Below, piece after piece: positions 1 through 59,958 of a stretch of DNA of 59,958 nucleotides (its first letter is position 1; every line of letters begins with the position of its first letter). The notes under the pieces are model-generated. The model made no database searches and was not told where the DNA came from. It saw nothing but the letters and a program-made list of their open reading frames with translations. Source of the stretch: Nitrososphaeraceae archaeon (GTDB lineage: Archaea; Thermoproteota; Nitrososphaeria; Nitrososphaerales; Nitrososphaeraceae); assembly GCA_025923455.1 (NCBI GenBank), contig JAICFW010000003.1, forward strand, positions 1-59,958, given 5' to 3'. The position numbers and the translations under genes were made by a program.

Positions 1-2
1 TA

Positions 3-629
3 GGATATGCGAAACTAGCAGGTAAAGGGGTAATAGAAGACGTCCGTGCCTTTACACTCGTTACTTGTAAGGAAGACATCATAAATTCTATATCATTGCT
101 CAATATATTGATGCATTTTGGAGAACATCCAGAAGAGGAACAATCGTTTCGTACTTTGGCTGGCGCTCTCGATACGAGTAGGAGTGAATTACGAATTCTG
201 GAAAGATTGGGTGAACACTTAAAGCGTTCACTGGTCACTATGATTCAATTTCGTCTTGACAACATGGTAAGAAATATTCTTACGACTCTTAACAAAGCTG
301 TGAGCAATAGTTACGTAATCAATGTCGATGCTTTACTTACATTTTTACAATTGGCAGATATGACCAGGAAAGGTGAAATTCTGCGGGTTTTGCAGTACGT
401 AAGGAACACGTATCACAATAATGGTACTCATTTATTTGGAAAGCCATTAAATATCCAAATAGAGAATTACAGTTTTATTTTTGATAAGAATTGCCCTATT
501 GATTGCGCATCATGGGTGCATGTAACAATTGCGATGAAGGCTACTTTTGAAGTGGTGGCTGACATTCTCAACTCTGCGCCAGTCAAGGCTCTACCATGGC
601 CTGTTCCCATACACGTTTATTCTACCTAG
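3..629 (+). CDS. Hypothetical protein, probably 5'-truncated by the window edge (frame open from base 3)
   Basis: The ORF track starts at a TTG at 96, but the same frame is open to the left edge (GYAKLAGKGVIEDVRAFTLVTCKEDIINSIS...). No family recognised. Confidence 0.5.
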   Translation, partial: GYAKLAGKGVIEDVRAFTLVTCKEDIINSISLLNILMHFGEHPEEEQSFRTLAGALDTSRSELRILERLGEHLKRSLVTMIQFRLDNMVRNILTTLNKAVSNSYVINVDALLTFLQLADMTRKGEILRVLQYVRNTYHNNGTHLFGKPLNIQIENYSFIFDKNCPIDCASWVHVTIAMKATFEVVADILNSAPVKALPWPVPIHVYST

Positions 630-1009
630 TGGAAAGGGTACACTTGTACCACTATTACTGGCGAGTGTCATAACGATGTTCCACCAATAATGAATAATCA
701 AGAGCTAATCAAGTGCTCATCAGAAGGAAATGAATTTGGTGTCCTCACTGCAATTCTAGATGGGAAGGAAATTAAGAATCTAGAACAATATCGTACGCAA
801 ACAGTTTTTATAATATTACAGTGGTGGAAGGGAACATATTTCATCTACCTGCAGGAACATTCAAAAGCCATGCTGATGGTTTCTTTGTTTTCTTAGAACC
901 GCCCCCTCCAGGCAAACATGATTTGACCCTTAGAACCAGCGTCGTTAATCCCACTACTCCAAGTTATAATTATGCGGCAGAGTCGATTTATCATCTTACC
1001 ATCAAATAG
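630..1009 (+). pseudogene. Remnant of a secreted/hypothetical protein, frameshifted
   Basis: ORFs 690-896 and 821-1009 join by a frameshift near the TTTTT run at ~806-810 into one protein-like string (...LDGKEIKNLEQYRTQT / VEGNIFHLPAGTFKSHADGFFVFLEPPPPGKHDLTLRTSVVNPTTPSYNYAAESIYHLTIK). The frame extends upstream to a stop at 627 without a clear start. Confidence 0.6.
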
Positions 1010-1123
1010 TAATTCCATTCAGCAGACGAAATTTTCAGTCCCTATTTTCGATATTTGCTCCTTCATACAGTTTGGTTTTGATTGAAAAAATTATAACCTA
1101 CGGATGTATCTGCCTCTTATCGT

Positions 1124-2014
1124 TTGGATGAAAATATTCAAAGCTTGTACGGCAATGATGAAATATTAAAATCAACGCTAGAAATATTGGATTCCACTCG
1201 TGAAACAATCGAGGGTTGCATTGGAAAGGAAGAGGTCGAAATGCATGTCTCACATGAGACATTGTGGAATGCCCTAACCGCACTTAAGCATAAGGGAGTG
1301 AAAATAAGAATAGTCACACAGGTTACGTCGGATGACTTGGAGTTTTGCAAGAAATTCACAGAAGCAGTCGAATTAAAGCACTTGGATGGGATTCAGAGTA
1401 GTTTTGGGATATCAGATGGAAGATGGCTTCTTGAACACGTTGTCTCCTTGGACGAATATCCGTTGTCACATGCAATATTGACCGACATAAGAAAACTGGT
1501 AGGGATAAAAAGGAAGCTATTTGAAACTTTATGGAAACAATCTGTACCTGCGGAGGAAATTTTTATGAAACTTGAATTATTAAATCCTGCAGAGGTTAAT
1601 ACAAAGATAGAATCAAACGAAGCGGAGAAACTGCTATTTAATCTAATTTCTAATTCCAAATACCGCATAGACATGGTTATTCGGACTAATGATTCCGTTA
1701 ACCTTCTTGAATTAGGAAGATTGAGCCGTTGTCTAAAAGACGCATTGAATCAAGGCGTAAAGATAAGGATTTTGTTACCAAAAGGTGAACTCAATGATTT
1801 GGACAATCTGGGTGTAAACCTAAAAAGAGTCAAAAAAAATCAATCAAATAAACTTATACTAGTGGTTGACAATCTCCACACGCTAGTAGGGGAAATAAAC
1901 GAATTTAGGGAAAATGATTTGGAGCTAACGATAAGGAATGCTGTTCACAGTACTAGCACATTGTCATTAATGACGTTCTCGGCTCTATTTGAAAAAATGT
2001 GGAGAAGCGCCTGA
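1124..2014 (+). CDS. PLD-like / TrmB C-terminal-like sensor protein, internally duplicated
   Basis: Intact 296-aa ORF with two similar halves, each with a 'L..AL..GVKIRI(V/L)' motif. Confidence 0.55.
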   Translation: MDENIQSLYGNDEILKSTLEILDSTRETIEGCIGKEEVEMHVSHETLWNALTALKHKGVKIRIVTQVTSDDLEFCKKFTEAVELKHLDGIQSSFGISDGRWLLEHVVSLDEYPLSHAILTDIRKLVGIKRKLFETLWKQSVPAEEIFMKLELLNPAEVNTKIESNEAEKLLFNLISNSKYRIDMVIRTNDSVNLLELGRLSRCLKDALNQGVKIRILLPKGELNDLDNLGVNLKRVKKNQSNKLILVVDNLHTLVGEINEFRENDLELTIRNAVHSTSTLSLMTFSALFEKMWRSA

Positions 2015-2104
2015 GGTAACGATTCGTCCTAATTATAATAAAAACCGATTGTTTGATTGAAGCGATTCTAAGCGAGATTATCTTCTCAACAGAGTAATAG
2101 TTTG

Positions 2105-3169
2105 TCAAATTTTAGGAACTTTACTTCCATTGACAGATTGAGGCGGTAATTGTTCTGGTAACGTATTGTTAAGACTAGATGCGTTGGTGGTATTAGAATT
2201 TATAGTGTCACTAGATGGAATATTCAATGTTCTGTTGCTTGTTTGACTTGAATTGAGATATGCTGGTATTTCGAATCCTCCTGAGCTCCGAAATAATAAT
2301 AGTACCCAATTGTTTTGAACGGCTTTAATTGGTTTATATTGTATCTCAGTATTAGAACCGTTTACCGTTTCTACTAGTGCTCCTTTTTCTCCTTTTACCG
2401 CATTCTTAAAACTTTGGAGGTTCCCATATGAAGTATCTTTGTGTGTTGTATTTAGCAGAGAGGATGGTTGACTCTTGTCAGAATCGGCTATTTTCGTACC
2501 GTTACTGTCTACCAACACAATTCTTTCTCCATGTCCTAAATTGACAGATTGCAGAATTTTATTATAAGTTTCAAAGTTTAATCCCGAGGACACGGCTCCT
2601 ATCACCGAAGTATTACCATTATCAAATATAGGAACAATTAATTGTGCTTGGTTGCGACCTGAAGAAAGCGACGTAATTACGTTACCAAGAAAAGTGTTTT
2701 TGGTTTCTGTCACACCTATATAGTAGTCTCTATGTGAGAGGTCGGAGCTAGATAAATTCTGCTGACGAGCATAAGGTTCCAATAGATATACGGTTCCATT
2801 TGGCATAAGATATAAGAATGAAACAAACTCGTCAGGGAATTTTGAGAGTATTTCTTGACCTATCTGTCTTTTTTCCATGTCTGCATTTGCAGGTATTCCA
2901 TGATGGGCTGCACTAAATTGACTCAGGAAAGAGAGAGTTCTCATTTCGGGTAGCTTACTTGTTAACTCAAGAATTGCTGTAGCTTTTTGTAGTTGATTTT
3001 CGATTGCAAGAGATGAAAGGATTAATTCGTTTTCTTGTTGGTTGGTGTTATTTATGTAAGAAAAATTACTCTGATTGGTAGAAGAAACAGCTTCTGATGC
3101 AAAACTTGGGGGAATACAAGTTAGTACCAAAAGGAGGACAACTCCAAATGTAATTATGTGTAAACTCAC
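2105..3169 (-). CDS. Secreted solitary Cache-domain (dCache/PDC-like) sensor protein
   Basis: N-terminal signal/TM segment, then Cache-like motifs (LYLMPNGTVYLLEPY, SHRDYYIGV, GAVSSGLNFE, ERIVLVDSNGTKIADSD). Ends in an N/S/T-rich tail with no kinase or second TM. Confidence 0.7.
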   Translation of the reverse strand: MSLHIITFGVVLLLVLTCIPPSFASEAVSSTNQSNFSYINNTNQQENELILSSLAIENQLQKATAILELTSKLPEMRTLSFLSQFSAAHHGIPANADMEKRQIGQEILSKFPDEFVSFLYLMPNGTVYLLEPYARQQNLSSSDLSHRDYYIGVTETKNTFLGNVITSLSSGRNQAQLIVPIFDNGNTSVIGAVSSGLNFETYNKILQSVNLGHGERIVLVDSNGTKIADSDKSQPSSLLNTTHKDTSYGNLQSFKNAVKGEKGALVETVNGSNTEIQYKPIKAVQNNWVLLLFRSSGGFEIPAYLNSSQTSNRTLNIPSSDTINSNTTNASSLNNTLPEQLPPQSVNGSKVPKI

Positions 3170-3546
3170 ATAGTTTATTGAACAGAAGTAATTTATAAGT
3201 CTAAGATATTTAGTTATTTTTCCTGAAGAAATATAAGAATATTTATGATGTGCTCACTAACCTGACTATGATTCAATGTCTACGATTAACTGATGGTAGG
3301 TTTCCAGTACAAGCCAATCACCATACTCTCAACCTTCAAGGCAAGCAACATTGGATAAGACACTGAAAACTGGTTAGAATTGTATTGCCTCGCCCTTTTA
3401 ATGACAATAGTCCAGCTAAAGGAAAGAACATTACTGAAATTAGTATCTTATTGCCTGTGATTGTATCTTTATTTATAAACCGACATTCCTTTGGTATATT
3501 TTTTTCGAATGGAATACATGGTTAAACCAATCAAGAAACTCAGGAA

Positions 3547-4806
3547 TTACGAAATTTTTAAAAAGTTTGGTAATTTACTTGCAAATCTTAGAACATAAGG
3601 CGTTAAAAATGTCGTTACTATAGTTACGACTCCCAAAATGGGAAGTACTGCTGAAGTTATTGCGCCAACGTCTTGACCACCTTTGGCCACAACGAGAGAT
3701 AATTCTCCTTTTGCGGACGCCATCCCAAACGCAGTTCTGAGAGATGTAACCTTATCATATTTTGCCCGATTAAGCAGAGCTGCAACTATTAAGAATTTGG
3801 ATGCGAAGGAAGTTAAAATAAGCAATAAAGCGGGAATTATGAAAATAGGTATCAAAGATACATCCATTAACGCGCCTATTGAAATAAAGAATACAGCAGC
3901 AAACACATCTCTTATTGGAGTTGTTATTACCCTTGCTACATTAGCGCTTTTAGATTCGGCAATTAATACCCCTGCAAAAAAGGCACCCGTTGCGACGGAT
4001 AGACCTAATAGACTCGCTCCTAAAGATAATCCAACTGCTAATCCTAGAATAACCATTAGAATTAGAGCATAGTCATGAGTCTTACCTATTTTATCCACAA
4101 TGTTTGGAAGAAATCTTGAACCCAAAATAAGGATTCCTCCAATAAATGCTGTCACTATACCAATCGAAATCAAAAACTGCAATATTGTTCCTAGATTTGT
4201 AACATCGTTACCAGTACTAATAGTATCAACTGCTATTGATTGAATTACTGCAAGAGCGCTGATGGCTATAGTATCTTCAACTATTGATATTCCAAGGAGT
4301 AAAGTAGAGGATTTATCTTGAAGCATACCTAATTCTTCTAAAATTCTTACTGTGATTACAGTACTCGTAATGGACATGGCTAGTGCTATGAATATAGAAT
4401 CAAAAAATGAAAAGCCAAGATGTTGACCGACTATAAGAGTCAGTAATAAAGTACCAATAGACTCTGCGGATGCAACTACGATTGAGATCTTACCAACAGA
4501 TCTGAGTTTTTGTATTGGAAAATCAATTCCTATTACAAAAAGAAGCATTATAATCCCAAGCTCCGCAAAAATATTGACTGTTTCTATATTTTGTAATAGC
4601 GGAAATGGCGGGGTATAGGGACCGATAATCATGCCTGCGGCTATATATCCAAGTACGGTGGGCTGCTTAAATCTATGCGTAATTAATATCATTATTGCTG
4701 CAACGATCATGATAACTGCAAAATCCTGTATCATAGCAGAAGAATTGAAAGAGGAAGAACCATCTGATGTAAAAATTTGAGGAAAAGAAGTAATCGTATG
4801 GTTCAT
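3547..4806 (-). CDS. Cation:proton antiporter, CPA2/Kef-like membrane domain
   Basis: 419 aa, ~12 hydrophobic segments; motifs YIAAGMIIGPY, GIDFPIQKLR, SITSTVITVRILEELG. Confidence 0.9.
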   Translation of the reverse strand: MNHTITSFPQIFTSDGSSSFNSSAMIQDFAVIMIVAAIMILITHRFKQPTVLGYIAAGMIIGPYTPPFPLLQNIETVNIFAELGIIMLLFVIGIDFPIQKLRSVGKISIVVASAESIGTLLLTLIVGQHLGFSFFDSIFIALAMSITSTVITVRILEELGMLQDKSSTLLLGISIVEDTIAISALAVIQSIAVDTISTGNDVTNLGTILQFLISIGIVTAFIGGILILGSRFLPNIVDKIGKTHDYALILMVILGLAVGLSLGASLLGLSVATGAFFAGVLIAESKSANVARVITTPIRDVFAAVFFISIGALMDVSLIPIFIIPALLLILTSFASKFLIVAALLNRAKYDKVTSLRTAFGMASAKGELSLVVAKGGQDVGAITSAVLPILGVVTIVTTFLTPYVLRFASKLPNFLKIS

Positions 4807-4852
4807 TAAACTCTAAGTGTTAGGTGGTTAAATAAATCCAGCTCGCTTCACC

Positions 4853-5164
4853 TTGTATAATTTCGTTGGCCGCAGTGGTTATTATGACTTTAACCTTGCC
4901 TTTCCCATATCCTTTATTGTTTCGCTAATAGTCATTATTTCACTGAATGTCATTAGAGCCGATATCGCCTTAAAGAAGGCTGGTATGGGAGTAATAAGGA
5001 GTTGGTACAAATCATATTCTTCCTTACATTCTGGTCATGGATGGGATAGGAATCTGAACAATTCCCTTTATAGACCCCTGTTGTTCTCTTGTATGAACTG
5101 CGGTAACGTGCATAACAAGGCTGAATGTCCTAAATGTGGTTCAAAGGCAGTAAGAGCTGGCTGA
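4853..5164 (+). CDS. Small membrane protein with C-terminal zinc ribbon
   Basis: N-terminal hydrophobic helix and CMNCGNVHNKAECPKCGSKA. Confidence 0.55.
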   Translation: MYNFVGRSGYYDFNLAFPISFIVSLIVIISLNVIRADIALKKAGMGVIRSWYKSYSSLHSGHGWDRNLNNSLYRPLLFSCMNCGNVHNKAECPKCGSKAVRAG

Positions 5165-5399
5165 ATTTATAGAGCAAAATATAGCTTTTCCCAATTAAAA
5201 TAAATTAGTTTAATCGAGATGATTAGCTGGATAAAGCTCGCCTCAAATTCCCACTATACACTATTAAAATATCTAATAGTTCGTAAGACGGTCTAAGGGA
5301 TATGATTTTCCTAGGAATGAGACTTTTTATCTGTCTCTTGTCAAAATCCCACAGTGGAACCCGGCAATAATGAATTTCACGATATAGCAAAAGAATTTC

Positions 5400-5830
5400 G
5401 AAAACCATCAATAATTTCCAAGGGTGCGATAGCTCAAAACTATACGTAGAACACTTTCTTCAAACAACCTGGTTGTTCAGAATGTATCCATAACCAATTC
5501 TCTCAATCCTTTGCAGACCAAATAGAATAGAAAGTAGTCGCCTTTCAAAAGTTTCTTACTGAACAAAATAACTTGAGGGCTATTGAGGTAGTTGCAAATC
5601 AAACCGTAGCTCAGGCTGAAGGAGCGGCAAGAGCAAATGCTGCCAGGGCAAATGGTGAATCTGAGGCAATAAAGATTATTTCCTACAATTAAGAGAAAGA
5701 GAAAGCCCAGAATATTTACAGTGGCAGGCCATTACAAAATGGAATGGACAAATGCCATGCGCACTAGGTAGCAGCGGGGCTCCATTCTTCCAGCTACCCG
5801 TTGCAAGGCGCACAAAACCTTACAAAATCT
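5400..5830 (+). pseudogene. Decayed partial copy of an SPFH/prohibitin-family gene
   Basis: The three frames together give RTLSSNNLVVQNVSITN / FADQIE*KVVAFQKFLTEQNNLRAIEVVANQTVAQAEGAARANAARANGESEAIKII / LQLRERESPEYLQWQAITKWNGQMPCALGSSGAPFFQLPVA. Closely matches residues of the intact ORF 56455-57327; has an in-frame TAG and at least two frameshifts. Confidence 0.92.
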
Positions 5831-5849
5831 CGATCTGTCTGTTTATTAT

Positions 5850-6506
5850 TCAATCGGAATAAGCCATATTCCAGAACTGAAGTTCATAATTGCAAGAAAG
5901 AGTAAAGCAATGTCTCATCTCAAGCTTCTTTTTTTCATCGACATTCATAGCCAATTTGTCCAAGAGTGACTTTATTTGATTTACCTGACCAAGTGATTCT
6001 GTTGAGGAATAGAATTGTAGCCATTTTTTAAAAACAGCAGATTTAATATCGTTTCTGGATAAGGAACTTGAAATCTCAAAGTATGTCCATGGACATGGCG
6101 CCAATGCAGAAACAATCAAATGCAAATCTTCAGAGTGGGAAACGTTTGTCAGATATCGCATGTAATCACTTGTAATATTTTGTATAGGAACTTGATCTAT
6201 GTCGCTATTGTCTACTTCTATCGCTTCAAGTATTTGTATCTGCATATCCATTTCTTGTCCAGTGGAATCAACAATTTCTTCAAATAGAATTTTCGTTTCC
6301 CTATTAGATGCAGCAGTAGATGCGGTATTAAGCAAATCACGAAATGATTGAAGAAATATCTTATCTTGATTTAGATAAAAAATAAATCTCGTTATCGGAA
6401 TAGTATTATTTGAGATTCCGATAATGAAGCTATGGTTCAAAATTCTGTTCCATGTTTCAATGTTTTCTTTCTTGAGTGTTTCACAAAAGGAAATGTTAGA
6501 ATTCAT
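5850..6506 (-). CDS. TenA/THI-4/PqqC-like family protein (thiaminase II-like)
   Basis: 218-aa helical ORF with TenA-like patterns (FIFYLNQDKIFLQSFRDLL, LIVSALAPCPWTYFEI, FTLSCNYELQFWNMAY). Confidence 0.8.
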   Translation of the reverse strand: MNSNISFCETLKKENIETWNRILNHSFIIGISNNTIPITRFIFYLNQDKIFLQSFRDLLNTASTAASNRETKILFEEIVDSTGQEMDMQIQILEAIEVDNSDIDQVPIQNITSDYMRYLTNVSHSEDLHLIVSALAPCPWTYFEISSSLSRNDIKSAVFKKWLQFYSSTESLGQVNQIKSLLDKLAMNVDEKKKLEMRHCFTLSCNYELQFWNMAYSD

Positions 6507-6579
6507 TTAGTCCTTTTACAAACTATAAAGTAGGCGATATTATCTTTTTACTAATTGTGACTCTTCAAACTTAATGATG

Positions 6580-6822
6580 CTAAACCTCATTATACGCATT
6601 ACAGCTTGGACATTGAAAGACAGTATCGACGGATATTTCCCCTTGGGCTACGTTATGTACCAAGAGAATGCCACAATTGCCACAAAGATATTGAAGGTTG
6701 CCAGTGGAATTTCCTTTCAACAGGGGTCCATTATTGTTCTCGTTAGAGTCAATTTTTTTCCGGTATACCCGCCTCGATCCCTCCGTCGGTTTTGGTATTA
6801 TTCTACCCTTAATTTCAACCAT
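6580..6822 (-). CDS. Small zinc-ribbon protein
   Basis: CGNCGILL...CPSCNAY; preferred over the opposite-strand ORF 6574-6888. Confidence 0.7.
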   Translation of the reverse strand: MVEIKGRIIPKPTEGSRRVYRKKIDSNENNNGPLLKGNSTGNLQYLCGNCGILLVHNVAQGEISVDTVFQCPSCNAYNEV

Positions 6823-7095
6823 ACCCTGTTAATCTCTATTTCCTTTATATTGCATACTATTTCATCGTTTGAATTGTATGCTAGCTAGGTATCGTTATCG
6901 AAACATCGGACATGGTCGTAGCTAACATACTAGAATATATCAAGATTGGGTGGATGAAAAGATTAAACTTATCCAAACGGAGAGTAAACCTTAAATCAAA
7001 TATTAGGGTCAAGGAGTCAGAATAAATTCAGAATTTCTTAGTACGGTAGTTGAGCATATACACTATTAAAATATCTTTTAGTTTAGAATTATCTG

Positions 7096-8562
7096 TTGAA
7101 CCTAAAGGAATGGTGTAAGATTGATGAGACATTGTATAGCGCCGAAACAAATGAACAATATTTGCAATTTGCAGGCTATGATTATGATAAAAAGAATATT
7201 GAAAATTTGGGCAAGATGAAATATTTGGTCTCAGAGATGTTTGTAAGATCTTTTTCTGAACCTAGAATATTGTTGCTATCTTCAATCGAAAACATTTCTG
7301 ATGCGATAACAAAACCTTTTGAACTGAAATTGCATGAATTGAGGAGTAGTAAGATTAAAAATAGAAATTTCAAATATGGGGGAAAGCAGGTTAGCTGGAA
7401 CACATGGAGGCAGTTTAATAGTGCCGAAATTGATCACAAGAAAAGAAAGATAGTCTTTGATGATTTTGTAAAGAAGACAAAGTACATTGCTCCCGTTATT
7501 AATTCACGGTTTAAAAAAATCAGAAAAATATATTCGGACTTTTCTGATAAGGTGGATGAAAATCATAAAGGATTGACGAGCCCGCTGGACGGGTATCTAA
7601 TTGGTGAAAAAATCACTCGATCTAAACTCACGAAACTGGTTTCAGATATGGGGTCACGTGCAACAACAAGATTTAGAAGTGAACTAAATTTTGGGACTGA
7701 GCTAATTGGCAAGGAACCTGAATATTATGATGATTTCTATTTTTTTCGAAATAGAATTTTCCAGAGTTTGGAAAAGTATTTCACAAAAATTAATCCTGTC
7801 GTTTCTGTCAGGAGGACTTTAGGATCTATAGGATTTGATTTTTCAAATATACACTTCGACACGGATAATAGGCCAAACAAATATCCGTCACCAATATGCT
7901 TTTTTGTAAAAATACCTGATGATATAAGAGTCCTTTACAAAAGCGAAAGTCCCTACTTTAATTTGTCAAGCTGTTATCATGAAACTGGACATGCAATACA
8001 TGCTTCTTCAATAGACCAAGACTTGAATTATTGGGAAAAATACAAGTTTCCAATGGGTATAGCTGAAATATTTTCTATACTAATTGAAAGTTTGACTCGA
8101 AATCCATTATATTTGAAAGATATTGGAATTACAAATGATAAAGTATTAAGTGATCTCATCTGGAGAAACAAATTCATGGAGTTATTTTTTGTCGTTTTTT
8201 ATGCCGCAAATTCACTAATGAAAATGGAATACTGGAATAGAAATCTTTCAATTTACGAGGCAAGTAGACTTTATGAAAAGCTAATCAAAAAGTATATGGG
8301 TCTTGAAGTACCTGGAGAATATTGGATGTTGCATCATATTCTTCCAGAGGCAATAATGTATGTACCTAGTTACATGATAGCAGCAATCCGGGCTGCAGAA
8401 TTAGAAAGATACTTGTCCAACAAGTTCAGTGATAAGTGGTGGAATGAACCTTCTGCTGGAGAGAAGATTAGAGAAATGATGGCAAAAGGAGACAGGATAA
8501 ATTTAGAGGAATTTTCCAAGCTTGATCAGAATATCTTCATGAAGGAGTTATGTTCTAGTTAA
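7096..8562 (+). CDS. Zincin metallopeptidase, M3 (oligopeptidase)-like
   Basis: 488 aa with HExxH motif CYHETGHAIHASS and a downstream helical region. Confidence 0.75.
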   Translation: MNLKEWCKIDETLYSAETNEQYLQFAGYDYDKKNIENLGKMKYLVSEMFVRSFSEPRILLLSSIENISDAITKPFELKLHELRSSKIKNRNFKYGGKQVSWNTWRQFNSAEIDHKKRKIVFDDFVKKTKYIAPVINSRFKKIRKIYSDFSDKVDENHKGLTSPLDGYLIGEKITRSKLTKLVSDMGSRATTRFRSELNFGTELIGKEPEYYDDFYFFRNRIFQSLEKYFTKINPVVSVRRTLGSIGFDFSNIHFDTDNRPNKYPSPICFFVKIPDDIRVLYKSESPYFNLSSCYHETGHAIHASSIDQDLNYWEKYKFPMGIAEIFSILIESLTRNPLYLKDIGITNDKVLSDLIWRNKFMELFFVVFYAANSLMKMEYWNRNLSIYEASRLYEKLIKKYMGLEVPGEYWMLHHILPEAIMYVPSYMIAAIRAAELERYLSNKFSDKWWNEPSAGEKIREMMAKGDRINLEEFSKLDQNIFMKELCSS

Positions 8563-8598
8563 TTCCAGTGAGATAAGAGGAGAGCAGGAGAATAATTC

Positions 8599-9571
8599 TT
8601 GGTCGGAACTTCCAAGAAAGCGGTTTATGCTGCACTATTTGGTAATTTAGGAATATCAATTGCAAAACTAATTGCAGCATTACTAACTAATAGTAGCGCA
8701 ATGTGGTCAGAAACATATCACTCATTTTCTGACACTTTTAACCAACTATTACTGCTAATCGGAATCAAGACAAGTTCGAGAATACCAACTGAGAGACATC
8801 CATTTGGATATGGGAAGGAACAATTTTTCTGGTCATTTATTGTTGCAACCTTATTGTTTGGCATTTCTGGTATCCTATCTTTTGAGAAGGGATTTACTTC
8901 CTTCTATGATCCTGTGCATCAAATTGCAAATACGAATATCAGTTATGTAATTCTCTTAATATCTGCCATTTTTGAAGGAAATGCACTTCGTATTGCTTTC
9001 AATTTGTTTAAGGGCACAATAGAAGCAAGAGGCGAAAAGGTAAATCTGTATACATTATTTAAGGAGTTTCAAGAAAGTAAGGATCCTACCATACTTACCG
9101 TCATGGTTGAAGATTCAGCAGCGTTACTTGGAATAGCAATAGCTGCAATCGGAATCTATTTGTCAGATGTTACCAACAATATGATTTATGATGCACTGGC
9201 TTCCATATCGATAGGCGCTGTGCTCATGTTATTTGCGTTCTTTTTAGCAAAAGAAAATAGAGCTCTTCTAATTGGGGAAGCAATGTCAAAAAAAGATCAT
9301 TCAAAGATAATAGAATCCGTATTAAAATTCCAGAGGTAAACAGAGTGATACATTGCGAACGATGCATTTTGGTCCCAATGGCGTCCTTGTTGCGATGGAG
9401 GTAAGTCTAGTAGATAACATTACCACAGATCAAATAGAACAAGTAATAGACACTATCGAGATAAGATCCAATCCGTAATAGATGTAAAGACATCATCAAA
9501 GATTTATGTGGAAGTGGAAAGGGATAGCTGTCCGGTTGACACTAAGAAAATGAACGAACGCAAGAAGCATG
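8599..9571 (+). pseudogene. Cation diffusion facilitator (CDF) family transporter, C-terminus frameshifted
   Basis: Intact N-terminal CDF domain (ORF 8599-9339). The C-terminal domain continues in other frames: KIPEVNRVIH / LRTMHFGPNGVLVAMEVSLVDNITTDQIEQVIDTIE / DKIQSVIDVKTSSKIYVEVERDSCP. At least three frameshifts between ~9330 and ~9465. Confidence 0.8.
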
Positions 9572-9623
9572 ACGGAAGAACGTAGGATTATCGTTGCACC
9601 TTTTGGCCTAAGTTATGATGAAA

Positions 9624-9845
9624 TTATTTGCCCTTGCTTACTAGATGCATTATCCCGTTTTCAATTGAATTTATCGAATTTAGAGAGGAGTTTTTTGGCT
9701 CGCATATTCTATCATGTTTGTGTGATACATCCTCCACTCTCTGACACGGATTGCAAACCCATGAAACATGTTCTTTGCATTGATTACACATCAAGATTGG
9801 CACTAGAGTTTTTCCACACGACCTACACGATTCCTTGTTAAACAT
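9624..9845 (-). CDS. Small zinc-finger protein
   Basis: CRSCGKTLVPILMCNQCKEHVSWVCNPC cysteine pairs, 73 aa. Confidence 0.6.
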   Translation of the reverse strand: MFNKESCRSCGKTLVPILMCNQCKEHVSWVCNPCQRVEDVSHKHDRICEPKNSSLNSINSIENGIMHLVSKGK

Positions 9846-9996
9846 GGTTCTTTTCCCTTTTTGTAATTATTATATTATATTTTGAGCTAGCATATAAATT
9901 CTACACTGCAAGTTAGTGTATTTTTATAATTATGGCTGGATTATTGAAATTATCACATCAAGGAGATAAGGTATTGTGCCCTTTCGGGATGCTATC

Positions 9997-12198
9997 CTAT
10001 TCTTTGTCTACGAATTCGTCGGGTGTAGGTGGCTCTGGATTTAGTCCCTTTCTCTTCCGAGTGTCATTGATAAGGCTTTTGAATATAGATTGGGGTACAA
10101 TTTGCCAGGTCTTAAAATAGGTGTTCCATAAGGCTTTTCCAGCAGTACCCCCTCGCATTACTTCAGACAAGTCAAAAGTTTCTGAAGCAGGTACCTCGCC
10201 CTGAATAATTGTAATAACTCCCTTTTGTTCAACGTTCAGTAACTTTCCTCGTTTCCCCGACAAAATCCCAGCAACCGTACCTATTTGTTCTTGAGGGCAT
10301 TTTATCTCCATACCAAGAATTGGTTCCAATAAGGCGGGATCAGCCAAAAGCATAGATCCTAACATGGCTCGTCTAGTTGCAGGCATTAATTGCGCAAGAC
10401 CACGGTGAGCAGGATCTTCATGGGGCACAAAATGATGTAATACAAATTTCACACCACGAAGGGTTTCATGAGCAAGAGGACCAGAGTGTATGACATCATC
10501 AAAACCCGATCTTATTGAATCCATTGATTCTTGAATGAATTGTACACCCTTTGTTTGATCAAGCAGAATATTTCCACTAACATCAACGGCAGCTACGCTC
10601 TTTGCCTCATCTGCATTCCAACCTTTTTCTCGCAATATTTTAGCCATCTGTTTCCTATCTAGATCTTCATGGATTTGCCCATTCTTGATTAGTTCAATAA
10701 TTTCTTCTCCAAGGGGTTCGATTCTCATGAATATCTTGTTGTGCTTATTTGGCGATTTACTCATGATTGGCCCAGCACTATTGCGTATAGTCTCACGGTA
10801 ATTGATGAGAGGTTGAGTCGTAGTAATTTCTAGACCTGTTTCCAGTATGAGAGAGGTAGCAATCTCAAGATGTAATACCCCCATTCCAGAAAGTAATGTT
10901 TCTCCAGTTTCTTCATTAATTTTTACTATAAGATTTGGATCCTCAACAGTGATTCTCCTTAATGCTTCAACTAACTTAGGAAGATCTTTGGGATGTTTTG
11001 GTTCTATTGCAATAGTAACAACTGGTTCAGAGACATACTTGATTGATTCAAATGCAGGCACATTTTTGATAGATGAAAATGTCTCTCCTGCAATTGCATG
11101 ATCTATACCTAGTAATGCCGGTATATTTCCTGCGGGAAGCATATTTACTACTTCACGAGTGTTACCCATGTAGATATTTACCGACTGAACTTTACCCATC
11201 CTTTTCCCGTCAATTAGATAAACCTCATCTCCATCCTTTATCGTTCCTGAAAACAGTCTACCGGTTGCTATTCTGCCAGCCTGTGGATCCACATTAATCG
11301 TGGTGACCATCATTAGAATTGGCCCTTTATCATCACATGACACAAGAGACTTCCCAATGTCAGAATCAAGGTCACCTGGCCAAATCTTTGGTATTCTATA
11401 TCGCTGTGCTACGTGAGGAGGTGGATGATGCTGTACGACCATTCCAAGTACTGCTTCATGTAAGGGAGCCTTTTCCGAAAGTGCCTTTATTAAAGTCGGA
11501 TCGTCCGAGTTGTATGCATCATAAACATCCTTAAAACCGACCCCATTCCTCTGGGCAATATTGTAATTAAATCCCCATCTATCCTTTGCCGAACCAAATG
11601 CTACGCTATTTGCCTGAATACTTACCTTCCATTTTTCTTTAAGTTCCGGTTCAGCGTATATGTCGACCAACTTGTTGAATTCTGCAATAATGTTAGAAAG
11701 CCATTTTTGCATTGCTGGCGCGTCTAATCTTAGTTCTTTGACAAGTCTATCAATCTTGTTTATATATAGAACTGGTCTCACTCGCTCTTCAAGTGCTTGT
11801 CTTGTAACAGTTTCAGTTTGGGTCATGATTCCTTCCACAGAGTCTGAGACCACAACTACTCCATCAATGGCCCTAAGTGCTCTAGTAACTCTTCCTGTAA
11901 AATCGATGTGGCCAGGAGTATCGATCATGTTAATGACATATTCCTTGCCTCCCAGTTCATAGTACAAAGTTACATTCGCCCCTCTAATTGTCATCTGTCT
12001 ATTTTGTTCTAGTTTCATAGAATCAAGTGCGAGGGCCTGACCTGCAACTGAAGGAGAAATAATCCCTGATGCAGCCAGTAAACTGTCACTCATCGTAGTC
12101 TTTCCATGGTCTACGTGAGCAATTACACCGAAATTACGAATTTGATCCTTATTTCCTATAATTCTCAAGATATCCTGTGTGGACTTGAATTTTGGCAT
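9997..12198 (-). CDS. fusA: Translation elongation factor aEF-2
   Basis: 733 aa, GTPase motifs AHVDHGKTT, DTPGH, NKIDR; archaeal EF-2 domain structure. Confidence 0.98.
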   Translation of the reverse strand: MPKFKSTQDILRIIGNKDQIRNFGVIAHVDHGKTTMSDSLLAASGIISPSVAGQALALDSMKLEQNRQMTIRGANVTLYYELGGKEYVINMIDTPGHIDFTGRVTRALRAIDGVVVVSDSVEGIMTQTETVTRQALEERVRPVLYINKIDRLVKELRLDAPAMQKWLSNIIAEFNKLVDIYAEPELKEKWKVSIQANSVAFGSAKDRWGFNYNIAQRNGVGFKDVYDAYNSDDPTLIKALSEKAPLHEAVLGMVVQHHPPPHVAQRYRIPKIWPGDLDSDIGKSLVSCDDKGPILMMVTTINVDPQAGRIATGRLFSGTIKDGDEVYLIDGKRMGKVQSVNIYMGNTREVVNMLPAGNIPALLGIDHAIAGETFSSIKNVPAFESIKYVSEPVVTIAIEPKHPKDLPKLVEALRRITVEDPNLIVKINEETGETLLSGMGVLHLEIATSLILETGLEITTTQPLINYRETIRNSAGPIMSKSPNKHNKIFMRIEPLGEEIIELIKNGQIHEDLDRKQMAKILREKGWNADEAKSVAAVDVSGNILLDQTKGVQFIQESMDSIRSGFDDVIHSGPLAHETLRGVKFVLHHFVPHEDPAHRGLAQLMPATRRAMLGSMLLADPALLEPILGMEIKCPQEQIGTVAGILSGKRGKLLNVEQKGVITIIQGEVPASETFDLSEVMRGGTAGKALWNTYFKTWQIVPQSIFKSLINDTRKRKGLNPEPPTPDEFVDKE

Positions 12199-12409
12199 CT
12201 TACAAACGACAAAAAATCTATCCAGGATTATTAAATCTTCCTTATCTTACTAGGGAACTAGATCAAATCAGAGTTATTTAGCGATAATGCGCTTGGTCAG
12301 ATACAAATGCATGCTCATAAATCACAGTATTCATTTTATTTTCCCAATTTCTCACCACCAGGGCTCTAATACTGTAAAACAAAAATATCGTCAGAATGTT
12401 CACTTTTTT

Positions 12410-13267
12410 ATGAAACGAGTAACACTAGGACATACTCCTGATGCGGATGATGCTTTCATGTTTTATGGGATTGCTTCGGGTAAGATTGGATCGCCTTATT
12501 TTGAAATCAAACATGTCGTTGAAGATATTGAGAAATTGAACAAACGGGCAATTGACCATGAATTAGACATCACGGCCATTTCGGCTCACGCATATGCTTT
12601 CATTAATGATTACGTCATTTTGAATAGTGGTGGAAGTTTTGGAATTAATTATGGTCCCGTTGTAATTTCGAAAAAAAGCATCGAAATAAAAGATTTGAAC
12701 AAGTGTAAGATAGGGATTCCGGGTAAAATGACCTCTGCAAACCTTCTGCTTAATCTGGCAATAGGAAAATTTGCTGGGACAGAATTTATCTTTAGTGAAA
12801 TACCAAAACATGTATCATCAGGCTTGGTTGATGCAGGTCTAATTATTCATGAAGCACAGATTTCATTTGGAAATGAATTCCAAAAAATTCTGGATCTTGG
12901 GAGATGGTGGCATGATACTACCAACGGAATGCCTGTTCCACTAGGAATTAATGTTATAAGTAAACGATCACTAACGGTTGAAGAAATTATCGAGTTTGAT
13001 GAACTTTTCAGGAATTCCATAAAGTATGGACTAGAACATTTGGACGATGCGATAGAATATTCAATGCAATTTGGCAGAAGTAATCCCAAGTCGCTGATTG
13101 AGAAATTTGTAAAGATGTATGTAAATGATCTTACAATCGATATGGGAGAGGAGGGAAAGAATTCAATCGTGGCGCTATTTCAAAATGCAAAGCGCAACAA
13201 CATTCTTTCGTACGATGATTTACTATTCATAGATAGTAACGGCAAAAAAATCCAAAGTTATAGATAA
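12410..13267 (+). CDS. mqnD: 1,4-dihydroxy-6-naphthoate synthase (MqnD), futalosine menaquinone pathway
   Basis: LGHTPDADDAFMFYGIASGKI, ELDITAISAHAYAFI, GLIIHEAQISF. ATG at 12410 is a better start than 12287. Confidence 0.85.
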   Translation: MKRVTLGHTPDADDAFMFYGIASGKIGSPYFEIKHVVEDIEKLNKRAIDHELDITAISAHAYAFINDYVILNSGGSFGINYGPVVISKKSIEIKDLNKCKIGIPGKMTSANLLLNLAIGKFAGTEFIFSEIPKHVSSGLVDAGLIIHEAQISFGNEFQKILDLGRWWHDTTNGMPVPLGINVISKRSLTVEEIIEFDELFRNSIKYGLEHLDDAIEYSMQFGRSNPKSLIEKFVKMYVNDLTIDMGEEGKNSIVALFQNAKRNNILSYDDLLFIDSNGKKIQSYR

Positions 13268-13277
13268 TCAACAATAA

Positions 13278-14378
13278 TTATATAACGTGATTTAAGTTGT
13301 TGAAAAATGTGTCTCTTTCTTGAGGATTATATTTCGCATCTTTAATCAATGATACTAATTCCTGAATTGAAGTTCCTGTAGTCTTACCTGCTGCTTTAAA
13401 AATTTCTTCAGAGAATGCGGTACCAACAAGATCACTTCCACCATATGATAACGCAACTTGAGCTAATTTCTTTCCTAATGCAACCCAATAAACAGAAATA
13501 TTTTTCATTGTGTTTGCAAGCATAAGCCGTGATAGAGCTATTACTTTCAGATCATATATTGAAGAGCTTTCTTTTTCAATTAATCCCTTTTGCTCAAGTT
13601 CCGTATTGTCGAGGCTAAATTTCAAAGGAATAAAAGTAATAAAACCACCCGTTTTCTTTTGTAATTCTCGAACTCTAATCAAATGATCAATGATATGTTG
13701 TGGCTCTTCAATATGACCAAAAAGCATTGTGCAATTTGTTTTTATTCCCATCTTATGCGCGATTCCAGCAGTCTCAAGCCACTCTTCTCCAGAACATTTG
13801 CCTCTCACAATAATATCCCTGACGTCTTTGCTGAATATCTCTGCTCCTCCTCCGGGTAATGCATCGAGTCCTGCATCTTTTAGCCTCGAAAGTACCTCCT
13901 TAACTGAATTCTTGGTAATACGAGAAATAAAATGAATTTCAGCCGGGGTGAGGGCTTTTATCGTTACTGATGGAAATTCCTTCTTGATTTCACTTACCAT
14001 TTTTTCGTAATAGTCAAGTCCCAATTTGGGATGAAATCCACCAACTATATGAAGCTCTGTTGCTTTCATCTGCTCTATCGCAATTTTTGCCCTTGCCAGG
14101 ATCTGTTTGATTGTTAGGGTATAGGAATCAGGTTCAGTTCCTTTTCTATAAAATGCACAAAGTGGACAGCTGGCAGCGCAAACATTGGTATAGTTCAGGT
14201 AGTATGAAGCAACAAAAGTTATAGTGTTACCAGTTAGGTTTTTTTTTATCAAATTGGCGGCAGCACCCAAGTTGAAGACGTTTTCATTTTTCATTAACTC
14301 CATACCATCATTGAAAGATAATTCTTCTCCATGGAGAACTTTTTCCAACGCATTTGTTCTACCTGCAATGCTTAACAA
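13278..14378 (-). CDS. mqnE: Radical SAM aminofutalosine synthase (MqnE)-like
   Basis: CAASCPLCAF radical SAM cluster motif, GLDALPGGGAEIFSKDVR. Confidence 0.85.
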   Translation of the reverse strand: MLSIAGRTNALEKVLHGEELSFNDGMELMKNENVFNLGAAANLIKKNLTGNTITFVASYYLNYTNVCAASCPLCAFYRKGTEPDSYTLTIKQILARAKIAIEQMKATELHIVGGFHPKLGLDYYEKMVSEIKKEFPSVTIKALTPAEIHFISRITKNSVKEVLSRLKDAGLDALPGGGAEIFSKDVRDIIVRGKCSGEEWLETAGIAHKMGIKTNCTMLFGHIEEPQHIIDHLIRVRELQKKTGGFITFIPLKFSLDNTELEQKGLIEKESSSIYDLKVIALSRLMLANTMKNISVYWVALGKKLAQVALSYGGSDLVGTAFSEEIFKAAGKTTGTSIQELVSLIKDAKYNPQERDTFFNNLNHVI

Positions 14379-14477
14379 ATTATTTAGATGATGTCGCTAT
14401 CGGCTATAAAATCTTCACTTTTGGCATTTTTTGTAAAGATTAAATATCGTTGATCAACGTCATGAAAGTTATAGTTC

Positions 14478-15599
14478 ATGAATTTCTTTGCCCAAGAGTT
14501 GATCCAGAAATCTGATGTGAGTGATATTTTCGATCAAGTATTGCAAGGAAAAACTGTGGGCCTAAATGACTGTGTGCGTTTATTGAAATCCAATAATACC
14601 TATGCTTTAGGCATTATCGGTAATATTTTGAGGGAGAAACTCTTTGGTAAAATTGCCACATATGTTAACAATATCATTCTAAATTATACTAACGTATGCA
14701 TAACTTATTGCAAATTTTGTGCTTTTTACAGAGCGCCTGGAGATTCTGAGGGATATACTTTGTCTGTCGACGATGTTGTAAAGAGAGTTGTGACAGCAAG
14801 AGACCAGTTTGGTATCAGTCAGGTTTTGATGCAGGGAGGCCACAATCCTGAACTCAAGCTGGATTATTATGAACAGGCATTCAGGACAATTAAGGACAAA
14901 TGTCCAGATGTTGCTATTCATGGACTCTCTGCTTCCGAAATTGATACTATATCCAAGGTAGAAAGAAGTAGCACCAGAGAAGTACTATCTAGATTAAAAG
15001 AGTCGGGATTGGACTCGTTACCAGGCGCAGGTGCGGAAATTCTTGATGATGATGTAAAGTCAAGAATTAGTCCATTGAAAATAAAAAGTCAAGAGTGGCT
15101 AAATATTATGAGACAAGCACATGAACTTGGTATAAAATCTTCAGCCACAATGATGTATGGAACGGGAGAAGATTATGAACAACGTGCAAGGCATTTGATA
15201 AAAATTGCAGAGTTGCAGGAAAAGACTCACGGATTCATGTCGTTCATTCCATGGAGCCTTGAACCGAATAATACTAAGATGCAGGAGGATGGAATGATAA
15301 AATACCCTTCAGGTGGTTTGGAGTTATTAAGAATGATTGCAATTTCTAGGATCGTTTTTTCAGGTCTTATAGATCATCTTCAATCTTCTTGGCTCACAAA
15401 TGGAATAGGAATGGCACAACTTGCTTTGACTTATGGTGCCGATGATTTTGGTGGGACATTAATTGGTGAAGAAGTAGTTAGTGCTACTGGAGCAAGATCT
15501 ACAGAATTATCTGCGGACAAGATTATTGCAGCGATTAAGCAAATTGGCTTCGATGCTCATGAACGTAATAACTTTTACGAAACCATTCGCGTTCACTAA
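14478..15599 (+). CDS. mqnC: Radical SAM cyclic dehypoxanthine futalosine synthase (MqnC)-like
   Basis: CITYCKFCAFYR, VLMQGGHNPELKLDYYE, GLDSLPGAGAEIL, FMSFIPWSLEPNNT. Confidence 0.87.
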   Translation: MNFFAQELIQKSDVSDIFDQVLQGKTVGLNDCVRLLKSNNTYALGIIGNILREKLFGKIATYVNNIILNYTNVCITYCKFCAFYRAPGDSEGYTLSVDDVVKRVVTARDQFGISQVLMQGGHNPELKLDYYEQAFRTIKDKCPDVAIHGLSASEIDTISKVERSSTREVLSRLKESGLDSLPGAGAEILDDDVKSRISPLKIKSQEWLNIMRQAHELGIKSSATMMYGTGEDYEQRARHLIKIAELQEKTHGFMSFIPWSLEPNNTKMQEDGMIKYPSGGLELLRMIAISRIVFSGLIDHLQSSWLTNGIGMAQLALTYGADDFGGTLIGEEVVSATGARSTELSADKIIAAIKQIGFDAHERNNFYETIRVH

Positions 15600-15798
15600 T
15601 CATCTCTTAATAAATTCGTATTAAATCTGCAAATAAGAAGAGTTCAATTCGACAACTTCCCATACTATAGATAAAAAAGGCTTCATTACTTGACAATCAT
15701 GTTAATTATTAGCCATAAATATACAATTTTCTTAAAAAGACCGCTATTTTTTATCGAATTTCTTTTGATTAGAGTCGAATAGCAACAAGTACCTTTAA

Positions 15799-17223
15799 AT
15801 GTCTATTATGAGAAAAAATGTTAACATGCCAGCTGGCATTGACGACCTTGCTATATACGTTCCAAAACTGTATATCGATTATAAGGATTTTGCTCAAGCA
15901 AGAGGTATTGATCCTCAAAAGCTAGAACATGGTATTGGGATAAAGAAGATGGCCCTGGTCGACACAAATCAGGATGCGGCTTGTATGGCATCAAATGCAT
16001 GTCTAGAATTAATGAAGAAAAACAACTTGCACCCAGACGATATCGGCAGATTATATGTAGCGACGGAATCAAGTATAGATGAATCAAAGGCGCTGAACTC
16101 ATTTGTTGTGGGTATGCTTGAACAGGTCTATGGCGATAGTAGTTTCGAACACGCTGGTGGTATTGAATGCAAATTTGCCTGTGTAAGTGGATCTTATGCA
16201 ATTTATGACAATACCAATTGGATAAGAGCTGAAGAACATAATGGAAAGGCGGCCATTGTAGTCGTAAGTGATATAGCCAAATATGATATCGGATCAGCTG
16301 GAGAATATACGCAGGGTGCTGGAGCAGTAGCACTTTTGATAAAAGAAAACCCGAGATTGTTGGCATTGGATCCTAAAGTTACGTCAACAATCATCAAAAA
16401 TGAATATGATTTCTACAGGCCTTTTGGAAAGGAAACTCCACTTGTAAATGGATTGTACTCTAATTTATTATACTTAATCCAAGTCAGGAAAGCTTTTGAT
16501 AGTTACAAGGAAAAGGCGATGAGAACTGGATTAATTCATCTAAAGGATGGTGAATCGATAACAGATTACATTGATTTGTTTACAGTGCATTTGCCATATA
16601 GAAGAATGGGAGAAAAGGCACTAGCTTATTTGCTAAGACATGAATGGAGAACTCTTCCTCGATGGCAACATGTCATCAAGGAGATAGGATTCGACGAACC
16701 CGTGCCAAAGGACAGTAGAGGAACAATAGAATCAATTCTGGCTGACAAGGAATTCATGAAGGCTGACGAACAATTCAGAAAAGCATTCATGCAAACATCA
16801 TTCTACAACGAGGTGTATGAGAAGAAGATGGCAAGCTCTCTAGAAGCCTCTAATAGCATTGGAAACTTGTATACAGCATCAATGTATATGGGATTTAGAA
16901 GTTTACTCGAATATGAATTCAAGAAGAATAACGACATTGAAGGCTGCAGAGTAGGTTTTGGGTCCTACGGAAGTGGTAGCAGTGCAATGGTTTTCACTGG
17001 AGTTATCCAATCAAGCTACAAAGAGATAGTAAAGAGTATGAATCTTGAAGAGGAGATTGGATCACGTAAGAAATTAACAATGGATGAGTATCAAATTCTA
17101 CGTGAAAATCAACGAAATCTGACTGATTCTTACGCGAGAGCCAAAAATGAGTTTGTCTTGGTAAAAATTGGTGGTTCTACGGCAGATAAAGCTGGATTTA
17201 GAGAATATTGCTACTGCAATTAA
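15799..17223 (+). CDS. Hydroxymethylglutaryl-CoA synthase
   Basis: GIDDLAIYVPKLYI, catalytic ECKFACVSGSYAIYD, VHLPYRRMGEKAL, FGSYGSGSSAMVF. Confidence 0.95.
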   Translation: MSIMRKNVNMPAGIDDLAIYVPKLYIDYKDFAQARGIDPQKLEHGIGIKKMALVDTNQDAACMASNACLELMKKNNLHPDDIGRLYVATESSIDESKALNSFVVGMLEQVYGDSSFEHAGGIECKFACVSGSYAIYDNTNWIRAEEHNGKAAIVVVSDIAKYDIGSAGEYTQGAGAVALLIKENPRLLALDPKVTSTIIKNEYDFYRPFGKETPLVNGLYSNLLYLIQVRKAFDSYKEKAMRTGLIHLKDGESITDYIDLFTVHLPYRRMGEKALAYLLRHEWRTLPRWQHVIKEIGFDEPVPKDSRGTIESILADKEFMKADEQFRKAFMQTSFYNEVYEKKMASSLEASNSIGNLYTASMYMGFRSLLEYEFKKNNDIEGCRVGFGSYGSGSSAMVFTGVIQSSYKEIVKSMNLEEEIGSRKKLTMDEYQILRENQRNLTDSYARAKNEFVLVKIGGSTADKAGFREYCYCN

Positions 17224-18467
17224 GCTACAACCTTAAACACCATTTTTTCCTTTTTTAGAAAATCTAAAAGTCTCTTTGAATGCTTTTCATCCTCAAGTTC
17301 TAAACTTAGATATACACCAGCCGATCCTGCTGCTACGTTTGAGCTCAAGCGATCATGTTCGACCTGAACTATATTGACACTCAGCTCTGCAATTTTATCA
17401 ATAACACCCTTTAATGCTCCGGGCTTGTCTGGCAACTGGATGAATATTTTGACCAATCTCCCCATTTGCATCAATCCTTTGGATACTATTTGACCTAATA
17501 GATACATGTCGATATTACCGCCGGAGAGAATTGAAATTATATTTTGATTATTTTTTACTTTACCACTGGAAAGAATATATGCCAGACTCGCCGCTCCTGC
17601 AGGTTCAACTACAACTTTTTCTCTTTCCATCAGAGTAAACATGGTCTCTACTATAGCAACATCATCTACAGTAACAACATCGTCCAGATATTTTGAGCAT
17701 ATTTCAAATGTTAACTCGCCTGGAGACTTGACTGAAATACCATCAGCGATAGTAAATCCGCCTGCGATATGACAAAGACTGCCACTATCCAGTGATTTTT
17801 TCATAGCTGGAAATTGCTTGGATTCAACACCGATAATCTTAACATTAGGTCTTTTAGCTTTAATTGCTATAGATACTCCTGAGGCAAGTCCACCGCCACC
17901 GAGTGGTAAATAAACAGTATCAATATCTTTCAAATCTTCCATTAATTCCAAACCAATAGTACCCTGACCTGCAATGACTACAGGGTCATCAAACGCGTGA
18001 ATTATAGAATACCTACTCTCCCTTGCTAACAAATCAGCTGTTTTCCAAGATTCATCGTAAGTATCCCCTGAGAGAATTACATTCGCACCGTAAGAACGCG
18101 TGGCTGCGACCTTTGCAGGAGATGCATTTTTTGGCATAACAATACTGCATTTAATATTTCTCTTCAAAGCAGCATAAGCAACACCTTGTGCATGATTGCC
18201 TGCTGACGCTGCGATAACCCCCGCTTTGCACTGCTCATCAGTGAGTGAGTTAATTTTTGAATACGCTCCTCTAACTTTGAAAGATCCGGTTTTTTGAAAT
18301 GATTCATATTTCAAAAAGATACTAGTGCATGCAGATTTTGAAAATGTGTTTGACTTTAATAACGGCGTCCATTTTACATGTGCCTTGTCCATCAATTTCT
18401 GGGCCCTGATTATGTCCTCTACAGAAGGAATTTTACCCTTCAAGTACATCTTGCTAAGATTGTTCAA
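17220..18467 (-). CDS. ilvA: Threonine ammonia-lyase (PLP) with C-terminal ACT domain
   Basis: KYESFQKTGSFKVRGA PLP-lysine motif, LPLGGGGLASG, ACT-like C-terminus. Confidence 0.95.
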   Translation of the reverse strand: MNNLSKMYLKGKIPSVEDIIRAQKLMDKAHVKWTPLLKSNTFSKSACTSIFLKYESFQKTGSFKVRGAYSKINSLTDEQCKAGVIAASAGNHAQGVAYAALKRNIKCSIVMPKNASPAKVAATRSYGANVILSGDTYDESWKTADLLARESRYSIIHAFDDPVVIAGQGTIGLELMEDLKDIDTVYLPLGGGGLASGVSIAIKAKRPNVKIIGVESKQFPAMKKSLDSGSLCHIAGGFTIADGISVKSPGELTFEICSKYLDDVVTVDDVAIVETMFTLMEREKVVVEPAGAASLAYILSSGKVKNNQNIISILSGGNIDMYLLGQIVSKGLMQMGRLVKIFIQLPDKPGALKGVIDKIAELSVNIVQVEHDRLSSNVAAGSAGVYLSLELEDEKHSKRLLDFLKKEKMVFKVVA

Positions 18468-18530
18468 TTAAATAACCCTTATTCAATCAACATTATGAAT
18501 TTTGTTTTATTGCGTTACAAATTGTATCTA

Positions 18531-19391
18531 TTATCTATGGTTGTTTAATGCTGTGCTTATTTCTTTAAAAAGTTCACCAATTCTTTGTTTTGTAGGAGGT
18601 GTCATACGCGAGAAATTTACTGTTTTATTTGGACTTTTTTTTGCTTTGGCATCAACCTTGGGTTCTATATCAAAATAGACTACTATGCCTTCTTCACCCT
18701 GCATAAGTCTATTATAATCTATTAAAATTGGAGTAACCTGATAGACCTTCATTATCAAATTTTCAAGTTCATAAATCAAAGACGTATTCTTTTTTTCAGC
18801 TCCTTCCAATTCTGGATATAATTTCTCTACGCTTTTTATTTTGTCTTCTAACTTGCTCATTAAGTCCTGATTTTCTAGTAGTGTTTCAAACAAATCTTCA
18901 AACTTTAAATCATCCAATTCCATATTCTTTAGCTCTTGTTTTATTGTGTTGTTACCAATGTTTGCTACTGATTCTAATTGTGAGAAGTTATTAGCAGAAA
19001 GATCGATTAATTCCTTTTGTATCTGTATCACTTGTTTATCTGGTTTATAGTATGGTAAAATATTATATTGTATTCCAAAAAATCCCTTGATAACATAGAT
19101 ATCGAGATCGGCAGAAATTTGACAATAGATTCGATTTAACTCGCCCGTAGTCTCCTGAATATTTCCTACTTCCCAGTTTTTCAGGTCTTTTAGAAAGGAT
19201 CGATAAAATCCGATAACTGATTGGGGATCGAAGGTCATCGATTTTGTAACAGATCCATCTTGGAGCATTACAGTAACTTCCGTTGTAGTTAAAGCTGGTT
19301 TCATGCTTTGCAAATAAGCGTCCTCAATTACAACAAAGTATTCATTTAATTTCTTGGCAAAATCATCTTCAACTTTATTTGGAATTCTCAT
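18531..19391 (-). CDS. Conserved hypothetical protein
   Basis: Intact 286-aa ORF, no family recognised. Confidence 0.7.
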   Translation of the reverse strand: MRIPNKVEDDFAKKLNEYFVVIEDAYLQSMKPALTTTEVTVMLQDGSVTKSMTFDPQSVIGFYRSFLKDLKNWEVGNIQETTGELNRIYCQISADLDIYVIKGFFGIQYNILPYYKPDKQVIQIQKELIDLSANNFSQLESVANIGNNTIKQELKNMELDDLKFEDLFETLLENQDLMSKLEDKIKSVEKLYPELEGAEKKNTSLIYELENLIMKVYQVTPILIDYNRLMQGEEGIVVYFDIEPKVDAKAKKSPNKTVNFSRMTPPTKQRIGELFKEISTALNNHR

Positions 19392-19597
19392 AAAAAATAG
19401 GTATCCTTAATCAAGATAAACTTTAGTCCTAATTAGTCTTTCTTCACACATACCACTTATTGCCTGCTCAATGTTTCCTTCATTTTTGGTTATGTGTTTG
19501 AAAAGCAGTTTCCTGCTTGATTATTCGAATTTTGGTAATTATCATATGTTCAATATCTTATTATTAGTTGAGAAATATCTAGAAGATCGGTTAGCCG

Positions 19598-20419
19598 GTG
19601 CATATGACTAGGGATAAGGAAGCTGATGAAACAAAAGCTCAAAATGTGCCTAAGAGATCGCCTTTTATTTCTATGATTAGAGATGAAAAGAAGGGTCGCG
19701 TGGAATCTGAAGTTATTTACGACACTGACACCCAAATTAAGCTGACACAGAACAGGATATGGAAGGCACTTAAAAGGAGATATCAGTACGACTCAAACAT
19801 CGAACCTGGACAGAATTTCCTCAAAAATCATGTAAATTCCAAGATTCCACTGGTCATATTATACGTAGACTTGGTAGGATCTACTAATCTGTCAATGACG
19901 ATTCCGGTAGATAAATTGGTAACAATAATCCGTGCATTTACATATGAAATGTCATCCACAGTCTATAGGTACGGAGGATTTGTACTAAAATATGTAGGTG
20001 ATGCAGTTATTGCATTTTTCCCTTCATTATCTAATAAATTTGTAGTATGTGATAGGGCGGTCAGATGTGGAATCTCTATGCTTACAATCATAAAAAATGG
20101 ATTAAATCCAATTCTAAATCAATATGATTATCCCGACCTAAGTGCCAAAATAGGAATTGATGAAGGCGAAAATATTATTGTGCAGTACGGTCATGATCAA
20201 AATTCACCTCTCGATATCTTAAGTTATTGTATGAGTGTTTCAGCAAAGATGACTTCCCTAACCAAGTCAAACAATATCACAATAGGAGATGATGTGTATG
20301 TTAGGTTGCATCCAGAATTGCGACAAAAATTTGTTAGAGTGAATTATAGTGCAAGGGAATGGAATTACGTAAGTAAACGTACTGGAGAGCTTTACAAACT
20401 TTATACTTTAAAACAATAA
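19598..20419 (+). CDS. Class III nucleotidyl cyclase-like protein
   Basis: ILYVDLVGSTNLS (first metal Asp) and GGFVLKYVGDAVIAFFPS (second metal Asp); the later N/R transition-state motif looks altered (MSVSAKM). Confidence 0.75.
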   Translation: MHMTRDKEADETKAQNVPKRSPFISMIRDEKKGRVESEVIYDTDTQIKLTQNRIWKALKRRYQYDSNIEPGQNFLKNHVNSKIPLVILYVDLVGSTNLSMTIPVDKLVTIIRAFTYEMSSTVYRYGGFVLKYVGDAVIAFFPSLSNKFVVCDRAVRCGISMLTIIKNGLNPILNQYDYPDLSAKIGIDEGENIIVQYGHDQNSPLDILSYCMSVSAKMTSLTKSNNITIGDDVYVRLHPELRQKFVRVNYSAREWNYVSKRTGELYKLYTLKQ

Positions 20420-20488
20420 AGATAATTTGTAATTAGAGACTACACTTTATAGAAAAGACTAAAATACACTAAATTTCTAGAATCATTA

Positions 20489-20743
20489 TTGTCTACTGCA
20501 TATATACTCGTGAATTGTACATTGGGCTCTGAAGAAAGAATAATAGACGAAATTTCAAAACTCTCTGATGTAAAGGAAGTGCGCGGAACCTATGGAGTAC
20601 ATGATGTGTTCGTCAAAGTAAAGTCAGACAATACTGAAACAATGAATCATACAATTACAAGCAAAATAAGAAAAATACCTGGTATAACCTCTACTGTCAC
20701 TCTTGTAGTAATAGAGGAACAAGGCGGAAAGGAAATTAGCTAA
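20489..20743 (+). CDS. Lrp/AsnC ligand-binding (RAM) domain-only protein
   Basis: TAYILVNCTLGSEERIIDEISKLSDVKEVRGTYGVHDVFVKVK...; TTG start; no HTH. Confidence 0.9.
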   Translation: MSTAYILVNCTLGSEERIIDEISKLSDVKEVRGTYGVHDVFVKVKSDNTETMNHTITSKIRKIPGITSTVTLVVIEEQGGKEIS

Positions 20744-20954
20744 GATTAGACGACATATTCCTCTGACTTTCTTTATCATTTCTTTTTATTGCGTAGATTA
20801 TTAGACCAGATGCTATAACAACAGTTATCCATCCAAGAGATCCCCCTATGAGAAAGTACGTATACTGTGGTATTAGGAGTGATAATCCCGCTACTATCGC
20901 TCCTATCCACCAAAGGATAATTAGAATTTGAAGATTGATATAGAAAACTATCAC
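20736..20954 (-). CDS. Small membrane protein
   Basis: 72 aa, two hydrophobic helices. Confidence 0.5.
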   Translation of the reverse strand: MIVFYINLQILIILWWIGAIVAGLSLLIPQYTYFLIGGSLGWITVVIASGLIIYAIKRNDKESQRNMSSNLS

Positions 20955-21145
20955 CCTCTAATGCTTTCGTCAAAACCCCGGATATATCTCAAAATTTTTT
21001 CACAGTTAACACATTTATCATACTCATAAAAATCAAAGTCGTTATATTTTCTGAATGAAAAAGTATTTTCATGATTACAAAAGATTCGCTTGAATGCTAT
21101 TAATAGTGGATTCGCCATCCTCATATTTCTTGAACACACGGACAT
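20951..21145 (-). CDS. Hypothetical small protein
   Basis: 64 aa with CNHENTFSFRK...CVNCEK metal-binding-like spacing. Confidence 0.4.
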   Translation of the reverse strand: MSVCSRNMRMANPLLIAFKRIFCNHENTFSFRKYNDFDFYEYDKCVNCEKILRYIRGFDESIRG

Positions 21146-21337
21146 AATAACGATTTTGTTCTAATATTGATAGATTAATTTGTTTTTGATAATTATAGTG
21201 AAATTTAAAGAGGTAATACTAAAAAATCATAAAAACAACCAACCTCTTTCAGTAGCTGTATATCTAACGTGAAATTGATATAATAATAGCAAATTTTTGA
21301 ATGAATCCTTAATGGTTGGTCATAAATCTATCACGCA

Positions 21338-21889
21338 TTGAACCACGATAACGATTTTGAAGAACTTTATGATTCGAGGGAATTTAGAGATAAAGACCTT
21401 GAACAAGTAAACAAGATCAGACACAGGTTAGATAAGGGCGAACAAGTCCAATTTATTGCCAGACAATCAAAGCATAGACCGGGTGGCTCATTTACAACTC
21501 CTGATACAATATTTGTTACCAATAAGAGAATTGTAATCAGAAACCCATCATTACTTGGTGTAAGAGAAAATATTGTATCCGTATCCTATGACAAGATAAC
21601 ATCAATAGAATTGGAAAGAGGAGTTTTTTCATCCAAGATCATAATAAGGGCCCCAGGATTTGCCGACGAAATGAAAGCAATTTCGAAAAAAGTGGCAGAA
21701 CAAATAGTTCAATATGTGAAGAATTCAATGGATAAAATCAGAATTGAATCACAAAAGGGATTGGTAGAAGTCAAAGAATCGGTTGCCGATGGATTATTGA
21801 AGTTGGCCAATCTTAAGGAAAAGGGAGTTCTGAGTGATGAAGAATTTCTAAAAATGAAAAAAGATTTGTTAAATAAGCTACCTGACTAG
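21338..21889 (+). CDS. PH-like domain protein with C-terminal SHOCT motif
   Basis: TIFVTNKRIVIRNPSLLG...YDKITSIELERGVFSSKIIIRAPG (bPH-like); LKLANLKEKGVLSDEEFLKMKKDLL (SHOCT). Confidence 0.8.
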   Translation: MNHDNDFEELYDSREFRDKDLEQVNKIRHRLDKGEQVQFIARQSKHRPGGSFTTPDTIFVTNKRIVIRNPSLLGVRENIVSVSYDKITSIELERGVFSSKIIIRAPGFADEMKAISKKVAEQIVQYVKNSMDKIRIESQKGLVEVKESVADGLLKLANLKEKGVLSDEEFLKMKKDLLNKLPD

Positions 21890-21996
21890 TTCTAGTTTCT
21901 TTTCATTTATTTGTCAAAATAGCGGATTAATCAGATTTCACGGAACTATCCCCTGGTCTATATCCTGTCATCAAGATTGTGACGTGGAGAAGTATA

Positions 21997-22087
21997 TGCC
22001 GTCGGTGAGATTTGAGCTCACGACAGCTCGGTCTTCAGCTTCACCCCATTACTGGTCGAGTGCTCTCCCAGGCTGAGCTACGACGGC
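21997..22087 (-). tRNA. tRNA-Phe(GAA) with 17-nt intron at position 30/31
   Basis: Minus strand: GCCGTCG-TA-GCTC-AGCCTGGGA-GAGC-A-CTCG|ACCAGTAATGGGGTGAA|G-CTGAAGA-CCGAG-CTGTC-GTGAG-CTCAAAT-CTCAC-CGACGGC-A. Removing 17 nt restores the stem CTCGG/CCGAG. BHB: CACT/GGTG central helix, bulges CGA and AAG, inner CCA/TGG. Intron is 22040-22056. Confidence 0.9.
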
Positions 22088-22555
22088 ACAGCTAAACTTC
22101 TGTACGAATTATATATAATCTAATCTTGTCTTGAAATCAACAACATATAGAAAGTTGTGGAATCCCACAAAATCTAGTAATATCTTCCTTGATCTAGCGC
22201 AATATATTCACCAATAGATTGATTTATGGAATTACATTCGGGGATTTTTCTTTCAGGCATATGAAAAATAGAATTATTGACTTCACATTTCCTTATCGAC
22301 TATATTTGAATATCCCATTGACGACCTTTAACTTGCTGCTATAATTTGCAAAAAGACTTTGGCTAACGGTTCTTCTCGCTGTGGTAATTTTGGAAGTAGA
22401 CATATTTATCTAGGCAAAACTGATTCAGTATTTGATTTGATACATTGCACCGCGAATTACGGACCTTAGATTGGATATTTTTTCAAGTTTGTGTGAAACA
22501 ACAATCCTAAGCCAGAAATATGTGAGAAGCATCCTCATCTTGTCCTACGAGATTA

Positions 22556-23755
22556 CTACTCTGTTACATTATTTCTGATTTCTTTTTCAATCGTAAAATA
22601 GTCCTGTACATTGTTATCCGTGTTCTCATAAAAGGTTCCAGTCATGTTAGTATGAGGATTGCCGTTACTAATTTCTACATCCAGAAATCCAAACTTACCT
22701 TCGATCTGTGTGGCCATATAAGGTTGTCGACCTTCAAGTGGATGGAAACCTTCTCCAGCTGTCCCAACAACTGCGTATACTATGCCATCAGTATTACCAT
22801 TATATCCCGTGGTAAAAGCATTTGTTACAGTGGGGTTTGATCCCTTATTAGCATTAAATGTGATTGGATATGTTCTCTGATAGTTGTGATTGTGTCCCTG
22901 TAATACTAAATCAACACCATATCTATCGAACAGAGGATGGTAGATGTTCCTTATGTCGTTTTTCGCTGGATGTGCTGAAGGTGATGTGTAAAAGGGTCCA
23001 TAACTGGTTACTACTATCCAATCAATATCTTCGTTTTCAGATGCGATTTTCAAATCATGCTCAATAAACTTATACTGGTCAGAAGTAACATTAAAGTCGG
23101 ATAAAGTGGACATAACGATAAAATGTACATGTCTATAGTCAAAGGAATAATAAAGTTCATCCAAATCAAAGGCTTTTTTGTATTGATTTAATTTTGTTTC
23201 CCCGTTTTTCACATCATGATAACCAAATGTTATTTGTAACTTATCATAGAAAGGAGAAATTAGATCTAGCCAGCAAGTCGCAGTGTTATCAACGGAAAGA
23301 TCTCCAAGAGGTAGCACCAACTCGGGTCTCCTATCCATCATATTACTGATGATATTTTTGGTATTTTGTGAACATCCAAAATCACCCGCTGCAACAAAAT
23401 TAAAGTTCTTGCGTTCATTATTTCCTTCGTCCTCAAAACCATAGTTAAAATTGAGATTTACGTCTTGATCAACCTTATCTTCATCTTCATCTCCATCTTG
23501 ATCTCTCGGCTCTTCTCTCGGCTCATTTCCTTTACCTTCGTCTCGCCCCTTCTTATCATCATTTCCTTCGTTACCTCTCCCTTTCCCTGAGTCATCCTTA
23601 TTAGGAGCAGCGAAAAGTGATTGGTCATAATCTCTTAGAATATTTGTTGAAATGATAAGAATTGTTGAAAGCACGAGAATACAAGTTATTATTTTACGCT
23701 CTATGATAAAATATCGGGACAACTCAAACTTACTGACTCTGACTATTTTTACCAT
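22556..23755 (-). CDS. Secreted/membrane-anchored metallophosphoesterase (purple acid phosphatase-like)
   Basis: AAGDFGC, GDLSVDN, GHNHNYQRTYPI motifs; N-terminal TM and D/E/K-rich linker. Confidence 0.88.
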   Translation of the reverse strand: MVKIVRVSKFELSRYFIIERKIITCILVLSTILIISTNILRDYDQSLFAAPNKDDSGKGRGNEGNDDKKGRDEGKGNEPREEPRDQDGDEDEDKVDQDVNLNFNYGFEDEGNNERKNFNFVAAGDFGCSQNTKNIISNMMDRRPELVLPLGDLSVDNTATCWLDLISPFYDKLQITFGYHDVKNGETKLNQYKKAFDLDELYYSFDYRHVHFIVMSTLSDFNVTSDQYKFIEHDLKIASENEDIDWIVVTSYGPFYTSPSAHPAKNDIRNIYHPLFDRYGVDLVLQGHNHNYQRTYPITFNANKGSNPTVTNAFTTGYNGNTDGIVYAVVGTAGEGFHPLEGRQPYMATQIEGKFGFLDVEISNGNPHTNMTGTFYENTDNNVQDYFTIEKEIRNNVTE

Positions 23756-24058
23756 AAATGCTTTATGAATTTTTACTTTAGCGATAAAAGCATTTTAACA
23801 AAAAATAGAAAATGAGAGATAATGGAATAATAACGCATTATGAAGCTGATTCCATTTAGCGATTTTATTATCCCCAGTTGAATGATAATCTGAATGAAAT
23901 TGATGTTCCCGAAACTTCATCCTCTTGCGCTTGCTGAACTTGCATGCATCATAGAGGGAAAACCTATAATATTGGAACTAATTATCTAACTAGTTCTATC
24001 TATGGTACTATCTTCCTTAATGTAAATAAACCATAATCAGTTTTAAAAATTAATTACG

Positions 24059-24220
24059 ATGGATAATACAGATTTAAAGATGGTCGAGGAAACTCCCGAG
24101 GAAAGGCGAAAACGGTTCCTTATAGAATTTGAAAAGCCCTTCAAATGTGAGAAGTGTAATGAGAGATTCAAGAAGAAGAAATATCTCAAAGAGCACAAAA
24201 TAGAGGTTCATTCTTACTAA
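24059..24220 (+). CDS. Small C2H2 zinc-finger protein (53 aa), not in ORF track
   Basis: MDNTDLKMVEETPEERRKRFLIEFEKPFKCEKCNERFKKKKYLKEHKIEVHSY*: C-x2-C-x12-H-x4-H. Confidence 0.8.
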   Translation: MDNTDLKMVEETPEERRKRFLIEFEKPFKCEKCNERFKKKKYLKEHKIEVHSY

Positions 24221-24361
24221 TTTTCTTAACTGGTACACCTCGTTTTATCAAAGGAAATAGAATCACATCATACAAACTATCTGAAGGATTTAATAATCGT
24301 AATTATTTGAGGAGTTTCATATAAAAAAATTTATGGAATCAGCTAATATAGTGATTCGATC

Positions 24362-24916
24362 TTGAAAATTTACACTAAAACCGGTGATAAGGGAGAGACT
24401 GGATTGACTGATGGTTCCAGGACCCTGAAATCTGATTTAAGAATAATTGCATATGGCAATGTTGATGAGACAAATTCTCATATTGGACTGATAATTTCAC
24501 ACATCAAGGGGAATTCAATTTTTAATGATCTAGAAAGAATACTCCTAGACATTCAGCATGACTTGTTCGTAATAGGAGCAGAGTTGGCAAATCCCAAAAA
24601 TATGAAGGATGATAAGATGCTGGTCAAAAAAGAAATGATAACTAATATAGAGAGTTATATTGACAAACTTGAATCCGAACTAGCGCCAATAACTTATTTC
24701 ATCCTTCCCGGTGGTACCACTGAATCCTCCTTACTCCATATTTGTAGAACCGTCATAAGACGTGCTGAAAGATCTACAGTTGCACTATCTAATGAACAAA
24801 AAATAAATCAGGATATTCTCATCTACCTAAACAGATTATCAGATTTACTGTTCGTTCTTGCAAGAGTTACTAATAAACGACAAAATTGCATTGATATTCC
24901 CTGGAAACTAAAATGA
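24362..24916 (+). CDS. Cob(I)alamin adenosyltransferase, PduO type
   Basis: MKIYTKTGDKGETGLTDGSR, VDETNSHIGL, CRTVIRRAERSTV, YLNRLSDLLFVLAR. Confidence 0.95.
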   Translation: MKIYTKTGDKGETGLTDGSRTLKSDLRIIAYGNVDETNSHIGLIISHIKGNSIFNDLERILLDIQHDLFVIGAELANPKNMKDDKMLVKKEMITNIESYIDKLESELAPITYFILPGGTTESSLLHICRTVIRRAERSTVALSNEQKINQDILIYLNRLSDLLFVLARVTNKRQNCIDIPWKLK

Positions 24917-25244
24917 GCTTGATTACTTTCAAATCACTGATATTGTAAATTATGAAAAAGATTTGCGTGGTTATAGCTTCTTTGAAGGAAGCGAATCATC
25001 TACTACTAAATTACCTATAGTGAGTAAACTTAGGTAAGCCAAGTTATTATAATAAGATGCAGAAATAAAAATACCTTTTACACCACAAATTGGTACCATC
25101 ATACAAGCCGGCGGGATACTCTACGCATAGAACATTCCCTGCCGACCTACAAAAGTATCAACCTTTAATGACCAATAAATTGACATGATTTTCAAACGCA
25201 TGGAATATTTTAAATATGCTTGATTAACTTTCATTGGTTTTGTA

Positions 25245-25559
25245 ATGACTCTTGAAGACAAAGACATTATTCAAGTCGATGCGACCGTAATCATAGGTGT
25301 TATGATTCTTCTAACACTTTCCATAGGATTCGATTCGTCCATTATTTCTCAAAAGGATCAGAATATTACTAGGTTGATGATTACATTGGCAATAATAGCG
25401 CCGTTCACTGCATCTGCAGTGCTAGCCATCATGACAAACTTGACAAATAAGCACATAGAAATACTCAAGAAAACATCCATAATAATAATGGCGGTTGGAT
25501 TTGGTTACTTAATATTCGTAATTGCTGCCTTTATGGCATCGATTTACTATCTTATTTAA
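25245..25559 (+). CDS. Small integral membrane protein
   Basis: 104 aa, three hydrophobic segments. Confidence 0.6.
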   Translation: MTLEDKDIIQVDATVIIGVMILLTLSIGFDSSIISQKDQNITRLMITLAIIAPFTASAVLAIMTNLTNKHIEILKKTSIIIMAVGFGYLIFVIAAFMASIYYLI

Positions 25560-26028
25560 CTGTCCATTTGAATATCAAGTTTAATGAGGCAATATATAAT
25601 GCATCGATAGGATCGCCAAAACATTTGGTTACCAAGAATAGGAAACGAGTAGAATATTGCTGATAAGGAAGAATGACAGTCCTCATTTCGGTATACTAGA
25701 CCGTATGGGCACAAAGTTTGAGTGCAGGCCAAACTATAAGTTCCAAATTAAACCCTCTTCCAGATATCAGCCATAACTATACCCATAGACCAATTAGATT
25801 TAAATACAAATTAGGCTACCAAATTACTACTGTTTAGAATTGGAACGGACGAGAAATGTTCTACTTTTGATATTCATTACAACCATCTTGGCTATAGTAA
25901 GCAGTGCTGTACTGTATTTTCTTGATCATTTTCTCCATATTCTATTGATACTGTATGAATACACTTCAATAATACCAGATACATTTAATCCGTCATTCCA
26001 ATCAGTCTGAGAATTACATTATATTAAT

Positions 26029-26631
26029 ATGAATCAGAATTCATTACAGAATATGAGCCTTGGACATAGCCAAAAATCTGACCTTGTGAGTTTTTTTCAT
26101 GTTGTTTGTAATCTTAAAAAGGTAAGACGATCGGGCTGGGTACATAAATCTAACATTTCATCACCGGAATCTGTGGCTGACCATTCTTATTCAATGTGTA
26201 TGGTGTCAATGGTTCTTTCAGAAATATTGAATCTAGATACAGAACATATAATGAAGATGGCAAATTTACATGACCTAGCTGAATCAATAGTTGGCGACAA
26301 CACGCCCGATATGATATCTCATGATGAAAAAATAATGCAAGAATCCAAGACTATGCGAGAAATTATTTCCAAACTGCCTGATAATCTCCATAAAAAATAT
26401 CTCGATATTTGGAATGAGTATGTTGAAAATAAAACAGTTAGTTCTAAATTTGTTCACAACATAGACAAGCTGGAAATGGCTCTGCAAGCAAAGGAATATG
26501 AACTAGATGGATATTCTAAACAATCTCTGCAAGTATTCTTAAGATCTGCTGCTGAGTACATTTCGAAGGATAAATTTGAACTTGTTTCTGAAATTTTGCT
26601 AACTATAAATGGTGATTCAGATAACATATGA
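26029..26631 (+). CDS. HD-domain phosphohydrolase (YfbR/HDDC2-like)
   Basis: ESVADHSYSMCMVSM, ANLHDLAESIVGD, HNIDKLEMALQAKEY. Confidence 0.9.
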   Translation: MNQNSLQNMSLGHSQKSDLVSFFHVVCNLKKVRRSGWVHKSNISSPESVADHSYSMCMVSMVLSEILNLDTEHIMKMANLHDLAESIVGDNTPDMISHDEKIMQESKTMREIISKLPDNLHKKYLDIWNEYVENKTVSSKFVHNIDKLEMALQAKEYELDGYSKQSLQVFLRSAAEYISKDKFELVSEILLTINGDSDNI

Positions 26632-26694
26632 ATAAACCATATCAGCATAGGTAGATTCACAAAATAAACTTAAAAAGCAGAGTCAAGTCTGATG

Positions 26695-27933
26695 TTAGGT
26701 CGCATCACTTGGTGGTGCATTAACTGTAGTTCCCCTTACATCAAAAAGTCCCATCCAACCCAAATCAGTAAAAAGGGTCTGATGTGCATGGAACATGTAA
26801 GTTCCAGGATAATCATAAGTAAATTCCATTATTCCTCTATCACCTTTTGTTAACGTTACTATATCTGTTAAATAGTCAGCAGTTTTATTAGTACCAGCCG
26901 AATAATAATCAAACATTGCTCCATGCACGTGAATCGAATTCACCGAGTCAAATTCAAGCATGTTAACAATATACACACGATATAGTTCTCCTGTGTGAAC
27001 TACAATAGGATTCATCATGTAATCAAATGCTTTTCCATTTACTGTGTAGATTTCATTAACTCTTTTTTCTCTAGATGCACTTTCAGTATTTCCACTTTCT
27101 GGAATTGAAGGAACGGTAACATCATTCATGTTACTCATATTCGTACCTGCGTTAGTATTGTTGTTACTACTTGAGTTCAAGGGCAAATTGGTTTCTACAC
27201 CATCAATTGAATCAACTGGCGGCAATGTTATCGGCCCTTCAAGATCTAAATCCAGGTCATAACCGTTAAGGAGCATAGCCATTTCTGTCATTTGAGGACG
27301 AGGCTCTTTTGGATCTATTATCATCATTCCATACAATCCCCTGTTGATATGGTCTGCCATTGGCTCCACGTGACAGTAATAGGGATACACCCCATATGGT
27401 CCTGCAACAAATTCGTACGTAAAACTTCTGCCTGGAGAAATTGTCCCGCCCGGTTGTCCTGTCATCGTAAATGCATTATTCTTAACATAATGAGTTGGCT
27501 GTGAATAAAGTGAGTGAGCGTGAGTGTTCTCGTTACTATTAATAACTCTAATTCGAACTAAATCTCCTTCTGTGACTCTTATTGTGGGTCCCGGTATTGT
27601 ACCATTAAACGTCCAACCCTCAAAAATATGACCTTCATAAGTAATAGGTATCTTTTGATTTTCCTCAACAATTAATGTAAATTGTCTTACTGTCTTTCCG
27701 CTTTCATCCTTAGATATATGACCACAGTTAAAATGAGTAAGATATTCTACTGGTGTGGGTTTTTTACTAAGATTTGTAGTACAATTTTTTATCTTGTCGT
27801 ATTCTTCTTGAGAAATTGGAGATGTTATAGACTGGCCATCCGCGGGAATATTCATGAAAGGAAAATTTACAGATGGTAAAATCAAAATAATTGACATGGC
27901 TAATGCAATGAAGTATGCATTTTGCCAGAACAT
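26695..27933 (-). CDS. Two-domain multicopper oxidase (NirK-like)
   Basis: Cu ligand motifs HAHSLY, YYCHVEPMADHINRGLYGMM, HVHG, FHAHQ; N-terminal signal/TM. Confidence 0.88.
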   Translation of the reverse strand: MFWQNAYFIALAMSIILILPSVNFPFMNIPADGQSITSPISQEEYDKIKNCTTNLSKKPTPVEYLTHFNCGHISKDESGKTVRQFTLIVEENQKIPITYEGHIFEGWTFNGTIPGPTIRVTEGDLVRIRVINSNENTHAHSLYSQPTHYVKNNAFTMTGQPGGTISPGRSFTYEFVAGPYGVYPYYCHVEPMADHINRGLYGMMIIDPKEPRPQMTEMAMLLNGYDLDLDLEGPITLPPVDSIDGVETNLPLNSSSNNNTNAGTNMSNMNDVTVPSIPESGNTESASREKRVNEIYTVNGKAFDYMMNPIVVHTGELYRVYIVNMLEFDSVNSIHVHGAMFDYYSAGTNKTADYLTDIVTLTKGDRGIMEFTYDYPGTYMFHAHQTLFTDLGWMGLFDVRGTTVNAPPSDAT

Positions 27934-28220
27934 ATTTGATCAAGAATACATTTCTTATAAAAATGTTAATCATTTATCAATTAGACTGTAATACAAGACG
28001 AACATCTTGATTTGCATTGCACAACATCATTACTCTTACAACTTTGAAGGGATAGAATTCTAACGTTTCCAATTTACCTCCTATTTTCATATTCAATAGA
28101 AGTCTCTCTTCTTACTCTTTTGTCTGGAATATTGTTCCTTTATACTCTTGGCACCAAAATAGTTAGATTCAACTCTGACACGCTAAACGCAAATATAAAA
28201 GAGGAGTACATACTCAATAA

Positions 28221-28547
28221 ATGCAGTATTTCACGGCTTTGAAAATAGGGGAAAAAAGAGTTAGAGCTGCTCAAGAGCTTTTAAATAAATATACAGGAAA
28301 CATTGCTATGCCTGCGTTAGCATTAAAGGACAATAATAATAACACTTGGGAACCTGTTGGGGAAGAAAATTTTTTCACCACTGTAAAGGATCAGAATGGG
28401 TACTTGATTGCGATATGTGATAAAAATGGAATTGCAAAAACAGTTGCACAATGGTTTATTGAAGTCAAAAAAGATGAAATAGTTAGCAAGATAATTCAAG
28501 ATGAAAACCTTCCTGAATATAACGGCAAAGTGATACTTCCAATTTAA
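28221..28547 (+). CDS. Conserved hypothetical protein
   Basis: 108-aa ORF, no family recognised. Confidence 0.6.
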   Translation: MQYFTALKIGEKRVRAAQELLNKYTGNIAMPALALKDNNNNTWEPVGEENFFTTVKDQNGYLIAICDKNGIAKTVAQWFIEVKKDEIVSKIIQDENLPEYNGKVILPI

Positions 28548-28580
28548 CACTTAAGTAGATTTAATATTTAGTGATCTTAG

Positions 28581-29819
28581 TTGAAAAGAAAATTCGACCA
28601 GACCATAGAGATCAAAGGTCATCTAATTGATTCGATGATCCTGACAAGAATTTTTGACAAGATTATGGACTTAAAAGGGGATTTTAATGTTCTCGAATTT
28701 CATGTCGGAAAAAAGAAGGATGAATTAAGTTATGCAAGATTATCAGTATCAGGAAAAAATAAGAAACATCTTGACCAATTATTAGAATCAGTCTTTATTG
28801 AAGGCGCTCAACCTACAAAAATTGACGGTGTTACACTAAAACCTGCCCCAAGCGACATGGTAATGCCAAGGGATTTTTACAGCACAACTAACAATACCAC
28901 ACAAATTTTCTTCCATAATGAATGGATTGATGTCGAAAATATGATGATGGATAAATGCATTGTGGTTGATGCAAGTAACAAAAGTGCAGAGTGTAGGAAA
29001 ATTAGAGATATCCGAAGAGGAGATATGATAGTTACGGGTGAAAAAGGAGTCAGGATATTACCTGAAGAACGTCCAAGAGAAGGAGTGGATATTTTTCAAT
29101 TCATGAGTAGTACAAGTTCCAGTGAAAGACCTACTCAGCAAATTGCAAGAAAAATAGCAATGGATATTTACAATACAAAAAATAGCGGTGGGAAAATAGT
29201 TGTCACAGCAGGACCAGTTGTCGTCCATTCTGGCGCTTCAGATTCGTTAGCAAAGATGATAAGAATGGGTTACGTAAATGGACTACTTACGGGCAATGCC
29301 TTAGCAGTACATGATATAGAAAATTCATTATTTGGAACTTCCCTCGGCATGAACGTAAAAAACGGAACGTTGGCAATTCGCGGTCACAGAAACCACATGC
29401 AGGCTATTAATGAAGTTTTTAGGGCAGGCTCTATAGAGGAAATGGTGAAAAAGAATATTCTAAAATCTGGAATAATGTATGAGTGTATAAAGAATAATGT
29501 AGAGTACGCCCTTTGCGGATCTATAAGAGACGATGGCCCAATTCCAGGCGTGATTACCGATATTTTACAAGCCCAGAACAGATATAGGGCAATATTGAGA
29601 GATACGAAAATGGTTATTATGATTTCTACTATGTTACACTCAATTGCGGTTGGAAATATGATACCTGCAAGAGTAAAGGTTGTTGCCGTGGATATTAGTC
29701 AGGCCGTCGTAACAAAACTGCTCGATAGAGGAACAACACAGGCTATAGGAATAGTTAGTGATATCGGGGCATTCCTTCCGATGGTTTTGCATCAGTTAGA
29801 CCAAATTTCCAAAAAATAG
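28581..29819 (+). CDS. LOR/SDH-domain family protein (archaeal TIGR00300-like)
   Basis: KRKFDQTIEIKGHLIDSMILTRIFDKIMDLKGDFNVLEFHVGKKK and a Rossmann-like C-terminal half. Confidence 0.8.
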   Translation: MKRKFDQTIEIKGHLIDSMILTRIFDKIMDLKGDFNVLEFHVGKKKDELSYARLSVSGKNKKHLDQLLESVFIEGAQPTKIDGVTLKPAPSDMVMPRDFYSTTNNTTQIFFHNEWIDVENMMMDKCIVVDASNKSAECRKIRDIRRGDMIVTGEKGVRILPEERPREGVDIFQFMSSTSSSERPTQQIARKIAMDIYNTKNSGGKIVVTAGPVVVHSGASDSLAKMIRMGYVNGLLTGNALAVHDIENSLFGTSLGMNVKNGTLAIRGHRNHMQAINEVFRAGSIEEMVKKNILKSGIMYECIKNNVEYALCGSIRDDGPIPGVITDILQAQNRYRAILRDTKMVIMISTMLHSIAVGNMIPARVKVVAVDISQAVVTKLLDRGTTQAIGIVSDIGAFLPMVLHQLDQISKK

Positions 29820-29880
29820 TTCTATTGTCTTGAAGAATCTATACAGGATAATTAATTCATTATCATTGCATTAATGAAAA

Positions 29881-31326
29881 TCACTGTTTCTCGGGATCAC
29901 TTAATTTGCTATTTATTAGACGTATAGCGATTTTTGGATCTGCTCGTCCATTGGTAAACTTCATTACCTTACCTAACAAGAAATTGATTGCCTCGAGATT
30001 CTTTTTTGCGTCTTCAACTGCAGACTTTTCGGAATCAAAAACTGACTGAACAGCATCCATTATTGTTTTTTCGTCAGCTATTTTGTAGGAATTACTGCTA
30101 TTGACAACCTCCGATGGTAACTTTCCACTTTCAAATATTTTAACTAGAATATCCTTTGCAGTAATTCTGCTAATCTTATTACTTTCAATCAATTTCGCTA
30201 ATTCCGCGATATGCTCCGGTTTGACTTTCAAGTTCTTCAAGTAATCCGTACTCTCAGTATCATCTTCGATCAAACTTTTAAAGTCAGTAACTAGGATGTT
30301 TGCTATTTCAGTTGGTGAAAAGTGTAATTTCAAAGTAGACTCAAAGAAATCTGCCAATTTTTTGTCATTTATGAGAATATTGGAGGTATGTTCCGAAAGT
30401 TTATATTTTGATATAAAGCGTTCAAATCTTTGATTTGGTAGTTCTGGCATTCGTTGCTTTAGATTAGCAACAAAATCACTGCCTAAGACGATTACTGGAA
30501 TATCGGGTTCCGGAAAATAACGATAATCATGTTCCTCTTCTTTACTCCTGGCCTTAAATGTAATTTTTTTCTTATCATCCCAGTGTCGAGTTTCATGTTC
30601 TATGTTGAGATTGCGGTTATACACACTGGACTGCCTGGTGATTTCATAATTGATGGCCTTTTCAACCTCCTTGAAGGAATTGATATTCTTGATTTCTACT
30701 TTGTTACCACCGTTCATGGACACATTTACATCACACCTAACCGAGCCCTCAAGTAGAGTGTCACATACGCCAAGATGTTCAAGTGTCAGGGATAGTTTAT
30801 TTAGAAATTGTCTGACTTCCTTTGGACCTGTGAAATCAGGTTCTGTAACTATTTCAATTAAGGCAACTCCTGCCCTGTTATAATCTATCAATGCAGTATT
30901 TCTGACATTCATTCCACCTTCAGAATAAACGATCCTGCCTGGATCTTCTTCCAATTGTATTCTACTGATTCTAATTTGCTTTGCATCATCCAGCTCGTAT
31001 TTGCCGTCTGTCCCTATACTAGAAATTCCATAAACATTGTACTGGGTAATCTGAAAATTTTTTGGTAGATCAGGATAAAAATAATTCTTACGGTAAAACA
31101 TAATTTTGTCTGGCACTTTACACCCTAATGCTATAGAAGTCATTGTTGAATATTCAATTGCCTTTTGATTGATATTTGGTAAGGAACCAGGAAGTCCACA
31201 ACATATTTCACAAATGTTACGGTTCGGTCTAAGATCTCGATAATTACCCCTACATGAACAAAACAATTTACTATTGAGGGCAGTTATTTGAGCATGAATT
31301 TCTAATCCAATCATTACCAAGCTCAT
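29881..31326 (-). CDS. gatB: Aspartyl/glutamyl-tRNA amidotransferase subunit B
   Basis: IGLEIHAQI, CxC...CxxC zinc site (CSCRGNYRDLRPNRNICEICCGLPGSLP), YNRAGVALIEIVTEPD. Confidence 0.97.
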   Translation of the reverse strand: MSLVMIGLEIHAQITALNSKLFCSCRGNYRDLRPNRNICEICCGLPGSLPNINQKAIEYSTMTSIALGCKVPDKIMFYRKNYFYPDLPKNFQITQYNVYGISSIGTDGKYELDDAKQIRISRIQLEEDPGRIVYSEGGMNVRNTALIDYNRAGVALIEIVTEPDFTGPKEVRQFLNKLSLTLEHLGVCDTLLEGSVRCDVNVSMNGGNKVEIKNINSFKEVEKAINYEITRQSSVYNRNLNIEHETRHWDDKKKITFKARSKEEEHDYRYFPEPDIPVIVLGSDFVANLKQRMPELPNQRFERFISKYKLSEHTSNILINDKKLADFFESTLKLHFSPTEIANILVTDFKSLIEDDTESTDYLKNLKVKPEHIAELAKLIESNKISRITAKDILVKIFESGKLPSEVVNSSNSYKIADEKTIMDAVQSVFDSEKSAVEDAKKNLEAINFLLGKVMKFTNGRADPKIAIRLINSKLSDPEKQ

Positions 31327-32768
31327 ATCGAATTTGGCCCCCTTTGGATATCGATAACTCTTTCAAGTTCGTATGATGCATCGATTAGCTTTTGTTCTTC
31401 AAAGGGAGCTGCCATTATTTGCAGCCCTATTGGAAGACCGTTACTAAATCCAATGGGTAACGATATTGCGGGAATGCCTGCTAGATTTGCTATCACTGTG
31501 TTTACGTCAACCAAATACATTTTTATTGGATCGTCTATCTTTTCACCAAATTTGAAAGGAAGTATGGGCATAGTTGGTCCAATTAAAAGATCATATTTTT
31601 TGAATAGTGTGAGTAATTCTAAACGTAATAGCGACCGTAGTCTCCTTGCCTTGAGATAATACTTGCCATAATATCCAGAAGAAAGAACATATGATCCAAT
31701 TAATATTCTCCTTTTTACTTCTTCTCCGAAGTTTTCTCTGACTTTGCTAAAATAGGTATCCCATTTATACTCTCCTATTGGATAGTCGAATCCATATCGG
31801 ATATTATCATATCTCGCAAGATTACTACTTGCTTCAGCACTAGCAAGAGTATAATATGATGGTAATGCATAATGCAAATTCTTAATTGAAACTTCTTCAA
31901 ACGAGCATCCGATCTCCTGAAATTTTTCTGATGCAGAATAAACCGATTTTGCAACCTCTTGATCACTGTCAGTAATTAACTCTTTTATTACTGCGACGTT
32001 TAGTTTATTCGATTTATTGGGAATGGTAATTGGAGACGACGGCATACTTGTGTTATCCATCGCATCCTTTCCAGAAATGATGTTTAGCATCATTACCAAA
32101 TCTTTAACCGATCTGCATATAGGACCAATTTGCTCCAGACTATTCGCATATGAGATTAGTCCTGATCTGCTTACCCTGCCGTAAGTTGGTTTAAGTCCAA
32201 CTACAGAACAGAAGCTAGAAGGACATCTTATTGAACCTCCAGTATCTGATCCAAGAGCAACAGTACATTCTCCAGCAGCTACTGCCGCTCCACTTCCACC
32301 TGAGGAACCACCGGGAACATAATCCAAATTCCACGGATTGTGAGTTGGATGATACCTGCTATACTCCGTCGTTGAACCCATTCCAAACTCATCCAAATTC
32401 AATTTTCCCAATAGAATGGCACCATTTTCCTTCAGATTCCTTATTACGGTAGCATCGTATGTAGGAACATAGTTTTCCAGAATTTTTGAAGCACAAGTGG
32501 TTGTGATACCTTTTGTAGAAATGTTATCTTTTATGCCTACTGTTACCCCTGATAGTTGACCTATATCTTCTTTTTCTCTTATTTTCTTGTCTATAAGCTT
32601 CGCAGAAGATAAAGCTCCCTCAGTATCCAATGTGATAAATGAATGTACCTTTGGCTCGACTTTTTCTATTCTCTTAAGTATAGAGATAACATATTCTTCA
32701 GCAGTAAACTGACCTTCAGTTAGGCCTTCAACTACTTCATATGCAAGCAGGTCGTCTAGTTTTGTCAT
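31323..32768 (-). CDS. gatA: Aspartyl/glutamyl-tRNA amidotransferase subunit A
   Basis: Amidase signature GGSSGGSGAAVAAGECTVALGSDTGGSIRCPSSFC. Confidence 0.97.
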   Translation of the reverse strand: MTKLDDLLAYEVVEGLTEGQFTAEEYVISILKRIEKVEPKVHSFITLDTEGALSSAKLIDKKIREKEDIGQLSGVTVGIKDNISTKGITTTCASKILENYVPTYDATVIRNLKENGAILLGKLNLDEFGMGSTTEYSRYHPTHNPWNLDYVPGGSSGGSGAAVAAGECTVALGSDTGGSIRCPSSFCSVVGLKPTYGRVSRSGLISYANSLEQIGPICRSVKDLVMMLNIISGKDAMDNTSMPSSPITIPNKSNKLNVAVIKELITDSDQEVAKSVYSASEKFQEIGCSFEEVSIKNLHYALPSYYTLASAEASSNLARYDNIRYGFDYPIGEYKWDTYFSKVRENFGEEVKRRILIGSYVLSSGYYGKYYLKARRLRSLLRLELLTLFKKYDLLIGPTMPILPFKFGEKIDDPIKMYLVDVNTVIANLAGIPAISLPIGFSNGLPIGLQIMAAPFEEQKLIDASYELERVIDIQRGPNSI

Positions 32769-32769
32769 T

Positions 32770-33042
32770 CTATTTCATCTTAGGACCTCTTAAGAATCCA
32801 TCTTCAGTAATGTTCTTGTTGAGTTGCTTATTATCAGACATGCTTATCTCATCCATTCTAAGCTCTTCAAATCTTAATTCCTGCAAGTCTAAATTAACCG
32901 AATCATCAGATGCAAGTTCTTCAAGAATATCTATGTATTCTATTGTCTTGTCTAGTTGTTTAGGAAATTTTTTAAGTTCATTTTCAGTTAAATTTATTCG
33001 TGATATTTGAGCGAGATGTTCTAAATCTTCTTTTGAAACCAT
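32770..33042 (-). CDS. gatC: Aspartyl/glutamyl-tRNA amidotransferase subunit C
   Basis: 90 aa; VSKEDLEHLAQISRINLTENE; directly upstream of gatA. Confidence 0.93.
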   Translation of the reverse strand: MVSKEDLEHLAQISRINLTENELKKFPKQLDKTIEYIDILEELASDDSVNLDLQELRFEELRMDEISMSDNKQLNKNITEDGFLRGPKMK

Positions 33043-33075
33043 GTTAATGTCATCTTTTAATAGATATTTTATTTG

Positions 33076-34395
33076 TTAAGGCGACAACCTATCTATATCT
33101 CGAGGAAACAGCACAGCATCCCTAATATTATCAACACCACACATGCTCATAATTAATCGTTCTAACCCCATACCGAATCCTGCATGAGGGGGCATACCAT
33201 AGTCAAAAACTTTTAAATGGAAATCGAAAGCATCAGTGTTTAGCCCTTGTTTTTTCATTCTTTCAGTTAGCTCGCTCTTATCATGAATTCTTGTACTTCC
33301 TGAAGATAACTCAAGATTACCATACATCAAATCAAAAGATTCGCACTCTGTACCCGTCGATTTTGGTTTAACATAGAATGGTTTTATTGATGTGGGCCAG
33401 TCAATGATAAAATAAAAATATTTCATGTCATCATCCTTGAGGTTTCGTAGTTTTTGCTGCGAAATGTCATCCCCCAACTCAATAGACTCACCTGACTTTT
33501 GCAACTTTTCTATAAGATCTGAATATCTGTACCTTCGAAATGGAAGTGATAGATCGGGTAATGCTATTTTTAAGTACTCAAGATGTGACTTGTTTTTGCT
33601 TCTTACTTCGTCCCAAAGAAAATGTATCATCTTTTCTAAAATTTCCATTATGTCATTATAATCGGCATACGCTTTTTCAATATCAATCGATGTAGCTTCT
33701 GACAAATGTCTGTTTGTTCTGGAAGGTTCAGCCCTAAAGATTGGACCTATCTCAAATACATTTTCAAATGCCATTGTAAGCTGTTCCTTATAAAGCTGAG
33801 GACTTTGAGTTAGAAATGCTTCCCTGTCATAGTAAAAGATGGGAAAGAGTGTTGCGCCACCTTCAGTCGCAGTGGCAATTATTTTAGGAGTATTAACTTC
33901 TATGAAACCCTCATCTCCAAGAAATTTCCTGCAGGAATTTAATACAGTATATCTTATGCTAAAAATTGATTGAAGAAAAGGTCTACGAAGATCTATTGCT
34001 CGAAGATCCAATCTGGTATCAATTCCGACTCCCTTCCTACTTTGAATAACGATAGGAGAATTTTTATTTGCCAAGGATAAGATCTTAAATTCAATTGGAT
34101 TTATTTCAATTCCCTTTGGAGCTTTCGGTTCACTTCTAACTTTACCCTTTATTGCGATCGAAGCATGTTCTCTAATTTTTTGTACTTCTGATGAAAGGGA
34201 ATCAGGATATTCATTATTCTTCAAAATAACCTGAATATTTCCAAATCTATCGTTTATAGTAAGAAACTTTATGTTACTATGCTCGCGTATAGAAGAGATC
34301 CATCCTACAATAATTACCTCCTTACCATCCATTGAACTATCGATATCTTTAGAATAGTGTGTCCTTTTCCAAGTTTGAAGGTCTGGGCTACTCAA
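33076..34395 (-). CDS. aspS: Aspartyl-tRNA synthetase, archaeal type
   Basis: OB-fold GWISSIREHSNIKFL; class II motifs FRAEPSRTNRHLSEATSID and GFGMGLERLIM. Confidence 0.95.
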   Translation of the reverse strand: MSSPDLQTWKRTHYSKDIDSSMDGKEVIIVGWISSIREHSNIKFLTINDRFGNIQVILKNNEYPDSLSSEVQKIREHASIAIKGKVRSEPKAPKGIEINPIEFKILSLANKNSPIVIQSRKGVGIDTRLDLRAIDLRRPFLQSIFSIRYTVLNSCRKFLGDEGFIEVNTPKIIATATEGGATLFPIFYYDREAFLTQSPQLYKEQLTMAFENVFEIGPIFRAEPSRTNRHLSEATSIDIEKAYADYNDIMEILEKMIHFLWDEVRSKNKSHLEYLKIALPDLSLPFRRYRYSDLIEKLQKSGESIELGDDISQQKLRNLKDDDMKYFYFIIDWPTSIKPFYVKPKSTGTECESFDLMYGNLELSSGSTRIHDKSELTERMKKQGLNTDAFDFHLKVFDYGMPPHAGFGMGLERLIMSMCGVDNIRDAVLFPRDIDRLSP

Positions 34396-34715
34396 ATTGA
34401 TGAACCTTGATAATTTGAACTTTAATGAACAGGTTAATTTAACCTTTTAACGCAAATTCTAGTTATTGTGAGAAGATCCCGCCTCACTGGAAATCACTCG
34501 TCTTCACAGTAGAGACTTGGGCGAACCATTAATGCGAAAACACACAAGCGAATAGTTACAATATCTAATATACTAAAATGATGTATGGAAAATCAAGTAT
34601 TGTCTTGAGTGAGATAACATAAATACATAATGCATAATACTAGAAGAAACTAAGATTGACTTAATTGCTTCTTGATAATTGTTGTTAATCGAAACCTACA
34701 AAAGCATTAATAGCA

Positions 34716-37484
34716 TTGTCAAATAATTTGTGTGAAATGGAAAAACAGTCATTATTATCACTTTTTTCTTCTAATCCGGATAAGTATTACAAGGTTTCGT
34801 TGTTTGATGAAAAAGGATTCAAGAGGCAAAGTTGCAAGTTATGTGGAAAATTCTTTTGGGCCATTAATCATAGGGAATCGTGCCCCGAACATGATAACTA
34901 TAGCTTTATCGGAGATCCACCAACATCAAAAAGACTAGATTTTGTGAATACCTGGAAGGAACTGAGTAGTTTCTTTAGAAAAAATGATCATGAAATAATT
35001 CAAAGGTATCCTGTGGTGTGTCGTTGGAGGGAGGACCTGTATTATACAATTGCATCCATTGTGGACTTTCAGAGAGTAATGAATGGAAAAATCGTGTTTG
35101 AAATTCCCAGAAATCCTCTTGTAGTTCCTCAAATGTGTCTTAGATTTAATGATATTGAAAACGTAGGAATCACCGGCAGGCATTATACTAGCTTTTGCAT
35201 GGTAGGTCAAACATGTAACGCCGACGCTCCGGGTGGATATTGGAAGGACAGGTGTATGGAGCTGGATCACTCTCTGCTTACGGATGTTCTCGGTATAAAA
35301 TCTGAAGAAATTACATTTGTTGAGGATGTTTGGATGGGAGCAGGAGCTTTTGGTTATTCATTGGAGTACTTTGTTCGAGGACTGGAACTTGGGAATGCAG
35401 TTTTTACTGAATTTGAGGGGGATGAAAATAACTATCGCACACTTGACAACAAGATAATAGATATGGGAGCGGGACTTGAACGCCTATCATGGATTACGTT
35501 AGGGAGCCCCACAAGTTACGATGCTACTTTTGGACCCATATTCAAGAAACTGGTAGACATAATTGGTATCGATATTGATTCAAAATCAGAATTTCTATCC
35601 CGATACTTTAAGAAAGTTTCTGAGAAATACTCAAATTATGAAAATGATCCAAGACTATTAAAGATCAATATTGCCAAAGAACTTGGTCTATCGTATGAAG
35701 ATTTGGAAAAAATTGTCCTACCGGTTGAAACACTATCGATTATTGCGGATCACACCAGGACATTGTTGTTTGCAATTTCTGATGGCTCATTGCCATCTAA
35801 TGTAGGAGGAGGCTACAATCTTAGAATAATACTAAGAAGAACTCTTGCACTCCTTGCCCGATTAGGTTGGAAACTCGACTTGCAGGATGTAATGGATCTA
35901 CATATGGAGTATCTAAAACCAATGTATCCTGAACTAAAAGAGCACAAAAATGATGTTAGGAAAATAATGCAGATCGAGTCTGGTAGATATTCTTCGTCAA
36001 AGGAAAGAATGTATTCTATTGCAAGTTCCATGCGTGAATTCAATAAAAAACCAAGTGTTGAAGACCTGATAAGGATGTATGAGTCAGATGGTATTACACC
36101 TGATCTCCTACTTGAAACTGGCGTTATAGAAAAAATACCTCCGGATTTTTACGTAAAGTTAGCACAGCTTCATACTACACATGAATCCATCCCGATACCT
36201 GTTATCGAGACTGGCACTGACATAAAACCTACGAAGTTATTGTATTACGAAGATGAGTCTATCAGAGAATTTGACGCAAAAATTCTCAAGATACTTAAAG
36301 GCAAGTACTTGATTTTGGATAAAACGGCATTTTATCCCAGAGGAGGTGGACAGGAGCCTGATTTCGGTACTGTTGAAGGGATCAAAGTAACAGATGTCAT
36401 AAAACAGGACAATCTAGTCTTACATAAGATACAAGCTCCATCCAAGGATCTTCAAGACAATAAAATAGTTCATGGAATTGTTGACAATGTAAGAAGACAA
36501 GCGATAACCAAAAATCATAGTGCAACACACATATTGAATTCAGCTGCAAGAAACAATCTTGGTTCTTGGATATGGCAGAATTCTGCCTTCAAGGATGAAA
36601 ATTATGCAAGGTTGGACATTACTCATCATTCAGCTCTTACCAAACAAGAAATCAAGCAAATAGAAAATACTGCCAATGAAGTTGTACAAAGAAATTTAGC
36701 AATTAACATCAATGTATTTGAAAGGTCAAACGCTGAAGAGAAATATACATTCAGGATTTATCAAGGAGGTGCAGTCCCCTCAAACAATGTAAGGATAGTG
36801 AACATAGATGGTTGGGATGTCGAAGCATGTGGTGGAACCCACGTTAATAAGACAGGTGAAATTGGTCTTATAAAAATTCTAAAGACTGAGAGAATTCAAG
36901 ATGGTGTTGTAAGACTTGAGTTTGTTTCTGGGAATAAGGCCTTGCAATATGTGCAGTCTCAGGACTCTCAATTGCTACATATTGCTCAATCTCTGGGATC
37001 AAGTAGAGAGAAGCTGATTGAATCATTTGATAAAGTAACATTAGAAAATGACCAGATGAAAAGAAAATTTAGAGTACTTATTAACAGATTTTCAGACAAT
37101 ATGGCCACAATAGTTACCCAACAGGCGACTAGATCTAAGTCAGGATTAAAGGTTTATGGCACTTTCGATGATCTAATGGGGGGCGAATATTATATTGCAT
37201 TGGGAGAAAAGAGTATCAATATCGATCCTTTCTTAGTATATGTTGCCCTTGTTCAGGATCATGAGCGCATAAAAGTCATAGTATTCGTTGGAGACGAATC
37301 AAGAAAAATCATTAAAGCCTCTAGAATTGCAAAGGAAATTTCATTGAAACTTGGGGGTACTGGAGGTGGAGGTACAGATAAATTTGCCCAGGGTGGAGGT
37401 AAGGATAAGAGCAAGATTAATGAATGTTTGAAGAATCTTGAGAATCTGATTACAAATATAGACTCTAGTGAAAAAAATGGTTGA
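34716..37484 (+). CDS. alaS: Alanyl-tRNA synthetase, archaeal type
   Basis: N-terminal CKLCGKFFW zinc region; HSATHILNSA editing motif; CGGTHVNKTGEIG; GGGGTDKFAQGGG. Confidence 0.97.
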   Translation: MSNNLCEMEKQSLLSLFSSNPDKYYKVSLFDEKGFKRQSCKLCGKFFWAINHRESCPEHDNYSFIGDPPTSKRLDFVNTWKELSSFFRKNDHEIIQRYPVVCRWREDLYYTIASIVDFQRVMNGKIVFEIPRNPLVVPQMCLRFNDIENVGITGRHYTSFCMVGQTCNADAPGGYWKDRCMELDHSLLTDVLGIKSEEITFVEDVWMGAGAFGYSLEYFVRGLELGNAVFTEFEGDENNYRTLDNKIIDMGAGLERLSWITLGSPTSYDATFGPIFKKLVDIIGIDIDSKSEFLSRYFKKVSEKYSNYENDPRLLKINIAKELGLSYEDLEKIVLPVETLSIIADHTRTLLFAISDGSLPSNVGGGYNLRIILRRTLALLARLGWKLDLQDVMDLHMEYLKPMYPELKEHKNDVRKIMQIESGRYSSSKERMYSIASSMREFNKKPSVEDLIRMYESDGITPDLLLETGVIEKIPPDFYVKLAQLHTTHESIPIPVIETGTDIKPTKLLYYEDESIREFDAKILKILKGKYLILDKTAFYPRGGGQEPDFGTVEGIKVTDVIKQDNLVLHKIQAPSKDLQDNKIVHGIVDNVRRQAITKNHSATHILNSAARNNLGSWIWQNSAFKDENYARLDITHHSALTKQEIKQIENTANEVVQRNLAININVFERSNAEEKYTFRIYQGGAVPSNNVRIVNIDGWDVEACGGTHVNKTGEIGLIKILKTERIQDGVVRLEFVSGNKALQYVQSQDSQLLHIAQSLGSSREKLIESFDKVTLENDQMKRKFRVLINRFSDNMATIVTQQATRSKSGLKVYGTFDDLMGGEYYIALGEKSINIDPFLVYVALVQDHERIKVIVFVGDESRKIIKASRIAKEISLKLGGTGGGGTDKFAQGGGKDKSKINECLKNLENLITNIDSSEKNG

Positions 37485-40446
37485 TTCAATTGAAAAAGTA
37501 CCCAATGCCGAACTTGATTGGGGTAGAATTGAAGAAAAATGGAGGAAGAGATGGACCGATGATAAACTTTTTGAAACCAATCCACAATCACATAAAAGAA
37601 AGTATTTCCTGACTGTAGCATATCCTTACCCAAATTCTCCACAGCACGTAGGACATGGACGAACATATACTCTTGCCGATGTCCACGCAAGGTATAAGCG
37701 TATGAACAACTATAATGTATTGTTTCCAATGGGTTTCCACTATACAGGAACACCTATTGTGTCGATGTCGCAGAGAATAAAATCTAATGATTTGGAGCTG
37801 ATAGAGACCTTCCAACACATATACAAGATTCCCAATGATATCATATCGAATTTCAAAGAACCTAGAAAAATAGCCAGCTATTTTCATCAAGAAATTAAAC
37901 AAGGAATGAACGAAATGGGCTATTCCATAGATTGGAGGCGAGAGTTTACGACTATAGACAAGGGCTACTCGAAATTCATCTCATGGCAATTTAGAAACCT
38001 TAAGAAGAATGGCTTGATAGTGCAGGGCTCTCATCCTGTAGGATGGTGCCCCCAAGATCAAAATCCGGTAAGTCAACATGATACTGTCGGCGATATTGAG
38101 CCCGATCTTATCGAATATGTTCTTGTAAAATTTAAATTTGAAGACCAGTACGTTGTTCCAACTGCAACATTAAGACCAGAAACTATTTTTGGTGTGACAA
38201 ATTTATGGATAAATCCCGATATAAAATATGTTATTGCTCAGGTGAACAATGAGAAATGGATAATTACAAAAGAAGCAGCAAGAAAGATGGAATTTCTAAA
38301 TGCTAGTGTTTCATTGATTTCAGAGATTAACGGTTCTGATTTAATAGGCAAATCTGTATTTGATGAAAAAAGGAAACAACAAGTTCCCATATTCCCGGCA
38401 TCATTTGTTGATCCTAATAATGGAACTGGAATTGTCATGTCTGTGCCAGCCCACGCACCCTATGATTATCAGGCTCTAGTTGATTTAAGGAAGGACGATA
38501 ATACTTTAAGAAAATACAACATCACAGGTAATGTTGTTCCTATCAAAATAATCCAAACTGATGCGTATCCTTCAAATGAATCATCGGCTGCAGAAACTAT
38601 TGTTACTAGTTATTCTATTAGAGATCAAAATGATCCTAAATTAGAGGAGGCTACCAACAAGCTTTATTCAGATGAATTTCACAATGGTAAAGTTTTACCC
38701 GACATAGATGAAATTGGAAATTTGAGTGTAATAGAGGCTAGAGAAACTATCAAGGCAAAAATAATCAGTCAAGGGATTGGAACTACTATGTACGAACTGA
38801 AAAATGCAGTAAAATGTAGATGCGGAACAACCTGTGTTGTAAAGCTGCTAACAAACCAGTGGTTTATCAATTATGGAGATGAAAATTGGAAAAAATTGGC
38901 GTATGAACTAATTGATAAAATGGAAATTCTACCTGAGGAAATAAGACAAGAATTCACCAATGTTATTGATTGGCTGAAGGAGAGGGCATGTGCAAGAAAA
39001 AGCGGGATGGGAACAAAACTTCCATGGGACAACGAGTGGATAATAGAAAGTCTCGCAGATTCTGTTATCTATATGGCCTATTATTTAATGTCGAGACACA
39101 TTAGCAATAATCAGGACTTGCAAACTAATGAGGATAAGGTATTGGCAGATAATTTGAATGATAATTTCTTTGATTATGTTTTACTAGGAAAGAATAATCC
39201 AGATATCGTAGCCAAGGAATCAAGAATATCCATTCAGTTACTTGAAAGAATTAAAAATGAATTTGCGTATTTTTATCCAGTAGATTCGAGGCATTCGGGA
39301 AGAGACTTGGTCCCTAATCACCTTGCATTCTTCATATTCAATCATGCCGCAATATTCCCCAAGGATAAATGGCCCAAACAAATTGTTGTAAATGGATCGG
39401 TACTAATGGAAGGTAAAAAGATGTCCAAATCCCTTGGAAATATCATACCATTGCGTCATGCGATAGAGGAATATGGTGCAGATTCAATTCGTCTTACTAT
39501 GCTGGCGTCGGCGGAGATATTACAGGATTCCGACTTTTCTTTTGATTTAGTAAAAGGAATTAGAGCCAAATTGTTCGAAATCTATAGAAACATATATGCA
39601 CATTTAGACATTTTCGGAGCTCAGAGTAGCTTGGATATGGATCTGGAAGATGTTTGGATATCAAGCAGATTGCAAAATGTTATTATGGACACTACTTTGG
39701 CTATTGAAAAATTTAGAATAAGAGAAGCTTTGCATAATATCTTGTATTTAATGGACAATGATTTGGAATGGTATGAAAAAAGAAAGCTGGCAAAAAATAA
39801 ATCAATTTTCAATAGTTATTTGAAAGAATTCATTGAAACACGAATAAAGTTATTGTCACCATTTGCTCCATACTTCTGTGAAGAAATTTGGGAAATTATG
39901 GGGAATGATTCGTATGTCAGCTTAGCTCAATGGCCAGAGATTAATCAATCTAAAATTTTATTGAAATCTGAGGATAATGAAAGACTCATCCAAAGTATCA
40001 TTTTTGACATACAGAAAATAACAAAGGTTACCAAAATCGTTCCGAAGAAAATTTCGATATATACCGCTTCGAGTATCAAATGCATGTTATATAGAAAAAT
40101 ATTAGATAGAATACAAAGACAAGCAACTCCCAATTTTGGACAAATCATGAAGGAATTTGTTAACGATAACGAAGTCAAGGATCTTGTTAAACGAAATCCC
40201 GATCTGGTAAAGAAAATTATAGATGATATTTTATCTGAATCAGTGGATGTTAGAGAAAGAAGAATGAAAATAGATTCCTTTGATGAGCAAATACCGCTAG
40301 AGGATGGAAAATCATTGTTAGTTAGTGAAGTTGGAAATAATCAACTTGAATTGTATATCTACTCAGAGGACGACAACGACAAATATGATCCGAAACAAAA
40401 GTCAAAATTTGCAAGACCATACAAACCAGCGATATATATTGAATAA
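37468..40446 (+). CDS. leuS: Leucyl-tRNA synthetase, archaeal type
   Basis: PYPNSPQHVGHGRTYTLADV HIGH region; KMSKSLGN; archaeal LeuRS length. Confidence 0.97.
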   Translation: MKKMVDSIEKVPNAELDWGRIEEKWRKRWTDDKLFETNPQSHKRKYFLTVAYPYPNSPQHVGHGRTYTLADVHARYKRMNNYNVLFPMGFHYTGTPIVSMSQRIKSNDLELIETFQHIYKIPNDIISNFKEPRKIASYFHQEIKQGMNEMGYSIDWRREFTTIDKGYSKFISWQFRNLKKNGLIVQGSHPVGWCPQDQNPVSQHDTVGDIEPDLIEYVLVKFKFEDQYVVPTATLRPETIFGVTNLWINPDIKYVIAQVNNEKWIITKEAARKMEFLNASVSLISEINGSDLIGKSVFDEKRKQQVPIFPASFVDPNNGTGIVMSVPAHAPYDYQALVDLRKDDNTLRKYNITGNVVPIKIIQTDAYPSNESSAAETIVTSYSIRDQNDPKLEEATNKLYSDEFHNGKVLPDIDEIGNLSVIEARETIKAKIISQGIGTTMYELKNAVKCRCGTTCVVKLLTNQWFINYGDENWKKLAYELIDKMEILPEEIRQEFTNVIDWLKERACARKSGMGTKLPWDNEWIIESLADSVIYMAYYLMSRHISNNQDLQTNEDKVLADNLNDNFFDYVLLGKNNPDIVAKESRISIQLLERIKNEFAYFYPVDSRHSGRDLVPNHLAFFIFNHAAIFPKDKWPKQIVVNGSVLMEGKKMSKSLGNIIPLRHAIEEYGADSIRLTMLASAEILQDSDFSFDLVKGIRAKLFEIYRNIYAHLDIFGAQSSLDMDLEDVWISSRLQNVIMDTTLAIEKFRIREALHNILYLMDNDLEWYEKRKLAKNKSIFNSYLKEFIETRIKLLSPFAPYFCEEIWEIMGNDSYVSLAQWPEINQSKILLKSEDNERLIQSIIFDIQKITKVTKIVPKKISIYTASSIKCMLYRKILDRIQRQATPNFGQIMKEFVNDNEVKDLVKRNPDLVKKIIDDILSESVDVRERRMKIDSFDEQIPLEDGKSLLVSEVGNNQLELYIYSEDDNDKYDPKQKSKFARPYKPAIYIE

Positions 40447-40466
40447 GCAATTCCGGTCGATAAGAT

Positions 40467-41285
40467 ATGTCAAGTGAATATACACTTGTATGTTCTAAGC
40501 AGGATCTCGCCAGTACTACAATATCAAACTGTTTGACTGAAAAATATGGCTTCTCTGAGATTCCGGAGAAAAATGCAACATTTACCTCATCTGATAATCC
40601 GGGTATTGTCTTGCATATTTCCGAAAATAATTTGTTACATCTTGATAATCTTGACGAAAAATATCCCAATACATCATGTTATATCTTTCTATCTCAACAT
40701 AGATCTCAAGCTAATATTCCTGCGCTGACTTGTCATTCGACAGGGAATTTTGGCAATAATAAGTTTGGTGGGAAGGAAAGGGAATTAGGAATATGCTATC
40801 CTTGGATCCAGAAACAATATCTAATTGAATTGAATAAGAAAAAGGATAACGTACCCAAGTATGATATCATTATTGAATCCACACATCATGGTCCCACATC
40901 ATTAAAAAAACCGATACTGTTTGTTGAAATAGGATCAACAAAAGAACAATGGACGGACAATAATGCAGCAAATACAGTATGCAATTCTTTGTTTACTGTG
41001 CTTACAAGAAAAAAGGGATTATGTGAAAAGGTGGCCGTGGGACTGGGAGGAAATCATTATCCAACAAAATTCAACAAGATATTGTTGGAATCAGAATATG
41101 GGTTGGGTTCGATAGCCGCAAAACATGATTTACCATATTTAGATAACTCCATGATAGTTCAAATGATATATAGGAATGTTGAAAAAGTAAGTTGTGCTAT
41201 AGTGGATGCAAAGGGACTAGGGAAGGAGAAATCTAGAATTCTAACCGCAATGGATGAAGTCGGAATTGAAGTAGTAAAAATTTAG
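40467..41285 (+). CDS. dtdA: D-aminoacyl-tRNA deacylase (archaeal DTD2)
   Basis: LSQHRSQANIPALTCHSTGN, ESTHHGPTSLKKPILFVEIGST, GLGGNHYPTKF. Confidence 0.93.
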   Translation: MSSEYTLVCSKQDLASTTISNCLTEKYGFSEIPEKNATFTSSDNPGIVLHISENNLLHLDNLDEKYPNTSCYIFLSQHRSQANIPALTCHSTGNFGNNKFGGKERELGICYPWIQKQYLIELNKKKDNVPKYDIIIESTHHGPTSLKKPILFVEIGSTKEQWTDNNAANTVCNSLFTVLTRKKGLCEKVAVGLGGNHYPTKFNKILLESEYGLGSIAAKHDLPYLDNSMIVQMIYRNVEKVSCAIVDAKGLGKEKSRILTAMDEVGIEVVKI

Positions 41286-41330
41286 TTTTGATAAACATAC
41301 AATAGTTTTTAAGATTGTGTAACTCATCGT

Positions 41331-41675
41331 ATGTGGTCCATGTCATCTAATCGGAATACTCATAAAAAAACACGTACAAGTCATATCAATAGACAAGCTG
41401 TCTATGATCTTATTTCTGAAATTCCTCCTGGCAAGGTGGTAACTTATGGGCAAGTGGCCTCACTGCTTGGCAATTCTCGTGCAGCTCGTGGAATAGGAAA
41501 AGTCCTAAATCAGAATCCGCGGCCAATTATAGTACCTTGCCACAGAGTTGTCTGCTCCGACGGACATGTTGGAGGATACATGTATGGAAAGAGCCGAAAA
41601 ATATCGTTGTTACTGAAAGAAGGGATTCCCATTGATGATGATAAAATAAAAGATTTTGAGAGATATAAGATCTAG
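41331..41675 (+). CDS. ogt: Methylated-DNA-[protein]-cysteine S-methyltransferase-like (short form)
   Basis: YDLISEIPPGKVVTYGQVASLLG, NPRPIIVPCHRVVCSDG; active-site PCHR retained; N-terminal domain absent. Confidence 0.88.
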   Translation: MWSMSSNRNTHKKTRTSHINRQAVYDLISEIPPGKVVTYGQVASLLGNSRAARGIGKVLNQNPRPIIVPCHRVVCSDGHVGGYMYGKSRKISLLLKEGIPIDDDKIKDFERYKI

Positions 41676-41684
41676 ATTCGATTT

Positions 41685-42134
41685 CTACTTGTGTATTTTT
41701 GTTTGCTTGGCCAGTTCTCTCAAGTGTGAAAGAGATCTAACATTGCCGCCCTTTATTTTTTTATACAATACCCAAAAAGTTTCTCTATTAATTTCATTTC
41801 TAGCCTTTAGTATTTTTAAATGGCGTCTCATGGCCTTGGTTCTTTTTACATAAACTTCCTTCTTTCCCACCCTGGCGGTTTTCTTACCTTTCTTTGAACC
41901 GGCAGAAGTTCCATGCTTCCTACGTGTCTTTAATTTCTTTTCTGCTCTAGATCTAGAAATACCTTTTACTTTAACTGTCCAGATAGTACCGTTCTTGATT
42001 AAGGAACGCATATCCTCTCTTGTAATTGCATCAGATATATCATCAAGCTTATCGGGTTCAAATCTCACCCTATTTGAGCCGACATCTAAAACTCTTGCTA
42101 TTAATTCTCTCTTTTTACTTAAATTAACTACCAT
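41685..42134 (-). CDS. Ribosomal protein L19e
   Basis: KKRELIARVLDVGSNRVRFEPDKLDDISDAITREDMRSLIKNG...SRSRAEKKLKTRRKHG. Confidence 0.96.
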   Translation of the reverse strand: MVVNLSKKRELIARVLDVGSNRVRFEPDKLDDISDAITREDMRSLIKNGTIWTVKVKGISRSRAEKKLKTRRKHGTSAGSKKGKKTARVGKKEVYVKRTKAMRRHLKILKARNEINRETFWVLYKKIKGGNVRSLSHLRELAKQTKIHK

Positions 42135-42922
42135 TATGATTTAGCTCCTTTTTTCCCTGTATTCTTGCTCTTTGCGCCTGTTGTTTTTGATACTTTCTTT
42201 GGTTTTTCGACCTTTGTTTCTGTTGTTGGTGCGGCTGCTGATTCTGTTGTTGCTGCTGCGGGTGATTCTTTCTTTGGTTTTTCGACCTTTGTTTCTGTTG
42301 TTGGTGCGGCTGCTGATTCTGTTTTTGATGATTCTGTTTTTGATGATTCTGTTTTTGATGATTCTGTTGTCGGTGATTCTTTCTTTGGTTTTTCGACCTT
42401 TGTTTCTGTTGTTGCTGCTGTTGTTGATGGTGATTCTTTCTTTGGTTTTTCGACCTTTGTTTCTGTTGTTGCTGCTGTTGTTGATGGTGATTCTTTCTTT
42501 GGTTTTGTTTCAGCCTTTTTAGGTACTTTTTTCATAGCTTCAATCTTTCCTGGATTCAAAATCTTCATTTTCAGCTTTGTGGCTTCACTGACAATTTCTA
42601 TTCTTTTTTTGTTCCCTACAGTATGTGCTATTCTAACTGCGTCAACTTTAGGATCAATTTTTGTTAAATCCTTTATATTAAAAACCAAAATATCGTTATA
42701 ACCGGACGGATGTAAGCCTCTTGATTTCCTAGGTCCCTTGTAACCTACTTTAGCCAAAGGCGGAACACCAGATACCTGCTTTCTCATCTTGTTATCTTTT
42801 CCTTTGGGTCTTCTCCAATTGGGTGCAAGTCTATCATATCTCCAGCTCTCTTGCCTAACAAACTCTGGTCTTTTGTCTGCTATTTTTTTTCTGAGTTGCA
42901 GGAGTTCCTTATTAATAACCAT
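42134..42922 (-). CDS. Ribosomal protein L32e with repetitive C-terminal tail
   Basis: L32e core ADKRPEFVRQESWRYDRLAPNWRRPKGKDNKMRKQVSGVPPLAKVGYKGPRKSRGLHPSGY followed by K/P/T/E/S tandem repeats. Confidence 0.92.
   Translation of the reverse strand: MVINKELLQLRKKIADKRPEFVRQESWRYDRLAPNWRRPKGKDNKMRKQVSGVPPLAKVGYKGPRKSRGLHPSGYNDILVFNIKDLTKIDPKVDAVRIAHTVGNKKRIEIVSEATKLKMKILNPGKIEAMKKVPKKAETKPKKESPSTTAATTETKVEKPKKESPSTTAATTETKVEKPKKESPTTESSKTESSKTESSKTESAAAPTTETKVEKPKKESPAAATTESAAAPTTETKVEKPKKVSKTTGAKSKNTGKKGAKS
42180..42510 (-). repeat. Tandem repeats inside the L32e gene
   Basis: Four copies of TETKVEKPKK plus three of TESSK in translation; the DNA shows repeated gattctttctttggtttttcgacctttgtttctgttgttg blocks. 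Confidence 0.9.
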
Positions 42923-43041
42923 AGAACTATTGTCAAGACCCTATTTTTTAAATAAAAATGTTTCTAGATACATTTCCCGCTAGGATCTCTATTGACAATT
43001 GGCCTAGAGGTGTGCCTGAACGATAACTTGTTTAATAACTC

Positions 43042-43311
43042 ATGGAAAATAAGAATTATCTAAAGGAAACTGATACTGATATATCCTTTAGGGCACCGTT
43101 ATTATGCCAATATTTGACCGAATATCACACAGGAGAATTAGCATCTTACAGTGGATCGTTCAAATTTCTTAGGCACGACTTTAGATTTCTGAAACGTCTC
43201 AGAAAAGCGAGTTGTTCACCAAAGTCAAACGAACGTAAGGTTCCTTTATCAAAAGGTGATCCTTTTCCACCTTGTAGGCATTGTAATACAAATGTTATCT
43301 GGAACGGTTAA
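43042..43311 (+). CDS. Hypothetical protein
   Basis: 89 aa, basic, one C-terminal CxxC. Confidence 0.45.
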   Translation: MENKNYLKETDTDISFRAPLLCQYLTEYHTGELASYSGSFKFLRHDFRFLKRLRKASCSPKSNERKVPLSKGDPFPPCRHCNTNVIWNG

Positions 43312-43343
43312 CTTATTGTAGTTCCAGGCAACATATTACGGGT

Positions 43344-44081
43344 CTATTGGACGATGTTTATGAAACCGTATTTCTCTCTTATCGTTCTCTGAATCGACAT
43401 GTTGTATGAGAATATTCGTTTAGAGTATTCCTCAAGGATTTCCATCATAGGTTCTGATGTTTTATCGGTATAGAATCCAGGACAATCACCTGTTAATTGA
43501 AAAGATGCATGTATTACGGGCTTACCGTTATTGGATTCCATCCATGAAGAAAATGGATAGAGCCAACAGACTCCTGGTTTGTCTGGGTGTATTTCGCAAC
43601 TTCCACAATCATCTAAGAATCTACAAGGTAAAGGTCGTCCATCTTGATCTTCGCGTTCATTTATTTTTCTTTTTAGCGAAATCATACTGATGGTTGTAAT
43701 GACATTATTCATTGTTGATGTTTCATTCCAACTTGAGACCTTAGTCTCCTTTTCGATAAATTGAGATTTTGAATCATATCCCATTTTTTTTGAAATGGAT
43801 GAAATGTCATCTTTGGTCAAGGGCAATCTTCCCTGTTTCTCACAGCAATTATGACAATCGGGCCAAAGGCATCGCCATAGAACAAAAGTCTTATCTCTCG
43901 TGAGGTATGGAATGTGAAATACTACGCCATTTACTATTAACTGTGAATCGGAGACATCATCACGCTTTCCTAGATGAAGATCATATATTGATTGTTCAAT
44001 TTGCCATTTGTCAGACAAATTATCCAAAGCCTGTTTTACGTGTAATTCTTCCAATACTATGAATGTTATTGCAGGACCCAA
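43344..44081 (-). CDS. YkgJ-type cysteine-cluster protein
   Basis: CLWPDCHNCCEKQGRLPL and CRFLDDCGSCEIHPDKPGVCWLYPF. Confidence 0.85.
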   Translation of the reverse strand: MGPAITFIVLEELHVKQALDNLSDKWQIEQSIYDLHLGKRDDVSDSQLIVNGVVFHIPYLTRDKTFVLWRCLWPDCHNCCEKQGRLPLTKDDISSISKKMGYDSKSQFIEKETKVSSWNETSTMNNVITTISMISLKRKINEREDQDGRPLPCRFLDDCGSCEIHPDKPGVCWLYPFSSWMESNNGKPVIHASFQLTGDCPGFYTDKTSEPMMEILEEYSKRIFSYNMSIQRTIREKYGFINIVQ

Positions 44082-44485
44082 GTTTAAATGTGCCTAACAA
44101 ACAATTGTCACTTGAACCGTGCAACATGCTTAAAATTCAGGATGCCAATAGCCCAAAAAGAGAACCGAGTGATAAAGGCAAGCACGCTTCATCAACACAA
44201 AACAGGAGAATGGTGTGGGAGAATATCATCTGGCCACTGATCTTGGATGTAAATCGTTCCTATTTTACATTAAAGGAGTATCATTCTAAAAGGGACAAAT
44301 TTTGTGATAATAGAAAAATACAATCATCAAAAGTTGCTGGTGGTTTTGTATCGCTGTTAGTTAAAGGAATTCTCATAAGACAAAAGAGTATCTATTCAAT
44401 TCATTATAGATTAATACCATATATGAGAAAGAAAGCCTATCTCGAGTATGGTCAAGCAATAAGGGAAGCAAGTACAAAACGGTAA
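44063..44485 (+). CDS. Hypothetical basic protein (start may be internal)
   Basis: 140-aa ORF; first codons overlap the opposite-strand gene. Confidence 0.5.
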   Translation: MLLQDPSLNVPNKQLSLEPCNMLKIQDANSPKREPSDKGKHASSTQNRRMVWENIIWPLILDVNRSYFTLKEYHSKRDKFCDNRKIQSSKVAGGFVSLLVKGILIRQKSIYSIHYRLIPYMRKKAYLEYGQAIREASTKR

Positions 44486-44529
44486 CTCTCCTTTTGTCGT
44501 TTGTCTAGATTGAAAAATATTATGTTATG

Positions 44530-44922
44530 TCACCTATATTTTATGGTCTGTAACTTTCCATTGTCGGCCGTGACAGTTATCTTTTGAAAATCTAGATCAT
44601 CCTTTTCAGGAGTAACGAAAATTGAACTGAATGGTCCTATAGAATTGTAAACTTGTTTTTTGCCCGTATTGTTGTCAAATGTAACTGTTACATCATGAAT
44701 TTCTTGAGGGTTATTGTTGTTTATTTTTATGCTTATCGTACTCAAGGCTTCTCCTGTTTCATTTATCTCTACAGTCAATCCCGCCCTTGGAATAAATACC
44801 AGTAATACGACGATTGCGACAATAGCAAAACCCCCGTAAATGGCGTATCGAGCTATCCTTATCCAGTCTCTTTTCTTCTTGTCCTTACGTTCATAGTGCC
44901 ATTCGTCATCCCATCTTCCCAA
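44530..44922 (-). CDS. Membrane-anchored hypothetical protein with beta-rich extracellular domain
   Basis: TM helix YAIYGGFAIVAIVVLLVFI, then LTVEINETGEALSTISIKINNNNPQEIHDVTVTFDN. Confidence 0.65.
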   Translation of the reverse strand: MGRWDDEWHYERKDKKKRDWIRIARYAIYGGFAIVAIVVLLVFIPRAGLTVEINETGEALSTISIKINNNNPQEIHDVTVTFDNNTGKKQVYNSIGPFSSIFVTPEKDDLDFQKITVTADNGKLQTIKYR

Positions 44923-44993
44923 TTATATTCAATTATATTTATTGAACAAAACTATAAACATTTTATCGCTCTTAAGGGAAGGTTATTTGGCAA

Positions 44994-45317
44994 CTACTTG
45001 TTGAACGTTCTATAAAACGCTATGATGCTATTGCAGTTCTTGCATTTGTATTCTCCTTTTTCGACTAGTGTTATGCCCTGACCTAAATCCTCATTAGGGT
45101 TTTCAAACTTGATGTCTGGAGAACCCTCATATTCCTTTGCGCATTTATTACAGTAATATTTCACAAATCGCTCTTCACTGATTCTTCCTGCATTTGCCAG
45201 AAATAATTGCGGAATCCCCAAGTTCGCTTTGGTTTCTTCTTGTTCGGTAATTTTTGCAAAAGCATATCCACCCGAACCCAGCAACTTCCTTTCCTCCAAG
45301 TCTTCATTTTCATTCAT
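44994..45317 (-). CDS. Zinc-ribbon protein
   Basis: YYCNKCAKEYEG...YKCKNCNSIIAFY. Confidence 0.7.
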   Translation of the reverse strand: MNENEDLEERKLLGSGGYAFAKITEQEETKANLGIPQLFLANAGRISEERFVKYYCNKCAKEYEGSPDIKFENPNEDLGQGITLVEKGEYKCKNCNSIIAFYRTFNK

Positions 45318-45426
45318 CGATTAGTAATCAGATAAATCCTTAATTTTAATACTTTAGACTACAATCGTCTGTCTGTATATAATTAGTCCAGTAAAGTTAA
45401 AGAAAATTGGATTTCTTCTGATTACT

Positions 45427-45996
45427 ATGGCTTCCTACATCGACTCTGACATTTTATTAGATAGAGTTGAGTTCAAGATTTTTGCTGCAGAAGAGCATTT
45501 GAACAATCTCCAAGAAATTCAGTCGCGCAATCTGGATGCACAAAAGGTTAATCCAGCAATCTGGATGGAAATCGAGATAGATTGCTTTCTTGCCCAAGTA
45601 TTAGGAAGTCTAGATTGTTTATTGTTATTAATTAACACAAAATTAGAATTGGGAATTGCATCAGAGAGAGTTGATTTGGCCACAATACAAAGTGCATTGA
45701 ACGCCAGAACAAAAAATATCGGCCTGCTTACAGATATGCATCAGGCCTCGGCACACAATGGCTGGCTTTGGGTGTTAAAGGAATTTAGAAATCTTAGCAT
45801 GCAGAGACCATCCAAAGATGCCCAATATCTCTTATTTGACGACATAATCTCGTCAACAAAAGATTATCAAAGCGGGACAATACGACCATCAGATGAATAT
45901 ATCAATAAAAATCTAATCCGCTACTTTCGACAAAGTTTACAGCGAGTCAGAGAGTTGGTTAATTCTGTCCGAATGAAAGAGCCTATGCTAAAGTAG
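45427..45996 (+). CDS. Conserved hypothetical protein
   Basis: 189-aa helical ORF. Confidence 0.6.
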   Translation: MASYIDSDILLDRVEFKIFAAEEHLNNLQEIQSRNLDAQKVNPAIWMEIEIDCFLAQVLGSLDCLLLLINTKLELGIASERVDLATIQSALNARTKNIGLLTDMHQASAHNGWLWVLKEFRNLSMQRPSKDAQYLLFDDIISSTKDYQSGTIRPSDEYINKNLIRYFRQSLQRVRELVNSVRMKEPMLK

Positions 45997-46028
45997 ATAT
46001 CTAAAATAAAAAAGGTTTAACCGGCCTT

Positions 46029-46617
46029 ATGATTCAGAAGCCTCTAATTATAGATATTAAACCAAGTTATTCTAACTTCAGTAATGAGACTTTGAATATA
46101 ATTTCGCTAAATTTGATGAACGTTAGACTGATTGCATTTCCGTTTGTTTGCAAGCAGCGTACAACAATAATAGAAAAGAACGAGACATCCAGCACCGGTG
46201 CGAATAAGATTGTCACACTTCATGGCGCTAATATATCGGCTACAATACCGTTGTTAGTGGTTTACCCAGAGGGCAGTCAGATTCCTCCTTTAGGATTTAA
46301 CACAGATGCAGAAGGCAAACTGCAAGTCGAAGTTCTTTTCAATAAACCTGTAAACACATCGACATTCATTCCTGGCATCAGTAATATCTTGGCGATGGAA
46401 ACTAATCCAAACGCGACTGTAACTGTGAAGTGGGATCTTAACAATAGGCTTTTGACAATGGTCATCACTGATTCGTTAAACTCTAATTTTGATCCTGATT
46501 GTAATTTTCCTTTAAGACTTGACGCAACGGGGCCCACATCCTATTAAAGCCGCCGATGGAACTTTACTAAATGGTGGATTTAATGATTATTGGTCTGGAT
46601 TTGTTATCGTAGGTTGA
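46029..46617 (+). pseudogene. Extracellular Ig-like/hypothetical protein with C-terminal frameshift
   Basis: ORF stops at 46547. Switching frame at GGGGCCC (~46529-46535) gives a natural continuation PHPIKAADGTLLNGGFNDYWSGFVIVG* to ~46617. Confidence 0.65.
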
Positions 46618-46619
46618 AT

Positions 46620-47105
46620 TTAGGAGTAAAATGATTGCCAATCTTTGTCAAAGCACGATTTAATTAGTCGCATGAGTCTTTCCTTGACAAATTCCTCCGT
46701 TATTACTTGTTTATCATAATATTGCAGTATAGTATCTTGATTGACTTCACCTTTTGTCATCAACCGGTCTTCTTGAACCGAAATTTTTTCGCCAGATAAC
46801 GAGAATCTAATATTCGGAAATCTCGATTGATGTGTCAATTTAAGATGTAAATTGAATCCAATACTAGGATTTTTTTCGCCCACAACTTCGGATTGGATAT
46901 CAACACTTGAGTTCACATCTTTACTCGCTAGGTAATTCTCGAATTTTCTCATTGCAGGTTCAATTACGCGCCGCGACATCTCGTTGAATTCATTCTTTAA
47001 ATCTTCATCATCTCTTAATGCGTCAAGCTTCTTTTCTTTTGCTTCCTTGACTAGGTTTCGAAAATTCTCTATCAACGGCCCTAACTCTTTATCGAGGTCT
47101 TCCAC
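46620..47105 (-). CDS. Conserved hypothetical protein
   Basis: 161-aa ORF. Confidence 0.6.
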   Translation of the reverse strand: MEDLDKELGPLIENFRNLVKEAKEKKLDALRDDEDLKNEFNEMSRRVIEPAMRKFENYLASKDVNSSVDIQSEVVGEKNPSIGFNLHLKLTHQSRFPNIRFSLSGEKISVQEDRLMTKGEVNQDTILQYYDKQVITEEFVKERLMRLIKSCFDKDWQSFYS

Positions 47106-47268
47106 AAATGTAATGGAATAGGATTCAAATTAAACTTTAGCCTGTGAGTCTCCTATCTCGCATCTATTCTTTGTGCATTTAAATCTCATGACTCAAATTT
47201 ACCAATGTCTAGTAAATTGATAACGCGGATCCTCCTCTTTTTTTGATTATATTTCCTGTATATTTGTC

Positions 47269-47397
47269 TTAGTGTGGCACTATTTTACACTCGCATGTTT
47301 CTTGGGGGCCGTTACAACTTTTACAATTTTTTGTTTCAGAGTCTATAGCACCCCAACAGCGGGAACACCCCGTATTCATGACGTCATCGTCTGACAT
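47269..47397 (-). CDS. Very small Cys-rich protein (42 aa), not in ORF track
   Basis: MSDDDVMNTGCSRCWGAIDSETKNCKSCNGPQETCECKIVPH*: CxxC...CxxC...CxC. Confidence 0.6.
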   Translation of the reverse strand: MSDDDVMNTGCSRCWGAIDSETKNCKSCNGPQETCECKIVPH

Positions 47398-47533
47398 TAA
47401 TTAATTAGATTCAGTAATACTATATATTATTTTACTCAATCGATATTAGTAACAATCACGACAATTCAAAAGTTTACTTAGTTAAATGGGCTAAGCCTTC
47501 AGTGAGTCTATAGAATATTGTGTGTTTATTCTA

Positions 47534-48037
47534 CTAAAGGGACTGGCTTGGCTTCTCATGTGGATCTGTAAGAAATTTGCTCTTAAAATTTTCTATGACA
47601 TCTAGAGCATCATCTATTAAATTAATATCAATATCCAGTATATTAATAAATGGAGAAGATTTGGAGATTTTGAATTTTTTAGCGGCTCCATCCAATTCAC
47701 CGATTACTCCGCGATGTCCCCTCTGATAAGTCATCTTTCGAAGTATATCAATAATTTTCATATAAAGTATTTGTGAATCTTTTTCGGAATGAATTCTACT
47801 ATTTGTAATATCCACTAATTTATGAACTATGGTAGTAATGAAATCATAGTAATTGTGTGTAAAATTAATTTCAAAATCTACAAACTTTTTATAATTTCCA
47901 CGATCTGCCAATATTTCGCGCTTATGAATTCCATCTTCCATAGTTGTTGTAGGAACATACATTTTATCAACAAGAGATTCAATTTCTGATAAAGAATCGT
48001 AGATTTTATTAAATTCATTCTCTTTGTTAATCATCAA
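47534..48037 (-). CDS. Conserved hypothetical protein
   Basis: 167-aa helical ORF. Confidence 0.6.
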   Translation of the reverse strand: MMINKENEFNKIYDSLSEIESLVDKMYVPTTTMEDGIHKREILADRGNYKKFVDFEINFTHNYYDFITTIVHKLVDITNSRIHSEKDSQILYMKIIDILRKMTYQRGHRGVIGELDGAAKKFKISKSSPFINILDIDINLIDDALDVIENFKSKFLTDPHEKPSQSL

Positions 48038-48493
48038 GTATCAATTTGACTTTAGTTTAACAGAAGCAACTATAAATGGAAATCGGTATGATTAAAAAGT
48101 CCACGGATTCATTGAACTGTGTTATGGGCATTAAATAGCAAACATACAAATTGACAATTTCGTATTAATATCACTGTCTAACATTAGTAGTAACGAAATT
48201 AATGTAAAAATAACTTTGTGGCTAATTGTGCTTGTATGTTTTGGCTTCGTCTTTAGTAAGTTCAAACCACAGTTTATCTCCGTCGAATGGTCATCAACAT
48301 TGTAGTGAACAACACGACCGAGAATTTTTTGATAAATTAATAAATAGTTTCTTGATAATAGAAAATCAATTTATTTTATTAATATCATTACCAATTGGGT
48401 CGACACACTTAAGCACAGAATTCCTATTAGTGGCTAATTGCATAAACCGACTCATTATTGCTATTAAGCAATGTAGTGCATACTAATGATACA

Positions 48494-48703
48494 ATGGGAG
48501 AATTCGAAACCAAAGAAGAAAGAGAATTTGAGAATGCAAAGACCGACACTGAAGAAGCATTGGATGATGCAGGGGAAGAATTGGAGAATGCAGGGGACAA
48601 AGTTAAAGCCGGTGCAAAAGCAGTTGCAAACAAAATAGCAGATCCTGATAAGGATTTAGATAGCGAGTATCAAAAAGAAAAGATAGTAGAAAAGATGGAC
48701 TAG
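48494..48703 (+). CDS. Small highly charged helical protein
   Basis: MGEFETKEEREFENAKTDTEEALDDAGEELENAGDKVKAGAKAVANKIADPDKDLDSEYQKEKIVEKMD; ATG at 48494 is likelier than 48458. Confidence 0.65.
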   Translation: MGEFETKEEREFENAKTDTEEALDDAGEELENAGDKVKAGAKAVANKIADPDKDLDSEYQKEKIVEKMD

Positions 48704-49154
48704 AATTAGTCCAGTCGATTTTTTTAAGATTTGTCTACGCTAATAGTAATTGATTGGTGCCTTCGGTACAGGAAACGACCCACTATATCATCAGGTGAGA
48801 TAATAGATATAGTTCACAGAAAATTTATTTAAAAACTCGTCATAACTGCTTATTCTTTTCAAAAGATGATTTTCTTGGATCAGTCAATTTACTTGTGTTT
48901 GAGATTTTTTGAGTAGTATATCCAAGCATCCTAAAATTATGAAATATTCGTAGATTGTCTTTGTTAAATCGGATTTGATAGAGTTTACAAAATTTAGGTA
49001 CAGCATCGTCTTTTTGTTGTCCTTGTTTTTGAATTAACGACATCTACTATTCTACTAAATAAGCGTATAAGGTAACTAATCTAAATATAACGTGGTTAAA
49101 CCAAAGATACCGATAAATATCCGTTTGAAAGTTTCTACTTGTAGCTCGTGAATT

Positions 49155-49288
49155 AGCCCGGTCGAATCTACACGATTGTGTTGATGCCGAATCTAGCGGT
49201 CAAACTCCACAGGAGGGCTATGGATTTCAGGCTCTGGATCGTCATGAAAAGATACCTGAGGACAGCAGTTCGAATCTGCTCCGGGCTA
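49155..49288 (+). tRNA. tRNA-Gln(CUG) with three predicted introns (27, 18 and 16 nt)
   Basis: Exons AGCCCGGTCG / TCTAGCGGTCAA / GGATTTCAGGCTCTGG / ACCTGAGGACAGCAGTTCGAATCTGCTCCGGGCTA give a 73-nt cloverleaf. Introns at 49165-49191, 49204-49221 and 49238-49253. BHB helices CGGT/GCCG (intron 1), GGTC/GGCT with inner CTCC/GGAG (intron 2), CTCT/AAAG imperfect (intron 3, canonical 37/38). Confidence 0.85.
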
Positions 49289-49299
49289 CTTTTTCTAAA

Positions 49300-50901
49300 T
49301 TAAACCTGGGGCCCAAATTTAGTCAAGTATTCAGTTTCTTTACCGAATCTCTTGAAATTTTCAATGAATAGATGTGCCAATCTTTTTGCTGCAATGACAT
49401 ATTGGTCCCTATTAGACCATGAATAACTAGGATCTAAAATTTTTGCTGGAATCTCTGCACATGAAAGTGGAATTTCTAGATTGAAAATATTATCGTGTTT
49501 ATATTGCACCTTTTCAAGGTCACCGTTTATAGAAGCAGATACCATTGCTCTCGTATATTTTAGATCCATTCTCCTACCAATTCCATATGGACCGCCAGTC
49601 CAACCAGTATTTATCAAATAGACGCTAGTGTTGTGTTTTGAGATCCTTTCTGCAAGCATCTTTGCATATTGGATTGAGTGTAGTGGCATGAACGGAGCTC
49701 CAAAACATTGGGAAAATGTCTCTTTGGGTTCAGTGATCCCTCTTTCCGTACCAGCGAGCTTGCTAGTATAACCAGAAATAAAATGATACATTGCGCCTTC
49801 CTTTGTTAGTTTTGCAATTGGCGGCATCACACCAAATGCATCGGCCGTCAGAAATATTATGACTTTGGGATGAGTTGCTACTGACGGGATTACTGCGCCA
49901 GGAATAAATTCTAGCGGATAAACTACTCGTGTGTTTTCGGTCAAATAGCTGTCCTCAAAATTAGGTTCCCGTGTTTGTTCGTCAACGATTACGTTCTCCA
50001 TTACAGAACCAAATTTTATTGCATTCCAAATTTGTGGTTCATGCTCTTTATTTAAATTAATACATTTTGCATAGCATCCACCTTCAAAATTAAAAATCCC
50101 TCTATCAGACCACCCATGCTCATCATCGCCTATCAATCGCCTGTCGGGATCGGCTGACAGTGTCGTTTTACCGGTACCTGATAAACCGAAAAATAATGCA
50201 GTTTCTCCATTCCTCCCCATATTGGCAGAACAATGCATAGGAAATATTCCCCTATTAGGAAGCAGAAAATTCATGACTGAAAACATTGCCTTCTTAATTT
50301 CTCCGGCATAAGATGTGTAGCCTATCAAGACCATTTTCTTTGAGAAATTCATGATTATGAAAGTGCCACTTTTGGTTCCATCAATTTCAGGAAGAGAGGC
50401 AAAATCATTAACAAAGAACAGAGTAAATTCAGGTTTATGGTTGTTAAGTTCTTCGACTGTTGGTCGAATAAATATCTGTGATGCAAAAATATTATGCCAT
50501 GCATTATCAGTGAAAACTCTAATTGGCAAACGACTATCAGGATCTGCTCCGACAAACCCATCAAAGATAAAAAAGTCCTTCCCAGATACATGTTGCTTCA
50601 TTCTTTCAAAAATCTGATCAAACTTTTCTGTGGGAATTGGATGATTTACTTTGCCCCAATCCACAAGGTCATGTGTTATTTCATCATCAACAATGAATTT
50701 ATCATCAGGAGAGCGACCAGTAAATTTACCAGTCTTGACAGATAGTGCACCCGAATTTGATAATAACCCTTCATTTTTTTGAATTGCAATTTCAATGAGT
50801 GTTGCTATTGGCAGATTTCTCTCAATTTTTCCAAAATCAATATTCATCTTCTGAAGTTGCAGAAGATAGCTCTTTGGATGACCATTATCTTCCTCATTCA
50901 T
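49300..50901 (-). CDS. pckA: Phosphoenolpyruvate carboxykinase (ATP)
   Basis: GRSPDDKFIV, FGLSGTGKTTLSADP, GDDEHGW, NTGWTGGPYGIGRRM. Confidence 0.97.
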   Translation of the reverse strand: MNEEDNGHPKSYLLQLQKMNIDFGKIERNLPIATLIEIAIQKNEGLLSNSGALSVKTGKFTGRSPDDKFIVDDEITHDLVDWGKVNHPIPTEKFDQIFERMKQHVSGKDFFIFDGFVGADPDSRLPIRVFTDNAWHNIFASQIFIRPTVEELNNHKPEFTLFFVNDFASLPEIDGTKSGTFIIMNFSKKMVLIGYTSYAGEIKKAMFSVMNFLLPNRGIFPMHCSANMGRNGETALFFGLSGTGKTTLSADPDRRLIGDDEHGWSDRGIFNFEGGCYAKCINLNKEHEPQIWNAIKFGSVMENVIVDEQTREPNFEDSYLTENTRVVYPLEFIPGAVIPSVATHPKVIIFLTADAFGVMPPIAKLTKEGAMYHFISGYTSKLAGTERGITEPKETFSQCFGAPFMPLHSIQYAKMLAERISKHNTSVYLINTGWTGGPYGIGRRMDLKYTRAMVSASINGDLEKVQYKHDNIFNLEIPLSCAEIPAKILDPSYSWSNRDQYVIAAKRLAHLFIENFKRFGKETEYLTKFGPQV

Positions 50902-50993
50902 TGATACGATGTTAGGTCCACAAAGGGTATTTAATTTATTTCATGTTACATTTCGCGATATGAACTGATAAGTCCAAATAGTACGGAACAAAT

Positions 50994-51026
50994 GATTGGT
51001 GCAAATCGCATGAAAATGCACCAATC
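50994..51026. promoter_or_regulatory. 10-bp perfect inverted repeat upstream of pckA
   Basis: GATTGGTGCA-N13-TGCACCAATC. Confidence 0.5.
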
Positions 51027-51613
51027 AATTGCGTTGTTACGCCTATCTCCAAAATAGACGATAATTGATATCGTCCTGCAATGGTGTTTAAACTTTATGA
51101 AAGCTATTCTCTGGAACCCATTTACAATCCCGTAGGAACTCTATAGCTTCAACTATCAATTGAAAATGGCTCTGGTGAAAAGACTTGAGAACGCCCCAAA
51201 CCACACAAGTTCTCAAAAGAGCCTCCAAGGCAACGAATTGACATTTAGGCGATCTGCAACGCCTTTTTTGGCTTTGGAAATCAAATTGGTCCGATCCACT
51301 CTCGAGCCAAAGATCGCTGCAATAAGCAAAATATCTGTATTGCAAAATAAGCCATTATTGGATTCAAGCTGTCAAGATTTGTAATTTGACTCACAACTTT
51401 ACATCAAAATGTCCATCAATTTTTTAGATCGACTTGCGAGCAGTATAAATCTAATACTTGAGTCAATTGATCAATATCGTTACTATAATGTGAGAAAATA
51501 TTCACCTAGCTGTACGACTTCATACATTAGAGTTGAATTCCCAAGAATTTGAGATCAAACATCCTAATAGTTGGCTAATTACCCGTCGAAGAATGAGAAG
51601 TCCATCAAATCCA

Positions 51614-51805
51614 CTAATTTAATTTATAACAATTATTGTGTAATACCCAAGTTTTGTATTTTCTAGAATAATACGATGACCCGTTGTCATCATCACTGAG
51701 CCCATAATAATTATGATTTTCTTGCCTCTCTAATATTCGCAAAAGTTTGAGCACAGCTCTATCTTCTACCAAATATTTCATAATTCGCTCTACTTCTCTA
51801 TCCAT
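51614..51805 (-). CDS. Hypothetical small protein
   Basis: 63 aa, MDREVERIMKYLVEDRAVLKLLRILERQENHNYYGL. Confidence 0.5.
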   Translation of the reverse strand: MDREVERIMKYLVEDRAVLKLLRILERQENHNYYGLSDDDNGSSYYSRKYKTWVLHNNCYKLN

Positions 51806-52051
51806 CTATTTTCTGTACCTATTGCAAATGATAATTCAGCTATTACTTATATGTGGTAACCAACATTCTTAACATAAAATTCCACGTACTTATTTAAAAG
51901 AAAATTAAGTAAAGGAAAAGATGGATAAGAAAATTCTTCTCAATTTGTCAGGTATTTAAATCTCAAAATGTGACGAGAGACATCTGCATGATTTACTTTA
52001 AATTTTCAAAATTCATAAAACAATAGATATAAATTAACTTTTCAGAGTAGA

Positions 52052-53614
52052 ATGCATGTGAACTCTTTTATAGGGCCTCTCACAATTAGCCGTTTATCTC
52101 ATAGATATTTTCAATTATTTCTTGTTATTCCACTCTTATTTTTAGTTGTTTTTAGCTTTATTTCAGTATATTCTCATGCACAAACAACTGCAATTGACGA
52201 TTCACTATTGCCAAAATTGTTTGATAGGGTAAAGAATTCAGTAGTACAGATAACCGTGTCCAACCAGGACCCCCGTTCTTCGGCACTTGGTTCGGGTTTT
52301 GTTTTCGACACAGCTGGTCATATCATTACAAATGACCATGTTGTGCGCAATAGATCGCTTAATGAAACTAATACGAATAATGTTACAGTCACATTTCTAG
52401 ATGAAAGGTCATTTAAGGCTAAGGTTGTAGGTAGCGACCCATTCTCTGATCTAGCTGTCTTACAGATAGAGGATCCGAAAAATCAAACAATGATTCCGCT
52501 GGTCCTCAGTAATTCTTCTGACGTTAAAATAGGAGAGCATGTAATTGCCATAGGTAACCCATTTGGACTTTCTGGCTCAATGACAGAGGGAATAATTAGT
52601 GGATTAGGAAGAGTCATACCATCACAGAATCCAGAAGGCCCACCAGGGCCTGAAATAGCGCCTGATGAACAGACAACACTGGTTCCACCAACCTCATTCT
52701 CTATACCTGAAATAATTCAGACAGATGCAGCAATTAACCCAGGAAATTCCGGAGGACCACTGCTTAATTTGAGGGGTCAAGTGATTGGGATTAATAGCGC
52801 CATTTTTTCAGTAACAGGTGAATATTCTGGTGTGGGATTTGCCATTCCGGCGAGTACTCTACAAAGAGTAGTCCCGATTTTGATATCAGAACATACTTAC
52901 AAGCACCCATGGATTGGAATCTCAGGTGTTGATGTAAATGAACAGATTGCATCAGTCATGAAGCTAAATCTGACGAAAGGATTTCTTGTGATTGATACTA
53001 GTCCTGGAGGACCAGCGGCTAAAGCTGGGATCCAAGGAGGAGACAAACTTGTAGATATTAATGGAAGAAAAACAAATTTGTTTGGAGATGTCATTGTAAA
53101 GATTGATAATCAAAACGTTTCCAAAATTGATGACATATTAGTATATTTGGAGCAACAAAAGAAAGTAGGACAAGGCGTTAATTTGACTGTAATTAGAGAT
53201 GGTAAACTCCAAATAGTAAATGTGGTATTGGCTGAAAGACCATTAAGACTCAATGAACAACCTCTTTGGTTGGGCATTGATGGTATTGATATGGATGAGG
53301 ATATTGCTTCTGAACTAAAGGCTAATCAGAGTACAGGAATCTTGGTAGTTGGAACGATTTCAGATGGACCTGCAGACAAAGCAGGACTTGAGGGTGGTTA
53401 TAGGATTACAGACATCAACGGAACAAAAGTAGAGCTGGGTGGAGACATCATCATTTCTGCAGACAAGCAACCCATAGAAAATTTGAGAGATATGTCAACA
53501 TATATTGCAAACAACAAGATTGAGGGAGATACCATAAGTCTTGGTATTCTCAGAGACGGAGAGTCGCTAGAAATTCAAGTTACATTAGAAACAAGACCAG
53601 TGGATATAAAGTAG
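52052..53614 (+). CDS. HtrA/DegP-like serine protease with two PDZ domains
   Basis: GSGFVFDTAGHIITNDHVV (His), DPFSDLAVLQI (Asp), INPGNSGGPLLN (Ser); two C-terminal PDZ-like repeats; N-terminal TM. Confidence 0.95.
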   Translation: MHVNSFIGPLTISRLSHRYFQLFLVIPLLFLVVFSFISVYSHAQTTAIDDSLLPKLFDRVKNSVVQITVSNQDPRSSALGSGFVFDTAGHIITNDHVVRNRSLNETNTNNVTVTFLDERSFKAKVVGSDPFSDLAVLQIEDPKNQTMIPLVLSNSSDVKIGEHVIAIGNPFGLSGSMTEGIISGLGRVIPSQNPEGPPGPEIAPDEQTTLVPPTSFSIPEIIQTDAAINPGNSGGPLLNLRGQVIGINSAIFSVTGEYSGVGFAIPASTLQRVVPILISEHTYKHPWIGISGVDVNEQIASVMKLNLTKGFLVIDTSPGGPAAKAGIQGGDKLVDINGRKTNLFGDVIVKIDNQNVSKIDDILVYLEQQKKVGQGVNLTVIRDGKLQIVNVVLAERPLRLNEQPLWLGIDGIDMDEDIASELKANQSTGILVVGTISDGPADKAGLEGGYRITDINGTKVELGGDIIISADKQPIENLRDMSTYIANNKIEGDTISLGILRDGESLEIQVTLETRPVDIK

Positions 53615-53665
53615 TAAGTTGTGTAAAATAGTGTATCCTAATTAGAACATGCAACCAATTGGTAA

Positions 53666-54409
53666 CTAGTTAGAATTTGTGAATTCCTTAAAACCGTTCT
53701 TAAAATTTGCATTTGTTTGATTCAAGAGTTCGATAAATTTATTATCTTTTGCAAGAGTTTCCTTCATATTGCTTTCTAGTTCATAATATGCAACATCTGA
53801 ATCACCAGATTCCGATTTTGGAGTATTAGAGAGAATATTTGAATCAGAGTACATTATTAGAATCCTTAACGCTAGTAATTTTGCATTCAAACCTAATTCA
53901 AAGAGTAGATGATTCATCAGTTTGTTTTTATGTTCCTCATTAGAGTTCTGCGTGTCTTCTAACCAGTTTAACGTAATCCTACAACATTGTCTAAGATATT
54001 GAGTGATAAGAGAGAAAAATCTCCCCGTACTGGAGGATATGGTATCTACCTTAAAATACTGATACAGCAGAGCCTGGAGAATAGGATCATCGCTATACTT
54101 TTTCAATAGACTTGGGGGGTATGTTCTGGTCTCGGTAAGGATATAGAATAACCCAGTACTGGTTAATTGATATTTCCTTGTACCCCTTAATATCAATCCC
54201 TTTTTTTCTGAAAGAAGTTTGAGTCCCAGTAATCTTGACATAGCTGAACTATCACCGATCGGATTCTTGTCTCTTAATTTCAAATAAGATCCTATTTGCG
54301 CAGAAAGATCTACACTGTTTATCACTTTAAATAAAATTGACTTTTCCTCACTTCCTATGTCTTTTTTTTCATAGTCGTACAATATGGAAAGGTAGTTAGT
54401 GTAATCCAT
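53666..54409 (-). CDS. Hypothetical protein, possible winged-helix N-terminal domain
   Basis: SRLLGLKLLSEKKGLILRGTRKYQLTSTGLFYILTE resembles a wHTH recognition/wing pattern. Confidence 0.55.
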   Translation of the reverse strand: MDYTNYLSILYDYEKKDIGSEEKSILFKVINSVDLSAQIGSYLKLRDKNPIGDSSAMSRLLGLKLLSEKKGLILRGTRKYQLTSTGLFYILTETRTYPPSLLKKYSDDPILQALLYQYFKVDTISSSTGRFFSLITQYLRQCCRITLNWLEDTQNSNEEHKNKLMNHLLFELGLNAKLLALRILIMYSDSNILSNTPKSESGDSDVAYYELESNMKETLAKDNKFIELLNQTNANFKNGFKEFTNSN

Positions 54410-54568
54410 GGTGCTATTGCAGTATCAGGATTACCACGTTGATCGGATTTAAATTGTTCATTTTACGACGTAAGGACCAGGATTTCATGCATTCGGACTA
54501 ATGTAAGTTTTCATGTTGAAAGCGGGATAATACTACATTTAAAAAGCTCTCCATTTGTCTAAGTCGTA

Positions 54569-54680
54569 GGGGCCATCGTCTAGCTTGGTCAAGGATACCA
54601 ACTCAGCTGATTTGAATTTATTTCGTCGAGGTATTGGCCTGGGGCGCTGGCGGTCGTGGGTTCAAATCCCACTGGCCCCA
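54569..54680 (+). tRNA. tRNA-Pro(GGG) with 36-nt intron at position 29/30
   Basis: GGGGCCA-TC-GTCT-AGCTTGGTCAA-GGAT-A-CCA|ACTCAGCTGATTTGAATTTATTTCGTCGAGGTATTG|GC-CTGGGGC-GCTGG-CGGTC-GTGGG-TTCAAAT-CCCAC-TGGCCCC-A. Splicing restores CCAGC/GCTGG. BHB: ATAC/GTAT with bulges CAA and TGG, inner CTC/GAG. Confidence 0.92.
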
Positions 54681-54863
54681 TTACTAAACGGGACTAAGCA
54701 GATATGAATCCTGTATTGATACTAATTAATTGCCGTACCATTTGCGCCTAATTTTTCCGAAAGTGATAGTGGCACATCTAATGCTTTAAAATAATTATGG
54801 GTTACCATCAACATATACAGGTACTTTTGAGAACACTAAGTTTCAATAATCTATAATGAATTA

Positions 54864-55601
54864 TTATGACGCCCGCTTTCTAGTACTTTCTTTTGATTTT
54901 GAAGCATACTTTTCAATATCATTATTTTTTAGCCATTTCATCTTCTTTGAATCCTCATGTATTTGGGCCATCTTTATGTACTTCATGTCCAATTTCTCTT
55001 CGCTTGCCGAATATATAGATTCAACAGAGAGACTACTTGCATCGTCCATGCTTATTTCAGCATGGTAGTTATTTTCCAAAAATTCATTCACCTTATCGCT
55101 TCCTCTTCCAATCGCGACCGCCTCATACGCAATATACGTTCCACTGGGATCGGTTTGATAGATTGAGGCTCCATTTTTATCAATTCCTGCAAGAATTAAA
55201 GCAACGGCATAAGGTCTAACCCCAGCGTACTGAGTAAATTGTTGAGCCATATCCGCTATATTTTTTGCGACACCTTCGATGTCTACGGGTTCGTCATAAA
55301 TCAATCTATTACTCTGAGCAAAAAATCTTGCATGGTCTATTTGAGCTCTGGCGTCAGGGATATATCCTGCCGCTGCCGCACCCATATGGTCATCTATCTG
55401 AAATATTTTTTGATTGATATCAGGCACCTGTAATGTGCGAATTTTTTCCTCAACAGTCAGTACAATACCCTCCCTACTTTTTACTCCAATTGCCACGGTT
55501 CCTCTACTTACCGTTTCTATAGCATATTCTACTTGGAATAGCCTACCGTCCGGTGAAAATAACGTTTGCGCTCGATCATAACCGCCGGATGCTGGTAACA
55601 A
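54864..55601 (-). CDS. psmA: Proteasome alpha subunit
   Basis: GYDRAQTLFSPDGRLFQVEYAIETVSRGTVAIGVK; alpha-type N-terminus. Confidence 0.97.
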   Translation of the reverse strand: MLPASGGYDRAQTLFSPDGRLFQVEYAIETVSRGTVAIGVKSREGIVLTVEEKIRTLQVPDINQKIFQIDDHMGAAAAGYIPDARAQIDHARFFAQSNRLIYDEPVDIEGVAKNIADMAQQFTQYAGVRPYAVALILAGIDKNGASIYQTDPSGTYIAYEAVAIGRGSDKVNEFLENNYHAEISMDDASSLSVESIYSASEEKLDMKYIKMAQIHEDSKKMKWLKNNDIEKYASKSKESTRKRAS

Positions 55602-56033
55602 ACTATCTATAATTTGCGGTACTCTTTAATTTAAGTGTACCACGTTATGTTTCCATTTTGATACAAAAGTACTTCGCCTCTACACTTTATGAGTTTACTT
55701 TTACACCATATCCAAGTAATAATCAGCGTTGGGATTTGGAAGCCTAAAGTATATAGATATCTATAAAAAGTAACGTAGTTTGCTTTAAAATTTCGCGAGT
55801 TTTAACATTTTGTGAGTTCTATTCTGTAGAATCGATGTCGATAGGTTGTATATACACGAGATCCTTAAGTTACTGTAAGTTGAAACCTTGAACGCAAACA
55901 CCCCATTGCCCGTAATATCAGATTTTCACAAGATTCATCACTGTATATGATTTTTTGTTCCCATTAATAATACCCTATAAGTTTTTCTAACTTCCGATAT
56001 GTTTGATATAGATGATAATTCAATTATTCATGA

Positions 56034-56408
56034 TTATCTATGTCTACCAATCCCATCATCTATCACCTCGTCTATCGTCATCTCTCTATCATGTCTGCGA
56101 GTAACAAGCTGGTTTAAGCGTATAATAAACCCGACATGAGCGCACTCGTCAGATTTACAGGTTTTGCAAAATAATACCCCTTCTATTAATTTAACTTGTA
56201 CTGGCATTGACATGCCGGTATCGTAAAGTAGTGTATTGTTGCCATTTACAAGTTTAATTAATACTATTGGATTTTCTGAAGTAAGCGACTTCTTATTAGA
56301 GGAGCCCATCCATTTCATAAAAGCTGCCGTTCCATCTTCGCGTATCACATTTATTTTTATTCCCCTCATTGTTTGAAAAGCCGTTATGGTCTGAATTTTT
56401 GTCCTCAT
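56034..56408 (-). CDS. Hypothetical protein with Cys/His metal site
   Basis: CKTCKSDECAHVGF, 124 aa; downstream of the SPFH gene on the same strand. Confidence 0.6.
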   Translation of the reverse strand: MRTKIQTITAFQTMRGIKINVIREDGTAAFMKWMGSSNKKSLTSENPIVLIKLVNGNNTLLYDTGMSMPVQVKLIEGVLFCKTCKSDECAHVGFIIRLNQLVTRRHDREMTIDEVIDDGIGRHR

Positions 56409-56454
56409 GGTTTTTGTGATTTTTGGGCGACAAAAAGATGGTATTTACTGAAAA

Positions 56455-57327
56455 TTATCTAGTTTGATTTTGCAAAGTCGGTGAAGGTAGTTGGAAGAAG
56501 GGAACTCCGCTGCTACCGAGCGCATAGGGCATTTGTCCATTCCATTTTGTAATGGCCTGCCACTGTAAATATTCCGGACTTTCTCTTAGTTGTAGAGTGA
56601 TAATCTTTATTGCCTCAGATTCACCACTTGCCCTGGCAGCATTTGCTCTTGCCGCTCCTTCAGCCTGAGCTACAGTTTGATTTGCAACAACTTCAATAGC
56701 CCTTAGATTATTTTGTTCAGTAAGGAATTTTTGAAATGCTACTACTTTTTGTTCTATCTGAGTAGAAAAAGCACTTGAAAATTTAAAGTCCGTTATAAAC
56801 ACATTCTGTACCTGAACGTTATTTGAGGCAAGTGTGCTTCTTATTGCATCAGCAATCACACTTTTCGCAGTTTCTCTCTTTGTAATTAATTCTTCTGCAT
56901 TAAATTTTGCCACGCTGGCTTTTACCGATTCCTGTATGGTCGGAGAAATTACACGGTCTGCGTAGTTCACACCCAATACTTGGTAGACCGTGTTTGCTAG
57001 CTGAGGATCAATTCTGTAATTTAACGCAATTACTGTCTGTACTTCTTGTAAATCGTTTGATGCCGCAGTTGCCTCTGCTTGGAATTTTTGTGTTCTTACC
57101 TCCATCTGAACAACTTGTTCTGCAAAAGGCAAAATGAAGTGCACGCCTTCTCCTAATACCCTATTCTCAACTGCCCCCAGGTAAAGTACGACACCTCTAT
57201 GGCCTGCTTCAACAATTGCAATTGATTCAGCTAGTACAACTATGATTATAATTACGGTTATAACTGCCGCAGCAATTTTTAGCTTACTAGTAGTCGGAAA
57301 ACGCGGAGCCCTATAATATTTCGACAT
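56455..57327 (-). CDS. SPFH/prohibitin-family membrane protein
   Basis: N-terminal TM, ESIAIVEAGHRGVVLYLGAVENRVLGEGVHFILPF, C-terminal AQAEGAARANAARASGESEAIKI. Confidence 0.95.
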   Translation of the reverse strand: MSKYYRAPRFPTTSKLKIAAAVITVIIIIVVLAESIAIVEAGHRGVVLYLGAVENRVLGEGVHFILPFAEQVVQMEVRTQKFQAEATAASNDLQEVQTVIALNYRIDPQLANTVYQVLGVNYADRVISPTIQESVKASVAKFNAEELITKRETAKSVIADAIRSTLASNNVQVQNVFITDFKFSSAFSTQIEQKVVAFQKFLTEQNNLRAIEVVANQTVAQAEGAARANAARASGESEAIKIITLQLRESPEYLQWQAITKWNGQMPYALGSSGVPFFQLPSPTLQNQTR

Positions 57328-57350
57328 CCTTGGGTATGCTATACTAATTT

Positions 57351-57395
57351 AACTATATTAACGATTTGAATACAGTGTCTTACTTTCTAAACTTG
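57351..57395 (-). repeat. Inverted repeat copy A (SPFH upstream region)
   Basis: 45-nt perfect reverse-complement match to 58620-58664; weaker similarity continues outward. Confidence 0.97.
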
Positions 57396-57702
57396 TTTCT
57401 AAAAGATAGTATACTGTTTTCTGCTAATGGACGAAGGTTTTAATAAGCCATGTAATTAGGGAATGTACCGATTGGAGGTGTACCGATCTTTGAAGCATTA
57501 CTTTAGACAGTTATCTTGGATCAATGCCGATAACGAATTGCACATCCAAATGAAATATGGTTGAGTTATAGAACCCTCAATATTTGAAATTGGCAAAGAT
57601 TATACAGGATATTATAACAACTGAGGGCGTTGCTTGCTATGAAGGATCATATGATGACTTTCATACCAATTTATTCAAAATTCTTTTAGGTAGGATTGTT
57701 TA

Positions 57703-58272
57703 ATGACAAATAGAACCTATTTGCTTTCTGAACCGCCAGAAAAAACTGAAACGATGACATTGCGACTACCACTTTCTATTGTTAAAAGCTTAAAAAATGA
57801 TGCTGAATTCGAAAAAGTTAGCGTTAATTCCCTTGCAATCAGAATTTTCTCTGATCACATTTCTTGGGAAAAATACGAGAGAAAAGTCGGATTATTACCG
57901 ATGACTAAGGTATTTCTGGAAAATGCTGTCGCAAAAATGACGGAAGATGAAGTTGTGAACCTTGCGGAAAAAAACGAGAAAGACTATTTTAAAAATATTA
58001 TCATCTTTATGAAACGGGAGCATAGTAAGAAGGAATTTATTAAAATATTGCGTAGCTGGCTATCAGTTTCATGGATGCAACATGTTTTAGAATTAAAAGA
58101 AGGCAATTATTACTTTATGATTAGACACGATCTCGGTGGAAACTGGTCTTTATATATAAAGGCTCTCTTGTCGGTGCTGTATCGCGATAGTTTTGATGAT
58201 GATATAACTATTAAAACAACCAAGTCAACAATATCAATTGTTATTCCTTCTCAGAACGGTACTGCTAGTTGA
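57703..58272 (+). CDS. Hypothetical protein with N-terminal ribbon-helix-helix-like segment
   Basis: TMTLRLPLSIVKSLKNDAEFEKVSVNSLAIRIFSDHI. Confidence 0.65.
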   Translation: MTNRTYLLSEPPEKTETMTLRLPLSIVKSLKNDAEFEKVSVNSLAIRIFSDHISWEKYERKVGLLPMTKVFLENAVAKMTEDEVVNLAEKNEKDYFKNIIIFMKREHSKKEFIKILRSWLSVSWMQHVLELKEGNYYFMIRHDLGGNWSLYIKALLSVLYRDSFDDDITIKTTKSTISIVIPSQNGTAS

Positions 58273-58339
58273 GACCTTCACAATATTAACTCCAACGTAC
58301 CTACTATTGGATGTAACTTCCTACAGTAACAAAATTCAT

Positions 58340-58426
58340 TTATTTGTAGAAACGTCCCAATAGCACGATAGCAAGAAGTATTATGGCAATATAAAACAAA
58401 AGTGCTTTTATTTTAGATTTTTTCAT
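58340..58426 (-). CDS. Putative 28-aa single-TM peptide, not in ORF track
   Basis: MKKSKIKALLFYIAIILLAIVLLGRFYK*. Confidence 0.35.
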   Translation of the reverse strand: MKKSKIKALLFYIAIILLAIVLLGRFYK

Positions 58427-58619
58427 TTATTCTTTATCATCAGTTTCATCTTACATTCAACTACTTTTTATTTCTTTTAACGCAAGAAGAAATCATTCCT
58501 TGGTAGCATGATATAAGATGTTAATTTGAATTATTAATCGTAATTTAAAATCTATAAAATTCATATACTCATTCATAGTAACTGTATGAACAAGAGGTAT
58601 ATTGTTTCCTAGAACCAAG

Positions 58620-58664
58620 TTTAGAAAGTAAGACACTGTATTCAAATCGTTAATATAGTTAATT
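58620..58664 (+). repeat. Inverted repeat copy B (duplicated SPFH promoter-like segment)
   Basis: AAGTTTAGAAAGTAAGACACTGTATTCAAATCGTTAATATAGTT-type segment; perfect match to copy A in inverse orientation. Confidence 0.97.
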
Positions 58665-58679
58665 TGCCCTCTGTACTAC

Positions 58680-58805
58680 ATGAACTCGAGCAAAAGGAAC
58701 AGTTTCGAAGTTAAGGGAAAAGTAATGACATTAATATTACAGATTCTGAAGAGTCGAACGAAATTACAGCCAAAACTTGTGTATGCAAGAAAAATAGAAA
58801 GATAA
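58680..58805 (+). CDS. Putative 41-aa ORF directly downstream of repeat copy B
   Basis: MNSSKRNSFEVKGKVMTLILQILKSRTKLQPKLVYARKIER*; starts 15 nt after the repeat. Confidence 0.35.
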   Translation: MNSSKRNSFEVKGKVMTLILQILKSRTKLQPKLVYARKIER

Positions 58806-58832
58806 CATATTGTTTTGTCGACTCATATCAAT

Positions 58833-58979
58833 ATGCTCTTTAAGGACAAGAAGGACGTAATACTGTCAGAGATTCGCGCCTGTGAAATATTAAAGAAATA
58901 CGCACGAGACGAACCTGATGCAAGGACGATAGAAATGGAAATAACGGATCTACACATGATATTGGATCTGTTACCCTAA
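58833..58979 (+). CDS. Putative 48-aa helical protein, not in ORF track
   Basis: MLFKDKKDVILSEIRACEILKKYARDEPDARTIEMEITDLHMILDLLP*. Confidence 0.5.
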   Translation: MLFKDKKDVILSEIRACEILKKYARDEPDARTIEMEITDLHMILDLLP

Positions 58980-58997
58980 GGAAGGCTGATTATTTTT

Positions 58998-59264
58998 TTG
59001 ACTAAATATTTCCTCTTATGCAATTCGTGTTACTGGTGCGCATCTTTTTTTTGTAATTCAGTTTTGTACAGTAAGTGTCCGATTTGCACGGTAGGAAGCG
59101 TCGATTATATGCCAATTGGGTCTCTCGAAAGCTATGATTTTGATTATGATTTGAAGAAGGGTGTTGAACTCAAATTCTATTCAAATCGCTTGTCAGAATA
59201 TGAAAATTGGTTTAAAATATGTTCAAAGAAAAAAATTTTACTGAGTGATTGGGCCCATGTTTAA
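58998..59264 (+). CDS. Hypothetical Cys-rich protein
   Basis: LLCNSCYWCASFFCNSVLYSKCPICTVG; overlaps the start of the USP gene. Confidence 0.5.
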   Translation: MTKYFLLCNSCYWCASFFCNSVLYSKCPICTVGSVDYMPIGSLESYDFDYDLKKGVELKFYSNRLSEYENWFKICSKKKILLSDWAHV

Positions 59265-59754
59265 GAATATCCTTGTTCCCTACGATGGTTCTAAACAGGC
59301 AGAAATTGCAGTCAATAAGGCGATATATTTATCCAAACTGATAAAGGGCTCAGAGGTAGTTATACTAACAGTTCTCGAAGAAGTCAATACTCCTACATTA
59401 GTATTTGATAGAAAAGTCCGCAATTATAAGACCGGAGAAGCTACGACATTGTCAAGTTATATGCGAGATCTTCAAAAAGATATGCAAAATAAAATGACCA
59501 ATAGGCTGGATGAGCTAAGACAGAGATATGATGATTCAGTTCGAATTAGAACGCTAATTTCTGTCGGCAGACCCGAAGACAAAATTATAGAGTGTGCCAA
59601 TAATTTACATGCAGACATTATTGTAATTGGAAGCAGAGGCCTGAATGGGATTTCCAAGTTATTAATGGGCAGCGTTTCTAGTAAGGTATCTGAAAGAGTA
59701 AATTGCACAGTAATGATTGTGAGGTGGAATAAACCGAGACTCAAAGGAAATTGA
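59257..59754 (+). CDS. Universal stress protein (UspA family)
   Basis: MFKNILVPYDGSKQAEIAVNKA ... IIVIGSRGLNGISKLLMGSVSSKVSERVNCTVMIVR. Confidence 0.95.
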   Translation: MFKNILVPYDGSKQAEIAVNKAIYLSKLIKGSEVVILTVLEEVNTPTLVFDRKVRNYKTGEATTLSSYMRDLQKDMQNKMTNRLDELRQRYDDSVRIRTLISVGRPEDKIIECANNLHADIIVIGSRGLNGISKLLMGSVSSKVSERVNCTVMIVRWNKPRLKGN

Positions 59755-59763
59755 AAATATTAA

Positions 59764-59958
59764 TTGTATCCAAAAATAATAGTGCCTGTAGATGGATCTG
59801 AAATTTCTTATAAAGCCCTAGACACAGCATTATTTTTTTCAGAAAAATTAGGTTCAAATATTACTGCAATTCACGTCATGGAAGATATACCTGTTACTAA
59901 TATTGAATCACAAAAACTATTAAACGATATGCTGGAAATATCAGCTGTTTGTAAGCAG
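59764..59958 (+). CDS. Second universal stress protein, truncated by window end
   Basis: TTG start, LYPKIIVPVDGSEISYKALDTALFFSEKLGSNITAIHVMEDIP... Confidence 0.85.
   Translation, partial: MYPKIIVPVDGSEISYKALDTALFFSEKLGSNITAIHVMEDIPVTNIESQKLLNDMLEISAVCKQ

Follow-up and report, generated by a model that had tools for sequence, protein, structure and literature searches.

The window analysed here, a stretch of 59,958 nucleotides from an archaeon of the Nitrososphaeraceae, a lineage of ammonia oxidisers from soil, carries on its plus strand at 49155-49288 a tRNA-Gln(CUG) gene of 134 nt. Introns at positions 10/11 (27 nt), 21/22 (18 nt) and 37/38 (16 nt) divide the gene into four exons of 10, 12, 16 and 35 nt, and a 73-nt tRNA remains when the introns are removed. 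The first-pass annotation of this DNA had given the same coordinates and intron sizes and had described the same three bulge-helix-bulge (BHB) motifs, all of which proved right to the base. The features of the locus are as follows.

49113-49120, plus strand: TATA-like box ATAAATAT, a putative promoter; orthologues have a similar AT-rich box at a comparable distance.
49141-49148, plus strand: acceptor-mimic GTAGCTCG in the 5' leader, an 8-bp complement (one G-U) of CGGGCTAC.
49155-49164, plus strand: exon 1, tRNA positions 1-10, AGCCCGGTCG; joined directly to exon 2 in homologues lacking intron 1.
49165-49191, plus strand: intron 1 (10/11), 27 nt; boundaries from ten homologues with AGCCCGGTCGTCTAG.
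49192-49203, plus strand: exon 2, tRNA positions 11-21, TCTAGCGGTCAA.
49204-49221, plus strand: intron 2 (21/22), 18 nt; boundaries from homologues with TAGCGGCCAAGGAT.
49222-49237, plus strand: exon 3, tRNA positions 22-37, GGATTTCAGGCTCTGG; anticodon CTG at 49234-49236.
49238-49253, plus strand: intron 3 (canonical 37/38), 16 nt; absent from L305 and present in 60/60 Nitrososphaeraceae genes.
49254-49288, plus strand: exon 4, tRNA positions 38-73, comprising the T arm, the acceptor 3' strand and A73.
49289-49294, plus strand: trailer C followed by a T run (CTTTTT), a possible terminator read from the sequence.

That the gene is divided in this way came from homologues that lack one or more of the introns. 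Ten genes from one genus of Nitrososphaeraceae have no intron 1 and run AGCCCGGTCGTCTAG, while L305, L330, L331, L334 and L336, which belong to other families, have no intron 2 and run TAGCGGCCAAGGAT. L305, from another archaeal family, has no introns at all; it is a 73-nt gene of the same architecture with a tRNA score of 56.8 bits. The joints in these intron-minus homologues coincide exactly with the predictions for the window, so that each boundary of this multiple-intron gene is backed by homologues. When one splicing rule was applied to 71 homologous genes, a 73-nt product was obtained in all of them, and the 25 distinct products were all called tRNA-Gln(CTG) by ARAGORN, as was the spliced 73-mer of the window. 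The exons all lie in order inside 134 bp, and the gene is neither split nor permuted. As the first-pass annotation had observed, the D arm after splicing (GTCT...GGTCAAGGAT) agrees with that of the tRNA-Pro at 54569. At the level of sequence, the case for a functional tRNA-Gln(CUG) with three introns in its gene is strong.

Each intron has a BHB motif with a 4-bp central helix and two 3-nt bulges in which the predicted cuts lie; the central helix has four of four pairs in all carriers of introns 1 and 2, and three of four in intron 3. In intron 1 the helix is formed by CGGT (49159-49162) and GCCG (49186-49189) with bulges CGA and AAT, and is fully paired in 50/50 genes. There is no outer helix, which makes it a relaxed HBh' motif. 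Its inner stem, ATC.ACAC/GTGT.GAT, covaries, with a paired fraction of 0.926, a value that none of 2000 shuffles reached (0.709 in shuffles, maximum 0.815). In intron 2, GGTC (49198-49201) pairs with GGCT (49216-49219), with bulges AAA and ATG and the inner stem CTCC/GGAG; the central helix is fully paired in 60/60 genes, including the variants GGCC/GGCT, GGTC/GACT and GGCT/GGCT, and the D stem is able to act as outer helix. The central helix of intron 3 is CTCT/AAAG with bulges GGA and ATA, and here the anticodon stem could serve as outer helix. Covariation in the inner stem of intron 2 and in the helices of intron 3 was not significant or could not be scored because nothing varied. The folding z-score of the whole precursor (-1.86) is modest and is not counted as evidence.

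The three-intron gene is widely conserved. Its tag was present in 10 of the 12 genomes of the genus, and a search of 70 genomes from the family found it in nearly all. Among 60 parsed orthologues from Nitrososphaeraceae, 50 have all three introns and the other 10 lack only intron 1. The first-pass annotation had expected such a gene to be unusual in a mesophilic-looking thaumarchaeon; instead, it is the rule in this family. Mean pairwise identity of the exons is 0.966 across the family, with 14 distinct exon sets compared with 45, 33 and 42 distinct sequences for the three introns, which vary widely in both length and sequence. Elsewhere in Nitrososphaeria, tRNA-Gln genes (L290-type genomes, e.g. 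L311, L312, L314, L323) have further intron positions at ~15/16 and ~24/25, so turnover of introns in tRNA-Gln is high.

The window genome is 1.93 Mb in 162 contigs and 95% complete. We searched it for an intact Gln(CUG) elsewhere, which would have spoken against the reading of the first-pass annotation, and no second Gln(CUG) was found; the sole other tRNA-Gln detected is the interrupted UUG isoacceptor at G000:C83:8638-8702 (L048). This gene has a 10/11 intron of its own and a leader copy GTCCGG, so that both Gln genes of the genome share the arrangement described below. The genome also encodes RtcB and two PF01974 splicing-endonuclease proteins, one of which has the GPGIDHAP/K motif of the Aeropyrum enzyme while the other lacks the His. 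Relaxed motifs are reported to be cut by two-subunit endonucleases (PMC4090602, PMC4033280).

The prediction that standard annotation misses the gene holds for ARAGORN and Rfam cmscan, neither of which gave a match at the unspliced locus. tRNAscan-SE 2.0 has a dedicated intron model for Thaumarchaeota and iterates over multiple introns (PMC8450103). An essential tRNA is in this case invisible to gene finders in common use such as ARAGORN.

A second element of the locus lies in the 5' leader. GTAGCTCG resembles the acceptor 5' strand and can pair with CGGGCTAC (49282-49289), which comprises the acceptor 3' strand, A73 and the first trailer base. Aligned leaders of intron-1 genes have versions of the acceptor 5' strand just before +1, such as AGCTCG, AGCCCGG, GCCCGG and GTCCGG. 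A copy was scored as present when, within 10 nt of +1, at least six pairs without gaps could be formed with the acceptor 3' strand. By this measure it occurs in 79 of the 80 Gln genes, CUG or UUG, that have a 10/11 intron and in 3 of 40 without, compared with 9.6% of shuffled leaders and 2 of 31 further tRNA genes in the window genome. The Fisher value for the association is 3e-26, which overstates the evidence and is not a true probability because the genes share ancestry. The association also holds between close relatives: in one genus, five genes have both intron 1 and the copy and ten have neither; in several families, the copy occurs only beside the interrupted isoacceptor of the same genome; and in one family it is found solely at the interrupted UUG gene. 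The exceptions are L138, which has intron 1 and no copy, and L303 and L329, which have a copy and no intron 1; L332 is marginal, and in L313 and L315 the copy is located further upstream. The leader copy is real and is linked to intron 1.

What could be the role of this copy is suggested by the splice motif of intron 1. Since its central helix takes acceptor bases C5, G6, G7 and U8, the motif and the acceptor stem are mutually exclusive. As bases 5-8 are occupied, the leader copy would probably substitute for them in splicing: GTAGCTCG probably pairs with the acceptor 3' strand, so that the true 5' strand is available to the splice motif. We argue that the transcript would be cut at the three BHB motifs by the two-subunit archaeal endonuclease and its exons joined by RtcB to give the 73-nt tRNA. 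In the proposed order, the true 5' strand would take over once intron 1 is removed, and RNase P would then remove the leader. This is the reverse of the order in Methanopyrus, where intron removal comes after 5' processing (PMC3695527), a point that counts against the proposal.

Folding energies are consistent with such a role. In the predicted fold of the window precursor with its leader, the copy is paired to the acceptor 3' strand. For the intron 1 motif, the cost is then 2.2 kcal/mol, compared with 4.5 when the leader is left out. Forcing the motif costs 1.5 kcal/mol with native leaders compared with 3.9 with shuffled ones, the native leader being the lower in 75 of 79 genes. We therefore consider that the copy most likely keeps the acceptor 3' strand occupied during splicing. 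In the window, the free energy favours the copy by 2.2 kcal/mol before removal of intron 1; once the intron is out, the advantage passes to the true strand, by 0.3. That splicing generally triggers such a change of pairing partner, as tried with a simple energy model, was not supported across the 79 genes (p = 0.28), although the window itself shows it; the proposed return to the true acceptor strand after splicing is unproven.

Taken together, these observations are best explained by a functional, single-copy, three-intron tRNA-Gln(CUG) whose leader copy probably frees the acceptor 5' strand during splicing, and we hold this joint reading with high confidence. A broader proposal, towards which we lean only slightly, is that introns borrowing acceptor bases depend on a leader mimic that holds the 3' strand, that this mimic is a cis-acting RNA element which comes and goes together with the 10/11 intron in the two Gln isoacceptors across Nitrososphaeria, and that splicing is thereby forced before 5'-end maturation.

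The copy could instead have no role of its own and be a mere relic, left by a tandem duplication at the time intron 1 was gained. In G116, the intronless tRNA-Gln(UUG) gene L329 has a near-perfect tandem copy, GGCCCGGTGG, immediately 5' of AGCCCGGTGG, an arrangement that is possibly an intermediate or a relic, and L303 likewise retains a copy where there is no intron 1. Against this, nearly every substitution inside the copy is a C>U at positions 3-4, which keeps G-U pairing, and the first trailer base co-varies with it, pairing with the copy base in 45 of 45 CUG genes scored (39 G-C, 6 A-U, no mismatch). Moreover, the copy is missing from all ten same-genus genes without intron 1, although in other respects their promoter region can be aligned (L121 vs L122). 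We regard the relic as an unlikely explanation.

It could also be that the endonuclease removes introns 2 and 3 only, and that intron 1 is handled by 5'-end processing or some other route, as its motif has no outer helix and the acceptor stem competes with it. The invariant pairing of its central helix in 50/50 genes and the covariation of its inner stem argue against this, and two-subunit enzymes are known to cut relaxed HBh' motifs; we find such a route very improbable. Even fainter is the prospect that the mature tRNA starts at the copy, which would then be the true 5' exon; the copy is indeed able to pair with the acceptor 3' strand. It varies at positions 1, 3, 4 and 7, whereas AGCCCGGTNG is found in every parsed gene, and genes without intron 1 possess the downstream strand only; we reject this reading on the invariance of that strand. 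Least credible is a pseudogene or chance tRNA-like sequence, which would agree with the blindness of ARAGORN and Rfam to the unspliced locus but is excluded because all 71 homologues splice to 73 nt by the same rule, and which we reject since the exons (identity 0.966, all spliced products valid) are conserved family-wide while introns and flanks diverge, the locus is the sole Gln(CUG) found, and relaxed selection is not seen.

Retaining, then, a functional gene whose leader copy probably has a role, we can compare it with known systems. Archaeal BHB introns of tRNAs are already known; the 5'-leader element is new. Earlier reports give at most three introns per archaeal tRNA gene, mostly in Thermoproteales (PMC8450103, PMC4390854, PMC3218864), in agreement with the first-pass annotation. 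The gene resembles the multiple-intron tRNA genes of Thermoproteales (e.g. species islandicum; PMC4390854) in having three BHB introns at canonical and noncanonical positions. It differs from them in that it comes from mesophilic Nitrososphaeraceae, is conserved family-wide in one isoacceptor, and repeats the acceptor strand in its leader, a copy tied to the 10/11 intron. It is of the same intron class, and from the same phylum, as the 107 noncanonical tRNA introns of Thaumarchaeota counted in the tRNAscan-SE 2.0 survey, whose accessible text does not describe this gene, the conservation of its three introns or a leader element (PMC8450103). As in the split tRNA genes of Nanoarchaeum equitans (PMC4090602), a leader outside the gene proper would pair to give a splice-competent precursor; there, the leader and trailer are complementary, whereas in tRNA-Gln(CUG) the leader copy and the acceptor 3' strand would pair in cis, as parts of a single transcript. 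Our search, mainly of openly accessible literature, found no account of the conservation of this gene or of a comparable leader element. With this gene, the range of heavily interrupted tRNA genes grows from hyperthermophiles to include soil nitrifiers, a major group. The leader copy suggests how the interrupted precursor may fold and be repaired, and it offers a testable answer for an intron whose splice motif excludes the acceptor stem, and for how such introns are tolerated or lost.

Two genomes, from different genera of a sister family, have Gln(CUG) genes with insertions at 10/11, 21/22, 25/26 and 37/38.

G282:C77:11421-11639 (L302, L344): four-insertion Gln(CUG), 219 nt.
G328:C181 (L342): four-insertion Gln(CUG), 208 nt.

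Removal of the insertions, all of which differ between the two genes, leaves an identical 73-nt tRNA, with one exon consisting merely of GGAT. By our reading, the central helix of the 25/26 insertion is at best paired at three of four positions. By sequence, these four-intron genes apparently exceed the reported maximum of three and, if true, would raise the known maximum per archaeal tRNA gene.

Two other tRNA loci were noted in the window. The tRNA-Pro(GGG) at 54569-54680 (plus strand) has a 36-nt insertion at ~29/30 with the central helix ATAC/GTAT; it was missed unspliced by ARAGORN and called Pro(GGG) after the insertion was removed. At 21996-22088 (minus strand), ARAGORN calls a tRNA-Thr(AGT), an anticodon unlikely in archaea, and the locus probably has an unusual intron and an identity other than tRNA-Thr(AGT).
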